Shown here: one piece after another, positions 1-64,000 of the stretch
Position numbering within the stretch: the stretch's first letter is position 1
Layout of the letters: every line of letters begins with the position of its first letter
Source: a virus
Length of the DNA stretch: 64,000 bases
IMG/VR virus record: IMGVR_UViG_3300033571_024432
Coordinates: 1 to 64,000 of that record
Direction: 5' to 3' (one strand)
Translations under genes and position numbers: made by a program
The notes under the pieces: generated by a model
What the model was told of the DNA's origin: nothing
The model's input: the letters and a program-made list of their open reading frames with translations, nothing else
The model's database searches: none

Positions 1-125
1 ATCACGGTACAGGTACAATACATGAAAACGAACCTGAGCAGATGCATATTATAACTTTTGGAGATGATACATCTTTTTATAAATATATTGGTACATTTGA
101 CAATATTCATAATAAATTTTTATAA
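1..125 (+). CDS. 3' end of an ART-like/unknown CTS-family protein (partial)
   Basis: The frame is open from position 3 and stops at 123-125. It encodes the end of a protein whose last 40 or so residues (HGTGTIHENEPEQMHI, then TFGDDTSFYKYIGTF) match the conserved C-terminal block of the two large proteins at 52778-54418 and 54462-56294 (GTGTIHENEPTQMHIL and EYVGTF in the latter). This is therefore a third member of that family, cut by the window edge. Unlike its relatives it stops shortly after the block: a 43-bp tandem duplication begins inside it, and the stop codon lies in the second copy. The N-terminal leader seen on the relatives is outside the window. Function is unknown; see the relatives for a tentative ADP-ribosyltransferase-like idea. 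Confidence 0.75.
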   Translation, partial: HGTGTIHENEPEQMHIITFGDDTSFYKYIGTFDNIHNKFL

Positions 126-163
126 ATATATTGGTGCTTTTTACAATATTCATAATTTATTCA
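78..163. repeat. 43-bp imperfect tandem duplication at a gene 3' end
   Basis: Positions 78-120 and 121-163 are two head-to-tail copies of a 43-bp unit. Both begin TATAAATATATTGGT and contain ACAATATTCATAAT, with a few mismatches. The first copy is coding (end of the partial gene). The unit length is not a multiple of three, so the second copy is read out of phase and supplies the stop codon at 123-125. Confidence 0.8.
121..128 (+). promoter_or_regulatory. T4-type late promoter box (TATAAATA)
   Basis: This is an exact match to the T4 late promoter -10-like octamer, 71 bases before the start at 200. In such an AT-rich genome it could occur by chance, and it also overlaps the tandem duplication. 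The same octamer lies just upstream of several other genes with the N-terminal leader, which supports it. Confidence 0.35.
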
Positions 164-199
164 ATAAATATAAAATAAAATAATAAAAAAGGTATTTTT

Positions 200-1201
200 A
201 TGCTATTAAATGAAAGAAAGTTAATTAATACATTAAAAAAATTAATAAAAGAAGCTTTAAAATCAACAGATTTTCAAAATTTTAGAATATCTCCAAAAGA
301 TAAAGGCTCACATCCAATGTATAAAGGTTCTAGAGATGGTAAAGAATATTTTATAAAATTTCCAGGAACAGGTCGTTTTACAAATGATGGACCAATATTA
401 AATGCATTAAATGAATATTTGTTTTTTAAATTATATGAATTATATGCAAATGCAGGACCTGAAAATAAACAATATTTTAGACAACCAAGTGATGTTCAGT
501 TAGTTATGATGAATAATAATCGTGGTGGTGTTAATTTAGGTATTGGCTCTGTAACAGCAACTGTAACTGATGAGTTTGGTGGAGGAGGTGGTTATCAAAG
601 TGTAGGTTACAAGATAAAAGAATATGTAAATGAAATTTGGCATGATGCAGGTTTACATGTAGGTAGTAGATATTATGTTGATTCTTTATTTGCAAACTGG
701 GATCAACCAAAAAATATGATTTATGATATAGAAAAAAATAAAGCTACAAATAAATACAAATTAAAAGGTGTTACAGGTATTGATCCTGGTGGTTCTGGTT
801 TTTATAGGGCTAGAGGTGAGCGTAAAGAACCTTCTCAGTTTGCTGATTCGACTGATGTTACTGAATTGGATCAATTTGGAAGAATGCCTAGTCGTGATAT
901 CAGGGATGGAGCGGGTGGAACTTACTTATATCCTTTCAGAAATGATAGTTTATCTCAACGAATATTTTTTAGCGTATCCAAAGAAGATATTATTAATAAA
1001 ATAAGTGAAGTTTGTAATGAGGTTTCTCAAGATTTAATAGATAATTCTTTAGCCGATTTTGAAGATAATTTATTAGAAAATTTTCAAAACGATTGCGAAA
1101 GATTAAAAGAAATTTTGCCTAGAAGATATGATATAATAGCAAATAGAATCAAAACTGGCAATATACCTAGAACAGAAAAAACAAGTAAAAATCAATTTTA
1201 A
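200..1201 (+). CDS. Kinase-like-fold protein with N-terminal capsid-targeting-like leader
   Basis: A 333-residue protein. The first 18 residues (MLLNERKLINTLKKLIKE) followed by A form a leader like that of about a dozen other genes here and resemble a T4 capsid-targeting sequence with an (L/I)xE cleavage site. The body has kinase-like signals: a lysine in YFIKF (K53), a helix with NEYLFFKLYE, VDSLFANWDQPKN (D161, N166, N172) and GIDPGG (D195) followed by FYRARG. The D....N plus D-x-GG arrangement resembles HipA- or lipid-kinase-like folds more than the four DFG-type paralogues in this window. Residues 126-132 are a glycine-rich run. The start follows AAAAAAGGT. Inference: a packaged or ejected phosphotransferase-like effector; substrate unknown. 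Confidence 0.6.
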   Translation: MLLNERKLINTLKKLIKEALKSTDFQNFRISPKDKGSHPMYKGSRDGKEYFIKFPGTGRFTNDGPILNALNEYLFFKLYELYANAGPENKQYFRQPSDVQLVMMNNNRGGVNLGIGSVTATVTDEFGGGGGYQSVGYKIKEYVNEIWHDAGLHVGSRYYVDSLFANWDQPKNMIYDIEKNKATNKYKLKGVTGIDPGGSGFYRARGERKEPSQFADSTDVTELDQFGRMPSRDIRDGAGGTYLYPFRNDSLSQRIFFSVSKEDIINKISEVCNEVSQDLIDNSLADFEDNLLENFQNDCERLKEILPRRYDIIANRIKTGNIPRTEKTSKNQF

Positions 1202-1271
1202 TTTAAAAAATAATAATTGTAGAATCTTATAAAAAATAATATAATTTTTAAATGAATATAAGGATTTTAAA

Positions 1272-1628
1272 ATGAATATTGAAATATTACAAAAAATTAA
1301 AAATAAAAAAGAAGATGATTTATATTTTATACAAATGGAAGAAGCCCCTTTTTATTTTAAAATTGGTAGAACTAAAAATATTGAAAAAAGATTAAAACAA
1401 TTACAAACAGGTTCAGGAATAAAATTAAGATTGGTTCATTTATTTAAAGGTATGGGTCATAAAGAAAAATATTTACATGAAGAATTATATAGATGGAGAC
1501 AATCTGGAGAATGGTTTGCAAGTAATAGATATTCTATTGGTGCATTACCTACTGAATTTTATGAAAAACTAAATGAAAATTCATTAATACAAGATAATGA
1601 AAACTGGGTTATGGGTATAAAAAAATAA
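1272..1628 (+). CDS. T5orf172-type GIY-YIG-like nuclease domain protein
   Basis: A 118-residue protein. The N-terminal strand DLYFIQMEEAPFYFKIGRT followed by NIEKRLKQLQTG is the diverged GIY-YIG pattern of the T5orf172/MUG113 group, in which the first motif is YFI and the second is KIG. The downstream LHEELYRWRQSGEWF segment carries the usual glutamate and GEWF motif of that group. Proteins of this type are small stand-alone nucleases in phages and some bacteria, often mobile or of unknown role. It is followed after 39 bases by a second, different GIY-YIG protein. An AAGGA motif precedes the ATG. Confidence 0.75.
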   Translation: MNIEILQKIKNKKEDDLYFIQMEEAPFYFKIGRTKNIEKRLKQLQTGSGIKLRLVHLFKGMGHKEKYLHEELYRWRQSGEWFASNRYSIGALPTEFYEKLNENSLIQDNENWVMGIKK

Positions 1629-1631
1629 ACA

Positions 1632-1666
1632 ACAACACCATCTAACCAATCTAATACGTGGACAAA
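1632..1666. repeat. Dispersed intergenic repeat, copy 1
   Basis: This segment contains ACACCATCTAA and then ATCTAATACGTGGACAAAA. The same sequence, without the internal duplication of the CTAA part, occurs at 40371-40402. It lies in the spacer directly before the GIY-YIG gene at 1668, is less AT-rich than its surroundings, and can form a small CCA/TGG stem. Function is unknown. Confidence 0.6.
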
Positions 1667-1667
1667 A

Positions 1668-1925
1668 ATGTATTTTGTATATCTTTTAATATGCAATGAT
1701 AATTCTTTATATTGCGGAATAACTAATAATTTAGAAAAAAGAATAAATGAACATAATAATTCTAAAAAAGGCGCAAAATATACTTTAAGTAGAAGACCTG
1801 TTAAATTATACTGGTATACAATAACAGAAAATAAATCTTATGCATTAAAATTAGAATATAATATTAAAAAAATGACTAGAAAAAATAAATTAAATTTAAT
1901 AGAATATATTTGCCCATATTTATAA
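1668..1925 (+). CDS. UPF0213/YhbQ-type GIY-YIG nuclease
   Basis: An 85-residue single-domain protein. It begins MYFVYLLICNDNSLYCGITN, a clear GIY-YIG core (VYLL followed by YCGIT), then NLEKRINEHN, which supplies the conserved arginine, and a C-terminal helix with a glutamate (ALKLEYNIKK). Length and pattern fit the small URI/YhbQ-like group. It starts inside or right after the dispersed repeat at 1632-1666, which is compatible with insertion of a mobile endonuclease gene, but no target site can be shown. The next gene's late promoter box overlaps its stop codon. Confidence 0.8.
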   Translation: MYFVYLLICNDNSLYCGITNNLEKRINEHNNSKKGAKYTLSRRPVKLYWYTITENKSYALKLEYNIKKMTRKNKLNLIEYICPYL

Positions 1926-1928
1926 ATA
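1921..1928 (+). promoter_or_regulatory. T4-type late promoter box (TATAAATA)
   Basis: An exact TATAAATA 20 bases before the ATG at 1949, overlapping the stop codon of the preceding gene. The spacing gives a short leader, as in T4 late genes. Confidence 0.45.
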
Positions 1929-1948
1929 TTTATAAAAACAGGCGACGT

Positions 1949-3226
1949 ATGATTATAACAGAAAAAAAAATTAGAATTTTAATTAAAAAATTATTAGAAA
2001 GTAATTTAACAGATCTAGAAAAAAGATACAAAGAAGATATTATACAAAAAAATTCTGATATTAAAAATAGATATAAACAAAAAAATTTAACTCCAAATAG
2101 TTGGGATTTTTTAGATTATACTGCTAATATTTTGAGAAGTTTAGATAAACCTGATCCTAAAATTTATGGTACAAATCATTTTTCGTTAGGACAAAAAATA
2201 GAGAAAGTAGACGAAATATTAAGAAACGATTTAGGTTTTAAGAAAGTAGGGTTTGGAGCATTTCGTGAAGTATATGCACGTGAAGATGTACCATTTATTG
2301 TTAAATTAGAAGCGGCTTCATTTGGAAATATAACTGGATCAAATTCAAATGAATATGATAAATATTTTAATTACGGTCCTGATAATTATCCTAGAAATGA
2401 TCTTTTTACAAAGATTTATGCATATGATCATAAAGATTCAGCATGGATTATATTTGAAAAAGTTAATGTATTTAGTCCAAATAATAAAAATTTAGTTATA
2501 TATGATATGTTCGCACCTTTTATAAATTTTTTAAGTAAAATACTAAATTTTATAATGAATGATTCTTATTATAGTAAATATTATAATCGTAGTAACTATT
2601 TAGATGCTATTATTAAAAAAGATGAATCATATGCAACAGAAATTTTTCATAATATTATAACATTTATTGAACAGGTATCAACTAATTATAAAAAAACTGG
2701 TGATTTACAAGAAGCATTTATTAATACTTTTATTAATTTGATATTGATATATGCATTTGGCAAACATATATATTCTATAGACAATCCTTTTACTAAGATG
2801 TATCATAAAGAAATAAATGAACAAAATAAATTTGTAAATATATTTAAAAAGAGATTATCAGATGCTAATATTAAGATTAAAATAACACCAGATATTTCAT
2901 ATATTTGTAACTTTTTAAAGAATGATGAAGTTAAAGATCTACATATTGGTAATGTAGGTTATAGAAATGATGCATTAACTACTAATAAAAATAAACCATG
3001 GGAGAGTTTTGTTATATTGGATTTTGGAGAATTTGGTAATTTAGATAAAATGTCTATAGAAATAGATGATAATCAATATAACCAAGAAGAATTAGATCAA
3101 CAAATGTTTAATGATTTAGAAAATTTATCAGATGAAGAGTTGAGTAGAATGGAAAACGAATCTTTTGATTTTGATGAAATGAATTATGATTATTTAGATG
3201 ATTTAGATGATGATAAAAAAGAATAA
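1949..3226 (+). CDS. Protein-kinase-like protein with capsid-targeting-like leader (paralogue 1)
   Basis: A 425-residue protein. The start at 1949 is chosen over an upstream in-frame start because it gives the leader MIITEKKIRILIKKLLE before S18, matching the other leader genes. Kinase-like motifs appear in order: glycine loop GFGAFREVY (101-109), VAIK-like lysine FIVKL (K119), hinge-like WIIFEKV, catalytic-loop-like DLHIGN (330-335) and DFG (358-360). The C-terminal 65 residues are strongly acidic. Similar genes lie at 38358, 39521 and 40453. Motif order fits a eukaryote-like or aminoglycoside-phosphotransferase-like kinase. Inference: packaged with DNA and acting on the host early, comparable in idea to T7 gp0.7, which is not a homologue I can demonstrate. 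Confidence 0.65.
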   Translation: MIITEKKIRILIKKLLESNLTDLEKRYKEDIIQKNSDIKNRYKQKNLTPNSWDFLDYTANILRSLDKPDPKIYGTNHFSLGQKIEKVDEILRNDLGFKKVGFGAFREVYAREDVPFIVKLEAASFGNITGSNSNEYDKYFNYGPDNYPRNDLFTKIYAYDHKDSAWIIFEKVNVFSPNNKNLVIYDMFAPFINFLSKILNFIMNDSYYSKYYNRSNYLDAIIKKDESYATEIFHNIITFIEQVSTNYKKTGDLQEAFINTFINLILIYAFGKHIYSIDNPFTKMYHKEINEQNKFVNIFKKRLSDANIKIKITPDISYICNFLKNDEVKDLHIGNVGYRNDALTTNKNKPWESFVILDFGEFGNLDKMSIEIDDNQYNQEELDQQMFNDLENLSDEELSRMENESFDFDEMNYDYLDDLDDDKKE

Positions 3227-3248
3227 TAATTTTATATATAAATGATCA

Positions 3249-3330
3249 CCAGAACATCCAGAATTAATCTTATATTGAAGAATATAATTTATATTTATTT
3301 TATTACTTTATTTAATTCTGGATGTTCTGG
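3249..3330. repeat. Perfect 19-bp inverted repeat with structured loop
   Basis: CCAGAACATCCAGAATTAA at 3249-3267 is perfectly complementary to 3312-3330. The 44-base loop contains its own perfect hairpin at 3270-3287 (TTATATT, loop GAAG, AATATAA). The arms are much richer in G and C than the surrounding spacer. There is no T tract after the second arm, so it is not a standard terminator. It occupies the spacer between the kinase-like gene and the ThyX-like gene; the rest of that spacer is plain AT-rich sequence. Confidence 0.85.
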
Positions 3331-3436
3331 CGATAAAATAATAAAATAATAAATATTTGTAAAGTTTTAAATTTTTAATTATAATAATTTTATATACATT
3401 TATTATTTTATTATTTTATACTAAAAAGAGGGATTT

Positions 3437-4381
3437 ATGACAGAGCAAAAAGGTTTTAAAAATAGTTTTCTAGATTCTGTAGGTGTAGAAATTGTTCGAA
3501 CAACACATGAAAAGCCATTTGAAATGTTTTGGGATTGGTTTAAACAAACATGGATTACATTACAAGATGTTAAATTTGATCATACAAATGAAGAACATTG
3601 GCAAGCTTGTTTAGATGTATTAAGTAGAAATGCACTTCCTACACCTATGGAAGTATTAAATTTTGAAATTAAAGTAACAGGTTTAAGTAGAGTTGCATTG
3701 GCACAAATCACAAGAGGTAGAGTAGGTTGGGCTTATGTTGTTGAATCTCAAATGCCTCAACATATTAATCATATGGTAACAATCCCAGCAAATATTGCTA
3801 GACATGAAAAATTCTCAGAAAGAGCACAATTATTAGCTAAATTATCACAAGATTTATATGATGATATGTATAATGATGGTATTCCACCTCAAGATTGTAG
3901 ATATTTAACTTTACATGGACAACAAACAGCAATGATTATGCAATGTAATTATGCTGCATTATTAGGGTATTTTGCAAGAAGATGCGAAAATGGTTTAACT
4001 GATGAACTCAATTTAGTAGGTAGATTAATTTTAAGGGAATTAAAAAATACATTTTTAAATGCAGACGGAACAGATAAATGTGAAGGTAGCGGTTGGTCAA
4101 TTTTACTAAATAAAATGGACGGCATGGGAGGAAGTAAAGTATGTCTAAATGTTGATAAAGTTTTTGGAAATACAGGTCGTGCTCCATCTGCAAATAATAA
4201 GGTTCCAACATTATTAGATGGTTCATGTGATTACGATTTTAGTAAATCAGCATGGTATTTTGAATTACAAGATTTACCTGAAGATTTATTATTTCCTGGT
4301 GAAAAAGAAATGATTGAAGATTTTAAAAACATTGGATTTGTAGGTAGATTAAAAAAGTTAGAAGAAAGTAGAAAGAAATAA
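3437..4381 (+). CDS. Diverged ThyX-superfamily protein
   Basis: A 314-residue protein. The C-terminal half follows the ThyX fold pattern: a segment aligned with the flavin/dUMP signature, then PPQDCRYLTL in place of REMARMYLP, N-x-x-x-LLGYFARR and an E-rich final helix. The canonical RHR signature is changed to RGR (93-95), with S104 downstream. A canonical ThyX lies at 61169-61864, so this copy is probably not simply redundant. A diverged member could be structural, or could act on a pyrimidine with a different one-carbon outcome. It heads a tightly packed group with a dNMP kinase-like gene (1-base overlap) and speD. GAGGG precedes the ATG. Confidence 0.65.
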   Translation: MTEQKGFKNSFLDSVGVEIVRTTHEKPFEMFWDWFKQTWITLQDVKFDHTNEEHWQACLDVLSRNALPTPMEVLNFEIKVTGLSRVALAQITRGRVGWAYVVESQMPQHINHMVTIPANIARHEKFSERAQLLAKLSQDLYDDMYNDGIPPQDCRYLTLHGQQTAMIMQCNYAALLGYFARRCENGLTDELNLVGRLILRELKNTFLNADGTDKCEGSGWSILLNKMDGMGGSKVCLNVDKVFGNTGRAPSANNKVPTLLDGSCDYDFSKSAWYFELQDLPEDLLFPGEKEMIEDFKNIGFVGRLKKLEESRKK

Positions 4382-4908
4382 TGTCAGTATTTATTTTTGA
4401 TGGTCCAGATGGTTGTGGTAAAACTACATTAGCTAAAAGAATATCTAAAGAATTAAATATGCCATATCATAAGAACCCATATGAACATGGTGAATGGAAA
4501 CACCCTGATAGATATAAACTTATGTTGAGATATACTGATCTTTATTTTTTAACATATTTAAAAAATTCTAGAAATGATGTATGTTTAGATAGATCATGGA
4601 CAACAGAATGGGTATATAGTCAAGTATTTAATAGAGGTAATGATTTTGAATTTCTTCATAAATTAGATGATTTATTATCGTCAATTGAAAACAGCGTATT
4701 AATTATTACAACAAGGACAAATTTACCAAATCAGGAAGACGAGTTAGAAGGAATTAATGATAATTGGTTTAAAATTAGAGACAAGTATGAAGAATTATCT
4801 AGTTGGACAAAAAACAAAGTGATTTATATCAATACAGAGAATAAAACGCAAGAAGAAACATATGTATATTGTTTAGAAAAATTAAAACAATTAGGATTAT
4901 TAAAATGA
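4381..4908 (+). CDS. Deoxynucleoside monophosphate kinase-like P-loop protein
   Basis: A 175-residue protein with an N-terminal P-loop (FIFDGPDGCGKTTLAKR) and, about 60 residues later, CLDRSWTTEWVY, which fits the DR-type catalytic/LID region of thymidylate kinase-like enzymes. The family phosphorylates dNMPs to dNDPs. Its start overlaps the stop of the ThyX-like gene by one base (TAATG), so the two are probably translationally coupled. In T4, the dNMP kinase also accepts the modified nucleotide. Whether this one acts on dTMP or on a modified dNMP cannot be told from sequence. Confidence 0.75.
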   Translation: MSVFIFDGPDGCGKTTLAKRISKELNMPYHKNPYEHGEWKHPDRYKLMLRYTDLYFLTYLKNSRNDVCLDRSWTTEWVYSQVFNRGNDFEFLHKLDDLLSSIENSVLIITTRTNLPNQEDELEGINDNWFKIRDKYEELSSWTKNKVIYINTENKTQEETYVYCLEKLKQLGLLK

Positions 4909-5105
4909 GTAATTTAAAAGAAAATATTTATAATGATTTAGGTATTATTGAACTTAGAGAAAATTTAAAAAATCTTAATATAGAAATATCTAAAATTGAT
5001 ACAGAAATTTTGCAACTTGCACAAAAAAAATCATATTTACAATCATGTCTACATTCAATAAATAATGAATTGAATAAAGATTTATTAAATCAAAATTACA
5101 AATAA
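4905..5105 (+). CDS. Small coiled-coil protein
   Basis: A 66-residue protein. The start is ATG 4905, in a 4-base ATGA overlap with the kinase stop. Residues about 14-60 are a regular heptad-like helix (ELRENLKNLNIEISKIDTEI and onwards). No enzymatic motif is seen. It sits between the dNMP kinase-like gene and speD and is likely co-transcribed with them. Function not recognised. Confidence 0.7.
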   Translation: MSNLKENIYNDLGIIELRENLKNLNIEISKIDTEILQLAQKKSYLQSCLHSINNELNKDLLNQNYK

Positions 5106-5118
5106 GGAAAAATATACG

Positions 5119-5496
5119 ATGAATTTAGAACCCTTTGGACCACATCTTACATTTGATATAAAATGTAAAAATACTGAAGCATTAAACGACTACAATAAAG
5201 TTTTTAAGTTTTTACATGAATTGCCTGATAAAATTGGAATGACAAAAATTACGCAACCATATGTTTTTCCATATGCAGGCTTAGTTCCTGAAGATGAAGG
5301 TATTACAGGGATTGTGATTATTGCTGAATCACATATTAGTATTCATACGTTTCCTATGAAAAATTACGCGTTTATTGATATTTTTTCATGCAAACCATTT
5401 GATTGGTCAAATATCAGTAATATTATCAAAGATACATTTCAAGCTGATGAAATGGAATTTAATATAGTACAAAGAGGAAAAGATTTTCCTAGATAA
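5119..5496 (+). CDS. speD: S-adenosylmethionine decarboxylase (SpeD-type)
   Basis: A 125-residue protein matching the small prokaryotic class 1B AdoMet decarboxylases. It contains ESHISIHTFP, with the serine that is self-cleaved to form the pyruvoyl cofactor and the processing histidine, and then FIDIFSCK with the conserved cysteine. The enzyme makes decarboxylated AdoMet, the aminopropyl donor for spermidine. Phage-borne speD is known from some marine phages. Here it directly follows nucleotide genes, so the polyamine could serve DNA packaging, host metabolism or, speculatively, base modification. AAGGAAAA precedes the start. Confidence 0.92.
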   Translation: MNLEPFGPHLTFDIKCKNTEALNDYNKVFKFLHELPDKIGMTKITQPYVFPYAGLVPEDEGITGIVIIAESHISIHTFPMKNYAFIDIFSCKPFDWSNISNIIKDTFQADEMEFNIVQRGKDFPR

Positions 5497-5506
5497 AAAG
5501 GCTTTT

Positions 5507-5827
5507 ATGTCACAAGAATTTTTTGAAAAATATAAAAATGAAATCACAAGAATTATTAATGTTTTAATGGCACTATTCTCATTATTAGTAGGCTTTAATA
5601 TTGGTTCAGGATCTAGAAATCAAGAAATAAATATTTTAAAAAACCAATTAAAAGAATCAAATGAGTTTATTAATGTTTTAAATAAAACATATAATGATGA
5701 AAAAAAATCTTATGATTTAAAATGTAAACAAGAAATAAATAATGCCATTCTTTTTGAAATAAAAAACAAAGAACAAATGATTAAAGAATACAAATCAATT
5801 TGTAAAGAATTTAATGAAATGAAGTGA
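5507..5827 (+). CDS. Single-pass membrane protein with coiled coil (possible i-spanin)
   Basis: A 106-residue protein with one hydrophobic segment near the N-terminus (IINVLMALFSLLVGFNIGSG, about residues 16-35) followed by a long charged helix. This topology resembles Rz-type inner-membrane spanins, but no specific motif confirms it. The gene is packed with a second secreted coiled-coil gene 3 bases downstream. Small lysis or envelope proteins of phages are often arranged like this. Alternative: a superinfection or envelope accessory protein. Confidence 0.55.
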   Translation: MSQEFFEKYKNEITRIINVLMALFSLLVGFNIGSGSRNQEINILKNQLKESNEFINVLNKTYNDEKKSYDLKCKQEINNAILFEIKNKEQMIKEYKSICKEFNEMK

Positions 5828-5830
5828 AAA

Positions 5831-6310
5831 ATGAAAAATAAATTTTTAATTACCATTTTTTTTTTAATATGCTTTAATTTAAATGCACAAGAAAAAATAA
5901 ATGATGTTAATCAAAATGGTTTACCAGATCAACATGAAAATTCAATTTTAAGAACAGCTGAAAGAATTTGTAATATGCCTGGTATACAGGATATTTTAAG
6001 TAAGCAAATTGAAGATCTTAAGCTACAAATTGTTGAATTAAAAACAGAAAAAGAAAAGTTAGAAAAAACAATATCAGATAATAAAATAAAATTTGATATT
6101 GAATTTAAAGAAAAAGAAAATCAATGTAATGATAAAATAAAAGATATTAATTTAGAAAAAGATAAATTATTATCAACTTTATCTGATAAAAAACAAGAAT
6201 TGGCTGTCTGCGAAATAAAACAAAATGAAAAATTATTAGACAGATTTATCACTGCTGGGATTGGTGTTTTTGGCGCATCTTCATGCTTTTTTATTCAAAA
6301 ATTAGATTAA
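5831..6310 (+). CDS. Secreted or membrane coiled-coil protein with calcium-loop-like motif
   Basis: A 159-residue protein with a clear N-terminal signal sequence (KNKFLITIFFLICFNLNA, cleavage probably after LNA). Just after it is DVNQNGLPDQHE, which looks like the DxNxNGxPDxxE calcium-binding loops of thrombospondin-3/dockerin-type repeats. A long heptad helix follows, then a C-terminal hydrophobic stretch (FITAGIGVFGASSCFFI). It lacks a lipobox cysteine after the signal sequence, so it is not an obvious o-spanin. It is likely co-transcribed with the preceding membrane protein. Function not recognised. Confidence 0.6.
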   Translation: MKNKFLITIFFLICFNLNAQEKINDVNQNGLPDQHENSILRTAERICNMPGIQDILSKQIEDLKLQIVELKTEKEKLEKTISDNKIKFDIEFKEKENQCNDKIKDINLEKDKLLSTLSDKKQELAVCEIKQNEKLLDRFITAGIGVFGASSCFFIQKLD

Positions 6311-6367
6311 AAATAATATATAATTAGGATATATAAAATATAATAATATAGAATATCGGGTTTAAAA

Positions 6368-6853
6368 ATGTCTAATATGGGAATTAACTCTTCAAATAAT
6401 GATTTTAACGCTTTAATAATTCAACAACTCAATCATATTTCAAATCAAATATCAAAACAAACTAGTGAATTAAACGCAGAAATTCAATCTTTAAAAAAAG
6501 AAATGTCATCTTTAAACGCAAAATTTGAAGCATAAGACGGTTTAATTAATAGTCTAGAAAATTGGAAAAAAGATGTATCTCAAATTATTACATTACACGA
6601 TTTGACAGAATTAAAATCACAAAAACAAACTATTACAATTATTCAAAACAAATTAGATCAACATGATACTGAATTAATTAATTTATCAACAAATCACAAT
6701 AATGATGATACAAGATATTCTAATAAATTTAAAGATATCGACGATTCAATTAGACAACTACAAGAATTTAAAATAAAAGCTTTCACAATTTTTAGCGTTG
6801 TTCAAATTATCATGACAGTTGCTCTTTTTTGGAAAGAAATGTTTGGAAAATAA
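6368..6853 (+). pseudogene. Coiled-coil/C-terminal anchor gene split by an in-frame TAA
   Basis: An ATG at 6368 opens a frame of 55 residues ending at TAA 6533-6535. Directly after the stop the same frame continues for over 100 residues without interruption to 6853. Both halves are coiled-coil in character. The end is a membrane-anchor-like IKAFTIFSVVQIIMTVALFW. Together they would make one protein of about 161 residues with a C-terminal anchor, similar in plan to holin-associated XhlA-like proteins. The downstream half could be re-initiated from TTG 6602, but no good ribosome site precedes it. A nonsense mutation, readthrough or sequence error are all possible. Confidence 0.6.
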
Positions 6854-6900
6854 TACATATATATTATATAAATTATAATTAAACAAAAACAGGAGAAAAA

Positions 6901-7161
6901 ATGAGAATTTCCAAAGACAGATTATCACAAATTATTGCAGAAGAATATTCACGCGCAAAAAGAAATAGACTAAATGAAGGAACACAATATAATCCTATCA
7001 AATTAGACCCACAATCACTTCGTCTTATGATTATGCAAGAAGCAAGAAAAATCGAAGAAGAAAGACTTTTAGAATCACATAGAAATAGAAAAAATGTCAT
7101 CAAACTAGATGCACACTCACTCAGACAAATGATTATGCAAGAAGCAAGAAGATATAATTAA
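6901..7161 (+). CDS. Small leader-type protein with duplicated KLD..SLR.MIMQEAR motif
   Basis: An 86-residue protein preceded by AGGAG. It starts MRISKDRLSQIIAE, like other leader genes, and contains two copies of a unit: KLDPQSLRLMIMQEARK (about 39-55) and KLDAHSLRQMIMQEARR (about 69-85). Several (L/I/M)xE sites followed by A, S or G occur (RLNE-G, IMQE-A twice, LLE-S), so a prohead protease could cut it into small peptides. It is Arg/Lys-rich. Inference: a capsid-internal peptide precursor. No known family recognised. Confidence 0.6.
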   Translation: MRISKDRLSQIIAEEYSRAKRNRLNEGTQYNPIKLDPQSLRLMIMQEARKIEEERLLESHRNRKNVIKLDAHSLRQMIMQEARRYN

Positions 7162-7248
7162 TTTTTTTTATTTTTTTTGTAAAAGTAATTTTATTTTATT
7201 ATAATATCCTTTATAAATTAAAAAAATAAAAACAAAGGATATTTTATT

Positions 7249-7464
7249 ATGCAATTAACTCCAGAACAAGTAGGTTCAGTCAATCTTTTATTAGCAGCAG
7301 CTCAATTAGCACAAAAAAGAGGCGCTTTTTCATTGAAAGAAGCACACGCTTTACAAGAAGCAATTGAACTACTAGCACCTCATACAGCTTCAGAAGAAGA
7401 AATGCAACAAATGCATCAAGCACAACAAGAACAAGAATTAAATCAAGAAAGAACAGAAAAATAA
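7249..7464 (+). CDS. Small hypothetical protein, Gln/Glu-rich C-terminus
   Basis: A 71-residue protein preceded by AAAGGA. The N-terminal helical part (EQVGSVNLLLAAAQLAQKRG, then FSLKEAHALQEAIELL) resembles small phage proteins often found near head genes. The tail is Glu/Gln-rich (QQMHQAQQEQELNQ). It contains no catalytic motif. It lies between a leader-type gene and the duplicated structural genes. Function not recognised. Confidence 0.6.
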   Translation: MQLTPEQVGSVNLLLAAAQLAQKRGAFSLKEAHALQEAIELLAPHTASEEEMQQMHQAQQEQELNQERTEK

Positions 7465-7510
7465 TTTTTTTTGTGTAAAATAATTTTTTATTAATATTTA
7501 TAATTAAGCT

Positions 7511-7546
7511 CATGCCAATTGACAAACGGAATATACACGTGGCATG
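7511..7546. repeat. Inverted repeat CATGCCA/TGGCATG upstream of structural genes
   Basis: CATGCCA at 7511-7517 pairs with TGGCATG at 7540-7546, in the 115-base spacer before the gene at 7580. It may be a 5'-leader hairpin or an operator. A TTGACA at 7519 lies inside the loop but lacks a well-spaced -10. Confidence 0.45.
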
Positions 7547-7579
7547 AAATCATGTATACTATAAAAATAGGAGAGTCAA

Positions 7580-8062
7580 ATGCCAAAGATTATCATTGAT
7601 GACACAAAAGGTCTATATCAAACATCAGGTAAGGGTGTGGTCGGTTTAACACAATCCAAGACAGTAAATGTCGCTTGGGTATCAGGTGCTACAATTAGTT
7701 CAGGCGCAATTGTTGTACCAGCAAATTCTTTAATTACAGCTTTTCATACAGTTGTAACTACAACATTAGTAGGTGGCGCAACCCCATCAGTAACTGTAGG
7801 TACTACTGTAGCTGGTAATGAATTAGCTCTATCTAAACAAATTTCAAATACAGCAGCACAGGCTGTTGCTGGAAAAGGCCAAAGTACTAATCCTGAATTA
7901 AACACAGCTTTAGCAGCCGATGCAGGTAATGAACAATTAGTAATTGTGGCTGGTCAAGCTTATAGAGCCGCTGAAACAACTGCACATTTTACAATTACAG
8001 CTGCTGCTAATTTAACAGCAGGTGCTGCACAATTTACAGTTGAATTTATTACATTTGCGTAA
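7580..8062 (+). CDS. Putative virion structural protein (paralogue A)
   Basis: A 160-residue, small-residue-rich (Ala/Thr/Val) protein predicted mainly beta. It shares with the next gene the N-terminal IIIDDTKGLYQT, the middle PANSLITAFHTVVTT and the C-terminal QFTVEFITFA. The strong AGGAG site, composition and position just before the neck genes suggest an abundant virion protein, for example a head decoration or head-fibre subunit. The sequence gives no direct proof of location. Confidence 0.6.
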   Translation: MPKIIIDDTKGLYQTSGKGVVGLTQSKTVNVAWVSGATISSGAIVVPANSLITAFHTVVTTTLVGGATPSVTVGTTVAGNELALSKQISNTAAQAVAGKGQSTNPELNTALAADAGNEQLVIVAGQAYRAAETTAHFTITAAANLTAGAAQFTVEFITFA

Positions 8063-8079
8063 GAATAGAGGTAAAGATT

Positions 8080-8610
8080 ATGTCAGTTAAAATTATTATT
8101 GATGATGCCAAAGGTTTGTATCAAACTGGTGCAACTTCTGGCGGTGTGGTAGGTATTAAACAAACAAGATCTTCCTCTGGCGTTGCAGCTGGTGGTAATG
8201 ATTTAATTGTATCAGGCCCTATTACAATTCCAGCTAATTCTTTAATCACAGGCTATCATGCTGTAATTACTTCAGCATTAGGCTTTGCAGATGTTGCAGA
8301 TGTAGGTTTCAGTTTTGGAAACAATGCTGATGGTACAGATGAAACATATTTACAATTAGTTGATAATTCGCTTTGTGATGCTGCTGCTGATGCATTAAAT
8401 GCACTTGCTGTAGGTATTGGAAATAGCACTTCTTCAAGTTTATCAACAGGTTTAGATACAGCCGATACAAATACACCTCTTACAATGAAGGCAGGGGCTC
8501 AAAAAATTGGTAATGCAGACGTAGATATTTATGGTGCTTTAGTTGCTAGTCAAAATATTGATGCAGGTGGTACTGTGCAATTTGTTGTTGAATTTATAAC
8601 ATTTTCTTAA
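8080..8610 (+). CDS. Putative virion structural protein (paralogue B)
   Basis: A 176-residue paralogue of the preceding protein: it shares IIIDDAKGLYQT, PANSLITGYHAVITS and QFVVEFITFS, with a longer, more polar middle section. The tandem pair probably arose by gene duplication and may form a mixed decoration layer or a heteromeric structure. AGAGGTAAAG precedes the ATG, and AAGGAG follows for the next gene, so translation appears strong. Confidence 0.6.
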   Translation: MSVKIIIDDAKGLYQTGATSGGVVGIKQTRSSSGVAAGGNDLIVSGPITIPANSLITGYHAVITSALGFADVADVGFSFGNNADGTDETYLQLVDNSLCDAAADALNALAVGIGNSTSSSLSTGLDTADTNTPLTMKAGAQKIGNADVDIYGALVASQNIDAGGTVQFVVEFITFS

Positions 8611-8621
8611 GGAGATTCTAA

Positions 8622-8927
8622 ATGAGTGAAGAAAAAAAGGCAGACGCTGTCGTCGAAGAAAAAGAAGTCAAAAAATCTGCCAAAAAATCAGAAGAAGTTA
8701 AAGCTGAGGTTAAGGTTGCAGAACCTAAAAAAGAAGTTAAAGAAGTTAAGGTAACAAATGTTAAAAAAGAATTTGTTGTAGGCGCCAAAGTTGTAGATAA
8801 GAAAAAAAGACAATTTACTATTCATAGTTTTCCGGAAGGTGAATTACACGACTTGTCTAATATTGTTTTAAAAAATGCTGATGACGTATTAAGTATACAA
8901 GTTAAAGGCAAGTTGCAATTAGTTTAA
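8622..8927 (+). CDS. Lys/Glu-rich protein with small C-terminal domain
   Basis: A 101-residue protein with an AAGGAG site. The first 55 or so residues are a low-complexity Lys/Glu/Val segment. The last 45 form a compact-looking domain (FVVGAKVVDKKKRQFTIHSF, then LSIQVKGKLQLV). It ends the structural doublet operon and is followed by a strong hairpin-plus-T-run. Possibly a minor head protein or linker. Family not recognised. Confidence 0.55.
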   Translation: MSEEKKADAVVEEKEVKKSAKKSEEVKAEVKVAEPKKEVKEVKVTNVKKEFVVGAKVVDKKKRQFTIHSFPEGELHDLSNIVLKNADDVLSIQVKGKLQLV

Positions 8928-8953
8928 GTTTATATAATTTAATAGAATAACGT

Positions 8954-9016
8954 AAAATCCTCTCGAGATATTCATAATTAGAAATAATAGAATATTGATG
9001 AGAGGATTTTTTTTTT
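8954..9016 (+). terminator. Long stem-loop with T10 run, overlapping the next gene's ribosome site
   Basis: AAAATCCTCTC (8954-8964) pairs perfectly with GAGAGGATTTT (9000-9010), and an inner ATATTC (8968-8973) pairs with GAATAT (8990-8995). A run of ten T residues (9007-9016) follows. It looks like a Rho-independent terminator after the gene ending at 8927. The right arm also holds GAGAGG, the only good ribosome site for the ATG at 9017, so it may also control translation of the neck gene. Confidence 0.8.
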
Positions 9017-10285
9017 ATGGCTAGTTTTGCAAATACTACAAATGCAACACCATTTGCAATATATGATGATGACATACATTTTCAGATGGATGCAGATAGT
9101 ATGTTAACATTTGTTAGACGTAAATTGGGTGATGATATAATTAGCGTTGAATTAACAAATAAACAAATATGGGCAGCTTTTGAGGAAGCAACATTAGAAT
9201 ATTCAAGATTTATAAATGAAAATATGCTTGAAAGTCATATGCATAGTTTATTAGGGATTCCAATCACAAATGTAAATACAAATATAGGACCTAATGGTGC
9301 AGAAGGAAAATTACCTAAAGAAAATTTTGATATATTTCTTAGAAAAGCTGAAGTATATGCAACAGAAGGTGGCGTTGCAGGTAATGTTGATCATTATATT
9401 GGATATATTAAATTAGAACAAGGTCGACAAGATTATAATATTACAACAGAACTTACATATAAAAAAGACGGGCAAGAATATTTGGTATTTAATCAGTTAG
9501 GATTAGGAGAATTTGAACCTGACCCAGATGATCCTACTCAATTAATTTTTGTTGAATATCCAGCAGGTGATTCTAGAAAACGTCAAAAAACAAAACCTAG
9601 AATATATGAAATAATGCATTTTAGTCCTCAGGCAGCATATCGTTTTTTTGATACAACCAGTTCAATAAATTATTTAAATAATCAGTTTGCTTTTGAATCA
9701 TTTACACCTGAAACTGTTTTTTATGTTTTACCTGTTTTTGAAGATGTTTTACGTGCAGGGCAATTAGATATAAGTAATCGTATAAGACGTTCTAATTACA
9801 GTTATGAATTACATGGTAATAATATTCGAATATATCCTAAACCAACGCAAGAAAATCCATATAGTTTATTTATTAGATTTGCATTTCCTTTAAATCCTTT
9901 AAAACCAGATATACCTGATGATAAAATTAACGGTGTATCAAATATTAGTAATGTTCCATATGGAAATTTGCAATATAACGGTTTAAATTCAATTGCTAGG
10001 CATTGGATTAGAGAATTTACTTTGGCTTTAAGTCGAGAAATGTTAGGTATAGTTAGAAGTAAATTCTCAAGTATTCCTATACCTGGGGGGGATTTGCAGT
10101 TAAATGGTTCTGATTTAATTTCTAGCGGTCGTGATGATCAAGAGAAATTAAAAACTCAATTAAAAGAGACATTAGAAAAGATGACAATGTCTAAGATTCT
10201 TGAAAATCAAAATAATCAAGCCGATCAATTACAAAATTTATTGAAAAAAATACCCATTCCAAATGGGCCATTTTTGATGGGATAA
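9017..10285 (+). CDS. Neck protein, T4 gp13-like
   Basis: A 422-residue protein. The N-terminal helical part (MDADSMLTFVRRKLGDDIIS and QIWAAFEEATLEYSRFINE) and the later IYEIMHFSPQAAYRFFD followed by WIREFTLALSREMLGIVRSK fit the gp13-type head-completion proteins of T4-like marine phages. In T4, gp13 and gp14 form the neck that closes the head and connects the tail. Position agrees: it is followed by gp14- and gp15-like genes. It is longer than T4 gp13 (about 309 residues). Its ribosome site is inside a hairpin. Confidence 0.75.
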   Translation: MASFANTTNATPFAIYDDDIHFQMDADSMLTFVRRKLGDDIISVELTNKQIWAAFEEATLEYSRFINENMLESHMHSLLGIPITNVNTNIGPNGAEGKLPKENFDIFLRKAEVYATEGGVAGNVDHYIGYIKLEQGRQDYNITTELTYKKDGQEYLVFNQLGLGEFEPDPDDPTQLIFVEYPAGDSRKRQKTKPRIYEIMHFSPQAAYRFFDTTSSINYLNNQFAFESFTPETVFYVLPVFEDVLRAGQLDISNRIRRSNYSYELHGNNIRIYPKPTQENPYSLFIRFAFPLNPLKPDIPDDKINGVSNISNVPYGNLQYNGLNSIARHWIREFTLALSREMLGIVRSKFSSIPIPGGDLQLNGSDLISSGRDDQEKLKTQLKETLEKMTMSKILENQNNQADQLQNLLKKIPIPNGPFLMG

Positions 10286-10295
10286 AGTGAATTAA

Positions 10296-10976
10296 ATGGC
10301 AAGATTATTTTTTACTGAAAAAGAAGCAGATCTGTTTTCAGATTTAACAAAAGAAATTATTAAAGATGTTATAGGTCAAAAGATATACTATTATCATGTT
10401 AGAGAAGATTTATCAAATCCACATGCATTGTATGAGGAAAGTATAGAAAAAGCGTTTGATCCACCTATTGAAATTGATTGTTTAGTTGAATGGCAAGCAG
10501 CTGATGTTAAATTGACTAATTTTGGATATGAACAAACAAAAAACATTACTGTTTTTTTACATCCTCGTGATTTAAAAGATAAAGATTTAAGTATAAATGA
10601 AGGTGATTTTTTTCAATTCGGTGAATATTTTTTTGAAGCTACAACAATTATTGTTGAAAAAATTATGTTTGGTCAAACTGAACGTATTGCTGGTTATAAA
10701 ATGCAAGGTAAACAAGCACGTATTAATCTTATTAATAAACGATTAAATGGACCTGTTAGTGATATGTATATTGACGAAAATGCAACACAAAAAGTTTTTG
10801 AGCAACAAAGAGGTTTTGAAAAAACATCATCTGGTATTGAAACTGGTGATACAAGACAATTAAGAAAAGATGGTATATTGGAAGAACCAATTACAGGACA
10901 AAAGCAAGTAAAACCCCAACCTAGCAAAATAAATGCAAATACTATAAAATCATCATTTTATGGTGAAGGAGATTAA
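10296..10976 (+). CDS. Neck protein, T4 gp14-like
   Basis: A 226-residue protein. It shows the pattern of gp14-type neck proteins: an early YYYHVRED, a central IEIDCLVEW and TVFLHPRDLKD, then EGDFFQFGEYFFEATTI and RIAGYKMQGKQARI. The C-terminal third is polar and low in structure. It lies immediately between gp13- and gp15-like genes, as in T4. It probably forms the collar ring with the preceding product. Confidence 0.75.
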   Translation: MARLFFTEKEADLFSDLTKEIIKDVIGQKIYYYHVREDLSNPHALYEESIEKAFDPPIEIDCLVEWQAADVKLTNFGYEQTKNITVFLHPRDLKDKDLSINEGDFFQFGEYFFEATTIIVEKIMFGQTERIAGYKMQGKQARINLINKRLNGPVSDMYIDENATQKVFEQQRGFEKTSSGIETGDTRQLRKDGILEEPITGQKQVKPQPSKINANTIKSSFYGEGD

Positions 10977-10978
10977 AA

Positions 10979-12166
10979 ATGACTACAAGATTTACCAGGG
11001 ATGATATAGATTTTAATGCAGTCGCAACTGGTTATGAAGGTGTAAATTTTACAGGATTAACAATTCCTTCATGTGGAATTGAAGATTTAGATAAAGCTGT
11101 TTTTAATCTTTTTGATAAAGAAATACCTTTATTTTATGAATTAGATGGAGAAAGAAAAAGAATACCAGTTATTTTTGCAACAGGTGAACGTTTTGCAATA
11201 TTAAGAAAAAAGAAGCCAATTAGAGATAGAAGCGGTGCAATAATATTACCTTTAATTTCTATATCTAGGACATCATTAGAACAAGGCGCGCCAAAAGGTA
11301 CAGCTGATAATGCTATGTTACCGCATATTATAAAAAGACGTTTATCTGAAGAAGATTTACAAGAACAACAACTTAGAAATAAAGAAAATCTTGAAAATGT
11401 AAAAAATACATTAGGACAAGAAGAAGGAAATACTTCTGTAAATATTTTAAATAAAAATTTGAGTTTAATACCTAAAATGTCTAACTCAAATATTTATGAA
11501 ATAATAGAAATGCCACCTATAAATTATATGGGTGCAACTTACGAAATTGCTATTTGGACAAACTTTCAGCAAGAAGCGAATAGAATATTTGAAACAATTT
11601 TAAAATCATATACAATAAATGTTAGTCAACAATTTAGACTAGATTCAGATAAACCATATTGGTTTTCAGGTTTTGTAAGTAGTCAAATATCTACAGATAC
11701 ATCATATTCAGATATGACAGAAAATGAAAGATATGTTAAAATGAATTTGACATTAACAGCAAATGGTTATGTTATTTTACCTAATATGATGGGTGGTAAA
11801 ACAGCATTAAGATCTTTTATTTCTGCACCTAAAATTTCTTTTGATGTTTATCAAGATGAATCAGCTGTTCTACCTTTACATGGTTTAGGAGGACCTATTG
11901 ATAACACTTTTGATTCACACGTTTTTGATGATTTACAAGCAGAAGATGATCCTATGCCTTCATCTAATATAGGTATTGATTCAATGAATAACCAAATTAA
12001 TTTATTAACGAATAAACCAGGGTATATCGCCCAAAATGATATTAGAGACCCTAATAAAACTAATATTACAAAATATGGTGTATATGATATTAGCAGAAAA
12101 AAAGGTGAAGTCGCATATAAAGGTCTAGCTGCCCAAAATATTTTATTAAATTTCTCTAATAAATAA
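10979..12166 (+). CDS. Tail terminator/sheath stabiliser, T4 gp15-like
   Basis: A 395-residue protein. Similarity to T4 gp15 is visible in IPVIFATGERFAILRKKKPI, ILPLISISRTSL and, later, YEIAIWTNFQQEANRIFETI, corresponding to the T4 YASKEHF and YELSIFTRY segments. gp15 caps the tail tube and sheath and joins the tail to the neck. It is longer than T4 gp15 (272 residues), with extra polar material in the middle and C-terminus. Its position before the sheath genes fits. Confidence 0.78.
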   Translation: MTTRFTRDDIDFNAVATGYEGVNFTGLTIPSCGIEDLDKAVFNLFDKEIPLFYELDGERKRIPVIFATGERFAILRKKKPIRDRSGAIILPLISISRTSLEQGAPKGTADNAMLPHIIKRRLSEEDLQEQQLRNKENLENVKNTLGQEEGNTSVNILNKNLSLIPKMSNSNIYEIIEMPPINYMGATYEIAIWTNFQQEANRIFETILKSYTINVSQQFRLDSDKPYWFSGFVSSQISTDTSYSDMTENERYVKMNLTLTANGYVILPNMMGGKTALRSFISAPKISFDVYQDESAVLPLHGLGGPIDNTFDSHVFDDLQAEDDPMPSSNIGIDSMNNQINLLTNKPGYIAQNDIRDPNKTNITKYGVYDISRKKGEVAYKGLAAQNILLNFSNK

Positions 12167-12264
12167 AATCAAATTAATAAATATTAAAAATTATTTAAAT
12201 CTGTTTTTCTACACGATAATTATCATTAAATTAAATAGCTTTATAGAAAGAAATAGGAGAAAAA

Positions 12265-14277
12265 ATGAGCGAGCAAGTATTCAAATCACCAGGATTTTTT
12301 GAAAGAGAAATCGAGGTGCAATCAAAACCTCCCAAAAAAGAACCTAATTCATCTCCAGTTGGTATTATTGGCGCAGCTGAAAAAGGCCCGGCTTTCGTAC
12401 CAATCATTTTAAATTCAATGGATGATTATACCAATGTCTTTGGAGATGTACAAAAGGATAAACTTGCAGGACACGCAGTATCAGAATTTTTTACAGTAAA
12501 ACAAGGCGGTACAGGGGCAATTCAATATATTAGAACATTAGGAAATTCAGATAAATCAGGTTTTACTGCAGATATGCAATTATTATGTTCTACTCACCAA
12601 ATTGATGTAAATGAAAACAAGGTTTCAAATAATTTTGCAGGCGCTGATCAATTAGCAGCTGATGGTAAATTATTACGTGCTGTTTTTATATTACATAAAG
12701 ACTGCACTTTATCAATTGCAAGTGGAAAATTAACAGTTAATGTAGGTTTAACAGGAATTAAAGCAAGAAGTGTTGTAATATCTTTTGACCAAAACGATAA
12801 TAATTATTTGGATAAAGTATTAAATACTGATCCATTTAAATTGGAAGAATATGGATATTATCTATATGCACATTTTCCAATTCAAAGCATTTATGCATCA
12901 GCAGTTGCTGCTGAATTAATAACACTTAATAATGGTGATTTTTCAAAGAAATTCAGTTCTCCTAAATCGCCTAAGTTTATAAGTCAGCCATTTGGTTCAA
13001 AAGAATATGAATTATTTGAAATCGAAACAATTGATGATGGTATTTATGCAGCAGGAAAATATAAAATTAGTATCAGCAATTTAAGAGCATCTACAGATGT
13101 TGATTATAAATTTGGAACATTTAATTTAGAGGTTAGAGATTTAAATGATACTGATGATTCACCTTTAATATATGAATCATATACAAATTGTTCTTTAGAT
13201 CCTTCATCAAGTAATTATATTGCAAAATTAATTGGTAATAAAAAAGTAAAATTTGATGATAGTGTTGCAACAGAAAAAAGATTAATTACATCAGGAGAAT
13301 ATGATAATCAATCAAATAGAATTAGAATAGTTATATCTGAAGATGTAAAAAATGGAATTATCCCTCCTGAATCATTACCTTTTGGTTTTAAAGGTATTCC
13401 AACAATTTCTACCGATATTACTTCTGGTACTGATGATTATGTTTCACCGCCATTACCATTTCGATTTAAGGTAACAAAAGGAAAATTTGATGTTACCAAT
13501 ACATCAGTTATTGGTGCTAAAGGACAATATGAAAATGTTGATGTAAATAAATATTGGGGTATTATTAATTTTAATATTGATAGTATCGATACACCTAATA
13601 ATAGAGCAACAACAGGTATGCAAACTAATTCATTAGTTGAAAATTTATGTAAATTTATGGGTAATAATGTTACAACAGCTGAAAATTCAATAGTTTCTGA
13701 TGATTTAAATTCTAATAAATTTACTTTGGCAAGAGTTGTATTTAATGAAACAACAGTTGGTGATGTATCTGATCAAGTATCTGAAAGTTTTGGTAGCGCT
13801 GTGTATTGGAGAGGTGGTACATATGATCCAGTTACATATAAAATATTAGTTGCTGCTAATGATACAAGAGTATCAATGGCATCAGTATTATCAGAAAGTA
13901 AAGAAAAATTCAATAAATTTTCAGCATTTTCAAAATTTACAGCACCATTGTTTGGAGGTTTTGATGGTTTAAATATATTTGATAAAGATTCAGTTAATAT
14001 GAATGACAGATCTTGTTCAACAGAAGCTGGTGGGAAAGCTATTGGATATGCTAGTGGTTTGAATGATACAACAGATGCAAGTTTACAAGGTGAAAAATTA
14101 TCTAATAATATTGTTTCTGCATATATTGATGCTGTAAATATAATGTTAGAACCAGCAACTGCATATGTACATGTTATATTATTGCCTGGTATTAGAGAAA
14201 AATTAATTACAAATCATGTAGCATTAAAAACAGCAGAATTTGGTAAAGCAATTTATTTGATGGATATTACATTATGA
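12265..14277 (+). CDS. Tail sheath protein A, N-terminal part (frame broken)
   Basis: 670 codons preceded by AGGAG. It has the sheath N-terminal pattern VGIIGAAEKGPAFVPIILNS and the central GGFDGLNIFDKDSVNMNDRS. It stops at TGA 14275-14277 just after AIYLMDITL, a position where the paralogue at 15110 (LYLMDPEQ) continues. The missing C-terminal third follows at once in the +1 frame (14276-15016). Sheath subunits drive contraction around the tail tube. As written, this gene lacks the C-terminal domain needed for sheath assembly unless a frameshift occurs. Confidence 0.85.
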   Translation: MSEQVFKSPGFFEREIEVQSKPPKKEPNSSPVGIIGAAEKGPAFVPIILNSMDDYTNVFGDVQKDKLAGHAVSEFFTVKQGGTGAIQYIRTLGNSDKSGFTADMQLLCSTHQIDVNENKVSNNFAGADQLAADGKLLRAVFILHKDCTLSIASGKLTVNVGLTGIKARSVVISFDQNDNNYLDKVLNTDPFKLEEYGYYLYAHFPIQSIYASAVAAELITLNNGDFSKKFSSPKSPKFISQPFGSKEYELFEIETIDDGIYAAGKYKISISNLRASTDVDYKFGTFNLEVRDLNDTDDSPLIYESYTNCSLDPSSSNYIAKLIGNKKVKFDDSVATEKRLITSGEYDNQSNRIRIVISEDVKNGIIPPESLPFGFKGIPTISTDITSGTDDYVSPPLPFRFKVTKGKFDVTNTSVIGAKGQYENVDVNKYWGIINFNIDSIDTPNNRATTGMQTNSLVENLCKFMGNNVTTAENSIVSDDLNSNKFTLARVVFNETTVGDVSDQVSESFGSAVYWRGGTYDPVTYKILVAANDTRVSMASVLSESKEKFNKFSAFSKFTAPLFGGFDGLNIFDKDSVNMNDRSCSTEAGGKAIGYASGLNDTTDASLQGEKLSNNIVSAYIDAVNIMLEPATAYVHVILLPGIREKLITNHVALKTAEFGKAIYLMDITL

Positions 14278-15016
14278 TTCAGCTGGTGGTAGATTATTTG
14301 GTGATAAATCATTAGCTGATAAAAAGGCAGATATTTCAAGTACTATTTCAAAATTGAATGCTAGAAATTTTGATAATAATTATGTTGCAACATATTTTCC
14401 TGATGTATTATTTGATGATGCATCAGATAAAATTGTAGGATTATCAAAGAGAGTTATAAATTTACCTTCTTCTGTTATTGCGATGAGTGCATTAGCCAAG
14501 AGTGAAGGATCTAGAACAATTCAACCATGGTTTGCTCCTGCAGGTTTTGGTAATGGTGCTAATCCTAGAATTAAAGGTGTTACTGTAAGATTGAAAGCTG
14601 ATGATCGTGATGATTTATATGAAAACAAAATTAATCCTATTGCAACTTTTCCAACAAATCAATATGTTATTTTTGGTCAAAAAACTTTACAAGTTTCAAA
14701 TACTGCATTAAGTAGAGTCAATGTAAGAAGATTAATGATTGAAGTTAAACGTGGTGTTGAAAGAGCAGCACAAGCTTTATTATTTGAACCAAATAATCAA
14801 AGAACAAGAGATAATTTTTCAAATACTGTAAATGCATTTTTATCAAATATCAAATTAAATAGTGGTATTGAAAATTATAGAATTGTTATTAGTAATGATC
14901 CTAATGAAATTGATCAAAATATTTTAAGTGGTAAAATAATTATAGTACCTACAAGAGTTGTTGAATTTATTGCTATGGATTTTGTTGTAACTAATAGCGG
15001 TGTAACATTTGCATAA
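14276..15016 (+). CDS. Tail sheath protein A, C-terminal part (+1 frame continuation)
   Basis: The reading frame directly after the TGA at 14275 encodes DSAGGRLFGDKS and then the typical sheath C-terminal region: TYFPDVLFDD, PSSVIAMSALAKSEG, PWFAPAGFGNG, YVIFGQKTLQ, RVNVRRLMIEVKR and GKIIIVPTRVVEFI. There is no nearby start codon with a ribosome site, so it makes sense only as part of sheath A. Skipping one base at TTA-TGA restores the frame; loss of two bases from a TATAT-like run would explain it equally well. Confidence 0.8.
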   Translation, partial: DSAGGRLFGDKSLADKKADISSTISKLNARNFDNNYVATYFPDVLFDDASDKIVGLSKRVINLPSSVIAMSALAKSEGSRTIQPWFAPAGFGNGANPRIKGVTVRLKADDRDDLYENKINPIATFPTNQYVIFGQKTLQVSNTALSRVNVRRLMIEVKRGVERAAQALLFEPNNQRTRDNFSNTVNAFLSNIKLNSGIENYRIVISNDPNEIDQNILSGKIIIVPTRVVEFIAMDFVVTNSGVTFA

Positions 15017-15109
15017 AATAAAATATTTATTTTAACTATTATCAAGCAAAATCTTTTGTTCTCAAATAATTAATCTTAAAATAAATTAAATTTTATAGGA
15101 GATTTCATT

Positions 15110-18100
15110 ATGGCCGGACAAGGTTCAGCTAGAGTTTCCCTTAGGGAAATTGATTTATCAGCGCCAACGCCTGTTAATAGAGTGCTAACAGGTACACCAG
15201 CAGGTGTAGTAGGGCGTGCAAAGCGTGGTCCTGCATTCATACCCACAATTTTTTCAAATATTCAAGAATTTCAAGATATATTTGGCTCTTTCAGTGATAA
15301 AGGTCTTGATTCAAACTCAAATTTGTTCGGGCCATTGGCAGTTAATGAATGGATGAGCGGCAATCCTGGACAAGGTGCTTTTGTTCGTTTATTAGGTGCT
15401 GGTAATACACCTGGTTTTACAGTTGGTACAAAACAACTAGGTACAAATGGTAATGAGATTAGTAATTCTTTTGCAAACAATACTAATAATGTTAATATCG
15501 CTGGTAAAACATTTATGTTAGGTCATTTTGCAAAAAGTGTTACAAATTCAAAATATCTATCAGAATCAGGTATAAAAAAAATACCACTAAGAGAAGTGTC
15601 AAAAATAGTAGTAACTAATACATCAGATGGTATTAACACAGGTGATACTTTGACAATCAAGGCATATGGAGATCCTCAGTCTGAAGAAAAAACTTTTACA
15701 TTTGATGGCAATGGGCCTGCATCAGCAACTGTTATTCAACATAATGGTACTGATGCAATAGCTACTGCAACTGCAATTAAAAATGCAATTAATTCAGCTT
15801 TTAATACTACAAAAAAAGTTATTGCAACATCTTCAACTAATACTGTTACATTAACACAATTTGTAGATGATATATCAGGTAATATTAATATTTCTGTTAC
15901 AAAAACAGGCGCAGCTGGATTAACAATTACAATGAATGATTTATCATCTTCTGACACACAATTATTTACATTATTACGTGGTGTTTTAATGACTCCACAT
16001 AATGTAAAAGCAACTGTTGAATCAAATATTGCAGGTAAAGAAGAAGCGCCTCAGAATAATCAAGCAGATTCTGATGTAGGATATAGCATTGGTAATATTG
16101 ATACAACTACTTTAGGTTTTACTTTATATTTAGTTGGACATTTAGATACAAATATTAATAAGATTGAATGTTCTTTTGATCCAAGTCAATCAAATTATTT
16201 TGCTAAAGTTTTGAATAAAGATCCACATAAGATTGAAGAATATGGTCACTATTTATATTCACATTATGATATTGATAAAAATATTATTTCATTACCTTCT
16301 GATGGTGATTTAAAAAAAGAAGATAATACAAATGCAAGCATTACAGCATGCGGAACTTTTTGTGTATCTAGTGGAGAGGTTGTGTTTGAAAATTTTCAAA
16401 AAAGATTTCAAACAGCTGTTTCACCTTGGGTAGTAAGTCAAGATTTTGGTATTGAACCTGATGGTAGTAATAATAGTGGTATTGGTGATTCTGTAATTAA
16501 ATTATTTAGATTTCATGCATTGGATGATGGTGAAATAGGAAATAATCAAATTAAGGTTACAGTATCAAATTTGGTTAAAGGTGAGTTTGGTGGATTTGGT
16601 ACATTTGATGTTGCTATTGAAAAATTAGATACAAACCCATTGAAGAATTCAGTATTAGTAGGTTGGAAAAGATTAAGTCTAGATCCTAATTCATTAAATT
16701 ATATAGCACGTATAATTGGTGATAAAAGAGTATATTGGGATTTTGATGCAAGTAAACCTGGTTTGCAAGAAGAAGGATCATATAGTGTAACAAATAAATA
16801 TGTAAGAGTTGAAGTGTCAGATGAGGTAAAAAATTTAGATTTACCTGCTGAAACTTTACCTTGTGGTTTTGCTGGAATTAAGCAATTGCATTTCACAAAA
16901 GAAAATGGTGATGCATATTTTGTAGAAAACACTAAGTTATTGACTAATTATTTAAAATATATGACAGAGCCACCTATACCTATGATTAGATCAATTGGTA
17001 AAATAGTTCAAAGTGCAACTGAATCTAAGGAACCAAAAGTTATGCCTTGGGGTATAAAATTTGCTGAAAAACTTAATTTAGATGTAGGTGATAATGGGTT
17101 TAAGGAATATATTGAACAAAGATTTAATAATAGTATTAAAAATTATTCAAAATTATTTAATGAAAATATTTGGAATATTAAATATATTGAAGGTGATTCT
17201 ACAAAATCTCAGATTGATTATGCAAATGATCATAATTTCTTTCATTTAGAAAAAATTCGTATAACAAAAAAGGTAGATAATTCAATTGATAATACAAAAT
17301 GGGGTGATGCAATATTTGTTAGAAATTCTGATGTTTCAAGCGATACAGCACCTACTGACGCATCTGCATCTAGACGTTTTTTTAGAATGAAAAATGATTT
17401 AAGCTTAAGTAATAGTAAATATTTATCATTTAGCTTCTTTATGCAAGGTGGATTTGATGGTTTAAATATTTTTGATATTGATCAACATCATTTATCTGAT
17501 GCTGCTTGTGTAAAAGAAGCTAAAACACAAAATAAAACAGGTTCATCAATTGAAACATATCAGAAAGCTATAGATGTATATTCAGATAAAGCAGCTGCAG
17601 AAATTCAGTTATTGGTTGTACCTGGTATTAGAGAACCATCTATTACAAATTATGGTGTGTTAGCATCTGAGAGTCGTTTTGATACATTATATTTGATGGA
17701 TCCTGAGCAAGTTGATGCGACTGGCACTGTAATTGTTGATAGTGAAACAATACCATCAGTTAATAAAACAATTCAGACATTTGCAAGTAGATCATTAGAT
17801 ACATCATTTGCTGCTTCATTTTTTCCAGATGTTGTATTAAATAAACCAAATGGTGGTTCTATTAAAGTTCCTCCAACAATTGCAGCATTAGGTGTAATGA
17901 GTCGTGCAGATAATGGTGGTAATGCTCCATGGTATGCTCCTGCAGGTATTAATAGAGGTTTAGTTAATGCATCAGCAACAGAATTTTCTATTAGTCGTGA
18001 GCAGTTAGATGAGTTATATGATAATGATATTAATCCAATATATATACCTGCTGGTAGAGATCAAGTATATGTATTTGGACAAAAAACATTATTGAAGAAT

Positions 18101-18418
18101 CCATCTGCATTGGATAGAATAAATGTTAGACGTTTATTAATTTATGTTAGACGTAAAGTTAAACAAATAGCAAATTCATTCTTATTTTCGCCAAATAGAG
18201 AAGATACATTAAAAGCATTTTCAAATGCTGTTGAACCGATTATGGCAAATATTAAAGCGCAACAAGGTGTTGAAAGATATAAAGTGCAGATTGATACATC
18301 TACAACAACTCAATCAGATGTTGAGAATAATACAATTCGTGGCAAAATATATTTACAACCAACAAAGTCAACTGAGTTTATTTCTCTTGACTTTGAAGTT
18401 AGAAATTCAATTGATTAA
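15110..18418 (+). CDS. Tail sheath protein B (large, with inserted domain)
   Basis: A 1102-residue protein, probably the intact main sheath protein, with AGGAG before the start. It has N-terminal VGRAKRGPAFIPTIFSN, central GGFDGLNIFDIDQ, and the C-terminal signature WYAPAGINRG, VYVFGQKTLL, RINVRRLLIYVRR, TTEF-type ending. Residues about 162-281 are a Thr/Asn/Gly-rich beta insertion absent from the other two sheath paralogues and like domains seen on phage surface proteins. T4 gp18 has about 660 residues, so this is a much larger subunit. It is followed by the tube gene, as in T4. Confidence 0.9.
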   Translation: MAGQGSARVSLREIDLSAPTPVNRVLTGTPAGVVGRAKRGPAFIPTIFSNIQEFQDIFGSFSDKGLDSNSNLFGPLAVNEWMSGNPGQGAFVRLLGAGNTPGFTVGTKQLGTNGNEISNSFANNTNNVNIAGKTFMLGHFAKSVTNSKYLSESGIKKIPLREVSKIVVTNTSDGINTGDTLTIKAYGDPQSEEKTFTFDGNGPASATVIQHNGTDAIATATAIKNAINSAFNTTKKVIATSSTNTVTLTQFVDDISGNINISVTKTGAAGLTITMNDLSSSDTQLFTLLRGVLMTPHNVKATVESNIAGKEEAPQNNQADSDVGYSIGNIDTTTLGFTLYLVGHLDTNINKIECSFDPSQSNYFAKVLNKDPHKIEEYGHYLYSHYDIDKNIISLPSDGDLKKEDNTNASITACGTFCVSSGEVVFENFQKRFQTAVSPWVVSQDFGIEPDGSNNSGIGDSVIKLFRFHALDDGEIGNNQIKVTVSNLVKGEFGGFGTFDVAIEKLDTNPLKNSVLVGWKRLSLDPNSLNYIARIIGDKRVYWDFDASKPGLQEEGSYSVTNKYVRVEVSDEVKNLDLPAETLPCGFAGIKQLHFTKENGDAYFVENTKLLTNYLKYMTEPPIPMIRSIGKIVQSATESKEPKVMPWGIKFAEKLNLDVGDNGFKEYIEQRFNNSIKNYSKLFNENIWNIKYIEGDSTKSQIDYANDHNFFHLEKIRITKKVDNSIDNTKWGDAIFVRNSDVSSDTAPTDASASRRFFRMKNDLSLSNSKYLSFSFFMQGGFDGLNIFDIDQHHLSDAACVKEAKTQNKTGSSIETYQKAIDVYSDKAAAEIQLLVVPGIREPSITNYGVLASESRFDTLYLMDPEQVDATGTVIVDSETIPSVNKTIQTFASRSLDTSFAASFFPDVVLNKPNGGSIKVPPTIAALGVMSRADNGGNAPWYAPAGINRGLVNASATEFSISREQLDELYDNDINPIYIPAGRDQVYVFGQKTLLKNPSALDRINVRRLLIYVRRKVKQIANSFLFSPNREDTLKAFSNAVEPIMANIKAQQGVERYKVQIDTSTTTQSDVENNTIRGKIYLQPTKSTEFISLDFEVRNSID

Positions 18419-18464
18419 CATAGTTAATTATATATAAAGAAATAAACATTAGGAGAAATAAAAC

Positions 18465-18956
18465 ATGGCGATTGAAACATTAAGTGTCGCGGAGATGATT
18501 CCAAATAAATTTGAACCAAAAAGAGGTAATCGATGGGTTTTTGCAATTGAAGGACTTGATTCATTTTTGATTAAGTCAGCAGCAAGACCTAGTATTACAA
18601 TTGGTTCTCAAACAATAAATTATATTAATTCACAAAGACATATTGCTGGGAAAGTTACATTTGGTAGTATAACTGTTAATCTTTACGATCCAATTGCACC
18701 ATCAGGCGCGCAGCAAGTAATGGAATGGGTTAGAACACATGGTGAGACAGTATCAGGTAGAGCAGGTTATGCTGATTTCTATAAGAGAGATTGTCAAATT
18801 AAGTTATTAGATCCTGTTGGAACAGTTATTGAATTATGGGATTTAAAAGGTTGTCAATTGGAAAGTGCAAATTATAGTAGTTTATCATATGATAATGATG
18901 ATTTATTAATGATTGATTTAAGTATTAAATTTGATAACTGCGTATTACAATATTAA
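18465..18956 (+). CDS. Tail tube protein, T4 gp19-like
   Basis: A 163-residue protein, the usual size for gp19. Features include NRWVFAIEGLDSFLIKSAARP, SQRHIAGKVTFGSITVNLYD, EWVRTHGETVSGRAGYADFY and a C-terminal IDLSIKFDNCVLQY, all typical of the tube fold. It polymerises from the baseplate into the inner tube. AGGAG precedes the ATG. It lies between two sheath genes. The third sheath gene follows after a hairpin. Confidence 0.9.
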   Translation: MAIETLSVAEMIPNKFEPKRGNRWVFAIEGLDSFLIKSAARPSITIGSQTINYINSQRHIAGKVTFGSITVNLYDPIAPSGAQQVMEWVRTHGETVSGRAGYADFYKRDCQIKLLDPVGTVIELWDLKGCQLESANYSSLSYDNDDLLMIDLSIKFDNCVLQY

Positions 18957-18969
18957 TAAATAATTTCTT

Positions 18970-19004
18970 TTTCACTATAATTATACATAAAATCATTAGT
19001 GAAA
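18970..19004 (+). promoter_or_regulatory. Hairpin immediately before the third sheath gene
   Basis: TTTCACTA (18970-18977) pairs with TAGTGAAA (18997-19004). The right arm overlaps the only ribosome-site-like purine stretch before the ATG at 19010. There is no T run, so translational control or RNA processing is more likely than termination. Confidence 0.45.
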
Positions 19005-19009
19005 GACAA

Positions 19010-22000
19010 ATGGCATATTCAATTAACTCTCAACAAGTATCTATAAAAATATCAGATTCGTCAAGAGATTTTTATATTAAATCAAACCCAAATATAAATA
19101 AACAAACAGTATCAATTATTGGTAATTCATTATTAGGGTTGCCTTTTGTACCTTCTTTTTCAAATGAATTTTTATTTACTGAAAATGGTATAAATGATTT
19201 TAATAATTTTTCAACAAAAAATGGTACATTTATTGAAAATTTAAAAGAATATGATCAAAATATATTACCATATATCTCAGCATATTCAGTATTAGAGAAT
19301 CAAGGACAACTAAACTTTACAAAAATTTTAGGTTTAGATTTATCAAAAGACAAAAATCAAACAAAATATAATGGTTTAAAACCTGGATTTCAAATAAAAA
19401 ATACTCAAAAAATATATTGTTTATATTTAAATGTATCTAAAAAAGATTTAACTTTATTGAATAATATAAATTTTAATATATTAAATGATCAAGAAAATCA
19501 AAATATATTTATAGGATATATTATAACAGATGAAAACGTTTCTTTAAATATTTCAAGTTTAAATGATGATGAATTTTTATTACAAATAACTGGCTCTAAT
19601 TATTTAATAAATAATAACAGCTCAAAATCACAAAAATTTTTGCAAGATTATGTTTTTAAAAATGTTTCAAATGATAAACCATTTAATGAAGTATCTTTTT
19701 CATTCAATAAAACAGATCAAGATGATATTTTTTGGAAAAATGTTTTAAATTTAAATTATAAAAGATTAAAAGATTTTGGATATTGTTTCATTAATTATGC
19801 TGACGGTTTAAATAATTTATTTGATTCATTTAAAATTAATTCATGTAATTTATTAAATTTAACAAATGTTCAATTAAAGGATTTTCAAGAAGAATATACA
19901 TATGCAGAGACTCCATGGGTAGTAAGTCAAGGGTTTTATGGAAATTCAGAATATAATGATCGTACAGATTTATCTTTGCGTGTTAAAAAATTATTTAAAA
20001 TACATGCAATAAACCCTGGAAAATTTTCAAATAATTTAGGTATAAAAATTATTCCTAGATCATTAGGTGATGAAGAAAATTTTGCATCATTTGATTTGTT
20101 TTTAATAAATAAAAAAAATGAAGAAACAATTTGGGGTATTACAAATTTAAATTTAGATAAAGAAAGCGAAAATTATATTTGTCGTGTAATTGGCTCTCAA
20201 AAAATATTTTTTGATTTAAATACAAAAAATATATGTGTAGAAGGTGAATATGTCAATCAAAATCCGTGGATAAGAATTGAGATATCAGATTATATTGAAT
20301 CAAATAACTTTAAAAAATATTCAGTACCTACAGGTTTTTTAGGATATAAAAGAAAAATTGAACATAATAGTAATGGTATTATTCATAATTTACTTAATTA
20401 CTCAAAAATAATTCAAACAGATGTAAATAATCCAAAAAAATTATCAAAAAAACATGCTTGGGGAAAAAATTTTAAAAATATAAAATTTATAAATAATAAT
20501 GATAATTTATTTGAATCATTTCAAGCTGTAATTGATCCATATATTGATCAGGTTAATTATACTTTTAAAAATACAATCAAATATAACAAACCACAATTAA
20601 ATTATATTTGTTATAATTATGAAGATTTGATACAAGAAAGAAGTATAGAATTAGACGAATATTTAAACAAAAATTTTTATCAAAATGATATTGATGATGC
20701 TTTTAAAAACGAAGATATGTTTCATTTAGAAAAAATAGTATTATTAAATGAAAAAGTCAAAAATATAAACAACTATATTCAAAGATGGGACTTATCAAAA
20801 TATATACATACTGGCGAAAATATAAATACTTTATTAAATTCTAATTTTGAATGGAATCACTTATTTGAAAATAAAACAGATGTAGAAAAAATATTATATT
20901 ATTTTACAATTAGTAATAAAAATACTGTTTATAAAAGTACTAAATCAATTGATTCAATTGAAGAAACACAAAAATTTGATGATGAAACATCTGTTTTAAG
21001 CTTTGTATTAGATTTGAATGGCGGATTTGATGGTTTAAATATATTTGACATAGATGAATATTCTATTAATAATAAAGGTTTAGAAAAAAGTCAATATTTA
21101 CGAGAATTATATAAAATAGCAATTGATTGTATCATGAATCAATCTAATGGACAAAATGAAATAATATATTTACCTGAAATTTATAATAATGACGTTATAG
21201 AATATCTAATCAGTCAAAATGAAACTCGTGATTCTTTATTAATACTTGATAAACCTTTATATAACGTGAATAATTCAATTATTTATTGCAATCAATTGGT
21301 AGATTTAGACAAATCAATTGAACCTAGATTTAATTGGTCTTTTAAAAAATATAAATATAAATACATTGGTGATGTAGATATTATTTCTAATGATGAAATT
21401 GATATAAATAAAACAATATTAAATTTAACATATGATTATAACTTATCAAATATTTCAACTTTTTTTAATTATTCATTAATTGAAATATTAGGTTCTTCAA
21501 GACTTACAAATGATAATATAACAAGACAATTTATGGTGCCAACTGGATTAATAGCAACTTATGTTTTAATGAATTATGATAATATATCAAATAATAAAAT
21601 GAATCCAATATCAAACATATTATTAAATAATATTGGCGATTTCCAAATTAAATTAAATTATTGTAATATATTAAATCATGATCATCCAAGATTATTAGAA
21701 AATCAAAAGTTATTTAACAACTTAAAAGTTAATATGTTTTATCTAGATATAATAAACGGAATAAATACTTTCACGTTTTTTTCAAACAAAACAAACGGAT
21801 TTGAAAAAAATTCAAATGTTTTATCAAGATTAAATATTTCTAATGTATTATTGGATATTAAAAAGAAAATAAAATTTGTAAGCTTAAATTTTATTTTTGA
21901 ACAAATAAAATCTCAAGATGATGTACTGAGAAAATTAAATTCATTATATACATTATTATTAACACAATATAAAACTAATGGCGAAATATTAGACTTTAAA

Positions 22001-22120
22001 ATAAAATTAGATGCAGAATCAACATCATTAGAAGATTTGATTAATAATCTTATAAGAGGCGCAATTTATATTAAATTCCCAGGTCAAAGTAATATTGAAA
22101 TAGTAAAAATAGATATTTAA
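19010..22120 (+). CDS. Tail sheath-like protein C (strongly diverged)
   Basis: A 1036-residue protein. It keeps the sheath layout: VSIIGNSLLGLPFVPSF near the start, ETPWVVSQGF, NGGFDGLNIFDIDEYS, a region with RQFMVPTGL where paralogues have a WYAPAG-type motif, and C-terminal SRLNISNVLLDIKKKIKF with LIRGAIYIKF. It is more Asn/Lys-rich and less conserved than sheaths A and B. It may be a minor sheath or baseplate-proximal ring, or an alternative sheath. The start lacks a strong ribosome site, suggesting lower expression. Confidence 0.75.
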   Translation: MAYSINSQQVSIKISDSSRDFYIKSNPNINKQTVSIIGNSLLGLPFVPSFSNEFLFTENGINDFNNFSTKNGTFIENLKEYDQNILPYISAYSVLENQGQLNFTKILGLDLSKDKNQTKYNGLKPGFQIKNTQKIYCLYLNVSKKDLTLLNNINFNILNDQENQNIFIGYIITDENVSLNISSLNDDEFLLQITGSNYLINNNSSKSQKFLQDYVFKNVSNDKPFNEVSFSFNKTDQDDIFWKNVLNLNYKRLKDFGYCFINYADGLNNLFDSFKINSCNLLNLTNVQLKDFQEEYTYAETPWVVSQGFYGNSEYNDRTDLSLRVKKLFKIHAINPGKFSNNLGIKIIPRSLGDEENFASFDLFLINKKNEETIWGITNLNLDKESENYICRVIGSQKIFFDLNTKNICVEGEYVNQNPWIRIEISDYIESNNFKKYSVPTGFLGYKRKIEHNSNGIIHNLLNYSKIIQTDVNNPKKLSKKHAWGKNFKNIKFINNNDNLFESFQAVIDPYIDQVNYTFKNTIKYNKPQLNYICYNYEDLIQERSIELDEYLNKNFYQNDIDDAFKNEDMFHLEKIVLLNEKVKNINNYIQRWDLSKYIHTGENINTLLNSNFEWNHLFENKTDVEKILYYFTISNKNTVYKSTKSIDSIEETQKFDDETSVLSFVLDLNGGFDGLNIFDIDEYSINNKGLEKSQYLRELYKIAIDCIMNQSNGQNEIIYLPEIYNNDVIEYLISQNETRDSLLILDKPLYNVNNSIIYCNQLVDLDKSIEPRFNWSFKKYKYKYIGDVDIISNDEIDINKTILNLTYDYNLSNISTFFNYSLIEILGSSRLTNDNITRQFMVPTGLIATYVLMNYDNISNNKMNPISNILLNNIGDFQIKLNYCNILNHDHPRLLENQKLFNNLKVNMFYLDIINGINTFTFFSNKTNGFEKNSNVLSRLNISNVLLDIKKKIKFVSLNFIFEQIKSQDDVLRKLNSLYTLLLTQYKTNGEILDFKIKLDAESTSLEDLINNLIRGAIYIKFPGQSNIEIVKIDI

Positions 22121-22183
22121 ATTTTATAAAATACATATTTTAATTAAAATAATAAAAAAATAAAATAAATAGGAAAAAATTAT

Positions 22184-23065
22184 ATGGCAAAAAACCCTTT
22201 AAATTCTGAATTATCAGGTGAAGAAAGTCCAGATATTAGTCAAATGAAACATACAGCACAATTATCTCAAGGTAAATTTGTTGTTCAAAATGTTGTAAAA
22301 GATATTTTCGGTTTAGAAGTACCTACTGAATCTGTTCCTCTACCTTCTAGAGGTGTTATATATTCTCCTGACTCACCTTTATACGGTCAAGAAACATTAG
22401 ATATTAAAGCAATGACTGCACGTGAAGAAGATATTTTAATGTCTAGGGCTTATATTAAAAACGGTACTGTTATTACAGAACTAATTAAATCATGTTTAAT
22501 AAATAAAAACATAGATCCTGACGAAATGATTGCAGGTGATAGAAATGCAATCATGATTGCTTTACGTATTACAGGATATGGTTCAGACTATAATGTTGAA
22601 TGTGAATGTCCAAAATGCGCAAAAACATCAGAACAAACATTCTTTTTAAATGAATTAGGTATTAAACGTCTACAAATTGATCCAATCTCTGAAGGTTCAA
22701 ATTTATTTGAAATTCAATTACCCATCTCTAAAAAAGTAGTTAAGGTAAAATTTTCAAATGGATATGATGAAAAAGATCTAGTCGCTTTACAGGAAAAAAA
22801 GAAAAAGATGGGTATTCAACAAGATACAATCGTAACTGATAAACTAACAAACTCAATAGTCTCAGTACAAGGTATTACAGATCGTACAAAAATTGGAATG
22901 TTTATTAAAGATATGCCAGCTAGAGACAGTTTAGCTTTAAGAAAGTTCTTAGAGGAACATGAACCAGGTATGGATATGGATGTTACTATGAAATGTAAAC
23001 ACTGCTTTGAAGAAAGCGAGGTAAAGCTACCTATTGGGGCTTCATTTTTTTGGCCTGACAAATGA
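22184..23065 (+). CDS. Baseplate hub protein, T4 gp26-like (T4_baseplate family)
   Basis: A 293-residue protein. The stretch VPLPSRGVIYSPDSPLYGQE followed by LDIKAMTAREEDILMSRAYI is the conserved core of the gp26-type baseplate family. Two CxxC pairs, CPKC in the middle and CKHC near the C-terminus, suggest a zinc-binding site. T4 gp26 acts in assembly of the central baseplate hub. The 3' end overlaps the next frame and contains a T7 run at 23045-23051. Confidence 0.75.
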   Translation: MAKNPLNSELSGEESPDISQMKHTAQLSQGKFVVQNVVKDIFGLEVPTESVPLPSRGVIYSPDSPLYGQETLDIKAMTAREEDILMSRAYIKNGTVITELIKSCLINKNIDPDEMIAGDRNAIMIALRITGYGSDYNVECECPKCAKTSEQTFFLNELGIKRLQIDPISEGSNLFEIQLPISKKVVKVKFSNGYDEKDLVALQEKKKKMGIQQDTIVTDKLTNSIVSVQGITDRTKIGMFIKDMPARDSLALRKFLEEHEPGMDMDVTMKCKHCFEESEVKLPIGASFFWPDK

Positions 23066-23324
23066 TTATAGACCTTTGCTTTGGGATGAAATATTTTATC
23101 TGATATATTATATGGGATTTTCATTCCAAGACGCAAACTCATTACCAATCAGACAAAGAAAATGGTTTATAGAAAGATTTATAAAAGAAATCAAACAAAG
23201 TCAAGAAAATAATTCACCTCCACCCACTAAGGCAATGCATACACAAACGCCTGAAACACGCATGTTTTCAAATAACTCAACTCATAGAAATATTTCCCCA
23301 AATAGACTAAATAGACCTGTATAA
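23034..23324 (+). CDS. Tail/baseplate assembly protein overlapping the gp26-like gene
   Basis: An open frame up to 96 codons long overlaps the end of the gp26-like gene by about 30 bases. No ATG is available in the overlap; the first candidate is TTG 23034, with GAGG 12 bases upstream. The core YYMGFSFQDANSLPIRQRKW and FIERFIKEIKQ is typical of small proteins encoded just after gp26-like or tail-chaperone genes. The C-terminus is Pro/Asn/Thr-rich. It could be made by TTG initiation or by frameshifting at the T7 run. Probable assembly chaperone; exact role not known. Confidence 0.65.
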   Translation: MGLHFFGLTNDYRPLLWDEIFYLIYYMGFSFQDANSLPIRQRKWFIERFIKEIKQSQENNSPPPTKAMHTQTPETRMFSNNSTHRNISPNRLNRPV

Positions 23325-23365
23325 TTTATAAAATCAGACTATATATTAATATACAAAGGATTTTT

Positions 23366-23617
23366 ATGAAAAAACAAGATAATTTAATACATAATGCAGC
23401 CTCAAAATATATTTTAGGCGAAAATATAAATATAGAAATAAACGGTAAAAAAGAACAATTATCATGTTTAAATAATTTAATAGATGTATCAAAAAAATTA
23501 TATGAATCTTTAAATGATAAATCTACTTCATTAAATGAAATAATGCAAATAATTGAACAAAAAAATAAACTAGCTGACACTTTTTATAATATATCTGGGA
23601 TTAAATGGAAGTTATAA
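23366..23617 (+). CDS. Small helical hypothetical protein before the tape measure gene
   Basis: An 83-residue helical protein with an AAAGGA site. Segments ISKYILG-like at the start and NEIMQIIEQKNKLADTFYNI at the end suggest a helical bundle. It lies 12 bases before the tape measure gene, where small tail assembly chaperones are often found. No motif assigns a function. Confidence 0.6.
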   Translation: MKKQDNLIHNAASKYILGENINIEINGKKEQLSCLNNLIDVSKKLYESLNDKSTSLNEIMQIIEQKNKLADTFYNISGIKWKL

Positions 23618-23629
23618 AAGGTATTTAAA

Positions 23630-26600
23630 ATGGATTTTGAAAATAAATTAAAAGCATTATTTGATGATATGTTTGGTGGACCAAATAATCCTATTGCAGA
23701 TGCATATATTACACAAGCAAAAAAATTAAAAGACAGTCTTGAAAAAAGTGTTGAGAAATATGCTAAAGATAACAGCTTATTTGATCTAAACGAATTTCAA
23801 ACTGAATTAAATGGTATACAAAATGACGTTTTTAAAAATTCTTTTGATAGTGCTTTACAACAATTAAAAACAAAAACTGATGAATTTACTCACGTGCAAG
23901 ACACAACGCAAGGTAAACAATTTTTAAAGCAAGCTGAAAATTTTAGAGACAATATTATTGAAAAATATAAAGATAATATGAGTAAAATACAAGAGCAATT
24001 GCAACAAAATATTGATAACCCTACACAAAAAAGTCAATTATTAAATAAAGCTAAAGAATTAACAGTACAATTTAATAAAGATAGAGTACAATTTGGAGAA
24101 AACGCCTTATTGAATTTATCAACAATGACAAAAAATGCTGGAGATATTTTAAATGCGCAAATTGATCAAACTGATATGAATCGAGAAAGATATAGAAATT
24201 TATTAGAGAGTTCTGCACCTCTTGCTAAATTTAGAAAAGGTTTAGCGTTGATGAATAGGAATTTTGCTGAAACTGTTATACAATCTCCTATTTTAGCAGC
24301 GACACAAATGTTAATACCTTTGATGTTGAATTCAGGTGCTATGATGAATTATGATCCAAATTCAGGGTTAATTAGTAATTTATTAACTGGCTTTTTAACA
24401 GGACCGATTGGTTTAGCTATGAGTACAATTAAAAATATACCTAATGTTGTAGCATCACTAATTCCTGCATTAAATGGTATTATTACTAGTTTGAATGGTT
24501 TAATGAAAGGGTTTTTAGCTATACCATTGAGTATTATTAGTAATGCAAATAAATTAGGTGAAGAAATAAGGAAAGAAAATAATAAAATATTTAATTATTT
24601 GGAGAAAATGGAGGAATCATATCAAAAATCTTCAAGAATAGGTAAAACTTTTGTGCAAATGCATGAAAGATTATCTTCAATGCGTTTAAGTTTTGATGTT
24701 GATAGAGATAGTCCTTTAAATAGATTATATGATGCTGGTGGTGATGAATTAATAAATAGAATTATGACTGAAAATGATGCTATTTTAAAGGCTATGGGCA
24801 CTCGTGGTGCAATAATGGCAGAAGCAGTGCAAAAGAATGCAACTTATTATTATAGCGCTAAAAAATTGATGAATTTGGCAGATGATGATATTAAATATTT
24901 AACAAATACAGCTATTGCATTAGGTAAGTCATTCCCAACTGTATTTGAAGAATTGAGAAAGGCAACAAAAGATGCTGCTGATCATTTTAATTTAGATTTT
25001 AAAGTTATGTCAAAAGATGTTTTAACATTAAGAAAAGATATTACAAATTTTGCTCATAAAACATCTGCAGAATTGGCAACAGTTGTAGGTAAAATATCGC
25101 AAATGGGTGTCGAGTTGCAAGATGCAATGACAATATTTAATAAATTTCAGACATTTGAAGATGCAGCTACAGCTACATCACAATTAAGTCAATCATTTGG
25201 TATGATGATTGATTCAATGCAACTTTTAAAAGCAGAATCACCTGATCAGATGTTAGAAATGTATCGTGATGCATTTTTAGCAACAGGAAAATCATTTCAA
25301 GATATGGATCGTTTTAATAGATCATTATTGATTCAACAAACAGGTTTAACAGAACAGGCAGCACAAGCATTATTTAGTGCAGAAAACGCTGGTAAAACAT
25401 ATGAAGAATTAATGGCTGAGGCTGATGCTAATGACCCTACAAAAAAACAGCTAAAAGCTATTGAACAAATGAGAGATGCTATTGTTGAATTGAAACAAGA
25501 TTTGACAAAAACATTTACAAGTTTATTTGGAGAAGATGGACCTATTCAACAAGGTTTAAAAAATGCTTTTGTAATGAATCCAAGATTAAGAAGTTCTTTT
25601 GAAAGTATAACAAACGCATTAAATGAAGTATATAAATCATTTTCATTTACTTCTCAAAAAGCAATTTCAGAAATGATTGGTCCTGCTGTTAAATTAATTA
25701 ATAAATTAGCAAAATATCTAAAAGGTGATTTTCTAATACAAGCAAAAGAAGGCGTTGCTGGTGTATTTCAAACAATATCAGGTTATGTTAATAATCAACA
25801 AAAAGATATACAAAAAGGTTTTGATAAAATAATGAATGCTTTTAGACCAATTACTAAATTCTTTTTAGGTATTGGTACACAAGTATTTAAATCTATTTTA
25901 ACTAGTATTATAGATGGTTTACCGTCTTTATTACAAGTTATAAGCAATACATTAGATGAAATAATAGCATGGACAGAAAGATCAACAGGTCCTGGTATAT
26001 TTTCTAAATTTTTGGATTGGTTAGGTATTGCACCTAATTCAAAAGAATACTCTAATTTAAAATTAAAATTAACCCAAATTGCAGATTCTATTTTCGGAAC
26101 AGATGCAACTGAAGGTATTTTTAGTAAAATGATTAAAGTTTTAAAAAATCTTTTTATAAATGTAAAAAGTGAAATATCAGGATTATTTACTTCTATTTTA
26201 TCAGGTCCTGATTTTATTAATGCTATTACAAGATTAACATATGGTATTGGACAAACATTACGATCAGGATTTTTTGATTTTGGAGAAACGAATCAAGATA
26301 ATATTGCTGCACTTATTAACGCATTTACAGTTGAAAGAAATATAACACCTATAAATCAAGCTGTTGAAGATGGTGTAATTAATCAAAATGGATCAATTGT
26401 AAAAATAGATAATCAGGATCAGGTATTAGCTATGAAAGAAAATGGTCCTATTTACAAGTTAATTAATTCTTCATTGAAAAATCAGTTATCATATGATGAT
26501 ATGTATAGAGCATCACGTGATGGAATGATAGAAGCATTAAATAGTATGAAAGATGAGAAACCGATTATTATTAAGTTGAATGGTGAAGCTGTAGGTGAAG

Positions 26601-26731
26601 GATTATTAGCAAGTGGATTTACTGCTATGTTAGGAAATCCAAATAAAACAAGGCAATATCCAACATTATCATCTGATGCATTACAATATCCTGATTCACA
26701 AATACCATCAAATAGATTTAGAAATACTTAG
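23630..26731 (+). CDS. Tape measure protein
   Basis: A 1033-residue, almost entirely helical protein with long coiled-coil N-terminal and middle parts. A hydrophobic region at about residues 210-310 (SPILAATQMLIPLMLNSGAM, TGPIGLAMSTIKNIPNVVAS, GFLAIPLSIISN) is typical of tape measure proteins. At the usual 0.15 nm per residue it would set a tail of about 150 nm. Its position between tube and baseplate genes fits, although T4 itself uses gp29 in another place. The C-terminus may contact the hub. Confidence 0.8.
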   Translation: MDFENKLKALFDDMFGGPNNPIADAYITQAKKLKDSLEKSVEKYAKDNSLFDLNEFQTELNGIQNDVFKNSFDSALQQLKTKTDEFTHVQDTTQGKQFLKQAENFRDNIIEKYKDNMSKIQEQLQQNIDNPTQKSQLLNKAKELTVQFNKDRVQFGENALLNLSTMTKNAGDILNAQIDQTDMNRERYRNLLESSAPLAKFRKGLALMNRNFAETVIQSPILAATQMLIPLMLNSGAMMNYDPNSGLISNLLTGFLTGPIGLAMSTIKNIPNVVASLIPALNGIITSLNGLMKGFLAIPLSIISNANKLGEEIRKENNKIFNYLEKMEESYQKSSRIGKTFVQMHERLSSMRLSFDVDRDSPLNRLYDAGGDELINRIMTENDAILKAMGTRGAIMAEAVQKNATYYYSAKKLMNLADDDIKYLTNTAIALGKSFPTVFEELRKATKDAADHFNLDFKVMSKDVLTLRKDITNFAHKTSAELATVVGKISQMGVELQDAMTIFNKFQTFEDAATATSQLSQSFGMMIDSMQLLKAESPDQMLEMYRDAFLATGKSFQDMDRFNRSLLIQQTGLTEQAAQALFSAENAGKTYEELMAEADANDPTKKQLKAIEQMRDAIVELKQDLTKTFTSLFGEDGPIQQGLKNAFVMNPRLRSSFESITNALNEVYKSFSFTSQKAISEMIGPAVKLINKLAKYLKGDFLIQAKEGVAGVFQTISGYVNNQQKDIQKGFDKIMNAFRPITKFFLGIGTQVFKSILTSIIDGLPSLLQVISNTLDEIIAWTERSTGPGIFSKFLDWLGIAPNSKEYSNLKLKLTQIADSIFGTDATEGIFSKMIKVLKNLFINVKSEISGLFTSILSGPDFINAITRLTYGIGQTLRSGFFDFGETNQDNIAALINAFTVERNITPINQAVEDGVINQNGSIVKIDNQDQVLAMKENGPIYKLINSSLKNQLSYDDMYRASRDGMIEALNSMKDEKPIIIKLNGEAVGEGLLASGFTAMLGNPNKTRQYPTLSSDALQYPDSQIPSNRFRNT

Positions 26732-26781
26732 AGATATTTATTATAATTAATACTTAATAATATACTAAGGATTAATTATAC

Positions 26782-27066
26782 ATGTTTGAAATAGATTATT
26801 TAAAATTATTAACAGAGCAAAAAATATATAATGCTTTTTTTGAACTTATAAAAAAAAATACAACAATGTCAGATATTGATATTAATAATTATTTAGAAAA
26901 TAGAATAAATCATCATGGTAAAAAAATGAATAATATCATGTCAGAACATATTGATTTTTATCAAAAGGCCAAAGATAAAGGTTCTACAAATAAAGAAATT
27001 GATAGAAAATTAGACGAAATGGTAAATAATATAAAGACACAGTCTAAAAATTTTAATAAGGAATAA
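26782..27066 (+). CDS. Small helical hypothetical protein
   Basis: A 94-residue protein with an AAGGA site. It begins MFEIDYLKLLTEQKIYNAFF and is rich in charged helices. It lies between the tape measure and a large baseplate gene, ending 2 bases before the latter, so it is co-translated with tail genes. No known family recognised. Confidence 0.6.
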   Translation: MFEIDYLKLLTEQKIYNAFFELIKKNTTMSDIDINNYLENRINHHGKKMNNIMSEHIDFYQKAKDKGSTNKEIDRKLDEMVNNIKTQSKNFNKE

Positions 27067-27068
27067 TT

Positions 27069-29975
27069 ATGGCACCTTATATTCTATCTACTAATGGTTC
27101 AATTCTTAAAGTTGAAAAAACGCAAAATAATGAATCTAGTTTAACAGAAACAGATTTAAATAAAAAATCAGGTGTTATACATGATTATTTAAGAGATGTG
27201 AGATTGAATGATAAAATTTTAGATGCGAATCAAAATAATCAATTTCAAAATGATAAATTTTCAGAATTAAATACGCAGAATTTATTTAATGTAACAGGAT
27301 CTATAGATTCTAAATATAACAATTACGTAATTGGCAAAACAGATAATCTGATTAATAAATCGTTTGGAAATTCTGTTATTGGAGAAGATGTTGATCCTGT
27401 TAACTATTATAAACCATATAATTCAGTTTTTGATTTAAATCTAGAAGAATTAATAAATATTGATGGAAGCGAAGCAAAAGGATTACAAATATTTGCTGAT
27501 GAATTACAACTTAATTTTTTTGGAGTAAATGGTTTATATATAGATTCATCTTCTCATATTGATGATGTAACTGCAGCATTATTATCTTTTGTTGATATAT
27601 CAATAGGATCAATTATTCCTATTACAGCTGTTACATTAGCACAATCTTTATTACAAGCTGCTCAAGCAGGACCAAATGATCCTTTTGGAATATTACCAAA
27701 AATAGATTCATCTGATGTTATTTCAAATAGAATGGGAAGATTTATATCTTATATTAAGATTAATGAAAATACAAATACAACATTGGCTATTTTTCTAAAT
27801 CCTATAATAGAAGGTTTAGTTTCATTTCTGAATATAATCGAAAAATTAATGAATTTTCCAAAAATACCTATTGGTAATGGCGTAGGAGGTATTGCAAAAT
27901 TATTATATACAAATATAGTCGGTTTCATTATTGGTTATATTTCATATTTATTACCAGGCTTTAAAATAGGAAAAAATTTAGCGTCAACTAATAATCCAGC
28001 ATTGGTAATTGCTTCAATATTGGTTGATATAGGCGTTTCTTTATTAACCGTAGATTCTTCAAGACATAATTTAAACATGTTAATTAGAAAAATAATCACA
28101 AACAGATATTTTAACGAAGTAATTATTCCTAAGGCTAAAACAACAACAAAAAACGGTGAAAAATATGAATACGCAGGTCAATCATTAATCACATTATCTC
28201 AATTTTTCTATAGATTCATCGGACAAAGAATTTCAGCGGGTGAAAAGCAACTTAAAATATTAGAAAATGAAAATAAATCAAAAATAAATAGACCATTTTC
28301 TATACAAAAAATAAAAGAACTCCCATTAGAAAAAGAAAGTGCAGAAAATTCAATTGGACCAATACCTATTGGACCAAATATTTTATCAAATACAAATAAC
28401 TCAGACGATACAACCAAACAAACTCAGAATTCATTAAACAAATCAATATATTCTTTTGGCACAGTAATTCAAAATGGCGCAAAAAATTCAAACTCTTTCT
28501 TTAAATATTATAATAAATTAATTGAACAAAATATGAAAATGTCAGGAGAACTTACAGGTAAATATATAAAAAGATTGGATCAAGAACATGTAAAAGAAAT
28601 AGAAAAAATAATAGATTCAGATTATATGCCTCTATCAATTCAAGATTTAAGAACTAACGAAGTTTTTAAATTTCATGCTTTCGTTGAAGGATTTCAAGAT
28701 CAATTTACTGTAAATTGGGAAGATGCAGGCGCAGGATTTGGAAGAATGGATCCTATTAAAATATATAAAAGCACAACCAGAAGTGTAACTGTTGATTTCT
28801 GGTTAATAGCAATGGGTAAAGATGATTTCGATACAATGTGGTGGATGATAAATAGATTACTAAATTTAATCTATCCTCAATGGACTAAGGCTACACCTGC
28901 TTTTATAGAAAATCAAAAAGAAGCAGGCGTTAATTTTGGACAAGCTTTTACACAACTACCTGCAACTTCACCGTTAGTTAGACTTAGATTAGGTGATTTA
29001 TTCACTTCAAATTATTCTAAAAAAAGTATGGCCAAAATATTTGGGTTTGATGAATCATTAAATTTAAAATCTGAAGGAAATATAATAAATATTTCTTTTT
29101 CTAGATTACAATCTTTATTTAATGATTTTAAACAAACAAAACCTAATTTTTATGAATTAATAGGATGGACAATAGCAGATTCTAAAGAAATCAGAAGTAA
29201 CAAATTGGATATATCTGAATATGAATACTCAACTGGAAATAAAAAATTTAATATTTTAAAGAAATCATTCATAGAACAAAATCCTTTATATTTTAATACA
29301 GCAGAATATTATCCTTCTGTTGCGATTGCTGATTCTGCGTCAATTTTAAAAGATTTTTTACAAACAAAAGATTATGATAATCTTTTAAATCAACCTCCTA
29401 AAAATAAAGAATATTATATTTTAAATTATGCAACAATTGGTATAGAGAAGCAAGACGACGGGAATGTTTTAATATTGGCTTATTTAACTAAACAACAAGC
29501 CAAGTCTGGAAAAACACGTGACTACGATAATTTTTCTATTTCTGCTCTTCGTAATTTTTTTATATCTTATATTTTTGATGAAGGTATTAAAAGTCAAAAG
29601 AATCAAGAAAATTATGATGCATTAAATAAATTTATGTCATCTACACTTGATGGTAAAGTGAATAATCCTATAATAAAAGCATTTGAGAGTACTATGGGTG
29701 AAGGGTTAGCTGGAACAATAAATAGTTTATCAGTAAATTTTGATCAAAATATACCGTGGGAGATAGATAATGGTAGTCGTGCGCCAATGGGTGTTAAAAT
29801 AAATATAGCGTTGAATGTTATACATGATATATTACCAGGTTTGGATCATAATGGACTGATGCGTGCACCAATATATCGTGTTGGAAATATTAATAGACAA
29901 TTATTTGGTGGTAGTGTATATGATGAATTATCATTTAATGCAGATTCAAATACTAAATTTAAGGATGGAAATTAA
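27069..29975 (+). CDS. Large baseplate/tail-tube initiation protein
   Basis: A 968-residue protein. The C-terminal half has the segment YMPLSIQDLRTNEVFKFHAF, then GFGRMDPIKIYKSTTRSVTV and MWWMINRLLNLIYPQW, found in baseplate proteins of T4-like marine phages at the tube-baseplate junction (gp48/gp54 region, by analogy). The middle has hydrophobic stretches (LSFVDISIGSIIPITAVTLA, IVGFIIGYISYLLPGF), unusual for a baseplate protein and possibly interacting with the tape measure or membrane. The assignment to a particular T4 gene is uncertain. Confidence 0.6.
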   Translation: MAPYILSTNGSILKVEKTQNNESSLTETDLNKKSGVIHDYLRDVRLNDKILDANQNNQFQNDKFSELNTQNLFNVTGSIDSKYNNYVIGKTDNLINKSFGNSVIGEDVDPVNYYKPYNSVFDLNLEELINIDGSEAKGLQIFADELQLNFFGVNGLYIDSSSHIDDVTAALLSFVDISIGSIIPITAVTLAQSLLQAAQAGPNDPFGILPKIDSSDVISNRMGRFISYIKINENTNTTLAIFLNPIIEGLVSFLNIIEKLMNFPKIPIGNGVGGIAKLLYTNIVGFIIGYISYLLPGFKIGKNLASTNNPALVIASILVDIGVSLLTVDSSRHNLNMLIRKIITNRYFNEVIIPKAKTTTKNGEKYEYAGQSLITLSQFFYRFIGQRISAGEKQLKILENENKSKINRPFSIQKIKELPLEKESAENSIGPIPIGPNILSNTNNSDDTTKQTQNSLNKSIYSFGTVIQNGAKNSNSFFKYYNKLIEQNMKMSGELTGKYIKRLDQEHVKEIEKIIDSDYMPLSIQDLRTNEVFKFHAFVEGFQDQFTVNWEDAGAGFGRMDPIKIYKSTTRSVTVDFWLIAMGKDDFDTMWWMINRLLNLIYPQWTKATPAFIENQKEAGVNFGQAFTQLPATSPLVRLRLGDLFTSNYSKKSMAKIFGFDESLNLKSEGNIINISFSRLQSLFNDFKQTKPNFYELIGWTIADSKEIRSNKLDISEYEYSTGNKKFNILKKSFIEQNPLYFNTAEYYPSVAIADSASILKDFLQTKDYDNLLNQPPKNKEYYILNYATIGIEKQDDGNVLILAYLTKQQAKSGKTRDYDNFSISALRNFFISYIFDEGIKSQKNQENYDALNKFMSSTLDGKVNNPIIKAFESTMGEGLAGTINSLSVNFDQNIPWEIDNGSRAPMGVKINIALNVIHDILPGLDHNGLMRAPIYRVGNINRQLFGGSVYDELSFNADSNTKFKDGN

Positions 29976-29977
29976 AA

Positions 29978-30283
29978 ATGAATAGATATAAAAACAATGG
30001 AGTATTTGTTGATAATAGTGTGATGGTATCATCTAAATATATGACATCTAAATTGACATCTGAGATATATCAGGCATGTGAAAGTGGATTGATTCCATTT
30101 AAGTTTTCTGTATTTAAATCAGGAGATAGACTTGATTTGATATCAGGGAATGAATATGGAAATGGATTTGATTGGTGGTTAATAGCTGCAGCTAGTGGAA
30201 TAGGTTGGTGGTTGCAGATAAATGATGATACAGTATTGAGAATACCCGATCGTGATAAAATAAGAGAAAGATTTAATTTATAA
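29978..30283 (+). CDS. LysM-like small baseplate protein (gp53-type)
   Basis: A 101-residue protein. KFSVFKSGDRLDLISGNEYG, then DWWLIAAASGIGWWL and DTVLRIPD, matches the LysM-like module seen in gp53 and tail protein X-type baseplate proteins (gD.L..iA..yyg..WW.Ia..N.i....i..G..l.iP). Such modules act as structural joints in baseplate wedges or hubs. It starts 3 bases after the previous gene. Confidence 0.7.
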   Translation: MNRYKNNGVFVDNSVMVSSKYMTSKLTSEIYQACESGLIPFKFSVFKSGDRLDLISGNEYGNGFDWWLIAAASGIGWWLQINDDTVLRIPDRDKIRERFNL

Positions 30284-30351
30284 AATATATTATCTGAGAT
30301 TTATTTTTATAATTGATATAGTTAATAAATAAAATATTGGATTAATTATAA

Positions 30352-33300
30352 ATGGCTGAAAATATAAATCGTTCTAATACTAGTAGAATATTTAATGAAA
30401 ATAATTTTTCTAGATTTTTACCAATTATTTCAAATGTAGAATTTTTAAAACAATCATCTCAAGGTAATAAAGCAAATGCTGATATTACTGATACGTCATT
30501 TATTGGAAAAAAATTAGGTAAAATGGCAAATGTAATAATTGGTGATCAAACATCGCAGATAGAATTACAAAAAATATCAGAATTAATTCAATCAGTTTCA
30601 AAATTTGGTTTATTTACAAATGAAATATTAAAAGATGTAAAAAATATCAAAGATATTGGCGATTCAATCAAAATAACTTATATAAAGCCTAGTGATTTAG
30701 ATAAGTTTTTTGGTAATAATCAAAGTGTCAATTTTTCTACTGCTAATAATAATAGTAAAATATTGAATGAAAAAGATATTGCAACTTTATTTAATGAAAA
30801 TCCTAAAGAAATTAATAATTTAGATGAATTACAATTTACAAAAAATACAAAAAACAATACTTTTAAACATACAAAAAATTTAAATCGTCAAGGTTTAAGT
30901 GCTATACAAATATTAAATCCAAATTTGAGAGCGTGTTTTAAAAATAGTCAAGAAATTGATGCTTTTTTCAATATGATTAGTACATTAGACATGTCTATGG
31001 CTATTCCATATGTAAAAGCTGATTTAATTATTCCTGAATCATTTACACAACAAAAGGCTAGCGCAGAGTCAGGCGACACTAAAGATATACAGAAAAAAAG
31101 ATATATAACAGCATCATTACATAATTTTTTATATGGTTCAGAATTTGCATCTGATGCTAATAATTTTACAAATAATTCAAGGGCTATTAATGGCGAATAT
31201 AAAAACGATGAATATTCTTTTCGAGCTTATAAATCAAATAGACCTACAAGTGCAGATGGTAGCTATGATAATCAAGCAAATGATAATAGCACAAGTTCGC
31301 CAGCATCAACTAATAAAATAGTTCAAGAAAAATATATACGTCAGCATATGAATAATGCTATATTTTTTGCGCCACAAACAATGGTAAATGCTGATATTGA
31401 TTTGAATAATACATCAGGCGTTGTGTCTAAAGATGCCGTGATTGATAAATTCAGACCTTTTATGAGTATTTTAAGTTTATCATTTGATGTAAGACCTAGT
31501 AAAGGTTTGATGTTTTATAAAACAGCATCTATGGAAATGATATTATATGACAAAGCTAGAATGCCAGAAATTGCTCCATTTATTAAACCTGAATTATTGA
31601 ATGTACATTCTTCTGAAATTATATTGGAATACGGTTGGCAACATAATTTAGGAGATACTGATATTATTCCTGACGATGATATTGCTAATAGAAATCCTAT
31701 TGCACAATTTATTAATAGTTTAAAGGTTCGTGAAAAATATGTTATTGTTAATAGTTCATATAATATTAATGAAAATGGTACTGTTACAATAAGTTTAAGT
31801 CTTTCAATGAAAGGTCCTACAGAATTACGTGGGACACCTATGCCACAAGATTCTGCATTAGCAGAACTTGAATCAAAATTGATTAGATATACACAATTTT
31901 TTAAAAATGAAATATTTAAACAAAAATTTAAAGGTGAAGAAGTAAACGCATTTGGAAATCTATCAAATTCTCTTTCAAAGGCAATTGGCACTGGAAATAT
32001 AGATAGCAAAGACATAAATGAAATTAGATCACAAATTTCAAAATTTCGAAAAGAAAACGATTCAATTAAACAAACAAAACAATATTCTGAAATATTTAAT
32101 GATATTGAATTACAATTAAAAAATGCTACTGACGTTATTACTGACGCAGCAAAGACTAAAAAAAGTTTTTTAGATAACAATTTTAATTTTTTAAATGATC
32201 CTAAGATATTTGAAAATGATCCTTTTATTGATGAATTGTGGTGGAAAAAAAATGGATTTGATAATAAGACACATGTAAGTTTAGGTTGCATTTTAACATA
32301 TATAGTTGGAAAGTTTATATTAAAAGTTAATACATTTGATGAAATACAATTGGTTTTTTATAATTTAAATGCAAAAGCAATTAGGGCTAGTTATTTAAAT
32401 ATTGCGTCAATACCAGTTAATCTAGATAATTTTAAGCAGTGGATTCAAAAAACATTAAATCGTATCACAAAAATATCAGTTGAAGAATTAATAACTTTAA
32501 TATTAAAAAGATGTGTAAATGAAAAAGCAGCAGATGTTTATGGTTTAAATCAATTTTTTATATATGATCAAAATGATTCAGCTGTATTTAATACAAGAAA
32601 GAATCAGATTGAAAATAATGAAGATATTGATCAAAAAAAAGTAATAACTGAAGAGCAAAACAAAGCAGATATTCAACAAATAAATAAAAGTTTAAAAGGA
32701 GAAATATTTAAACAATATTATGACTTTAAAATTGAAGAATTTGGTCGTGATACTACTGAAGAAGCAATTAAAAAAAAGTTGGACGAGTTAAATCAAGGAA
32801 TATATGATTTAACATTTAATACACCAAAAGTAGTTATGAATTTTGATTCAATTTATCATGAGAACGATAAAAATATTTCAATTTTAAGAATACACTTTTA
32901 TGATAATTTAGATAATCCGTATGAATCATTAACAGATGTAATCTCTTCAATACAAAGTGGTAATATTTCAAAAGCTTTATCTTCTATTCATACATACAGA
33001 ATGTCAAAATATCAAGGTAAAAATTCTGTATCAACAACAGATACAACAACAAGTACAAATGAACCTATTCAACAACAGCAATTAGCAAATGAAGCAAAAG
33101 AAATAATACAATATTTAATTTCAGAAAAAATAATTAAACTAACTAAAAAAAATAATGGTACAGAAACTCAAACAAACGATCTATTTGATAATAATTTATC
33201 AAGCATCAAAATTAATATAACAGATAAATTTGATAAAACAAATCAGTTTATAAATTTGAAACAAAAATTTAAATCTTATATGCCTTCATTGACATTAGGG

Positions 33301-33891
33301 CAAACTAGAAGTGCATTATTGAGTGGTAACATCACTACAAATCAAGATGCTAAGTATTCAACTGCTTTATTGACAAGACAAAGTGGTGAAGTATTTACTT
33401 CTCCTGAACAAGATGTTGATATAGATTTATTTAATGAGAGTAATGAAGCACCGATGTTTGTAATACCTTCACAGGCGTCTGCACAAATTATTGGCTGTCC
33501 TTTAATTAATTTTTCACAATTAATTTTTTTAGATTTTAATACAGGCACAACTGTTGATAATATGTATTTTGTAAATGGTATTAAACATTCAATTACACCA
33601 GGAAAATTTTCAACAGATTTAACATTGGTTCAAAACGATTTATACTCAAGATATGAATCACAAGCAACATCTATCGCACAATTTTTAATAAATCTCAGAG
33701 ATTTAAATGACGCTAATAAAAAAGATGAACTTAAAGATGCAGCAAATGCAAATATCGAAATGCAAAGAAGATCACCTAACTCAGGTTCAGAATCAAAAAC
33801 TGAAGATTTTATTGTTCAAAATCAAGAAGCAAATTACTTGTTTGATATTTACATTCAGTATGAAAATCATGCTGGAAATAATGATGATTAA
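30352..33891 (+). CDS. Large baseplate hub-like structural protein
   Basis: A 1179-residue protein. In the middle, MSILSLSFDVRPSKGLMFYK with SMEMILYDKARMPE and IILEYGWQHN fits hub or spike-associated baseplate proteins of phages, where a YGW motif and tandem beta domains recur. The C-terminal part has VDNMYFVNGIKHSITPGKFS with LTLVQNDLYS, a common ending of hub domain proteins. The rest is polar and poorly recognisable. It is followed by a peptidoglycan peptidase. In T4 the hub comprises gp27 and the lysozyme-bearing gp5, so a functional parallel is plausible. Confidence 0.6.
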   Translation: MAENINRSNTSRIFNENNFSRFLPIISNVEFLKQSSQGNKANADITDTSFIGKKLGKMANVIIGDQTSQIELQKISELIQSVSKFGLFTNEILKDVKNIKDIGDSIKITYIKPSDLDKFFGNNQSVNFSTANNNSKILNEKDIATLFNENPKEINNLDELQFTKNTKNNTFKHTKNLNRQGLSAIQILNPNLRACFKNSQEIDAFFNMISTLDMSMAIPYVKADLIIPESFTQQKASAESGDTKDIQKKRYITASLHNFLYGSEFASDANNFTNNSRAINGEYKNDEYSFRAYKSNRPTSADGSYDNQANDNSTSSPASTNKIVQEKYIRQHMNNAIFFAPQTMVNADIDLNNTSGVVSKDAVIDKFRPFMSILSLSFDVRPSKGLMFYKTASMEMILYDKARMPEIAPFIKPELLNVHSSEIILEYGWQHNLGDTDIIPDDDIANRNPIAQFINSLKVREKYVIVNSSYNINENGTVTISLSLSMKGPTELRGTPMPQDSALAELESKLIRYTQFFKNEIFKQKFKGEEVNAFGNLSNSLSKAIGTGNIDSKDINEIRSQISKFRKENDSIKQTKQYSEIFNDIELQLKNATDVITDAAKTKKSFLDNNFNFLNDPKIFENDPFIDELWWKKNGFDNKTHVSLGCILTYIVGKFILKVNTFDEIQLVFYNLNAKAIRASYLNIASIPVNLDNFKQWIQKTLNRITKISVEELITLILKRCVNEKAADVYGLNQFFIYDQNDSAVFNTRKNQIENNEDIDQKKVITEEQNKADIQQINKSLKGEIFKQYYDFKIEEFGRDTTEEAIKKKLDELNQGIYDLTFNTPKVVMNFDSIYHENDKNISILRIHFYDNLDNPYESLTDVISSIQSGNISKALSSIHTYRMSKYQGKNSVSTTDTTTSTNEPIQQQQLANEAKEIIQYLISEKIIKLTKKNNGTETQTNDLFDNNLSSIKINITDKFDKTNQFINLKQKFKSYMPSLTLGQTRSALLSGNITTNQDAKYSTALLTRQSGEVFTSPEQDVDIDLFNESNEAPMFVIPSQASAQIIGCPLINFSQLIFLDFNTGTTVDNMYFVNGIKHSITPGKFSTDLTLVQNDLYSRYESQATSIAQFLINLRDLNDANKKDELKDAANANIEMQRRSPNSGSESKTEDFIVQNQEANYLFDIYIQYENHAGNNDD

Positions 33892-33915
33892 AAATTAGAT
33901 TAAGAAAGAATAAAT

Positions 33916-34692
33916 ATGATAAATAGTAATATTGATAAAATTGGTGAAATCAGAGGCATAAGTTTTGTATATACATTAAAACCTACATTAAATTTATTAG
34001 GATTAAAACCTAGCAGTGATAAACCGGTTAGCATTATAGTTAAAGGGACTGAATCAATAAATTTATCACTTTCTAATTTAGAAAGAATTAATAGTCTTGA
34101 TATAATTCCACCAGAATATCAAACAAACGCAACTAATTTATTAATTAAATTTTCAGCATTATTAAATCGTTGTTTTGTTATAGATAATAAAAGTTTTTAT
34201 GGTAATGAAAATATAGGTTCTTTTAAGTTACCATTTATATCTGGGTATAGAAGTGTAAATTCAAATGATAGTGTCGGTGGTGCACAAAATTCAAAACATT
34301 TAACAGGCGAAGCTCTTGATTTTAATTTACAGTATGCAGCTGACGCTATAGTTGATGTTATAAAAATTTCTTACTTAATTTTAAAAGATGTATATAAAAT
34401 AGATGATAATACTCTTAATAATTTATTTGATATTAAAAATAATAATACTAATTCAAATGAACCAAATATTTTTACATTTAAAGATCTAGCATATAAACGT
34501 CAGGTATTACAAATAAATAGTACAGATGTTGATTCATTGCCTAAAACATTTTTTGTTTATGAACAACAAAATTTTATACATGTAGATATTAGGAAAGAAG
34601 AAGAAGGAAAAATAATATTTCAAGCAAAAGAAAGACCAACCACTAGCAACATAAAAAAACCAACATCAAATAATGAGAATGATAATGATTAA
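33916..34692 (+). CDS. Peptidase M15-like protein of the tail (peptidoglycan hydrolase)
   Basis: A 258-residue protein. SGYRSVN (109-115), GGAQNSKHLTGEALDF (H128, D135) and IHVD (H222, D224) are the three zinc-binding/catalytic motifs of D-Ala-D-Ala carboxypeptidase/M15 endopeptidases. The context among baseplate genes suggests a tail-associated enzyme that opens peptidoglycan during infection. The C-terminal 30 residues are low-complexity. There is no signal peptide. It could also work as a lysis endolysin. Confidence 0.8.
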   Translation: MINSNIDKIGEIRGISFVYTLKPTLNLLGLKPSSDKPVSIIVKGTESINLSLSNLERINSLDIIPPEYQTNATNLLIKFSALLNRCFVIDNKSFYGNENIGSFKLPFISGYRSVNSNDSVGGAQNSKHLTGEALDFNLQYAADAIVDVIKISYLILKDVYKIDDNTLNNLFDIKNNNTNSNEPNIFTFKDLAYKRQVLQINSTDVDSLPKTFFVYEQQNFIHVDIRKEEEGKIIFQAKERPTTSNIKKPTSNNENDND

Positions 34693-36124
34693 TAATTTAA
34701 AAAAAAATAAAGATTTTGTAAATATAATAAAAATTAACGAAACAGAAAATGATAAAATATTAAAAAAATTTTTAGAAATATCTGCGGATCATATTAAACC
34801 TGGATTATATATAAGTCCCCAATATGATTTTCAATTAATAACAAATGATATTCGTAATAAAATAGGAGCAAATGATTATATTAATTATTTAAATTCGATA
34901 GATGAAGAAACTGTATCACTTGCTGGAACAAATAAAAATAGTAAAATAACAAATACTAAAATTTTAAATGAAAAACAAATAGATAAAATTGTTGATAATC
35001 TTAATGCTTTTAAAAGTTTTGATACACAAAATAACCAAAAAAGATCATATTTCGATTTTATATTTCCAATGAGATTATTGAAAGATGATACACAACTTTC
35101 AGATGATGATTTTTTAAATTATGTAATGCAACCTATATTTTTAGTAATTAGAATATTTGATATATCAAAAAAAGTAGATATTGATGCAACAATATCAAAA
35201 GTAAAAGATAAAACAAATGTTAATTTTAATAGTAATGATATCAGAGAAATTGACTTAATATTAGAAGATAATTCTTCTAAATATGAAGTTTTCTTTTTAG
35301 TTAAAGAAGACAATAATATTATTTTTTATTCTGATGTTATTATGCAAAGCATTAATAATTCAACAAATATTAAAAATATTTTATATGCAGAAGAAACATA
35401 TTTTAAAAAAACAAAAATAAGTAAAAAAGATTCACCTTTCGATCATTTAGATATTAATATTTCTTTTGATGAAAAAAAAATAACATTATCAAGCAATTTC
35501 AATTTTTCAATTAGAAATAAACCATTCGAAAATAATGCAAATTATAGTTATGCAGAGTATTCAAGTAAATTTAAAATTAATAATTTTTTTAAAGCGGCAG
35601 CAAATAATGAACATGTTATTAATTTTAACAATTTCAAAATAAACGAAAATGACACTTTAATTCATAATAATTTATTTTTAGATAGTTATACAAAAGATAA
35701 AGATACCAGTGACGCTTTTGCTGAAGCTATAAAAAATAAAAGTACAGAAAAAGATATTCAATTAAGAAATATAACTCAGTTATATTATGAGTTAATTTCA
35801 TCTGATGATACTAGGTTATCATTAAGAAATTTACAAAAATTTAAATCAGAGATACGGGCTTGGAATAACATATGTCATATAATTACTAACAATAAGAATA
35901 TATATTCAAATTATTTTGAGTTGACAAATGCTAGTGCAGATTTATGGCCTATGGCATTTTCAACTGTAGGTATGAGAGGATATTATATTCTTACTTTGGA
36001 AGGATATATAAATGAAATATATGAAGGATTGAAAAACCCAATTAAAGAACATTCTATTGATTTAAATGAATTGTATAAGTATATTGTTAATAATATAATA
36101 AGATTAGATGTAACATTACTTTAA
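34685..36124 (+). CDS. Unrecognised baseplate-region protein
   Basis: A 479-residue protein starting at ATG 34685, overlapping the M15 gene by 8 bases; further in-frame ATGs at 34673 and 34679 are possible. It is Asn/Asp/Lys-rich. A regular region with FDFIFPMRLLKDD, an acidic middle and C-terminal TVGMRGYYILTLEGYINEIY are visible, but no family is recognised. Its place at the end of the tail block suggests a virion or assembly role. Confidence 0.6.
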   Translation: MINNLKKNKDFVNIIKINETENDKILKKFLEISADHIKPGLYISPQYDFQLITNDIRNKIGANDYINYLNSIDEETVSLAGTNKNSKITNTKILNEKQIDKIVDNLNAFKSFDTQNNQKRSYFDFIFPMRLLKDDTQLSDDDFLNYVMQPIFLVIRIFDISKKVDIDATISKVKDKTNVNFNSNDIREIDLILEDNSSKYEVFFLVKEDNNIIFYSDVIMQSINNSTNIKNILYAEETYFKKTKISKKDSPFDHLDINISFDEKKITLSSNFNFSIRNKPFENNANYSYAEYSSKFKINNFFKAAANNEHVINFNNFKINENDTLIHNNLFLDSYTKDKDTSDAFAEAIKNKSTEKDIQLRNITQLYYELISSDDTRLSLRNLQKFKSEIRAWNNICHIITNNKNIYSNYFELTNASADLWPMAFSTVGMRGYYILTLEGYINEIYEGLKNPIKEHSIDLNELYKYIVNNIIRLDVTLL

Positions 36125-36143
36125 ATTTATATAGGTTTTTTTT

Positions 36144-37181
36144 ATGGATCAAGAATTGTATTCAATTTTTTTAGAAAATGAAGTATTTGTAGATTTTAAA
36201 AAGTTTTTTAAGGATTTAAAAACTGATTTTAATATGTTGAGTTTACCTAAGCATTTCATAGGAAGATATGAAGAAGAAGTTGATAAGATTGAAAATTTGA
36301 TTATTAAGAAGGATGAGAAAAATTATAGATATGTGTTTAATAAGAATAATGAGTTATTTAAAAAAATACGAGATATAAGAGTTGATAAATTATTATTGAG
36401 TATGTATAAAAAGATTGAGAAGCATGAAGGTAATATTTCTTTGTTGAATAGTTTTCGTGATGGTGATTGTATTGAATATACTAGATCTGAGATTGTAACA
36501 GGTAGATTGAGTATTAAGAATGGTCCTAAATTGATGAATTTGCCTAAAAAATATAGAAATATATTGAAAAGTCGATTTGATAATGGCGAGATTTTGATGG
36601 TGGATTATAAATCTTTGGAACCGAGAGTTGCAAGATATATAGTGGGTGAGAAAGCTGCAGAGGATATATATCAGGACATTTGTGATAGAATGGATTTTTT
36701 GGTTGATAGAAGTGTGATGAAAAAAGCTGTGATATCTGTGTTATATGGTATATCAGAGGAAAGTATGAATATTGGAGAATTGTCTCTAGATAAGGTTAGA
36801 GACATCAGGATGAAAGTTTTGGAGTATTTTAATATAAATTATATTCTTAAACTTGCGATGCAACAGAACGCATCTGGATATTATATGACTTATTTTGGTC
36901 GACCTATTCATTGGAATAAAGAAGAAGTTCATTTGAATCAAATTTTGAATGGTTATATTCAAGGGACAGCAGTTGATGTTGCATTATCAGGATTTTTGGA
37001 GTTAGTTAATAATTTCGATGATAAAATGATACCAATTGGATTAATTCATGATGCGATGTTGGTAGATGTAGCAGCAGAAAGTAAAAATTCTTTTGTAAAG
37101 TTAGTAAAAAATAATTATAATTATAATAACTTAGGTTACTTTCCTTTAAATATAGAAACTATTTCACAAAGAAAGAGTTAA
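36144..37181 (+). CDS. Miniature family-A DNA polymerase (polymerase domain only)
   Basis: A 345-residue protein with family-A polymerase motifs in order: TGRLSIKNGPKLMNLP and a following R (119-138), motif A MVDYKSLEPRV (D154), motif B region RSVMKKAVISVLYG (189-202), YIQGTAVDVA (271-280) and motif C LIHDAMLVDV (H302, D303). There is no exonuclease domain and the fold is shorter than the usual 400-residue polymerase domain. Motif C reads HDA instead of HDE, while both catalytic aspartates remain. The location after baseplate genes is odd. Alternatives are a repair or primer-processing polymerase, or the main replicase with its exonuclease elsewhere. Confidence 0.85.
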   Translation: MDQELYSIFLENEVFVDFKKFFKDLKTDFNMLSLPKHFIGRYEEEVDKIENLIIKKDEKNYRYVFNKNNELFKKIRDIRVDKLLLSMYKKIEKHEGNISLLNSFRDGDCIEYTRSEIVTGRLSIKNGPKLMNLPKKYRNILKSRFDNGEILMVDYKSLEPRVARYIVGEKAAEDIYQDICDRMDFLVDRSVMKKAVISVLYGISEESMNIGELSLDKVRDIRMKVLEYFNINYILKLAMQQNASGYYMTYFGRPIHWNKEEVHLNQILNGYIQGTAVDVALSGFLELVNNFDDKMIPIGLIHDAMLVDVAAESKNSFVKLVKNNYNYNNLGYFPLNIETISQRKS

Positions 37182-37185
37182 TTTT

Positions 37186-37809
37186 ATGAATACAATGAAT
37201 GAAAATCAATTGACAGACTTATATACTACATATTCTGGTTATTTGAATAGATTCCAAGATGAAAATATTAATAAATTTTTAGAAGAAAATGGAGAAAGAT
37301 TATTGTTATCTACATATGGATTAAAAAAAGATGATCCTTATTGTGGACCAGGTGGTATTATGAAATATGCATTGGATTCTTTTGCAATTTCAACAAAAAT
37401 GTTAAAAGCAATTCAATTTGATGTGAATCAAGAAGAGATTTCAATCAAATCATTAGCATTAATTACATTATTAGGATTAATTGGCAGAATGGGTGATTTA
37501 GAAAATGAACAATTTGTCGAACAAAAGAGTGATTGGCACAGAAATAAATTAGGTCAATTATATGATTGGAATCCAAATTGTCAAAAAATGTCAATTCCAC
37601 ACAGATCATTATTTTTATTACAACATTATAATATTAAACTAACATATCAAGAAATGTTAGGCATTATTTGTTCAGAAGGTATGCATTTAGAAGAAAACAG
37701 ATTTTATGTAAATGATTTACCTATTGTTTCAAAAGTTGCTATGATGTCTTTTGATTTAGCTTATGAGAATGAAAGAAAATTTATTAAATTAAATAACGTA
37801 AATGTATAA
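37186..37809 (+). CDS. HD-hydrolase-like protein lacking the HD motif
   Basis: A 207-residue protein. Its order of segments follows the phage HD-domain hydrolases: a CGPGGIMKYALDSF region where active members have GGL..HS, a helix with LALITLLGLIGRMGD where they have LLHDicKiG, then LGQLYDWN, SIPHRSLFLLQHYN and MLGIICSEGMH. The metal-binding His/Asp residues of the first two sites are absent. It is therefore probably a catalytically inactive relative, with a binding or structural role. It starts 5 bases after the polymerase and may be co-expressed. Confidence 0.55.
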   Translation: MNTMNENQLTDLYTTYSGYLNRFQDENINKFLEENGERLLLSTYGLKKDDPYCGPGGIMKYALDSFAISTKMLKAIQFDVNQEEISIKSLALITLLGLIGRMGDLENEQFVEQKSDWHRNKLGQLYDWNPNCQKMSIPHRSLFLLQHYNIKLTYQEMLGIICSEGMHLEENRFYVNDLPIVSKVAMMSFDLAYENERKFIKLNNVNV

Positions 37810-37841
37810 AAAAATATATTTAATAATATTAGGTGATAATC

Positions 37842-38039
37842 ATGAATCAAAATCAAATATTATTAAATATATTTAATCGTTTATTGGCAGAATCAGATTT
37901 AAATGAATTTTCTGCTTTAGGTGGTGGTGCAATCACAGGTTTTAGCTCACCTGCGCCATATATTATCGATAAAAAAAATCGAGTTAGAAAAAAAAGAAGA
38001 AAAAAATTATCTGAAATTGATTTCAACAAAGAGATGTAA
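37842..38039 (+). CDS. Small leader-type protein with basic tail
   Basis: A 65-residue protein. ATG 37842 is preferred over an upstream GTG because AGGTGA lies 5 bases before it and because it gives the leader MNQNQILLNIFNRLLAE before S18. After the leader comes LGGGAITGFSSPAP, then a very basic segment KKNRVRKKRRKK. If the leader is removed by a prohead protease, a small basic DNA-binding-like peptide of about 48 residues would remain in the capsid. Similar glycine-rich plus basic small proteins occur in T4-like marine phages. Function inferred only. Confidence 0.6.
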   Translation: MNQNQILLNIFNRLLAESDLNEFSALGGGAITGFSSPAPYIIDKKNRVRKKRRKKLSEIDFNKEM

Positions 38040-38041
38040 AA

Positions 38042-38254
38042 ATGCAAGAAAAAGATAAATCAAATCCACAACATTATAAAAATAAAGTATCTCCAATAGA
38101 TATAATTGAAATGTATGATTTGAATTTTAGTTTAGGAAATGTAATTAAATATGTATTGAGGGCTGGTAAGAAAGATGGTGAAAGTGATTATGATGATTTA
38201 AGTAAAGCTTTATGGTACTTAAATAGGGAAATAGATCGATTGAATTTAAAATAA
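38042..38254 (+). CDS. DUF3310 family protein
   Basis: A 70-residue protein. HYKNKVSPIDIIEMYDLNFS followed by LGNVIKYVLRAGKK and DDLSKALWYLNREIDRL is the complete DUF3310 signature, common in phages and related to small nucleotide-metabolism genes. The function of the family is not established. It starts 2 bases after the preceding stop. Confidence 0.88.
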   Translation: MQEKDKSNPQHYKNKVSPIDIIEMYDLNFSLGNVIKYVLRAGKKDGESDYDDLSKALWYLNREIDRLNLK

Positions 38255-38357
38255 TAATATATAATATTAAAATGAATATTATATGAGTTTATTAAAAAAG
38301 TGTAATATTATTATGATATTAACAAAGATTCATATGAGTCAAAAGAAAGAGAATAAA

Positions 38358-39488
38358 ATGACTAGTTTTAAAAATATTTTAAATAATTTTTTATTTGAAT
38401 CTACAGATAATCCCAAAAGTATTGAAATGGATTTAGATAAAAGATATGAAAATGATATCGAATTAAAAGATATTGAATTTAAATCAAGTCCTGGTTGGTA
38501 TGAATTAGATATGATTATACACGACTTAAAAAAAATAAGTAAAAAAAATTTTATTTCTCCAGACAAAATATCAATTAATGATTTTTTATTAAGTAAAGGT
38601 TATAATCTATTAGGTAGTGGAGCTTATAGAGACGTTTATTCTATGAGTAATTGTCCATGGGTAATAAAAGTTGATAAATCACTTAGGGGTAATTATAATA
38701 CTAGGGAATTAAATATTTATTTTTATAAAAAAATGGGAACAGGAACATTAGGTTTATATCCTAAAATATATGCATGGGATAATACTGTAAATAAATTACG
38801 TGGTAAATTGATAAAAGATGATCAAAGTCCTGTTAGATGGATTATATTTGAAAAAGTAGTACCAATTAAAACCGTTTCAACTTTAAAAAGTATTTTTAAA
38901 CCTTTTTATAGAGATTTAGACTTATATTTAAATGAATTAATCAAAATAGGATTAGCTGAACATTCTATTTTTGATTATATTAATGATGATCCTGAATATG
39001 AAAAAGCTGCAGGATATACAACAGAAGATATGAATACAATGAATTGGTGGAAATTAATTTATGATAATTTATTACAATTAAAGAAATTCAGAAGAGTTTC
39101 AATTCGTAATATGAAAAAACATTTTACTGATCCTTCTTTATATAATCTTTCTCAAAAAGAAAATGAATTATTTTTCTCAAAAGGCAAAGTTAATGATACA
39201 AATATTAATACAACTTTTTTAAAATTTTTATTTAAGCAGATTCATCAAAGATATATCGAATCAGATGTGTTAGAAAGAAAATTTGTTAATATATCTTTTA
39301 AAATCTGCGATGATCTAGGTATTTTTAAATCATTTTCTCCTGACGTAGCTTATATTTATAAAGACTTTGCGAATGATATGTGGGAAGATATGCATATTAA
39401 AAATCTTGGTTATAGACCTCATATTTTAGAAAAATCATTAAATTCATGGGAATCTCTAGCATTTTTGGATTTTGCTGAGGATTATTAA
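38358..39488 (+). CDS. Protein-kinase-like protein with capsid-targeting-like leader (paralogue 2)
   Basis: A 376-residue protein. The start at 38358 is chosen because it yields the leader MTSFKNILNNFLFE before S15; upstream in-frame starts would bury it. Motifs: glycine loop GSGAYRDVY (86-94), WVIKV (K104), hinge-like WIIFEKV, catalytic-loop-like DMHIKN (344-349) and DFA in place of DFG (D371). It is a paralogue of the proteins at 1949, 39521 and 40453. The C-terminus ends 5 residues after the DFA aspartate, so the substrate-binding lobe is reduced. Packaged effector kinase by inference. Confidence 0.62.
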   Translation: MTSFKNILNNFLFESTDNPKSIEMDLDKRYENDIELKDIEFKSSPGWYELDMIIHDLKKISKKNFISPDKISINDFLLSKGYNLLGSGAYRDVYSMSNCPWVIKVDKSLRGNYNTRELNIYFYKKMGTGTLGLYPKIYAWDNTVNKLRGKLIKDDQSPVRWIIFEKVVPIKTVSTLKSIFKPFYRDLDLYLNELIKIGLAEHSIFDYINDDPEYEKAAGYTTEDMNTMNWWKLIYDNLLQLKKFRRVSIRNMKKHFTDPSLYNLSQKENELFFSKGKVNDTNINTTFLKFLFKQIHQRYIESDVLERKFVNISFKICDDLGIFKSFSPDVAYIYKDFANDMWEDMHIKNLGYRPHILEKSLNSWESLAFLDFAEDY

Positions 39489-39494
39489 ATTATA

Positions 39495-39502
39495 TATAAA
39501 TA
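39495..39502 (+). promoter_or_regulatory. T4-type late promoter box (TATAAATA)
   Basis: An exact TATAAATA 18 bases before the ATG at 39521, in the short gap after the previous kinase-like gene. Confidence 0.45.
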
Positions 39503-39520
39503 TTAAAGGTTATTATTACA

Positions 39521-40357
39521 ATGGAAATATTAAGAAAATATATCAATTTATTATTTGAATCATCTGGAAATTATAATATTGATAATGAAAAAGAATTATT
39601 TGAAACAATTAAAGCATTAAAAGAAAATAAAATGAGATATACAATCGAATATTCAAATTTTATTTCAGATGTTTTAGGATTTGATTTAATTGGACAAGGT
39701 GAAACAAGAACAGTTTATTCTAAACCTGGATTAAATTTTGTAATAAAAACAGGTGATAGAGAAAATTTAAGAGAAATTAGACACATTTTAAAATATAATT
39801 TAATTAATTTACCAAAACTATATGCATATGATGAAGATAAAGGTTATTGGATGATAGTAGAAAAAGTAGAGCTATTTAAAAAAGTAGATTCTGAATTTGA
39901 TCATACTGACTTCAATTCTAACGTATTTTTACAAATATTTCCAACTGCAAATGAACTTATAAATATAATAGAGGAGTTAATTCAAAAAGGTTTATTAGAC
40001 GAAAAAATATATGAAGGTTATTCTGAATATTATTATTTATCTTTTAATGAAAAATATTATTTAACTTACGATATTATACAAAAAACAATTGATGAATATA
40101 GCGTATCTTTATTTGAAAGCTTTCTATATTACTGTGAAGATTATTTTATTAATGTAGATTCAGAACAAATAGATAATATCAAATCAAAAATATCCAATAT
40201 TGTTACATCAGATATTGATTATTTAAAAAGTGTATTGAATAATACACAAATTATAGATATTCATATTGACAATATTGGATATAGAAAAAACGAAGAAAAC
40301 AAATATACAATTAAAGATCTAATTATCTTAGATACTGCTGGTATTCAACACACATAA
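39521..40357 (+). CDS. Protein-kinase-like protein with capsid-targeting-like leader (paralogue 3, short)
   Basis: A 278-residue protein, the smallest of the four paralogues. Leader MEILRKYINLLFE before S14. Motifs: IGQGETRTVY (57-66), FVIK (K76), LYAYDEDKGYWMIVEKV, DIHIDN (246-251) and D271 of LDTAG where DFG is expected. The loss of F and G in the activation motif suggests altered regulation or reduced activity, but the metal-binding aspartate is kept. Confidence 0.6.
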   Translation: MEILRKYINLLFESSGNYNIDNEKELFETIKALKENKMRYTIEYSNFISDVLGFDLIGQGETRTVYSKPGLNFVIKTGDRENLREIRHILKYNLINLPKLYAYDEDKGYWMIVEKVELFKKVDSEFDHTDFNSNVFLQIFPTANELINIIEELIQKGLLDEKIYEGYSEYYYLSFNEKYYLTYDIIQKTIDEYSVSLFESFLYYCEDYFINVDSEQIDNIKSKISNIVTSDIDYLKSVLNNTQIIDIHIDNIGYRKNEENKYTIKDLIILDTAGIQHT

Positions 40358-40370
40358 AAAAATTAAAAAA

Positions 40371-40402
40371 ACAACCCACCACCATCTAATACGTGGACAA
40401 AA
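40371..40402. repeat. Dispersed intergenic repeat, copy 2
   Basis: ACAACCCACCACCATCTAAT followed by ACGTGGACAAAA. It matches the repeat at 1632-1666 in ACCATCTAA and ATACGTGGACAAAA. CCAC and GTGG can pair in a short stem. It lies 6 bases before a TATAAATA box, in the gap between two kinase-like paralogues. Confidence 0.6.
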
Positions 40403-40407
40403 TAATA

Positions 40408-40415
40408 TATAAATA
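40408..40415 (+). promoter_or_regulatory. T4-type late promoter box (TATAAATA)
   Basis: An exact TATAAATA 37 bases before the ATG at 40453, directly after the dispersed repeat. Confidence 0.42.
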
Positions 40416-40452
40416 TAAAATTATAATAATTAATAACAAAAAAGGTTTATAA

Positions 40453-41640
40453 ATGCTTTATTTAAGAAAATATATTAAATTGTTATTTGAATCATCAGAT
40501 CTATCTGCACTTGAAAATAAATATTCATCTGAAATTATTAAAAAAAAATATCCTCAAAGCCATTATGAATTACATCATATAATAGATGAATTAAAAGACG
40601 TTTCAAAGAAATACGTAGGAAAAGAATGTTTAAACAAGTTAAAAGAAAAGATATTAGAAAATAACTATGAATTATTAGGTGAAGGTAATTATAGATCAGT
40701 TTATTCTAAACCTGAAGTGGATTTTATAATAAAATTATCAAGAAAAACTATAGAAGAAATTGACGATGATGTAGAAAAATATATAGAAGGTCAAAAGCAA
40801 TATAATATCGCTTTTCCAGACAGTCCTAAAAAATATAATGAAACACATTTTGATATAATTAGGAAAGCAAAAAAAGATACAGCTAGAGGAAATAGCATTG
40901 AATATAATAAAAGTTTGGAATATGGTAATAAATTTTTTACAAAGCAATATGCCGTTGATGAAAAAAATAATTATTGGGTTATTTCAGAAAAAGTAAATAA
41001 ACTGTATGGCAAAGATTTCGGAAAGTTTTTTCCATATTTGTATAACTTATATATAAAATTGCTTGTTAGTTATATAAAAATATTTTTTAGAATAGAAGAT
41101 ATAACAGAAGAAAAAGTAATGACTCATATTAATAGTGATTCATTTTTACAATCTTTTTTTCTTGCTGGAAAAGTAGAGTTTATGGATTCTATTTTTTCAG
41201 GATTAGAAAATAAAAGAATTTTTAATTTTAAAGATATTTTAAAACAATTTATATTTATTACTAACCCTTTTTGTGAATCTTCTGGCGTTGAATTAGTAAC
41301 AGCAATTCTTAAAGAAATCTCCGATATTGAACATTTAAAAGAATTAAATAAAGAAATATATAATATTCCTATAAGAAATGGTAATTATTTGTCAGGTATT
41401 GTTGAAGATATTATGTTAGAAATAGGAAATTTATCAAGTAATTTAAGTTATTTATTAAATGATATGTATACTGATTTAAATATGTCTCTTAATGATTTCC
41501 CAGATTTAACTTACTTGATGAATATTGTAATTAATGCAAATTTTAAAGATTTCCATGTAGATAATATTGGATATAGGAATAATGATATGAATAAAGAAAA
41601 GCCATGGAAAAATTTAGTCTTTTTAGATTATGGCAATTAA
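40453..41640 (+). CDS. Protein-kinase-like protein with capsid-targeting-like leader (paralogue 4)
   Basis: A 395-residue protein. Leader MLYLRKYIKLLFE before S14, nearly identical to that of paralogue 3. Motifs: LGEGNYRSVY, FIIKL (K94), YWVISEKVNKL, DFHVDN (366-371) and DYG at the extreme C-terminus (392-394). It has a longer insertion between the glycine loop and hinge than paralogue 3. The tandem arrangement of paralogues 2, 3 and 4 points to local gene duplication and divergence. Confidence 0.62.
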   Translation: MLYLRKYIKLLFESSDLSALENKYSSEIIKKKYPQSHYELHHIIDELKDVSKKYVGKECLNKLKEKILENNYELLGEGNYRSVYSKPEVDFIIKLSRKTIEEIDDDVEKYIEGQKQYNIAFPDSPKKYNETHFDIIRKAKKDTARGNSIEYNKSLEYGNKFFTKQYAVDEKNNYWVISEKVNKLYGKDFGKFFPYLYNLYIKLLVSYIKIFFRIEDITEEKVMTHINSDSFLQSFFLAGKVEFMDSIFSGLENKRIFNFKDILKQFIFITNPFCESSGVELVTAILKEISDIEHLKELNKEIYNIPIRNGNYLSGIVEDIMLEIGNLSSNLSYLLNDMYTDLNMSLNDFPDLTYLMNIVINANFKDFHVDNIGYRNNDMNKEKPWKNLVFLDYGN

Positions 41641-41693
41641 TAATAAAAAATTTTTATAAAAACTTTTGTAAAGTAATAAAAATAATATTATAA

Positions 41694-41701
41694 TATAAAT
41701 A
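41694..41701 (+). promoter_or_regulatory. Late promoter-like TATAAATA before the SSB gene
   Basis: An exact TATAAATA 67 bases before the ATG at 41769. T4 gene 32 also has complex upstream control; whether this box is used is unknown. Confidence 0.3.
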
Positions 41702-41768
41702 TATATTAAATAATATAATTTAATTTAATATAAACATTTAAAAACTAAACATTTAAAGGAAAATTTAT

Positions 41769-42596
41769 ATGGCTATCGATCTCGCTGCTATTCGTAAAAA
41801 ATTAAATCAAATCTCTGGCGTTTCTTCAAAGAGAAACATCACATGGCGTCCTGAAGAAGGTCAAGAATATCAAGTTCGTTTGTTATCATTCCCAAATAAT
41901 GATGGACAACCATTCAAAGAAATCATGTTTTACTATAATATTGGTACTAATCCAGGTCTTGTTGCACCTTTTCAATTTGGAAAACCAGATCCTATTCAAG
42001 AATTGATTACAAAATTAAGAGATGAAGGTTCAAAAGAAAGTTATGAACTTGCAAAGAAACTTTATCCTAAAATGCGTTGTTTTGCCCCTGTTGTTGTCAG
42101 AGGTGAAGAAGATAAAGGTGTTAGAATTTGGTCATTTGGCAAAACTTTATATCAAAATATCTTAAATCTAATGTTAGATGAAGATTATGGTGATATTACT
42201 GATATTCATCAAGGTAGAGATTTAAAATTAACATGCACAAAATCACCTGGAAAGACATTTGCTGATACAGAAGTTAGGCCTCGTGCAAAAAATACACCTT
42301 TAGCTGATCGTGAAGATGCAATTAATAAATTGGTTGCATCAATTCCTGATGTTTCTGAATTATTTGAAACAAAATCATATGTTGAACTTGAAAAGATCGT
42401 TAATGATTGGTTAAATGGTGATAATGAAAAAGAAACAGGAACAGTTAAAGGTGGTTCAAACACACAAGCAAGCGACTTTTTAGAAGATGACGAAGAAATC
42501 CAAGTAAAACCTTCACAAACAAAAACAACAAAACCTTCACAAACAAATAATTCTAAATATTCAAATTTAAATGACGCCTTTGCAGATCTTGAATAA
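41769..42596 (+). CDS. Single-stranded DNA-binding protein, gp32-like
   Basis: A 275-residue protein. The N-terminal basic stretch AIDLAAIRKKLNQISG, the GQEYQVRLLSFP core and RIWSFGKTLYQNIL fit T4-like gp32. The C-terminus is acidic and ends SNLNDAFADLE-like, the usual docking tail for replication partners. The cysteine/histidine zinc motif of T4 gp32 is not seen. It heads the replication block, with uvsX next. The gene ends in a short direct repeat. Confidence 0.88.
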   Translation: MAIDLAAIRKKLNQISGVSSKRNITWRPEEGQEYQVRLLSFPNNDGQPFKEIMFYYNIGTNPGLVAPFQFGKPDPIQELITKLRDEGSKESYELAKKLYPKMRCFAPVVVRGEEDKGVRIWSFGKTLYQNILNLMLDEDYGDITDIHQGRDLKLTCTKSPGKTFADTEVRPRAKNTPLADREDAINKLVASIPDVSELFETKSYVELEKIVNDWLNGDNEKETGTVKGGSNTQASDFLEDDEEIQVKPSQTKTTKPSQTNNSKYSNLNDAFADLE

Positions 42597-42612
42597 ATGC
42601 AGATCTTGAATA
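42581..42612. repeat. 15-bp direct repeat at the gp32-like gene end
   Basis: TGCAGATCTTGAATA occurs at 42581-42595 and again at 42598-42612, with two bases between. The stop codon of the gp32-like gene is at the end of the first copy. It looks like a recent small tandem duplication. Confidence 0.8.
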
Positions 42613-42697
42613 CAATTATTCTTTATTTCTTTGCTTTTTCTTATTTTTTACTAAAATATATTATATTAAAACTACTTTTAAACAAAAGGACTTTTTT

Positions 42698-43405
42698 ATG
42701 GCCGCACCTAAAAAGAAAATAAGTCAGGATTTACAACCTGATCTAATCACTGATGACTTTACTAGTGATCTCATTAAATCTCTAAATAAAGAACGTGGTA
42801 TGCGTATTGCATACAATCTCTCATCAGATGAATCACCTACACATGTCAAACGTTGGATTAGCACAGGCTCAATTCAACTTGACTATATTATTTCAAATCG
42901 TAAAAATGGCGGTCTTCCAGAAGGTCGTATTATCGAAATCTTCGGTCCACCATCGATTGGTAAATCACATATAGCCTCTCAGATTGCTAAATCAACTCAA
43001 AGAGCAGGTGGTATTGTTGTTTATATTGATACAGAAAATGCTGTTAGTATTGAAAATCTTAAAACTTTAGGTGTCGATATCTCAAAGCGCTTTGTCTATG
43101 TCGATACACACTGCACAGAAGAAGTCTTTAGTATCGCTGAAAGTACTATCATGAAATCTAAAGCTATGCAAAAAGATGTTCCTGTAACAATTATCTGGGA
43201 CTCAGTTGCAGCAACATCACCTAAGGCTGAATTGGCAGGTGAATACGATAAAGATAGTATCGGTCTTCAAGCTCGAGCCATTTCAAAAGGTATGAGAAAA
43301 ATTACAGGTGTTATCGCTAATCAGAATATTCTCTTTGTCTGTCTTAATCAAGTACGAACAAAGATGGGTGTAATGTATGGCGATCCTTCAACAACTCCTG
43401 GAGGT
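42698..43405 (+). CDS. uvsX: UvsX/RecA-type recombinase, exon 1
   Basis: 236 codons up to the inferred 5' splice site. It contains the Walker A region FGPPSIGKSHIA, VVYIDTENA, Walker B-like VTIIWDSVAA and ICLNQVR-like FVCLNQVRTKMG, ending STTPGG. If read on, the frame hits a stop at 43433-43435 inside the intron. Joined to exon 2 it gives TTPGG-VAIPFHSSVRIKL, the normal UvsX/RecA continuation. The complete protein is about 405 residues; T4 UvsX has 391. It catalyses strand exchange in phage recombination-dependent replication. AAAAGGA precedes the start. Confidence 0.93.
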
Positions 43406-44497
43406 GAAAGCTACGCCCCCTATTCTAGAGTATAAATAGAAAATTAATTCCGTGAATTGCTGGAAACCCTTTAGAGTCTTTATTACTACAACATGATAAG
43501 TAATTGTGAGTGTGAAAGTTTGAAAAAATAAAGAATTAGGCAATCAGCAGCCAAGCATCCTGGTGACAGGTTGAAGGTTCAGAGACTAGTGTTAGTAACC
43601 TTTATCGATTTGTCATTATTTACCACAGAAAAACGAAGAAAGATAAAGAAGAAAAGACCTATGAGCGCGGAACAAAAATATAAATGCGAAATTTGTGGAA
43701 AATATTTCAAGTCAATTACAAATTCACATCTAAAGAAACATCAAATTACAACATATGAATACAAAGATATGTATCCTAATGTTGTTTTTGGAAATTTTGA
43801 AAGATTTAATAATTGGAGAGTGTCAGAAGAGAATAAACAAAATTGCATAAAAATGTCGCAAAAAGTTTATTCAAATGATGATATTAATTCAAGAAGAGTA
43901 CAATCAATCAAAAAAGTTACAAAAAGTCAAGAATATAAAAGTAGTCAATCCCAAAAAATGAAATTAGTTGCAAAAACAGAGAAAATGATTTCTTTTTACA
44001 ATGAAGCAAAAGAAAGAATTACACCTTGGATGAAAAAATCTAATTTCGAAAGATGGGAAATATTATACGGTTTAGAAGAAGCAAATAGACGTTTAGAGGA
44101 TTGGACAAAAAGGAATGTTTTACCTTCTAATTCAAGAAATACTAAACCTGAAATATTATTCATGAATATTTTAGACAATCTATGCTTATCATTTACTACG
44201 CAGAAAAGAGTTGGTAAATATATTTGCGACTTCTATCTTCCTGACTATAATTTGATTGTTGAAATCGATGGTAATTATTGGCATGCAAATCCCGAGATAT
44301 ATAAATCGACAGATATTATTGGACCAAAAAGATTTTCAGCCCAGAAAATATGGGAAAAAGACAATAATAAAAGTGCGTATATTCTTAATAAAAATTTTAA
44401 TTTGTTAAGATATTGGGAAAATGATATTAAAAATATTTCGTATGAAAAAGTTTTTGAAGATATAGTCCAAACATCTAAGAAATTAGATGAAGAAAAG
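43406..44497 (+). mobile_element. Group I intron in uvsX, with homing endonuclease frame
   Basis: A 1092-base intron. Core elements: P at 43455-43466 (AATTGCTGGAAA), Q at 43541-43555 (CAATCAGCAGCCAAG), R at 43577-43588 (GTTCAGAGACTA) and S at 44457-44468 (AAGATATAGTCC). TGCTG (43458-43462) pairs with CAGCA (43545-43549) as P4, and GACTA in R pairs with TAGTC in S as P7. The exon end GGAGGT pairs with GCCCCC (43414-43419) as P1, with a terminal U-G and one mismatch. The intron ends with G at 44497. The endonuclease frame lies between R and S, in P8. Exact splice sites are inferred from protein continuity. Confidence 0.88.
43661..44497 (+). CDS. Intron homing endonuclease, Vsr-like (EDxHD type), with N-terminal zinc finger
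   Basis: 279 codons from ATG 43661 to the intron end; no stop before exon 2. The N-terminus has a C2H2-like finger (CEICGKYFKSITNSHLKKH) followed by EYKDMYP, like MucR/Ros-type DNA-binding fingers in phage endonucleases. The C-terminal nuclease domain has YICDFYLPDYNLIVEIDGNY, WHAN and later LNKNFNLLRYWENDI, the Vsr/PD-(D/E)xK pattern. Upstream in-frame starts overlap the intron core and are unlikely. In unspliced RNA the product would run on into the UvsX C-terminus. Confidence 0.85.
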
Positions 44498-45007
44498 GTC
44501 GCAATTCCTTTCCACTCATCTGTAAGAATTAAATTAGGCGCAGGTAGCCCAATTGAAGGTGCAGATAAAGAACCTATTGGTATTAATGTATCAGCGAAAA
44601 TTATTAAAAATAAAGTATCAGCCCCATTTAGAAAAGCTGAATTTAGAATTATTTTTGGTAAAGGCATTTTTGAACATGAAGAAATTTTTGATACATTAAG
44701 AAAATTAGGTGAATTTGAATATAATGGTAAAAAAGTGTGTATTGATGGCAATGGTGCTTGGAAATCATTAGTAGTTACTACAATGACAGATGTTATTGAG
44801 ATAGAAAAAAAGTTTTATAAGTCTGATTTCGATAAAATCATGAATGATCCTTTATATAAGGAATACATTGATGTTGCAATTGAAAAAGCATATACAAAAT
44901 CGTCCAATGATATTTTAGTAGAAGATATTGATCAAGATTCTTATATTGAAAATGAAGCTGCAGCGATGGCTTTAGTAGAAAATGATTATTTAGCAGGTGA
45001 TGATTGA
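44498..45007 (+). CDS. uvsX: UvsX/RecA-type recombinase, exon 2
   Basis: 169 codons and a stop. It begins with VAIPFHSSVRIKLGAGSPIE, the second DNA-binding-loop region of UvsX, and continues through FRIIFGKGIFEHEEIFDTLR to an acidic C-terminus (MALVENDYLAGDD). It is in the same frame as the intron endonuclease, with no stop between. The stop TGA overlaps the ATG of the next gene by one base (TGATG). Confidence 0.92.
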   Translation, partial: VAIPFHSSVRIKLGAGSPIEGADKEPIGINVSAKIIKNKVSAPFRKAEFRIIFGKGIFEHEEIFDTLRKLGEFEYNGKKVCIDGNGAWKSLVVTTMTDVIEIEKKFYKSDFDKIMNDPLYKEYIDVAIEKAYTKSSNDILVEDIDQDSYIENEAAAMALVENDYLAGDD

Positions 45008-45990
45008 TGCAAACTGAATTACTTATTGATGGTTTAAATAATTTTATTCGACATTTCTCGACAAATCCTAAAATGTCTATGTATAATGAACCTTGTGGTG
45101 CAATTTCAGGAGTTTTAGGAACGATATATAGAGGTATTGAAAAATATAAACCTGATAAAGTAACTGTTGTATGGGAAGGTGGTGGTAGTATCAGACGAAG
45201 AGCATTATATCCTGAATATAAGGCAGGACGTAAGCCATTAAGTTTAAATCGACCATATTCAGATTATGAGAAAAGAAATCCAAATGAAAATGATAATTGG
45301 GATTGGCAATTAAGAACGTTGATTCATCTTTTACCAATGTTAAAAATTGGTCAAATATATATAGATGACTGTGAAGCAGATGATGTTATTGCATATATTT
45401 GTAAATGGAAGTCTAGAGAAGATGCGAAAATTATCATTAGTACTGATCATGATTATTTACAATTAATTGATGATAAGACACGAGTTTGGACGCCTAGAAA
45501 ACATCATAATTTATATGATAAAGATGAAGTAAAATTAATGTTTGGTATACCCCCACACAATTTTTGTGTAGCTAGATGCTTCACTGGTGATACATCTGAT
45601 AACATTAGAGGGATAGTAGGCGTTGGTTATAAGTATTTAATTAAATACGCGCCAAAGATTACTGGTGATGATCCTGTAACAATTGAAGAAGTATTAGCAG
45701 AAGCAGCAATGTCTCTTGAAACAGCCAAGAATGAAAAAAAGGCAATTGTTAGATGTGAAAAAATCGCTAGTTTTCCATTACAACAAGCCAAATTGAATTG
45801 GCAGTTGATGAATCTAGATAATCCGCAAATGTCTGCTACACAAATACAACAATTAATTTATCAACATGATCTACAGAGAAAAATGTCTCCAAAGCTAGAA
45901 GTTAAGAAATTTCTTAGTAATCAAGGTTTAAATAATATTGACGTTGATTTATTTGGAATGATGGTACAAAATACATTGGCTAAAGATTAA
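45007..45990 (+). CDS. 5'-3' exonuclease/flap endonuclease (RNase H-like, FEN family)
   Basis: A 327-residue protein starting at ATG 45007. Metal-binding motifs are ELLIDGLNNFIR, EYKAGRK, IDDCEADDVIAYI, STDHDYLQLIDD and FTGDTSDNIRGIVGVGYK (helix-three-turn-helix). This is the T4 RNase H/T5 exonuclease family that removes RNA primers and flaps. It is translationally coupled to uvsX through TGATG. The small polymerase at 36144 lacks such a domain, so this enzyme may supply it. Confidence 0.92.
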   Translation: MQTELLIDGLNNFIRHFSTNPKMSMYNEPCGAISGVLGTIYRGIEKYKPDKVTVVWEGGGSIRRRALYPEYKAGRKPLSLNRPYSDYEKRNPNENDNWDWQLRTLIHLLPMLKIGQIYIDDCEADDVIAYICKWKSREDAKIIISTDHDYLQLIDDKTRVWTPRKHHNLYDKDEVKLMFGIPPHNFCVARCFTGDTSDNIRGIVGVGYKYLIKYAPKITGDDPVTIEEVLAEAAMSLETAKNEKKAIVRCEKIASFPLQQAKLNWQLMNLDNPQMSATQIQQLIYQHDLQRKMSPKLEVKKFLSNQGLNNIDVDLFGMMVQNTLAKD

Positions 45991-46087
45991 AAATTATATT
46001 TTTAATGAATTGTAAATGTATGTTTTAATTAATAATATTTAATTTATATTATAAATCTATTTTTTTAATAATTAACAGGAAAATTCA

Positions 46088-47467
46088 ATGAATATTACTG
46101 AAAAAAGTTTTTCGAAATACGGCAAATCATTTCAAGAGAAAGTATTTCAAAGTTTATTAAGCGATCGTATTTGGGCTGCGCAAATGATTGAGGTAATGGA
46201 TCCTAGTTATTTTGATATTAAATATTTATCATTTTTGTGTGAGAAATATTTTAAGTATTATGATAAATATAAATCTTTTCCTACTTTATCATTATTAGTA
46301 ACAATTGTAAAAGAAGAGTTTGAAAAAAATAACGATACTATTTTAAGAGATCAAATTATTGAATATTTGACTAGAATGAAAACAAATCCTGATTTAGGTG
46401 ATATTGAATATATCAAAGATAAATCATTGGAATTTTGTAAAAGACAAGTTTTTAAAGAGGCTCTAGAAAAAAGTGTGCAAATGATTCAAACAGAAAATTA
46501 TGATTCTGTTTTAGGTATCATGAAAGATGCTATTGCTGCAGGTTTACCATCATCTCAAGGACATGATTTCTTTGAAGATATTCAAGCAAGATTTGTAAAA
46601 GTCAATAGATTAGCTGTTCCTACAGGTTTAAAAAGACTTGATGATAAAGATTTATTACGAGGTGGTTTAGGTAGAGGAGAAATTGGTGTTCTTGCAGCAC
46701 CTACTGGTGTTGGTAAATCACATTTTTTGGTTGCAATGGGAGCTAATGCAATGCGTCATGGTAAAAATGTTATTCATTATACATTTGAATTAACAGAGAC
46801 TGATGTTGGTTTAAGATATGATTCAAACTTATGTGATATTCCTTCAAATGAAATTGTTGATAGAAAAGACGAAGTAATTGAAAAATATAATAACATGGAT
46901 TTAGGTAGACTTGTTATTAAAGAATATCCAACAGGAACAGCAACTGTTAATACTTTAAGAACGCATATTGAAAAACTATCGTTGAAAGGTTTTGTACCAA
47001 ATATTATTATTGTAGATTATGCTGATGTTATGAGATCTAGTCGTAAAATGGAAAGTTTAAGACATGAATTAAAATTAGTATATGAAGAATTAAGAAATCT
47101 TGCAATGGATTTAAATTTACCTATTTGGACAGCATCGCAAGCAAATAGAGACGCATCAAATTCAGATGTTGTAGGTCTTGAAAATATGTCTGAGGCTTAT
47201 GGTAAAGCAATGGTCGCCGATATTGTTTTATCTTTAAGCAGAAAACCTACAGAAAAAGCAACAGGGCAAGCAAGACTTTTTGTTGCTAAAAATAGAGCAG
47301 GTCGTGATGGTATTTTATTTCCAATATCAATTGATACAGCTAAATCTAAGTTTGCAATTTTAGATGATACAGAAATGACATTGAATGAAATAATGCAGCA
47401 AGACAAGACAGACATGAAAGAAATTTTAAAAAGAAAATGGAATGAAGTTCAAAATAAGGATGAATAA
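46088..47467 (+). CDS. Replicative DNA helicase, DnaB/gp41-type
   Basis: A 459-residue protein, the size of T4 gp41. N-terminal helical domain, then RecA-like core with Walker A (GVLAAPTGVGKSHFLVAMG), NVIHYTFELTE, Walker B (IIIVDYADVM), TASQANRDAS and the final FVAKNRAGRDGILFP arginine region. It drives the phage fork. The primase is not in this window. Four bases later comes the dUTPase gene. AACAGGAAAA precedes the ATG. Confidence 0.93.
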   Translation: MNITEKSFSKYGKSFQEKVFQSLLSDRIWAAQMIEVMDPSYFDIKYLSFLCEKYFKYYDKYKSFPTLSLLVTIVKEEFEKNNDTILRDQIIEYLTRMKTNPDLGDIEYIKDKSLEFCKRQVFKEALEKSVQMIQTENYDSVLGIMKDAIAAGLPSSQGHDFFEDIQARFVKVNRLAVPTGLKRLDDKDLLRGGLGRGEIGVLAAPTGVGKSHFLVAMGANAMRHGKNVIHYTFELTETDVGLRYDSNLCDIPSNEIVDRKDEVIEKYNNMDLGRLVIKEYPTGTATVNTLRTHIEKLSLKGFVPNIIIVDYADVMRSSRKMESLRHELKLVYEELRNLAMDLNLPIWTASQANRDASNSDVVGLENMSEAYGKAMVADIVLSLSRKPTEKATGQARLFVAKNRAGRDGILFPISIDTAKSKFAILDDTEMTLNEIMQQDKTDMKEILKRKWNEVQNKDE

Positions 47468-47470
47468 TAA

Positions 47471-47953
47471 ATGATTAAAGTATATACAACAGAAAAATTA
47501 AAAAAAGTTTTAAATGAAAAAAATATTCAAAATTATGTTCCTGCTTATGCTGGAGAAAGTGTAGGATTAGATTTATACGCAACACAAAAAGTACAATTTG
47601 ATCCAGCAACTTCATTATTAGGCGATAAAGGATCAACTATTCCAACTGGATTACATATTGCATTACCTAGATCATACGCAGGTTTAATTCTTGAAAGAGG
47701 TTCAATTACAAAAACACCTTTAAAAGTAAGGGCAGGTGTAGTTGATCCAGGATATACGGGTGAAATATTTGTAAATGCTGTAAACGTTTCAGATACTTCG
47801 TATTTAATTAAAGAAGGTGATAAATTACCTTTTCAAATTATTGTTGTAAAATGTGACAATGATTTTCAGGTAATTCAAGAAGAAGAATATTTAGAAATTA
47901 CTAAATCATCTTTGAGACAGAACGGACAAGTAGGAAGTTCTGATAAAAAATAA
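47471..47953 (+). CDS. dut: dUTPase
   Basis: A 160-residue trimeric-type dUTPase. Motif 1 ESVGLDLYAT, motif 2 LILERGSITK, motif 3 VRAGVVDPGYTGEIFVNAVN, motif 4 EGDKLPFQIIVVKC and a modified motif 5 LRQNGQVGSSD. It converts dUTP to dUMP, feeding ThyX and keeping uracil out of DNA. The C-terminal motif 5 is less glycine-rich than the usual RGxxGFGSTG. Confidence 0.9.
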   Translation: MIKVYTTEKLKKVLNEKNIQNYVPAYAGESVGLDLYATQKVQFDPATSLLGDKGSTIPTGLHIALPRSYAGLILERGSITKTPLKVRAGVVDPGYTGEIFVNAVNVSDTSYLIKEGDKLPFQIIVVKCDNDFQVIQEEEYLEITKSSLRQNGQVGSSDKK

Positions 47954-47972
47954 ATTTATATATTGAGGTTTT

Positions 47973-49115
47973 ATGAAATATAATGGTATAGAAATTGATG
48001 TTAATTATGATAATAATTTAAGTGAACAAGCATATTCATTACTTAAAGATTATTATATGTTAGAAGGTGAAACAACACCTCAAATGAGTTATGCTAGGGC
48101 TGCATTAGCTTTTTGTTATAATGATTTTGAATTAGCACAAAGAATTTATGAATATGCAGCTAAAAACTGGTTTATGTTTAGCTCTCCAATTTTGTCAAAC
48201 GCTAAAACGCAAGACGGGAAAAACTCAAAAGGTTTACCTATCAGTTGTTTTTTAAGTTATGTTGATGATTCATTAGAAGGTTTAATGGATCACTCTAATG
48301 AATTAAGATGGATGTCTGTTAAAGGCGGTGGCGTTGGAGGTCATTGGTCAGCAGTTAGAGCAAATAGCGAAATTTCTCCAGGACCTATACCTTTTTTAAA
48401 GACTGTTGATGCAGATATGACAGCTTATAGACAAGGAAAAACTCGTAAAGGCAGTTATGCTGCATATATTGATATTAGTCACCCTGATATTGTTGAATTT
48501 TTAAATATTAGAGTACCTACAGGCGGTGATAGTCATCGTAAATGTTTTAATCTTAATAATGCAATTAATATTACAGATGATTTTATGAATGCAGTATTGG
48601 AAAACCAAGATTGGAAATTAATTGATCCTAAAACAAAAAGCGTTAGAGATACTATTAATGCACGTGAATTATGGCAACGTATTTTAGAAGTCAGATTTAG
48701 AACAGGTGAACCATATCTTAATTTCATTGATGAAGCGAATAGAAAATTACCACAATATCAACAAGAAAAAGATTTAAAGATACATGGCAGCAATTTGTGT
48801 ATAACTGGAGATTCTTTATTAACAGTTATGATTGATAATCAAATCAAAGAAATGAATATTAAAGACGTTATTACAGAGTTTGAAGAAAATAAAGATATTT
48901 ATGTATTATCATATAATATTGATAAGAAAATAAATGAGTTTCAAAAAGTGTTAGAAGGTCAATTAATGTCAGAAAGTGCTGAATTGTTGGAAATCGAGGA
49001 TGATGAAACAGGATTTAAATTAATTTGTACACCTGAGCATTTGATTTTTACAAAAAACAGAGGCTACGTGATGGCTAAAGACCTTACAGAACAAGATGAA
49101 CTGTTAATAAAATAA
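47973..49115 (+). CDS. nrdA: Ribonucleotide reductase large subunit, N-terminal half fused to N-intein
   Basis: A 380-residue product. Residues 1-275 are the NrdA N-terminal part (PISCFLSYVDDSLEGLMDHS, SVKGGGVGGHWSAVRA, RKGSYAAYIDISHPDIVEFL) ending HGSNL. Residues 276-380 are an N-terminal split-intein half beginning with Cys. No ATP-cone is present, so dATP overall control is probably missing. The C-terminal half is at 49912, beyond a GIY-YIG gene. The class Ia partner NrdB is at 51765. The break falls exactly before the active-site Cys of SNLC. Confidence 0.93.
   Translation: MKYNGIEIDVNYDNNLSEQAYSLLKDYYMLEGETTPQMSYARAALAFCYNDFELAQRIYEYAAKNWFMFSSPILSNAKTQDGKNSKGLPISCFLSYVDDSLEGLMDHSNELRWMSVKGGGVGGHWSAVRANSEISPGPIPFLKTVDADMTAYRQGKTRKGSYAAYIDISHPDIVEFLNIRVPTGGDSHRKCFNLNNAINITDDFMNAVLENQDWKLIDPKTKSVRDTINARELWQRILEVRFRTGEPYLNFIDEANRKLPQYQQEKDLKIHGSNLCITGDSLLTVMIDNQIKEMNIKDVITEFEENKDIYVLSYNIDKKINEFQKVLEGQLMSESAELLEIEDDETGFKLICTPEHLIFTKNRGYVMAKDLTEQDELLIK
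48798..49112 (+). other. N-terminal half of a split intein (NrdA-2-like)
   Basis: 105 codons starting with the nucleophilic Cys in CITGDSLLTV (block A). Then IYVLSYNIDKK, ELLEIEDDETG and, at block B, ICTPEHLIFTKNRGYVMAKD, ending EDELLIK-like (EQDELLIK). By recall it resembles the published metagenomic NrdA-2 split intein closely. It should associate with the 34-residue C-half and splice the two NrdA parts in trans. Confidence 0.9.
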
Positions 49116-49160
49116 TGAAATTCACTCAGCCATAATTCTATATAAAAAAAAGGAAAACAA

Positions 49161-49922
49161 ATGAGTGAAAAATTTATTATTTATATTCATACTTTTAAAT
49201 CAACAAATAAATCATATATTGGTTATACATCATTAACTATTGAAAAAAGATTGCATAAACATATATTAAATTGTAAAGCAGGTTTTGAATCAAAGTTTTA
49301 TAGGGCTATAAAAAAATATGGAGTATCTGATATTGAAAGTCATATTTTACATGAATGTAAAAGTAAAGAAGAAGCAAAAGAAAAAGAAATCGAAATGATA
49401 AAAAATTTTGACACATTTGAAAATGGTCTAAATGAAACAATAGGCGGTGATGGAGGATGGATTGTTCCTGATGCTAAACTTGAAAGATGGAAGAAAACAA
49501 AAAGTGAAAGAATGTTAGGAGAGAGAAATCCGACATATTCAGGTGTAAAGGATATTGAAATTTTAGAAAAAGCATATGATTATTTTCTTAAGACAAATCA
49601 TATGCCGATTCGAAAATGGCAAATGTTTAGTAGCAAAGAATATAATTTTCCTAAGTCATATTCAAAATTTAGATTTAGAGAATATGGCTCAGGTTTAAAA
49701 GGTTTTAAAAATGCGATGAAAGAAATATATTCTCTAAATGATAATGATTTCAAATATGTCATAACCCAAGAACATATATCAAAGTTATCCAATTCAAAAA
49801 ATGGAAAGCATTGGTATATTAATATACATACGCAACAAAGAAGACAGTGTTTTGAGAAAGACATTGATAGAAAAGATTGGTTAACAGCCAATGAGATTAA
49901 AGGATTAAAAAATGGCAATTAA
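49161..49922 (+). CDS. Free-standing GIY-YIG homing endonuclease within split nrdA
   Basis: A 253-residue protein. GIY-YIG core FIIYIHTFKSTNKSYIGYTS, EKRLHKH with the conserved Arg, FYRAIKKYG and a Glu-rich helix ending ETIGGDGGW. The C-terminal part has NUMOD-like DNA-binding features (RNPTYSG, then a region of basic helices with SKLSNSKNGKHWY). It lies between the two halves of nrdA and overlaps the start of the second half by 11 bases. Inference: a homing enzyme that spreads the fractured nrdA allele. AAAGGAAAAC precedes the ATG. Confidence 0.88.
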   Translation: MSEKFIIYIHTFKSTNKSYIGYTSLTIEKRLHKHILNCKAGFESKFYRAIKKYGVSDIESHILHECKSKEEAKEKEIEMIKNFDTFENGLNETIGGDGGWIVPDAKLERWKKTKSERMLGERNPTYSGVKDIEILEKAYDYFLKTNHMPIRKWQMFSSKEYNFPKSYSKFRFREYGSGLKGFKNAMKEIYSLNDNDFKYVITQEHISKLSNSKNGKHWYINIHTQQRRQCFEKDIDRKDWLTANEIKGLKNGN

Positions 49923-50013
49923 AATAAAGAAAATTGAAAATACACAAGCTGTATACGATATTAAAGTAGAAAATAATCAAAATTTCTTTGCAAATAATAT
50001 GTTAATTCATAAT
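49912..50013 (+). other. C-terminal half of a split intein
   Basis: 34 codons from ATG 49912, ending VYDIKVENNQNFFANNMLIH and then N; the next codon is Cys (50014-50016). This is the block F/G pattern (VYDI, FFANN, HN-C) of C-inteins. Together with the 105-residue N-half it makes a compact mini-intein. Confidence 0.92.
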
Positions 50014-50973
50014 TGCAACGAGATTCATCTCGCAACTAACAAAGATCGAAGTGCAGTTTGTTGTTTATCATCATTAAACTTAGAAAAATTTGAAGAATGG
50101 AAAAATACAACAATCGTCGAAGATTGCATCACTTTTTTAGACAACGTACTTCAATATTTCATTGATAATGCTACAGATATAGGATTAAAAAAGGCTCGTT
50201 TTAGCGCAATTCAAGAAAGATCTTTAGGATTAGGTGCAATGGGTTTTCATGCTTATTTACAATCAAAAAATATACCATGGGAAAGTGCATTAGCTAAATC
50301 TCAAAATATGAAAATTTTCACATTAATTAAAGAAAGAGCATTTTCACAGACAAAAAAGCTTGCAAAAGAAAGAGGAGAGGCCCCTGATGCTATTGGTTAT
50401 GGCGTCAGAAATGCTCATCTTTTAGCTATAGCCCCTAATGCAAATAGTTCTATTATCGCAGGTACTTCTCCGTCAATAGAACCATATAAAAGTAATGCAT
50501 ATACACATCGTACTCGAGCAGGAGCTCATTTAGTTAAAAATCGTTATTTAGAAAATATACTAAATGAAAAATCTTTAAAAATTGAAGAAGAAAATAGACA
50601 AATTTGGTTAAATGAATTATGGACATCAATTATTACAAATGATGGATCAGTTCAGCATTTAGATTGTTTAAATGAATGGGAAAAAAATGTATTTAAAACA
50701 GCTTTTGAAATTGATCAAAGATGGTTAATTGATCATGCCGCTGATAGACAAGAATTTGTTTGTCAAGGACAAAGCGTAAATCTATTTTTTCCAGCAGGTA
50801 CAGATAAAGCAATTGTAAATGCTGTGCATTTAAGAGCATGGAAAAATAAATTAAAAGGTTTATATTATCTTCGTACAAATTCAGGTGCAAAAGCAGAAAA
50901 TGTCAGTGAAAAAGTCAGAAGTGATAAATTAAAAGACTTTAAAGATACTGATTGTTTAAGTTGTCAAGGATAA
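49912..50973 (+). CDS. nrdA: C-intein fused to ribonucleotide reductase large subunit, C-terminal half
   Basis: A 353-residue product: 34-residue C-intein plus 319 residues of NrdA beginning CNEIHLATNKDRSAVCCLSS. It contains the radical-relay and active-site region (AIAPNANSSIIAGTSPSIEP), LRAWKNKLKGLYYLRT with the conserved tyrosines, and the C-terminal redox pair CLSC. After trans-splicing the complete NrdA would have 594 residues, HGSNL-CNEIHL at the junction, restoring the active-site SNLC motif. Confidence 0.93.
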   Translation: MAIKIKKIENTQAVYDIKVENNQNFFANNMLIHNCNEIHLATNKDRSAVCCLSSLNLEKFEEWKNTTIVEDCITFLDNVLQYFIDNATDIGLKKARFSAIQERSLGLGAMGFHAYLQSKNIPWESALAKSQNMKIFTLIKERAFSQTKKLAKERGEAPDAIGYGVRNAHLLAIAPNANSSIIAGTSPSIEPYKSNAYTHRTRAGAHLVKNRYLENILNEKSLKIEEENRQIWLNELWTSIITNDGSVQHLDCLNEWEKNVFKTAFEIDQRWLIDHAADRQEFVCQGQSVNLFFPAGTDKAIVNAVHLRAWKNKLKGLYYLRTNSGAKAENVSEKVRSDKLKDFKDTDCLSCQG

Positions 50974-51005
50974 TATTATAATTTAAATTATTCAAAGGAT
51001 AATTT

Positions 51006-51650
51006 ATGTATCTTAATCTACCTTATACAAAAGTTTGGGTCAAACAAAGTTTTCTTCAAGGACCTGATAATTTTAAAACTGGACACGATCCTCATATGTT
51101 GGAGTCTTATTTAATTGGTGTGAGGGCAACACCTTATGAACCACCTTTATATGAGGTATATATACCAAAATATAACGCTTGTTATGACAAAGTTTTACAA
51201 AATGCAATTTTTGATAGAGATGAATCACCGCAAGAAGATATTTCCTTAACATATGTAGCGTGGTGGGATTGTATTTCAGATAATATTTTTTTATATCGCA
51301 AAAACCTCATGACAAATTGTCACGTGAGTATGCAGAATCGTCATAGTAAACATGTAGAAGGCCGATATTTATTTACTATAGATTTTAATAATCCTTATCA
51401 CCAGAGTGCTGTGCATATGGCTGAGAGTAAATTTTGGCAGGAACATAAATCAACGCATTATTTCTTTGATGAAAAAACAGGTGTATTATGTTGTGGCCCG
51501 AATAATAAGATGCGTTGGTTTCATAGTTCTTTAGGCACTAAAAATACTGAACGACCTCCTTTTCAGGTTTTTAATCCACCTGATCATTTTAGTCATGAAA
51601 TTAAAAAAAACATTGAATATTCAAATGAATTTGATTATCAAACAAAATAA
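51006..51650 (+). CDS. Unrecognised protein between nrdA and nrdB
   Basis: A 214-residue protein with CAAAGGA before the start. It is Trp/His/Tyr-rich, with several conserved-looking motifs (TKVWVKQSFLQG, YVAWWDCISDN, CCGPNNKMRWFHSSLG). It contains several cysteines and histidines but no recognisable metal site. Location between the two ribonucleotide reductase subunits suggests nucleotide metabolism or simple co-regulation. I do not recognise a family. Confidence 0.65.
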   Translation: MYLNLPYTKVWVKQSFLQGPDNFKTGHDPHMLESYLIGVRATPYEPPLYEVYIPKYNACYDKVLQNAIFDRDESPQEDISLTYVAWWDCISDNIFLYRKNLMTNCHVSMQNRHSKHVEGRYLFTIDFNNPYHQSAVHMAESKFWQEHKSTHYFFDEKTGVLCCGPNNKMRWFHSSLGTKNTERPPFQVFNPPDHFSHEIKKNIEYSNEFDYQTK

Positions 51651-51671
51651 AAAATCAGATAAAAAGTTATG

Positions 51672-51688
51672 CTAACATTTAGTGTTAG
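51672..51688 (+). terminator. Weak hairpin downstream of 51006-51650 gene
   Basis: CTAACA (51672-51677) pairs with TGTTAG (51683-51688) with a 5-base loop. It lacks a clear T run, so termination is uncertain. It is in the 115-base spacer before nrdB. Confidence 0.35.
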
Positions 51689-51764
51689 ATTATAATTGTA
51701 ATAATGTAATAGATCAAGTAAGATTTTATAATTAATAATATTAATAAAAAGTAAGAGAATAAAA

Positions 51765-52730
51765 ATGAGTTTAACAGAGAGTAATATTACATATAAGCCA
51801 TTTCAATATCCATGGGCAATGGAAATGGCTGAATCACATGAAAAGATTCATTGGGGAAGTTGGGAGGCAAAGTTACAGGAAGATGTTAATCAATGGAAAA
51901 GTGGTAAAATTTCACAATCTGAAAAAAATCATATTACACAAATTTTACGTCTTTTTACACAGTCTGATGTAGCAGTAGGCGGAAATTATTGTGATCTCTT
52001 TATACCTAAATTCAAGAATAACGAGATACGTTCTATGCTACTTTCTTTTGCAAACCGTGAAGGTACTCATCAACGTAGCTACGCCCTTCTAAATGATACG
52101 TTAGGTTTACCAGAAGAAGAGTATTCAGCTTTTTTATCATATCATCAATTAAAAGAAAAAATTGAATTTATGCAAAAAGCTGATGTTTCAACCAAAAAAG
52201 GCCTTGCATGTGCCTTGGCCCAATCAGCATGTAATGAAGGCATGTCACTTTTTAGCGCTTTTGTTATGTTATTAAATTATCAAAGATTTGGTAAGATGAA
52301 AGGTATGTGTGAGATTGTTGAATGGTCAATTAGAGACGAAACAATGCATGTGCAAGGTATGACGCAGCTATTTAGAGAATACGTAAAGGAAAATCCTAGA
52401 ATTGTAAATGATGAATTAAAGTCAGAAATTTATCGTATGTTTACAAATGCTGTTGATTTAGAAGATAAAGTGATTGATTTAGCTTATGATATGGGTGGGA
52501 CAGAAGGATTAACTTCTGATGAAGTGAAGGAATATATTAGGTATATTGCAGATAGAAGATTAATTCAATTAGGATTAAAACCTATTTTTAATATTAAAAC
52601 AAATCCATTATCTTGGTTGGACTGGATTATTAATGGAGATAGTTTTAAAAACTTTTTTGAGGGAGTTGTAACTGATTATAATGCTGATGGTATGTCTGGA
52701 AATACTTGGGGTTGGGATTTAATTAATTAA
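51765..52730 (+). CDS. nrdB: Ribonucleotide reductase small subunit (class Ia)
   Basis: A 321-residue protein with the full di-iron and radical set: D68, E99 and H102 in NREGTHQRSY, tyrosyl radical Y106, E158 in NEGMSLFSAF, and E192 and H195 in IRDETMH. Spacings (D-E 31, E-E 34) equal those of E. coli NrdB. It forms the radical-generating partner of the trans-spliced NrdA. It is placed two genes after nrdA's second half. GTAAGAGAAT precedes the start. Confidence 0.95.
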   Translation: MSLTESNITYKPFQYPWAMEMAESHEKIHWGSWEAKLQEDVNQWKSGKISQSEKNHITQILRLFTQSDVAVGGNYCDLFIPKFKNNEIRSMLLSFANREGTHQRSYALLNDTLGLPEEEYSAFLSYHQLKEKIEFMQKADVSTKKGLACALAQSACNEGMSLFSAFVMLLNYQRFGKMKGMCEIVEWSIRDETMHVQGMTQLFREYVKENPRIVNDELKSEIYRMFTNAVDLEDKVIDLAYDMGGTEGLTSDEVKEYIRYIADRRLIQLGLKPIFNIKTNPLSWLDWIINGDSFKNFFEGVVTDYNADGMSGNTWGWDLIN

Positions 52731-52777
52731 TAAAATATAAAAAAAATAAATATATATAATAAAAAACAGGTATTTTT

Positions 52778-54418
52778 ATGATATTAAATGAAAAAAAATT
52801 AAATGAAATAATAAAAAAAGTTTTAAAGGAATCTAGATTTATTTTTGGTGATTATAAAGACGATCAAGGAAATTCTACAGATTTAAAAGCTGTTAATATA
52901 TCAAAAAAGTTGGGGAAACAATCAAACCCGCATGAAAGATGGACAAATCAGGATGAAAGAGAACAAATAATTGATGAAGTATATTCATTGGCAGGTCCAG
53001 ATGTATTTATTTCTTTTGTTGATCCATTTGAAAAAGGTGCAGATGGTTATTTAGCATCGCCTGCATTTAGTTTAAACCCGAATGCTACTTTTAATACACC
53101 TCATGGTATATATGCTTATCCTTTTGATAAAAACGATGCACAAAGATTTATAGAGACAGGTTCACCTACACCTTCTCCATTTGCTACAGGACGTAAATAT
53201 TTTCATTTAATGAGAATTGATTTAGCAAATCCAAATATAATTGTTTTTAATAAAGATGGAACATGTAATAGAAATATTAGTAATCAAGAATACGAGGCAA
53301 ATATCGACGAAATGATTAGAATGCATTATTTGTTTTTTAAAGATGAAATAATGAATTGTGTAATGAAATATGATCGTGAATATTGGCCACGTGGTGTTAA
53401 TAAGCAAACAGATAAAAATAAAAATGTTAAAATTGTTATTGATGAATATTATTTTAAAGATTCTAAAAAAGAAGAATTACAGAAATTTTTGAATAGTTTA
53501 AGATCTTCAACTAGAAGCATGTATATTGATAATAATTATTATAGACTTTATAAAGCAGCATACCATTTATCAAAAAATAAATATATGGGTGATTCATCAT
53601 CAGATGTAAATATTGATGCCAACTTAAATGTTAAATTTTCAAAAACAAGAGAGGTAAATTCTGAATTTTTTACATTGTTATTGAATAGGATTGGTATAAA
53701 GTGTGTTATCGATAAAGGAACAGGGGCAATACACCCAAATGAGCCAAGTCAAGTACATATTTTAACATTAGCAGATGATTCTTCTTATTATGAATATCTA
53801 GGTACATATCATAATAATTTAACAGCATCAGATGAATTGTTTTATTATTTCTTAAAAAATAATTTATCTGTTAATAAAAAATTTATTGCAATTGATAAAG
53901 ATAAAAAAATATTTGTTTGTGATATTACAAATGCTGAGGCAAAATTGGTAACATCAGTAGAACAATATATGGTTGAACACCCTGAGGATTTTGGACATCA
54001 TAAAATTAATAATGATGTTGATGTTGATGTTGATGTTGAAAATGAATATTCTAATGATCCTGATGTTATTCCATTAATAGATGAATGGGATGATGAAGAT
54101 TATGAAGATTATATTGAAACTTTCGGAATAAAGCCTACAAGAATGACAAAAAATCTAGAAAAAAAGTTCAAAAAAGAAAATTATCAAGAATTATATACAT
54201 TTTTTACTACAGAATTAGGATATCCACCAATTTTTATACCAGTCGATTGGAAAGAAATATCAAGCAAATTAAAAGTACCTTTATTGGTTTCTTTTGAGAA
54301 AAAAGTTAAAATATCTGCAATTTCAGGGTTAACATTTTTATTGAAAAAAATAGCTAAAAAATATTTTGGATATGAAAAAGTTTCGAACTCTTCTGATTCA
54401 AATGATGATGATTTTTAA
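52778..54418 (+). CDS. Leader-type protein of unknown family (possible ADP-ribosyltransferase-like)
   Basis: A 546-residue protein. Leader MILNEKKLNEIIKKVLKE before S19, followed by RFIFGDY, shared with the next gene. Core: GPDVFISFVDPFEKG, FSLNPNATFNTPHGIYAYPF, FHLMRIDLANPNIIVF, YRLYKAAYHLS and IKCVIDKGTGAIHPNEPSQV. The TP-GIYAYP and later EPxQ motifs recall ADP-ribosyltransferase folds, and T4 Alt is a packaged ADP-ribosyltransferase, but this is an analogy, not a proven homology. A (GATGTT)4 repeat gives a DVDVDVDV stretch. Paralogue next door and a fragment at window start. Confidence 0.55.
   Translation: MILNEKKLNEIIKKVLKESRFIFGDYKDDQGNSTDLKAVNISKKLGKQSNPHERWTNQDEREQIIDEVYSLAGPDVFISFVDPFEKGADGYLASPAFSLNPNATFNTPHGIYAYPFDKNDAQRFIETGSPTPSPFATGRKYFHLMRIDLANPNIIVFNKDGTCNRNISNQEYEANIDEMIRMHYLFFKDEIMNCVMKYDREYWPRGVNKQTDKNKNVKIVIDEYYFKDSKKEELQKFLNSLRSSTRSMYIDNNYYRLYKAAYHLSKNKYMGDSSSDVNIDANLNVKFSKTREVNSEFFTLLLNRIGIKCVIDKGTGAIHPNEPSQVHILTLADDSSYYEYLGTYHNNLTASDELFYYFLKNNLSVNKKFIAIDKDKKIFVCDITNAEAKLVTSVEQYMVEHPEDFGHHKINNDVDVDVDVENEYSNDPDVIPLIDEWDDEDYEDYIETFGIKPTRMTKNLEKKFKKENYQELYTFFTTELGYPPIFIPVDWKEISSKLKVPLLVSFEKKVKISAISGLTFLLKKIAKKYFGYEKVSNSSDSNDDDF
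54014..54037 (+). repeat. (GATGTT)4 microsatellite within coding sequence
   Basis: Four perfect tandem copies of GATGTT encode alternating Asp and Val. The unit length is a multiple of three, so copy-number change would keep the frame. Confidence 0.9.
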
Positions 54419-54461
54419 TTTTATTTAATATATATATATTAAAAAAAGTATATATTAAATT

Positions 54462-56294
54462 ATGATATTAACTAGAAACAAATTAAATAAAATAATAAAA
54501 AATAATTTAAAAGAAACCAGATTTATTTTCGGTGATTATGAAGAAGAAGATGTTGATTCTAATGATAAAAATTTAAAAAAATCAACAGGATTATCAGCAA
54601 AAAATATGTCTAAAAATATAGGTTCAAAATTAAATTTCATGAAATTTAATTCTAATGAAGAATCTAAAGAATTTATAAAAAATATCGCAGGACCTGATAC
54701 TTTTATTTCTTTTATAGACCCTTATGAAAAAGAAGACGCTGATTCTGATGATTCTGAATCTGCGATGAAGGTTCCGTCATTTAGTTTAAATCCAAATGCT
54801 ACTTTTAATACACCTCATGGTATATATGCTTATCCTTTTGATACTAAACACTGTGAAAAATTTATTATAACAGGACAACCTACAAATGCTGAATTTGCTA
54901 TTGCAAGACCTTATTTTCATTTAATTAGAATTGATTTAAATCACCCAAATGTAATTAGTTTTAATGCAGATGGTAGTAGTAATAAAAGTATAAATAGAAA
55001 TAAATATTTAAAAGAACTTAATGAACTTATAAGAGTTCATTGTAAATATTATAATAAAGATGAAAATGAAAAAGAAAATATTTCAGAATCAATTAATGAA
55101 AGGCTTAAAGAATCAATACATTTTCAATTAAGAGATCTAGGGATGAGTAATGATGAAAAATTTGACAAATTAAAAGAAAAATTTTTAAATAATCATTATT
55201 ATAAATTATATAAAGCAGCTTTTTATTTATGCTTTGAAAATGTTTTAAGAAAGTCATATGGATCTGAAGAAAAAAATTCAGAACTATATGCATTATTATT
55301 AAATGTAATTGGTATGAAATGTATTGTTGATAATAATACAGGTACAATACACGAAAATGAACCAACGCAAATGCACATTTTGACATTTGGCGAAAATGAT
55401 TCTTTTTATGAATACGTAGGTACATTTAAAAATAATATAAAAGCAAATGAAAAAGAATTATCAGATTATATTTCAAATTTAAAGTATACAGATATTGTAA
55501 AATTTTATTCAAAATTAGACGGTAGCAAATGTTTTGATAAAAATCTAATTGATACTATTTTTAATTTATATAAAAATGATGATGATATAATGTCATTGTT
55601 TGTAAAATTAATTTATGAAAAATTAATGACATTTTGTTTCGATACAGAAGAAAGAATAGATATTATTAATAAAATAATATCACAAGACTTTGTTAATTGG
55701 TTAGAAACTTCTGTAGTAAGTGCTAGTGGTATGAAAAATATAAAAAAATGGTTAGGTATAAACGAAGAAAATATATCAAACAAGTATACTTCTTTAAAAG
55801 ACTGGATATCATTATTTAAAGAAAAAAGTAAAAGTCAAATTACATTTTTATTACACGAACATGTATTAAACAAATTTGATGGTCTAGAAATATTAATAGC
55901 AGCAAGAAATATAGATTTAAAAACATTTTGTTTATTATATGAAATAATAATGTATGAACATGAATTTAATAAAAAAATAACCGAACAAGATAATGCAACA
56001 AAAACTTTCCTGCTTAATACATTAAGTAATATTGATATAGATATATTTAAAAATATAATTAAAGCAACAGATATCGATTTATTTAAAGAACAAAATACTA
56101 TAGAAATGTTTATAAATAAAAACATTAATGATCTAAAAAGAATTGATATATTTTTTAATTATATTTCAAATTCTTTACCTCATATGGAAGATAAAATTAA
56201 GCAATATATAAAAAATAAAGTTAAAAATAAAAATGAATCATTAAAAAAATTAAAAGCGTTAATTAGATATGAATTAAAAAATATATTACATTAA
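54462..56294 (+). CDS. Leader-type protein, paralogue of the 52778 gene with long C-terminal extension
   Basis: A 610-residue protein. Leader MILTRNKLNKIIKNNLKE before T19, then RFIFGDYEEED. It shares with its neighbour GPDTFISFIDPYEK, SLNPNATFNTPHGIYAYPF, PYFHLIRIDLNHPNVISF and CIVDNNTGTIHENEPTQMHI. The last 250 or so residues are a separate helical region not present in the neighbour. Function unknown, possibly an ADP-ribosyltransferase-like effector. It ends in a shared TTAA stop with the convergent gene on the other strand (4-base overlap). Confidence 0.55.
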   Translation: MILTRNKLNKIIKNNLKETRFIFGDYEEEDVDSNDKNLKKSTGLSAKNMSKNIGSKLNFMKFNSNEESKEFIKNIAGPDTFISFIDPYEKEDADSDDSESAMKVPSFSLNPNATFNTPHGIYAYPFDTKHCEKFIITGQPTNAEFAIARPYFHLIRIDLNHPNVISFNADGSSNKSINRNKYLKELNELIRVHCKYYNKDENEKENISESINERLKESIHFQLRDLGMSNDEKFDKLKEKFLNNHYYKLYKAAFYLCFENVLRKSYGSEEKNSELYALLLNVIGMKCIVDNNTGTIHENEPTQMHILTFGENDSFYEYVGTFKNNIKANEKELSDYISNLKYTDIVKFYSKLDGSKCFDKNLIDTIFNLYKNDDDIMSLFVKLIYEKLMTFCFDTEERIDIINKIISQDFVNWLETSVVSASGMKNIKKWLGINEENISNKYTSLKDWISLFKEKSKSQITFLLHEHVLNKFDGLEILIAARNIDLKTFCLLYEIIMYEHEFNKKITEQDNATKTFLLNTLSNIDIDIFKNIIKATDIDLFKEQNTIEMFINKNINDLKRIDIFFNYISNSLPHMEDKIKQYIKNKVKNKNESLKKLKALIRYELKNILH

Positions 56295-57760
56295 TTATTC
56301 TTTGATTCATTAAATTTTTCTAAGTAATATTGATATATTTCGTTTGTAATATTTTCAGTTGATTCTTTTTCTAAATCAATATTTCTTTCATTAACTATTT
56401 TTTTAAAATTTTTTAATAAAGAAATAGAAGGTTTAGACTTTTTACTATTGTCTAGTTTTAAAAATTTCCTAAAATCATACATTTTATTATTTGAGTTTGA
56501 TATATTTTTTAAAAATGTTATATCATTATTAATTTTTACTATTTTTTTTCTATCATTCATTAGTGGTAATTTATTCTTTCTACAAAAACTTTCCAAGTTT
56601 TGTAGAAAATATATAAAAACATCAATAATTTGATCTGTAATTTCAGTAGGATCTGTTCCACCATGAGCTTTTTTTAATTTTTCAATAAATGATTGATAAT
56701 TATTAATAATATTATCAACTTCTGGAATATCGCCAGATTGATAATCAAAAACGTATAATTTTCTACTTTCAATCCAATTTGAATTTGGTACAATTAAATG
56801 TTTATTAAAATATGCATCTGCAATTGACCAAGCGATAAAAGATCCTATAAATTTTAATACAGGAATGAAAAGCACCTCATTTAATTTATTTGTTTTTTTA
56901 TAAGATTTGACATATGATTCGGTATATGGAATAAAACCCTTTACTTTATTTGGAAGCACTTCCTCGGCAACGTCAATAGGTTTAAAAGCATCTTTAACTT
57001 TATTTTTAATAAAAGATCCTATTTTTTTAGTTTGATTTTTAGCTACACCTGGTGATACTAGACTTGTTACGGCTGTAAATCCATCTCCTTCATCACCTTC
57101 AAAATAATCTATCCAATCTTCATCGCCTGTATAATAAGATTTTTGTTTAGAAATATATAAACTACTTCCTTCTTCATTAATAACATCAGAAATTGCATGA
57201 CGTATATATTCAGATTCTGAATTATCTAACATTATACATATTTTCTTTTTATTTCCATTTAATAATATTTTAAATTTAGATGTTAGAATTAATTCATTAT
57301 ATTCTTTTTGTTTATTATTATCAATTTTATCGCCATTTGATATAGATTTAAAAAATTTAGTATATTTTTGATAATTATCTATAGGTATTTGTTTCCATTC
57401 AGTAAAATATTTTTTTAAATTTTCATCATCTTGAGACAATTTTTCAAAACCAGATAACTTAGCAATACTTTTATTAATTTCTTTTTTAATATTTGTGTTA
57501 AAAAAAGGTAAATTATCTGTAAGAGATTTTTTTTGATTATATAATTTTTGTACAGAACTCATAATTTGATTATTTGTAATAATCTTATAACATTTTTCAT
57601 AAAATAAATTTAGTACGTCGTCTCCTATAGTTGAATCATCTTCTTGTCCTTCTTTCTCGTCATATGAATCTTCTAAATTATTTTGATTAAGCTCTTTTAA
57701 AATTTTTTCTATAATTATTTTTTTTATTTGACTTTCATTAATAATTTTTATATCACTCAT
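56291..57760 (-). CDS. Leader-type unknown protein, minus strand
   Basis: A 489-residue protein. The first 23 residues (IINESQIKKIIIEKILKE is the central part) form a leader like that of the other family members, although the residue after LKE is Leu, a poorer cleavage site. A short acidic region (DEKEGQEDDSTIGDD) follows. The middle has a hydrophobic segment (VLFIPVLKFIGSFIAWSIAD). No known domain recognised. It converges on the preceding plus-strand gene and has a TATAAATA box upstream on the minus strand. Confidence 0.6.
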   Translation of the reverse strand: MSDIKIINESQIKKIIIEKILKELNQNNLEDSYDEKEGQEDDSTIGDDVLNLFYEKCYKIITNNQIMSSVQKLYNQKKSLTDNLPFFNTNIKKEINKSIAKLSGFEKLSQDDENLKKYFTEWKQIPIDNYQKYTKFFKSISNGDKIDNNKQKEYNELILTSKFKILLNGNKKKICIMLDNSESEYIRHAISDVINEEGSSLYISKQKSYYTGDEDWIDYFEGDEGDGFTAVTSLVSPGVAKNQTKKIGSFIKNKVKDAFKPIDVAEEVLPNKVKGFIPYTESYVKSYKKTNKLNEVLFIPVLKFIGSFIAWSIADAYFNKHLIVPNSNWIESRKLYVFDYQSGDIPEVDNIINNYQSFIEKLKKAHGGTDPTEITDQIIDVFIYFLQNLESFCRKNKLPLMNDRKKIVKINNDITFLKNISNSNNKMYDFRKFLKLDNSKKSKPSISLLKNFKKIVNERNIDLEKESTENITNEIYQYYLEKFNESKNN

Positions 57761-57809
57761 AAAACTTATATCCTATTTTTATATAAAATAAATATATTAT
57801 ACTTTTTTT

Positions 57810-57817
57810 TATTTATA
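57810..57817 (-). promoter_or_regulatory. Minus-strand late promoter box (TATAAATA)
   Basis: TATTTATA on the plus strand reads TATAAATA on the minus strand, 50 bases upstream of the start at 57760. The rest of this 115-base spacer is AT-rich with no other clear signal. Confidence 0.4.
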
Positions 57818-57875
57818 AATTAAAATTGATTAATTTTCATTCTTAATCATAACAATAATTTTATTGAATTTATTT

Positions 57876-59282
57876 TTATTTTGATTGATTTAACTGTATA
57901 GTCTTTGTGTTTGGTTTATTTGAATTTGTTTGAAGTTGATTATTAGATGTTTTTTTAGCAGCTCTGTCTTTGAACATTTTTTCTAATGAAATATTGGCAG
58001 CGTCTTCTAACTCTGTTATTTTGCTTAATGCATCACTTACATTAATATTTGATTTAAGTACTTTATTTAAACCTTTTTCTTTTGCTTCTTGTAGGGATTT
58101 GTCTGTCCATTCTTTATCACTGTCAGCAATGCAATATAGGTATCTAAATAATGTTCTTGATATGACAATATATTGTGATACTTTAAACATTTGATTGCCA
58201 TAAAAAGCAGCTAAATATTTTCCTAAATTATTAACATTTTTTAACTTATCTATAGTGGGTTGAAGTTTATCACTATTTTTATCGTTATTATACAAACCCA
58301 CAAGTATTTCGTTTTGCGGATTTGTTAAATAATCAGTAATTTTTGAAATTAAATCTTTATTTTCTGTAATTGGACCAAATTTTTTAATTCCTTTTTTAGC
58401 CAAAATTTGTTCAAATTTTTTAGTAGATTTAGAAGTGTCTTGTAAAGCATTCATTAATTGTGGATTTAACAAAATTTTTGCCAATTCAAAATAACCGCCA
58501 TTAAGTTGAGGGATTCTAAATAATACTGGCAATTCATTACTTTCAACTGTTACGTTATTTTGATTTTGATTTTGTGTTTGAGGATTATTATTAGCAATAT
58601 AATCTTTATTATTATTAACATATTCATCATCTAAATATTTGAATACAGCACTTACGTCAATTAATTTTTTGTAAAGGTCAGATTCAGTAAATATAATTAT
58701 TGCCTTAGCATCAAAAAAGTTTTTTTTCTCTGCACCGAATAACGTGACGGAATCATACTCAGTATAATAATTAACAAGATCAGAATCATATGTATATCCT
58801 TCAAATTGAGCAAATTTCTTTTGAAGTTCATCATATATATTATTATTTGACTTTTTAATCATTATTATTTTGTGCCTACCACCGTCAAAATGACTTGATT
58901 GAAGTTCGCTTGTTTTTAATATTAAAGTAGGATCAGCATCAAAAAGATTGCTTTTTGCATCTCCTTTAATTATATTATCACGATAAGATAAATTTTTGTT
59001 TGCAATATCATCATCCACTTTTAAGTAATTTTCAATTACTCCTGCAATTTCTTTATTCAAATAAACTGATTTGTCTGTATTACTTGAATTTAAGAATTCG
59101 TTTAATTGATTGTCTGTGCTATCTTGTTGTTGATCAGCGACTGAAGTCGCTGTGTCATCTTGCTCTTCCCCAACAACGTCATCAACTTCTTCCTCTTCTT
59201 TTAATAATTTTTTTTTATAATTTTCTATAAGCTTTGTTTTTATAATTTTTCTTATAACTGATTCGTTAATTCTTTTTAACAT
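57876..59282 (-). CDS. Leader-type unknown protein with acidic linker, minus strand
   Basis: A 468-residue protein. Leader MLKRINESVIRKIIKTKLIE, then NYKKKLLKEEEEVDDVVGEE and a low-complexity Asp/Gln segment. The middle has a regular domain (IIMIKKSNNNIYDELQKKFA, DAKAIIIFTESDLYKKLIDV) and the C-terminus is helical and Gln/Asn-rich. It resembles the neighbouring minus-strand gene in its plan. Function not recognised. It is divergent from the plus-strand gene at 59387. Confidence 0.6.
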   Translation of the reverse strand: MLKRINESVIRKIIKTKLIENYKKKLLKEEEEVDDVVGEEQDDTATSVADQQQDSTDNQLNEFLNSSNTDKSVYLNKEIAGVIENYLKVDDDIANKNLSYRDNIIKGDAKSNLFDADPTLILKTSELQSSHFDGGRHKIIMIKKSNNNIYDELQKKFAQFEGYTYDSDLVNYYTEYDSVTLFGAEKKNFFDAKAIIIFTESDLYKKLIDVSAVFKYLDDEYVNNNKDYIANNNPQTQNQNQNNVTVESNELPVLFRIPQLNGGYFELAKILLNPQLMNALQDTSKSTKKFEQILAKKGIKKFGPITENKDLISKITDYLTNPQNEILVGLYNNDKNSDKLQPTIDKLKNVNNLGKYLAAFYGNQMFKVSQYIVISRTLFRYLYCIADSDKEWTDKSLQEAKEKGLNKVLKSNINVSDALSKITELEDAANISLEKMFKDRAAKKTSNNQLQTNSNKPNTKTIQLNQSK

Positions 59283-59311
59283 AAAAATCCTTTAAATTGT
59301 TTTAATAATAA

Positions 59312-59354
59312 ATATATCTATGATTTAAATTTAGTTTATATAAAATAGATATAT
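59312..59354. promoter_or_regulatory. Inverted repeat in divergent intergenic region
   Basis: ATATATCTAT (59312-59321) is complementary to ATAGATATAT (59345-59354), in the 104-base gap between divergent genes starting at 59282 (minus) and 59387 (plus). It could be an operator or shared promoter element. It is AT-rich, so chance is possible. Confidence 0.35.
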
Positions 59355-59386
59355 ATTAATATTAAGAAGTATTTATGTGAGATGAT

Positions 59387-59836
59387 ATGATATATGTTAG
59401 AGTTGAAGATTTGTATTCTTTGATAAGAGAGAGTATATATGAAAATATGAATGTTGATCAGGAGTATTTGACTGAGACTGTATCTATGTGGTTGGATGAT
59501 GAGACTGATCATAAGATTGATGATACAGCTGAAAAGCATAATATGCCTCCTGGATCTTTAGCATCAATTTATCGAAAAGCATTGGCTAGATGGTTTAAAG
59601 TAAATAGATATGGAGATGGTAAAGATCAGCATTTACATGCGTTGAAAGATGTGCAAAATTTTATATATAATAAAGATGAGTTTAGATCAAAACATCCTGT
59701 TGAGTGGAATCGTGTGAAAAAGTTTAGGAAGAAGAAGATATCTGATGATTTTGCACACAATATTGAGATGCGAAAGAAGCGATTGCAGAGATTGAAGATG
59801 AAAAAAATGCGTCAGCGTATGTTAGATAATTCATAG
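59387..59836 (+). CDS. Leader-type protein with DUF5824-like segment and basic tail
   Basis: A 149-residue protein. Leader MIYVRVEDLYSLIRE before S16. The middle (EKHNMPPGSLASIYRKALAR, then HLHALKDVQNFI) resembles small phage domains with a P-x-x-L-x-x-V/I-Y-x-R/K-G/A pattern (DUF5824-like, low certainty). The last 50 residues are very basic (KKFRKKKIS, MRKKRLQRLKMKKMRQRM), so it probably binds nucleic acid. A packaged DNA-binding protein is a reasonable inference. Codon use is more G-rich than the neighbours. Confidence 0.55.
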   Translation: MIYVRVEDLYSLIRESIYENMNVDQEYLTETVSMWLDDETDHKIDDTAEKHNMPPGSLASIYRKALARWFKVNRYGDGKDQHLHALKDVQNFIYNKDEFRSKHPVEWNRVKKFRKKKISDDFAHNIEMRKKRLQRLKMKKMRQRMLDNS

Positions 59837-59916
59837 AAAATATAAAATAGTAAAAGTATATTTTATTTATTATAATAGTATTATAAGTTTTATTTTATAG
59901 ATTTATTAGAAAGAAA

Positions 59917-60561
59917 ATGAATATGAATTGTATTTATAATGTTTCTCCTAATTTAAAAGTTGTTGAATTGAGACAAGATCCGTTGATGATAAATATTACA
60001 ACGATTGATGAAGAAACAGCAGCTGAATTTAGAGATGCCATGTCCATGGCACATAATTCAGGACAAGAAGTTATTCCTATTATTATTGATAGTTATGGTG
60101 GTAATGTTCATAGTTTGTTATCTATGGTTGATTGTATTGTTGAATCTAAGCGAAAAGTTGCTACGATTGTAATAGGTAAAGCATTAGGTTGTGCTTCTAT
60201 TTTGGCTGCTATGGGAAACAAAGGTTTACGTTTTGTATCTCCTAATGCATCATTAATGTTAAATAATGTAAGTAAAGAAAGTTGGGGTAAAACTGGTGAT
60301 TTTAAACCTGATAGTAGAGAAGTTGAAAGATTATATAAACTTGTATGTAAAATGCTTGACAAAAATTGTGATAAAGAAGAAGGATATTTTGAATCACTTA
60401 TCAAAGATAAAGGTGGTTGTGATTGGTATTTTGAAGCTTCTGATGCTGTTGATTATAACTTGATTGATCATATTAAACTGCCATGGATGGAAGTAAATAT
60501 ACAACCTGAATATCAATTTGATAATATTAAATATAAGGAGAATGTCAATGAAATTGATTAG
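59917..60561 (+). CDS. ClpP-like protein, apparently catalytically inactive
   Basis: A 214-residue protein with the ClpP/crotonase-like protease core: PIIIDSYGGNVHSLLSMVDC, VATIVIGKALGCASILAAMG, LRFVSPNASLMLNNVSKESW. Aligned with the next gene, the nucleophile position is Gly (G91) instead of Ser and the catalytic His position is Asn (N116). It therefore probably acts as a non-catalytic ring partner or adaptor. The next ClpP-like gene starts inside its end, and the two are likely translated together. The start at 59917 could instead be 59923. Confidence 0.75.
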   Translation: MNMNCIYNVSPNLKVVELRQDPLMINITTIDEETAAEFRDAMSMAHNSGQEVIPIIIDSYGGNVHSLLSMVDCIVESKRKVATIVIGKALGCASILAAMGNKGLRFVSPNASLMLNNVSKESWGKTGDFKPDSREVERLYKLVCKMLDKNCDKEEGYFESLIKDKGGCDWYFEASDAVDYNLIDHIKLPWMEVNIQPEYQFDNIKYKENVNEID

Positions 60562-61156
60562 AAATATTTCTAAAAAGATTAAAGAATTAGAGATGAGATT
60601 GGCGCCTGTTATAATTTGTGTTAATGATTTTACAGAAGAGAATGCAAATCAATTTATTAAAGAAATTGGATTAGCACATAACACTGGACAGCCTATTATT
60701 CCTGTTGTAATTGATAGTTATGGCGGTGATGTATATTCATTAGGTCGTATGATTGATGCTATTAAAAATGCAACTTTACCTGTTGCGACTATAGTTGAAG
60801 GAAAAGCAATGAGTTGTGGAGCTATTCTGATGACATATGGAACCAAAGGATATCGTTATTGTAATCAAGATGCAACAGTTATGATGCATGATATTAGTGC
60901 TTCATCTTATGGTAAAATTGAAGAAATACGTAGTTCATTACAAGAAGTTGATAGATTACAAAGTAAAATTTTAGCAGAAGTTGATAGAAATTGTTGTCAG
61001 GAAAAAGGTTATTTTAATAAAAATATTCATGATAAAGGTCGAGCAGATTGGTTTATTAATCCTGATGAAGCTCTTGCGATAGGTATGTGTGATAAATTAG
61101 GAAATCCTAATTTAAATATTGATTTTAAAGTTGACATTTCGTTTAAATTTGATTGA
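60548..61156 (+). CDS. ClpP-like serine protease (active-type)
   Basis: A 202-residue protein. ATG 60548 is preferred since AAGGAG (60535-60540) is 7 bases before it. Motifs: VVIDSYGGDVYSLGRMIDAI, EGKAMSCGAILMTYG with nucleophile S89, DATVMMHDISASSYG with H114, and ADWFINPDEALAIGMCD. Catalytic residues fit ClpP, while the ring contacts are diverged. In the same operon lies the inactive relative (14-base overlap). Phage ClpP-like enzymes may process virion proteins or modulate host proteolysis; no ClpX/A-like ATPase is seen here. Confidence 0.8.
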   Translation: MKLIRNISKKIKELEMRLAPVIICVNDFTEENANQFIKEIGLAHNTGQPIIPVVIDSYGGDVYSLGRMIDAIKNATLPVATIVEGKAMSCGAILMTYGTKGYRYCNQDATVMMHDISASSYGKIEEIRSSLQEVDRLQSKILAEVDRNCCQEKGYFNKNIHDKGRADWFINPDEALAIGMCDKLGNPNLNIDFKVDISFKFD

Positions 61157-61168
61157 AAGAAAAAAAAT

Positions 61169-61864
61169 ATGGTAGAATATAATAACAAAATTTATTTATA
61201 TGAAGATAATATAGGATATGTTGAGTATATTCAACATGTTGGTAATGATTTAACAATCGTTAATGCTGCGCGTGTATCGACAGGAAAAGAATCTGTAAAT
61301 TTTGAAGAGAAAGATAGGAAATTATTAGATTTTCTGATCAAATCAGGACATACATCAACTCTTGAACATAATATCTTAACTGTTAGATGTAAAGTTCCAA
61401 TGTTTATTTCTAAACAACATATGAGGCATAGAACACAATCATATAATGAAATAAGTAGAAGATATACAGCAGAAAAAATTGAATTTTATATCCCTGATTC
61501 ATTAAGACCGCAGGATAAAAAGAATCGTCAAGCAACATTGATGGAAGAATATAATCCTTTATTAGAAACAACAGGCTTTGATGCTATTAATAGTTTAAGA
61601 TTACATTGTGAAAATTCAAAAAAAGTATATGATGAAATGATTCAAAAAGGTGTAGGAAGAGAAATGGCTAGAATGTATTTACCTCAGAATTTATATACTA
61701 CATATTGGGCTACAGCTAATTTAAATAATTGGATGGATTTTGTATCTAAAAGATCTCATATAGATGCGCAATATGAGATTAGACAATTGGCTGAAGGTGT
61801 TGAAAAAATTATTAGAGATTTATGGCCTTTTGCATATGAATCATATTTAAATAATAAAAAATAA
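61169..61864 (+). CDS. thyX: FAD-dependent thymidylate synthase (canonical)
   Basis: A 231-residue protein with the ThyX signature RHRTQSYNEISRRY (R86-H87-R88, S91). Other ThyX motifs: AARVSTGKES near the N-terminus, SGHTSTLEHNI, and GREMARMYLPQNLYTTYWAT with the final RSHIDAQYEIRQLAE. It makes dTMP from dUMP using methylenetetrahydrofolate and FAD. With dUTPase and NrdAB it completes a phage dTTP pathway. A second, diverged ThyX-like gene lies at 3437. Confidence 0.96.
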   Translation: MVEYNNKIYLYEDNIGYVEYIQHVGNDLTIVNAARVSTGKESVNFEEKDRKLLDFLIKSGHTSTLEHNILTVRCKVPMFISKQHMRHRTQSYNEISRRYTAEKIEFYIPDSLRPQDKKNRQATLMEEYNPLLETTGFDAINSLRLHCENSKKVYDEMIQKGVGREMARMYLPQNLYTTYWATANLNNWMDFVSKRSHIDAQYEIRQLAEGVEKIIRDLWPFAYESYLNNKK

Positions 61865-61904
61865 TAATATTGAATAAATAGATATTAATTAAAAGGAATA
61901 AACA

Positions 61905-63626
61905 GTGTTAATATCTGATGAAAGTTTATTAAGAAAATATATTAATAATTTAATATTTGAAGGTTTTACTCCACAAAATCCTTCTATTTCTTTTGTTGAT
62001 AGTAGTAAATTTATAAATCCTATTTATAATAAAATATGTAAGGAAATTTTACCATTAGTTTTAGGTGAATTAAATAAATTTTATCCTGATTTAAGTCAAT
62101 TTATATTTAAATCATTTAATAATAAATATACAGTACATAAAGATAAATTATTAAATGCATTATCTGATCCTGCTTTTATTACATCAATATTGTCTAAACT
62201 TCCTGATTTAAAAAATTTTATCGATATTAATGAAATGTTGACTCCAGATAATGTTCGATTTATAAAATTAATTAATAATAATTTAGGTGGATTTAAAATA
62301 TTAAATTCTGATACTCCTTTTAATGTTCAAATATTTTTTTCAAATAATGATGCTGGTTTATGGTCAAATAATATAACAAATATAAATATCCCAAAAGACG
62401 CATATGCAGGGTTTTTTCAATTGGTCGGATATAAACAAACAGGTATAGAATGTTATATAACTTTTAATTTATTTCATTTTATATATCACTCTTTTTTTAT
62501 ATATTATGTTGGTGTTACAAGAAAAAATGATTCATGGGAAAATGTATTTAATAAATATCTGAGTGATTCTATTAAAATTCAATTATTAAAAGTAATAAGA
62601 CATGAATTAGAGCACGCATTTCAGACAACAAATAATCTTTTAAATAAGATGAAAACTCGTCTTATTAATTATATAAATCCTATTTTAAAGCAGACAAGAA
62701 ATAAAGAAAGAAAAATAAGGGCTAAAGATAGGTTAGCAGGTAAAAATATTGCCATACCAATTAAATCAAGTATTGTATCTTTTTTAAAAGATAAAAATAC
62801 TGATTATCTTCATTTTAAAAAATTGACGCTAATATTATTAGAAACATTACGTGAAAGTCCTTCAATATCTATACAATATAGTGTTAATAAAAAAAGAAAA
62901 GGATATGGCTTTACTAAAACAAATCCTAATATTTTAAAATATTCAAATCAAAAATATGTAAATCAAAATAATAATATTGCTAGTGATCGCGAATCTAAAT
63001 TATATCGATATGATCCAGTTGAAATAATTCCGCAATTAAATGATCTTGTAATGTCATATGTATTTGCTGCTGCTGGATTTTTTGCAAATGTAGAATCGGC
63101 AATAGATTGGTTTTTTGAATTTATTGAATCTGATTTATTTAAAGAAAAATATGCTTTTGAAAAAGATTCAAAAACAAAAACTGATATATTAGAGGCATTT
63201 TTAAAGAATTCTAATTGTTTAAAAAATAAAGAGTTTGTAATTGATGATGTATTAATTAATAATAAATTACCATATAAATCTTTTAATTTTACAGAAGATT
63301 TTAATGAAATAATTAATGAATTTATTAATAATTTTAATTATATAACAATTGGTCAATCAGACTTATTATTTGATTTATTATCTGTTAAATCAAATGAACG
63401 TAATATTTATTTTGATGAAAGCACACCTACAGTAAATATTAATAGATCTGAATCTGTTTTAACAGATACTGATATCTTAAACGATCCTCAAACAAAGTCA
63501 GTAAATATTACTGATTTAAATAATTATAGAGATAAGCTTGGAAAAGAAATTAAAAATTTGTTTATTAAAAAAATGAAAAAATTGTGGCAACAAAAAAATA
63601 TGTTGAATATAAATTTAGATATTTAA
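61905..63626 (+). CDS. Leader-type putative zinc metallopeptidase (HExxH)
   Basis: A 573-residue protein starting at GTG 61905 after AAAAGGAATA. Leader MLISDESLLRKYINNLIFE before G20. The metal motif is KVIRHELEHAFQ (H233, E234, H237). A third ligand is not obvious. The N-terminal 190 residues and the C-terminal half are unrecognised, and the latter has a hydrophobic helix (VMSYVFAAAGFFANVESAID). The combination suggests a packaged, ejected protease. It converges with a minus-strand gene that shares its TTAA stop. Confidence 0.6.
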   Translation: MLISDESLLRKYINNLIFEGFTPQNPSISFVDSSKFINPIYNKICKEILPLVLGELNKFYPDLSQFIFKSFNNKYTVHKDKLLNALSDPAFITSILSKLPDLKNFIDINEMLTPDNVRFIKLINNNLGGFKILNSDTPFNVQIFFSNNDAGLWSNNITNINIPKDAYAGFFQLVGYKQTGIECYITFNLFHFIYHSFFIYYVGVTRKNDSWENVFNKYLSDSIKIQLLKVIRHELEHAFQTTNNLLNKMKTRLINYINPILKQTRNKERKIRAKDRLAGKNIAIPIKSSIVSFLKDKNTDYLHFKKLTLILLETLRESPSISIQYSVNKKRKGYGFTKTNPNILKYSNQKYVNQNNNIASDRESKLYRYDPVEIIPQLNDLVMSYVFAAAGFFANVESAIDWFFEFIESDLFKEKYAFEKDSKTKTDILEAFLKNSNCLKNKEFVIDDVLINNKLPYKSFNFTEDFNEIINEFINNFNYITIGQSDLLFDLLSVKSNERNIYFDESTPTVNINRSESVLTDTDILNDPQTKSVNITDLNNYRDKLGKEIKNLFIKKMKKLWQQKNMLNINLDI

Positions 63627-63829
63627 TCTATAATTTCATCTATAAAATGTTGCAACCAAACTAATGGTACTATATTCTTTTTACCATCTAAAAAATATTC
63701 TATTTCATCATATCCACCGTCATTTTCAGCTAAATTTATTTTTATAAAAAGACCATATACATCATCTTTTTTAAATAATTTATTCACTAACTGTTCTTTT
63801 TTATCTATGTTTTGTAAAACACTACTCAT
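63623..63829 (-). CDS. Small acidic hypothetical protein, minus strand
   Basis: A 68-residue protein on the minus strand with composition typical of real genes here (DKKEQLVNKLFKKDDVYGLF, NDGGYDEIEYFLDGKK). It overlaps the preceding gene by a shared TTAA stop, the same arrangement as at 56291-56294, which supports it as real. No clear promoter was seen, and no family is recognised. Confidence 0.5.
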   Translation of the reverse strand: MSSVLQNIDKKEQLVNKLFKKDDVYGLFIKINLAENDGGYDEIEYFLDGKKNIVPLVWLQHFIDEIID

Positions 63830-63883
63830 TTTATTATAATATTCTATATACTTACGCTAATATAAAATTAAATAGGAGTAAAA

Positions 63884-64000
63884 ATGAAATTACATGATAA
63901 TTCAATTTCGCATATTGCCAAAATTGTGCAAATGGCAATTTTAACAGGAACAGACATTGTTGATAATCTACGTTCTGTTGAATTTGATATTGAAAATGAT
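63884..64000 (+). CDS. Unrecognised protein, N-terminal part (cut by window end)
   Basis: An open frame from ATG 63884 with a good ribosome site AGGAG at 63874-63878. It encodes MKLHDNSISHIAKIVQMAIL and continues TGTDIVDNLRSVEFDIEND to the window edge. The helical start followed by IVDNLR looks like a small phage protein, but it is too short to identify. Confidence 0.65.
   Translation, partial: MKLHDNSISHIAKIVQMAILTGTDIVDNLRSVEFDIEND

What the first reader, a model, noticed from the sequence alone, without database searches (positions are those of the whole stretch)
43406..45007. uvsX group I intron whose endonuclease frame runs in-frame into exon 2
Seen: complete P, Q, R, S core elements with P4 and P7 pairing, a P1 with the exon end, and a Vsr-like endonuclease frame in P8 that includes the S element and crosses the 3' splice site without a stop, continuing for 169 codons as the UvsX C-terminus. 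Unspliced RNA would thus give an endonuclease-UvsX fusion, while spliced RNA gives UvsX. This links endonuclease production to splicing failure, and the endonuclease would carry a recombinase C-terminus.
Basis: partly seen in the sequence, partly recalled or inferred. Interest (0 to 1): 0.8.

Follow-up and report, generated by a model that had tools for sequence, protein, structure and literature searches.

The report
Intron endonuclease reading frame enters exon
A self-splicing intron in a phage's recombinase gene carries a DNA-cutting enzyme whose reading frame has lost its own stop codon and runs in frame into the recombinase's second half, an unusually far case of a known evolutionary drift called core creep, so unspliced RNA would encode a two-gene fusion protein.

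Summary
Window 43406-44497 is a group I intron in a uvsX/recA-type gene: Rfam RF00028 halves at E 2e-8 and 3e-3, intact uvsX genes joining exactly at 43405/44498, and covariation in P3, P5, P6a, P8, P9 and P10. Its 279-codon ORF is a Vsr/EDxHD-type homing endonuclease (fold match to I-Bth0305I and Vsr). The coding sequence overlaps P3, P8, P7, P9 and the 3' splice site and runs without a stop into exon 2 for 169 codons.

It is not a sequencing error: two further contigs show the same endonuclease-uvsX fusion frame and a third shows its 3' end. It is not universal either. The sister intron L044/L045 has TAATAGTAA just before the splice site, L141 has TAA, and L091/L137/L145 end on a TGA made of two intron bases and the first exon base. 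In the survey, every other intron endonuclease frame crossing the S element stops at or within 24 codons after it.

Best reading: a mobile intron whose endonuclease ORF underwent 'core creep' (Edgell 2011) downstream through the 3' splice site. The known exon fusions I found are all to the upstream exon. The fusion is tolerated and persists, but selection for it, or a regulatory role, is not shown.

The parts
42698..43405 (+). uvsX exon 1 (RecA core with Walker A)
   Evidence: Pfam RecA 5.5e-48 and PHROG UvsX-like 3.6e-60; strong purifying selection, dN/dS 0.036 against L045
43406..44497 (+). group I intron, 1092 nt, phase 0 in uvsX
   Evidence: RF00028 hits, intronless relatives, covariation
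43400..43420 (+). P1: exon end GGAGGU (43400-43405) with IGS GCCCCC (43415-43420), U.G at the splice site; IGS 43410-43414 also forms P10 with exon 2 44498-44502
   Evidence: P10 is perfect in L043/L044/L141 and 4 of 5 pairs in the window
43448..43454 (+). P3 5' strand, paired with 43666-43672 (ORF codons 2-4)
   Evidence: UUCCGUG/CGCGGAA against UCCCGUG/CGCGGGA in L091/L137/L145
43457..43462 (+). P4 5' strand (P element), paired with 43545-43550 (Q element)
43584..43588 (+). P7 5' strand (R element), paired with 44463-44467
   Evidence: invariant
43661..44497 (+). homing endonuclease ORF, 279 codons inside the intron: C2H2-like zinc finger, helical middle, Vsr/EDxHD nuclease domain
   Evidence: Pfam DUF559 1.2e-8 and Vsr 7e-6, TIGR00632 vsr 4e-9, model matches Vsr 1cw0 Z 12.8 and I-Bth0305I 3r3p Z 11.3, dN/dS 0.17-0.45
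43673..43679 (+). P8 5' strand inside ORF codons 5-7, paired with 44450-44456
   Evidence: CAAAAAU/GUUUUUG (window), CAAAGAU/AUCUUUG (L044), CAUAAAGU/ACUUUAUG (L141)
44456..44470 (+). S element GAAGAUAUAGUCCAA, read in frame as E-D-I-V-Q; holds the P7 3' strand
44472..44489 (+). P9 hairpin CAUCUAAGAAAUUAGAUG inside the ORF
   Evidence: covaries with CCUCA..UGAGG in L091/L137/L145
44490..44497 (+). 8-nt tail AAGAAAAG up to omega-G, without a stop in the ORF frame
   Evidence: L043 ATAGCAAG, L058 ATGATAAG, L012 ACAGCAAG open; L044/L045 AGTAATAGTAAAG with three stops
44498..45007 (+). uvsX exon 2, 169 codons + TGA, in frame with both exon 1 and the endonuclease ORF
   Evidence: Pfam RecA 4.8e-9; dN/dS 0.049; its C-terminal domain matches MsRecA 271-330, Z 5.1

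Best explanation
A mobile, presumably self-splicing group I intron of the T4-phage kind (probably group IA) sits between codons 236 and 237 of uvsX and carries an EDxHD/Vsr-type homing endonuclease in P8. Spliced RNA gives UvsX; exon 1 read into an unspliced RNA stops at UAA 43433-43435, before the core. The endonuclease ORF has crept downstream: it includes P3(3'), P8, P7(3') and P9, has no stop in the intron and borrows exon 2's stop. Any ribosome that translates it to the end, on unspliced RNA or on the intron-exon 2 splicing intermediate, makes endonuclease + ~60 unfolded residues + the UvsX C-terminal domain. Excised intron RNA would be a non-stop message. The fusion is a tolerated result of core creep after loss of a stop, not a shown regulatory device. 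Shown: intron anatomy, junction, frame, relatives, mobility signature, purifying selection. Inferred: splicing, translation, and that the endonuclease works with the tail.
For: RF00028 hits; exact junction in intronless uvsX; covariation including P10 and P8 within the ORF. Same fused frame in L043 and L058, 3' end in L012. Graded termination states in homologous uvsX introns: TAA TAG TAA in the intron (L044/L045), TAA (L141), TGA split by the 3' splice site (L091, L137, L145), none (window, L043, L058). In the S-element survey other HEG frames end at the S element's own UAA (EDIV*) or within 24 codons. Mobility: L043 and L045 introns are 98.9% (5' core) and 85% (HEG) identical while exons are 77.7% and 68%. 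HEG dN/dS 0.17-0.45, uvsX dN/dS 0.04-0.05. Core-creep concept: PMC3073962.
Against: No RNA or protein data. The fusion persists in several branches although single-base routes to a stop exist in some of them, which leaves room for weak selection to keep it. The window's P10 has one mismatch (C.U) and P1 an A.C mismatch.
Confidence: 0.74

Rival explanations
1. The stop-less intron is a selected safety catch. Complete endonuclease can only be made while exon 2 is still attached, so its synthesis is tied to unspliced RNA, and excised intron RNA yields non-stop products that are destroyed by trans-translation. In this reading, a stop outside the intron is the point, and the fused tail or the split TGA are two ways of achieving it.
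For: In the window, L043, L058, L091, L137 and L145 the endonuclease stop lies wholly or partly in exon 2. Translation start and end both overlap core helices (P3, P8, P7, P9).
Against: L044/L045 and L141 have stops inside the intron and look equally intact; the neutral chance of an open in-phase tail is about 25%; no expression data.
Confidence: 0.12
2. The UvsX tail adds function to the endonuclease, for example dsDNA binding or recruitment of the recombination machinery through the RecA-type C-terminal domain.
For: The model of the fusion gives a confident separate C-terminal domain at 338-412 that matches MsRecA 271-330 at Z 5.1; HEG under purifying selection.
Against: Residues 274-337, orphaned RecA-core strands, are predicted unfolded; related endonucleases without the tail exist (L044/L045, L141, L091, L137, L145) and the tail-less L045 intron shows the mobility signature with L043.
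Confidence: 0.06
3. The insertion no longer splices and uvsX is expressed in two pieces, a truncated UvsX of 245 residues and an endonuclease-UvsX fusion, in the manner of a fractured gene.
For: A relative, L014, does have a uvsX gene broken by a split intein; nrdA in this window is broken the same way.
Against: All core helices are intact and covarying; no intein motif at this site in the window; the exon 1 piece ends in the intron without a trans-splicing partner; uvsX exons are under strong purifying selection.
Confidence: 0.04
4. A stop codon near 44490 was lost through a sequencing or assembly error.
For: Single metagenomic contig; the tail is only 8 nt.
Against: L043, L058, L012 and the ORF-less intron L014, from other samples, have the same tail length and no stop.
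Confidence: 0.02

Closest known systems
I-Bth0305I and the EDxHD/Vsr-like homing endonuclease family
   Same: Nuclease domain fold (3r3p, Z 11.3 over 95 of 97 residues); phage group I intron host; from memory, I-Bth0305I is also in a phage recA gene
   Different: Only about 20-23% identity over the catalytic domain; here the ORF lacks its own stop and runs into exon 2; zinc-finger N-terminus and helical middle were not compared
Core creep of intron ORFs (Edgell, Chalamcharla and Belfort 2011, PMC3073962), e.g. I-TevI in the T4 td intron
   Same: ORF extended into P7 and other core elements by loss of stops; translation and folding compete
   Different: I-TevI ends inside the core; here the ORF goes through P9 and the 3' splice site and is fused to the downstream exon. 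Reviewed exon fusions are to the upstream exon (PMC8393795, PMC10448965)
[quoted passage not shown]
   Same: Intron ORF and exon share one reading frame so unspliced RNA gives a fusion protein
   Different: There the exon is N-terminal and supplies translation initiation; here the exon is C-terminal and supplies termination

Membership tests
Group I introns (Rfam RF00028) | P3-P9 core with P, Q, R, S elements | tested here: met
Group I introns (Rfam RF00028) | U.G pair at the 5' splice site, omega-G at the intron end, P10 | tested here: met
   U43405.G43415; G44497; P10 4 of 5 pairs in the window, covarying in relatives
Group I introns (Rfam RF00028) | score above the curated gathering cut-off | tested here: not met
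   39.9 and 22.9 bits in two pieces against 50; probably because the ORF splits the match
Group I introns (Rfam RF00028) | self-splicing activity | not testable with these tools
   needs in vitro transcription
EDxHD homing endonucleases (I-Bth0305I) | Vsr-like catalytic fold | tested here: met
EDxHD homing endonucleases (I-Bth0305I) | conserved acidic and His active-site residues | tested here: inconclusive
   CDFY, E(I/V)DGxY/FWHANP are invariant among the relatives that cover them; not superposed residue by residue on 3r3p
EDxHD homing endonucleases (I-Bth0305I) | cleavage of the intronless allele near the insertion site | not testable with these tools
   mobility only inferred from intron/exon divergence
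Core-creep intron ORF | ORF includes core structural elements | tested here: met
   P3(3'), P8, P7(3'), P9 within the coding sequence
Core-creep intron ORF | variable position of the stop among homologues | tested here: met
   four termination states in homologous uvsX introns
Fractured gene (split intein plus free-standing endonuclease) | intein halves on both gene pieces | tested here: not met
   no intein motif at 43435 or 43661; Pfam scan of both pieces shows none

The most novel reading that the evidence does not exclude
The uvsX introns of this clade have moved the endonuclease's stop codon out of the intron on purpose: intact endonuclease can be made only before the second splicing step, spliced-out intron RNA makes only non-stop products, and in the window's clade the active endonuclease is a fusion bearing the recombinase's C-terminal domain.
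Probability: 0.1. Interest if true: 0.72.

Novelty: new variant of a known kind. Interest (0 to 1): 0.42.

Why it matters
It extends core creep to its far end, through the 3' splice site into the downstream exon, and gives homologous introns at one site with four ways of ending the endonuclease (stop in the intron, stop split by the splice site, no stop, ORF lost). That makes a testable series for asking whether the position of an intron ORF's stop affects splicing, endonuclease level and homing. It also shows a simple origin for such cases: many phage S elements (GAAGAUAUAGUCUAA) supply the endonuclease stop themselves, and the U-to-C form (GUCCAA) removes it.

Tried and rejected
Rfam at gathering threshold found nothing and the whole-record RF00028 search also missed the intron; only the local E-value scan found it. 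A T4-late-promoter-like TATAAATA at 43431 is conserved in the close relatives but the motif occurs 30 times in the window against 30.5 expected, so no promoter claim is made. No significant hairpin hides the endonuclease start (z -0.79). Genome contigs held no relative of the endonuclease. L171 looked like another fusion in the survey, but it is a portal-like protein with EDIVQ by chance and no intron. Sequence search of the PDB gave only zinc fingers and a weak 3hrl hit; the fold search was needed. Literature search for fusion to a downstream exon found only upstream fusions and unrelated exon duplications; subscription papers were not searchable.

Full report
WHAT IS THERE. The window lies in a 116.7-kb virus record. 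Its uvsX gene, next to a gp32-like SSB, a 5'-3' exonuclease and a DnaB-type helicase, is interrupted after codon 236. Exon 1 (42698-43405) matches Pfam RecA at 5.5e-48 and exon 2 (44498-45007) at 4.8e-9. At least 25 related uvsX genes have no insertion and read through the junction without a gap, e.g. ACTCCTGGTGGT|GTAGCGATTCC. This fixes the intron at 43406-44497 (a shift by one base would give the same mRNA, but the U at 43405 is the canonical one).

INTRON. The local Rfam scan finds RF00028 in two pieces (E 2.3e-8 and 0.0027) on either side of the ORF. I aligned eight uvsX introns with the ORF cut out (window, L043, L044, L014, L091, L137, L145, L141) and counted a hand-made P1-P10 structure. 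97.2% of cells pair (slid controls 32-46%), and 12 of 50 pairs change on both sides (shuffled 6.7 +/- 1.3). Examples: P3 UUCCGUG/CGCGGAA against UCCCGUG/CGCGGGA; P9 CAUCU/AGAUG against CCUCA/UGAGG; P8 CAAAAAU/GUUUUUG against CAAAGAU/AUCUUUG and CAUAAAGU/ACUUUAUG; P10 exon 2 GUAGC with IGS GUUAC (L043) against AAGGC with GUCUU (L141). Helices with no variation (P4, P7, most of P3) neither support nor oppose. Splicing itself is inferred. uvsX exons are under strong purifying selection (dN/dS 0.036 and 0.049 against L045), so an unspliceable insertion is unlikely.

ENDONUCLEASE. ORF 43661-44497 carries a C2H2-like finger, a helical middle and a Vsr-like nuclease domain (Pfam DUF559 1.2e-8, Vsr 7e-6; TIGR00632 4e-9). 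The AlphaFold model of the fused frame matches Vsr (1cw0, Z 12.8, 115 residues) and the catalytic domain of the EDxHD homing endonuclease I-Bth0305I (3r3p, Z 11.3, 95 of 97 residues). Pairwise dN/dS is 0.17-0.45. The coding sequence contains the 3' strand of P3 (codons 2-4, right after the AUG), both strands of P8, the 3' strand of P7, and P9, so a ribosome on this ORF must open the core at both ends. That competition is general for such introns (PMC3984707 and PMC3073962).

RUN INTO EXON 2. From 43661 the frame is open to 45007. The same is true in L043 (65% HEG identity, 449-aa frame) and in L058 (HEG 5' part off the contig); L012 holds only the 3' end, also open. The nearest exceptions are L044/L045: their HEG groups with L043's (support 0.995), but the tail is 5 nt longer and reads TAA TAG TAA before the splice site. 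More distant uvsX introns (45-47% HEG identity): L141 has TAA inside the intron and L091, L137, L145 have TGA formed by the last two intron bases and the first base of exon 2. On the HEG tree the open state is most simply ancestral to the window's clade and lost once in L044/L045, though the inner node joining L043/L044 to window/L046 is weak (0.625). A neutral tail of this length, given that the ORF crosses P9, is in phase and open about 25% of the time, so the fusion alone is no evidence of selection.

SURVEY. Scans for S elements in IMG/VR brought 261 sites in 239 loci, many of them not introns. In the GUCCAA and GUCUAA forms only the E-D-I-V frame is open. All other HEG-sized frames that cross the S element stop at its own UAA (EDIV*, about ten cases of several nuclease types) or 6-24 codons on; none outside the window's clade continues as the host protein (L171 is a chance match in a portal-like protein).

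MOBILITY. L043 and L045 share 98.9% identity in the 5' core and 85% in the HEG but only 77.7% and 68% in the flanking exon stretches. This fits horizontal transfer of the intron between uvsX lineages. One of the pair is fused, the other has stops, so neither state prevents spread. L014 carries a 291-nt ORF-less version (HEG start ATG changed to ACG, P8 closed as CAAAAAC-AATTT-GTTTTTG), i.e. ORF loss.

MECHANISM. Most likely: ribosomes on exon 1 stop at UAA 43433-43435; the core folds; splicing gives UvsX. Endonuclease is made from RNA that has not completed splicing. In this clade such product carries the exon 2 residues: about 60 unfolded residues (model pLDDT under 50 at 274-337) and a folded UvsX C-terminal domain (338-412, matching MsRecA 271-330 at Z 5.1). 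From excised intron RNA the ORF has no stop. These steps are inferred.

KNOWN OR NEW. Extension of intron ORFs into core sequence by stop loss is the core-creep model (PMC3073962). Reviews and examples I could read describe fusion to the upstream exon (PMC8393795, PMC10448965). Fusion to the downstream exon across the 3' splice site was not found in the held literature, but most subscription papers are not in it. I rate it a new variant of a known kind.

Noticed in passing
window 47973-50973: nrdA is a fractured gene: NrdA N part with an intein N half (47973-49115, PF14890 4.5e-4), a free-standing GIY-YIG ORF (49161-49922), and an intein C half ending ..NMLIHN|CNEIH fused to the NrdA C part (49912-50973, PF14890 5e-7).
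   Followed up: partly
L014 1205-4120: uvsX broken twice within five codons: a split intein pair around a 357-aa endonuclease-like ORF (GDPS|CVDPF... and ..QVNHN|TTPGG) and then the ORF-less group I intron, so UvsX would need both protein trans-splicing and RNA splicing.
   Followed up: partly
L091 (minus strand), L031, L033: uvsX exon 1 or intact uvsX shows an intein C-terminal motif (..ILSHN|TMYGDP or ..VLSHN|TMYGDP) a few codons upstream of the intron site, so this RecA loop is a hot spot for inteins and introns.
   Followed up: no
L179, L194, L206, L208, L233, L234, L239, L241, L272, L300 (S-element sites): Intron ORFs of these loci end exactly in the S element (EDIV*): the catalytic-core spelling GAAGAUAUAGUCUAA supplies the stop codon itself.
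   Followed up: partly
L131 around 1742: A GIY-YIG-like intron ORF continues 24 codons past S and probably ends out of frame inside exon 2; the splice site was not determined.
   Followed up: no
window 36144-37181: ORF matching only the C-terminal part of a family A DNA polymerase (PF00476 residues 110-357, PHROG 17 895-1196 of 1445); the rest of the polymerase was not located.
   Followed up: no

What the first reader, a model, noticed from the sequence alone, without database searches (positions are those of the whole stretch)
47973..50973. Fractured nrdA with a split intein and a free-standing GIY-YIG endonuclease
Seen: NrdA is encoded in two genes. The first ends in a 105-residue N-intein beginning CITGD; the second starts with a 34-residue C-intein ending HN before Cys. 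A GIY-YIG gene sits between. The break is at the active-site SNL-C. Known: fractured genes with split inteins and intervening endonucleases were described from marine metagenomes, including NrdA. Here the endonuclease is of the GIY-YIG type and the whole locus with nrdB is visible in one contig.
Basis: partly seen in the sequence, partly recalled or inferred. Interest (0 to 1): 0.85.

Follow-up and report, generated by a model that had tools for sequence, protein, structure and literature searches.

The report
Mobile split intein breaking phage nrdA
A gene for making DNA building blocks in this phage is broken in two by a protein-splicing element that carries its own DNA-cutting enzyme, and comparison with close relatives that lack it indicates that the whole package copies itself between phages at exactly this spot.

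Summary
nrdA is split at the radical-site cysteine (SNL^C) into NrdA-N plus a 105-aa N-intein (48798-49112) and a 34-aa C-intein plus NrdA-C (49912-50970). A GIY-YIG nuclease gene (49161-49922) lies between them. No other nrdA was found in the 116.7-kb record. The kind of locus is known: 'fractured genes' (Dassa 2009), and a GIY-YIG case in nrdHF (AceL, 2020). So this is a new member of a known kind. New here: (1) Seven close relatives have uninterrupted nrdA at the same codon. (2) Thirty other viral contigs and Klebsiella phage KP13-7 carry the same IntN/GIY-YIG/IntC module, always in nrdA; two more contigs keep the intein with an eroded nuclease. (3) Homing signatures: window and L004 share the insert (dS 0.06-0.20) far more closely than their nrdA exteins (dS ~1.0). 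A filled/empty pair (L003/L011) is almost identical except within ~100 bp of the insertion, where mismatches cluster (P=3e-20). (4) The nuclease's nearest outside relatives are free-standing genes just 3' of intact nrdA. (5) Many IntN-GIY spacers fold into a hairpin, several with a T4-late-promoter motif, recalling I-TevI control. Splicing, cleavage and direction of transfer remain inferred.

The parts
47973..48797 (+). NrdA N-extein (275 aa, class I RNR large subunit, ends ..KIHGSNL)
   Evidence: Pfam PF00317/PF02867, NCBIfam PRK09102
48798..49112 (+). N-intein (105 aa, CITGD..CTPEH..DELLIK); stop codon 49113-49115
   Evidence: PF14890, TIGR01445, NrdJ-1 structure match E=6e-16; alignment with relatives
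49108..49185 (+). Predicted RNA hairpin over the spacer and the GIY-YIG start codon (-15.9 kcal/mol, z=-6.3); TATATAAA in its loop at 49139
49161..49922 (+). GIY-YIG homing endonuclease gene (253 aa); overlaps the next ORF by 11 nt
   Evidence: PF01541 8e-9, PHROG homing endonuclease, I-TevI 1mk0 E=5e-9, AlphaFold/Foldseek to I-TevI catalytic domain TM(target) 0.84
49912..50013 (+). C-intein (34 aa, MAIKIKKIENTQAVYDIKVENNQNFFANNMLIHN)
   Evidence: PF14890, TIGR01443
50014..50970 (+). NrdA C-extein (319 aa), +1 residue Cys = radical-site cysteine of SNLC; stop 50971-50973
   Evidence: PF02867, PRK09102; empty alleles L006-L012
51765..52730 (+). nrdB, class I RNR small subunit
   Evidence: PF00268 6e-71

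Best explanation
The 1216 bp from 48798 to 50013 are one mobile element: a naturally split class 1 intein plus a free-standing GIY-YIG homing endonuclease, inserted in frame before the codon of the catalytic radical cysteine of phage nrdA. NrdA-N-IntN and IntC-NrdA-C are made separately, the intein halves bind, splice in trans and leave an intact 594-aa NrdA, so the phage tolerates the element. The nuclease cuts intein-less nrdA at or near the SNLC codons of a co-infecting relative; repair from the filled copy copies the whole IntN-nuclease-IntC block, with short stretches of flanking nrdA, into the new phage. Insertion interrupts the target, so filled alleles should be immune. A hairpin over the nuclease start codon probably keeps its translation low. 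Shown here: anatomy, empty alleles, one-site restriction of the nuclease subfamily, insert/extein discordance, conversion tracts at the site, retained catalytic residues. Inferred: splicing, cleavage, the exact cut site, the direction of transfer and the regulation.
For: Anatomy. Empty alleles at the same codon: L006-L012. Nuclease subfamily tied to the intein: every full-length member (own HMM E<=6e-53) in 30 other IMG/VR contigs and KP13-7 lies between IntN and IntC in nrdA; the next tier (E 1e-43 to 2e-47, L114-L119) lies just 3' of nrdA without an intein, with SNLC uninterrupted in the four contigs that hold the site. Discordance: window vs L004 dS 0.20 IntN / 0.19 GIY / 0.06 IntC against 1.07 and 0.99 for the extein halves; marine pairs 0.17-0.54 against 1.1-2.0; insert 95.8% identical, extein 83%. 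Flank conversion: window-L004 4 mismatches in -60..+35 against 299 in the other 1687 bp, P=2e-4; L003 vs empty L011 32 mismatches in -100..+30 against 24 in 1244 bp elsewhere, P=3e-20, and none from +30 to +548. Patchy presence on the extein tree: at least 6 changes forced by supported branches. Purifying selection: dN/dS of IntN, IntC and GIY mostly 0.03-0.25 where dS can be measured. Intein C1, TxxH, terminal Asn and +1 Cys are kept; the nuclease residues aligned with I-TevI R27, E75 and N90 are invariant in 20 sequences. Nuclease decay with intein kept in L031 and L113 fits the homing cycle.
Against: No biochemical test of splicing or cutting. In L003/L011 it is the empty L011 whose tract is unusual for the clade (mean identity 0.71 to others, against 0.78 for L003), so loss by conversion from a divergent empty donor is not excluded. 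A second mismatch cluster at -418..-277 in that pair is unexplained. Marine pairs share the insert but show no raised identity in the nearest flanks. No sampled filled phage matches the L003 tract as donor. L011 is a single contig.
Confidence: 0.85

Rival explanations
1. The element is a real trans-splicing split intein, but it is inherited vertically with its phage and no longer homes; differences at the insertion site come from ordinary phage recombination.
For: Two loci (L031, L113) have eroded nucleases. Phages recombine often. Direction is unresolved in L003/L011.
Against: Insert dS is several-fold below extein dS in several independent pairs, mismatches centre on the insertion site, the nuclease is under purifying selection, and presence is patchy.
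Confidence: 0.1
2. No protein splicing: the two polypeptides assemble as a two-chain reductase, as in Aeromonas phage Aeh1 where mobE splits nrdA.
For: Functional genes-in-pieces NrdA without splicing is published for Aeh1 (cited in PMC3653736 and PMC10448857).
Against: Both edges carry conserved intein halves with all splicing residues, under purifying selection. Unspliced, the C half would carry 34 extra residues directly before its radical cysteine.
Confidence: 0.03
3. The nuclease is an unrelated free-standing gene that happens to sit between the halves and targets some other site (intronless homing).
For: The nearest relatives outside inteins are free-standing genes 3' of nrdA (L114-L119); free-standing phage endonucleases cut hundreds of bp or more away (PMC2988022).
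Against: The subfamily is restricted to this split intein in ~30 contigs. Conversion tracts are centred on the insertion, as expected for a cut close to it. In L029, L108 and KP13-7 the insertion lies one codon downstream, still with the same nuclease type.
Confidence: 0.07

Closest known systems
Fractured genes with split inteins (Dassa et al. 2009, from the Global Ocean Sampling data; 7 nrdA cases counted in PMC3653736); NrdA-2 split intein (PMC7090010)
   Same: Gene broken by a split intein with a nuclease ORF between the halves, in phage nucleotide-metabolism genes including nrdA. From memory, the NrdA-2 sequence is close to the inteins of the marine relatives L023-L026; the present intein is a diverged relative of these.
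   Different: The paper could not be read here; from memory half of its loci carried Vsr-like nucleases. Here the nuclease is GIY-YIG, and filled and empty alleles of close relatives are compared.
AceL NrdHF split intein (PMC7891396)
   Same: RNR gene in a phage-like contig fractured by a split intein with an intervening putative GIY-YIG homing endonuclease.
   Different: It is a class 3 intein (Ala1) in the beta subunit nrdHF; here a class 1 intein (Cys1) in the alpha subunit at the radical cysteine.
NrdJ-1 split intein (PDB 8ubs)
   Same: Closest solved intein, E=6e-16 over IntN.
   Different: It comes from nrdJ (from memory, inserted after rather than before the Cys).
I-TevI / td group I intron of T4 (PDB 1mk0, 1ln0)
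   Same: Same catalytic domain fold and residues; co-conversion of flanks, and hairpin plus late promoter at the nuclease start, as described in PMC2988022.
   Different: I-TevI lies in an RNA intron; here the nuclease lies in a protein intein and its C-terminal domain has no structural match.
Yersinia phage vB_YenM_TG1 nrdA (KP202158)
   Same: Related split intein (34% IntN) at the same SNL^C site in a cultured T4-like phage.
   Different: HNH nuclease instead of GIY-YIG: same intein site, swapped nuclease.

Membership tests
Fractured gene / naturally split intein | Host gene broken into two ORFs, the first ending in an N-intein, the second starting with a C-intein | tested here: met
Fractured gene / naturally split intein | Splicing residues kept: Cys1, block B TxxH, HN at the C end, +1 Cys/Ser/Thr | tested here: met
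   C1, CTPEH, HN, +1 Cys in window and close relatives; L027 has SN
Fractured gene / naturally split intein | Free-standing endonuclease ORF between the halves | tested here: met
   49161-49922, Pfam GIY-YIG 8e-9
Fractured gene / naturally split intein | Protein trans-splicing | not testable with these tools
   needs co-expression
GIY-YIG homing endonuclease | Catalytic fold and residues of I-TevI (R27, E75, N90) | tested here: met
   Aligned residues R30, E76 and N91 invariant in 20 sequences; fold TM(target) 0.84
GIY-YIG homing endonuclease | Intervening sequence absent from some alleles at the same site | tested here: met
   L006-L012
GIY-YIG homing endonuclease | Co-conversion of flanking exon sequence | tested here: met
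   P=3e-20 (L003/L011) and P=2e-4 (window/L004); direction of transfer inconclusive
GIY-YIG homing endonuclease | Double-strand cut of the empty allele | not testable with these tools
   needs purified enzyme
Group I intron (considered for this locus) | Intron RNA core in the interruption | tested here: not met
   no Rfam match at E<=1 in 47400-52800

The most novel reading that the evidence does not exclude
A fractured-gene split intein caught homing in nature: the three-ORF block IntN/GIY-YIG/IntC moves as a unit between phages with co-conversion of nrdA flanks, its nuclease derives from (or gave rise to) a free-standing nrdA-linked GIY-YIG by collaborative homing, and its expression is held down by an I-TevI-like hairpin and late promoter.
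Probability: 0.55. Interest if true: 0.7.

Novelty: new member of a known kind. Interest (0 to 1): 0.55.

Why it matters
Split inteins from fractured phage genes are among the fastest protein-ligation tools known, yet I found no paper in the held library showing that such loci are mobile as units. This locus offers natural filled and empty alleles of nearly the same phage (L002/L003 vs L011, with L002 and L011 from one metagenome), so homing, target site and immunity can be tested directly. It also supplies a family of ~30 nrdA split-intein loci, with nuclease decay and nuclease swapping at one site.

Tried and rejected
Group I intron at nrdA: no Rfam match. Chimera or assembly split: rejected, since the same arrangement occurs in 30 other contigs and a sequenced phage isolate. 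A second, intact nrdA: none in the record, though the record may be incomplete. Other inteins in the record: none found with PF14890. Bacterial genomes: a scan with the nuclease gave only four weak partial hits in gut Clostridia and relatives. DNA patterns for further alleles of the L003/L011 species found no new contigs. Full co-phylogeny of intein and nuclease: most deep nodes unresolved, so not claimed. Monophyly of intein-borne nucleases apart from the free-standing ones: not rejected, not shown (p-AU 0.23). T4-late-promoter motif in this window's own spacer: only the imperfect TATATAAA, so claimed for the family, not for this locus. Dassa 2009 could not be read, so whether it lists GIY-YIG in nrdA is unknown.

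Full report
WHAT IS THERE. ORF 47973-49115 is 275 aa of class I NrdA followed by a 105-aa N-intein; ORF 49161-49922 is a 253-aa GIY-YIG protein; ORF 49912-50973 is a 34-aa C-intein followed by 319 aa of NrdA. Pfam and NCBIfam place both NrdA halves on one protein family model with adjoining ends (PRK09102 residues 13-284 and 283-604) and recognise both intein ends. The N-intein matches the solved NrdJ-1 split intein at E=6e-16. The break is immediately before the Cys of SNLC; equating this with the thiyl-radical cysteine (E. coli C439) is from general knowledge. No other nrdA, no other Intein_splicing match and no intron model were found at or for this locus.

EMPTY ALLELES. Seven IMG/VR contigs (L006-L012) from the same phage group encode NrdA as one ORF through this codon, 82-88% identical in protein over the N-extein and 86-91% over the C-extein. 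The insertion is precise: 1216 bp, in frame, before the TGY codon.

THE NUCLEASE SUBFAMILY BELONGS TO THIS INTEIN. Scans of IMG/VR with nuclease alignments, which did not select for context, returned members down to ~27% identity. A profile of the subfamily gives three tiers. Every hit at E<=6e-53 (30 other IMG/VR contigs, plus Klebsiella jumbo phage KP13-7) lies between IntN and IntC in nrdA. Hits at 1e-43 to 2e-47 (L114-L119) lie directly 3' of nrdA, and where the SNLC site is in the contig (L115-L118) it is uninterrupted. Weaker hits are elsewhere, except two nrdA intein loci (L113, L031) whose nuclease has lost most of its length while the intein halves are kept. One caveat: the profile was built from intein-borne members. 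On a tree, intein-borne and nrdA-linked free-standing nucleases form one group (86/85) apart from other GIY-YIG proteins; the order of events is unresolved. The insertion lies before the Cys codon in most loci and one codon later in L020 (KP13-7), L029 and L108.

SIGNS OF HOMING. (a) Insert and extein have different histories. Window vs L004: synonymous divergence 0.20, 0.19 and 0.06 for IntN, nuclease and IntC, but 1.07 and 0.99 for the two extein halves; marine pairs L023/L024, L023/L088 and L024/L089 show 0.17-0.54 against 1.1-2.0. The window and L004 inserts are 95.8% identical; the exteins are 83% identical. (b) The flanks nearest the insertion follow the insert. In window vs L004, positions -60 to +35 have 4 mismatches in 95 bp against 299 in 1687 bp elsewhere (P=2e-4), although empty alleles are not more conserved there than elsewhere (0.75-0.76). 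(c) Filled L003 and empty L011 are nearly the same phage: 99.4% over the 536 bp of alignment downstream, identical from +30 to +548, and 98.1% over 2.6 kb upstream, tract included. Yet 32 of their 56 mismatches in nrdA lie within -100..+30 of the insertion (P=3e-20). L002, a near copy of L003, comes from the same metagenome as L011 by contig name. A short conversion tract centred on the site is what double-strand-break repair homing leaves (PMC2988022). (d) Presence is patchy on the extein tree: at least 6 changes are forced by well-supported branches.

LIMITS. In L003/L011 the empty allele is the unusual one in the tract (mean identity to other relatives 0.71 against 0.78). So gain by L003 and loss by L011 through conversion from a divergent empty donor both remain possible; gain is favoured only because the nuclease gives it a drive. 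The marine pairs do not show raised identity in the nearest flanks, so their transfers are older or their tracts shorter. The tract limits in both tests were chosen after seeing the mismatch positions, so the P values are descriptive. Contigs are metagenomic, and L011 is a single contig.

NUCLEASE AND INTEIN ARE MAINTAINED. dN/dS is mostly 0.03-0.25 for IntN, IntC and nuclease among pairs with measurable dS. The nuclease profile matches I-TevI in the PDB (E=5e-9), and the residues aligned with R27, E75 and N90 (R30, E76, N91) are invariant in 20 sequences. The AlphaFold model (pLDDT 86, pTM 0.45) matches only the I-TevI catalytic domain, at TM 0.84 of the target; the C-terminal ~150 residues have no structural match and are presumably the DNA-binding part (inference).

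REGULATION. The spacer between IntN and the nuclease start folds into a hairpin covering the nuclease start codon in the window and L004 (z -6.3, -6.5). Hairpins with z<=-4 over the spacer or start region also occur in L020, L027, L028, L030, L098, L100, L103 and L108; in some of these the stem lies in the spacer rather than over the start codon. L003 and the NrdA-2-like group show little or none. The T4 late-promoter motif TATAAATA is in 5 of 17 distinct spacers against 0.44 expected from shuffles (0 of 2000 shuffles). T4 uses such a hairpin plus a late promoter to delay I-TevI (PMC2988022). The window itself has only the imperfect TATATAAA, so for this locus the promoter half is a guess. The nuclease ORF overlaps the NrdA-C ORF by 11 nt here and by 1-38 nt in most relatives, suggesting translational coupling.

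COMPARISON. The arrangement belongs to the published fractured genes (Dassa 2009; seven nrdA cases counted in PMC3653736). A GIY-YIG in a fractured RNR gene was published for AceL NrdHF (PMC7891396), and a split intein with an HNH nuclease for PolB of phage MIJ3 (PMC6892783). So the kind is known. What I did not find in the held library is evidence from natural alleles that such a split-intein block homes as a unit. The Dassa paper itself could not be read.

VERDICT. A real, well-conserved mobile split intein with a GIY-YIG homing endonuclease in nrdA; a new member of a known kind, valuable mainly because of its filled/empty allele pairs.

Noticed in passing
window 42698-45007: uvsX is interrupted by a 1093-bp insert (43405-44497) with a group I intron core (RF00028, 39.9 bits, E=6e-9, below the gathering score) and a Vsr/DUF559-like endonuclease ORF that runs in frame into exon 2. 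L004, L007, L010 and L011 lack it; L006 has at least its nuclease part. Exon 1 is 97% identical to L004 against ~82% elsewhere.
   Followed up: partly
L068 1-2258 vs L069-L076: A phage helicase (UvsW-like) gene has a contiguous mini-intein without nuclease in L069-L073, L075 and L076, but in L068 the same intein is broken into two ORFs by a Vsr-like nuclease gene (511-1374): a direct view of a mini-intein and its fractured form.
   Followed up: partly
L020 1656-7186 (Klebsiella phage KP13-7): nrdA is in four pieces: an HNH gene after piece 1, a split intein with GIY-YIG, then a second split intein with another probable nuclease ORF.
   Followed up: partly
L084 1708-5355 (Yersinia phage TG1): nrdA fractured by a related split intein with an HNH nuclease; annotated only as two nrdA genes.
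   Followed up: partly
L160 2675-5620: Terminase large subunit fractured by a split intein with a different GIY-YIG gene between the halves.
   Followed up: no
L083 1-1962 (Vibrio phage K469): Terminase N part runs in frame through an intein-like start (GDSTILL) into a GIY-YIG domain, one ORF annotated as terminase.
   Followed up: no
window 51006-51650 and L004 7166-10433: The nrdA-nrdB gap is variable: a 214-aa PHROG 3704 gene in the window, but in L004 a remnant of it plus three unrelated ORFs, two of them duplicates of each other.
   Followed up: no
window 1668-1925: A second, short GIY-YIG protein (85 aa, Pfam 77 bits), not part of the nrdA element.
   Followed up: no
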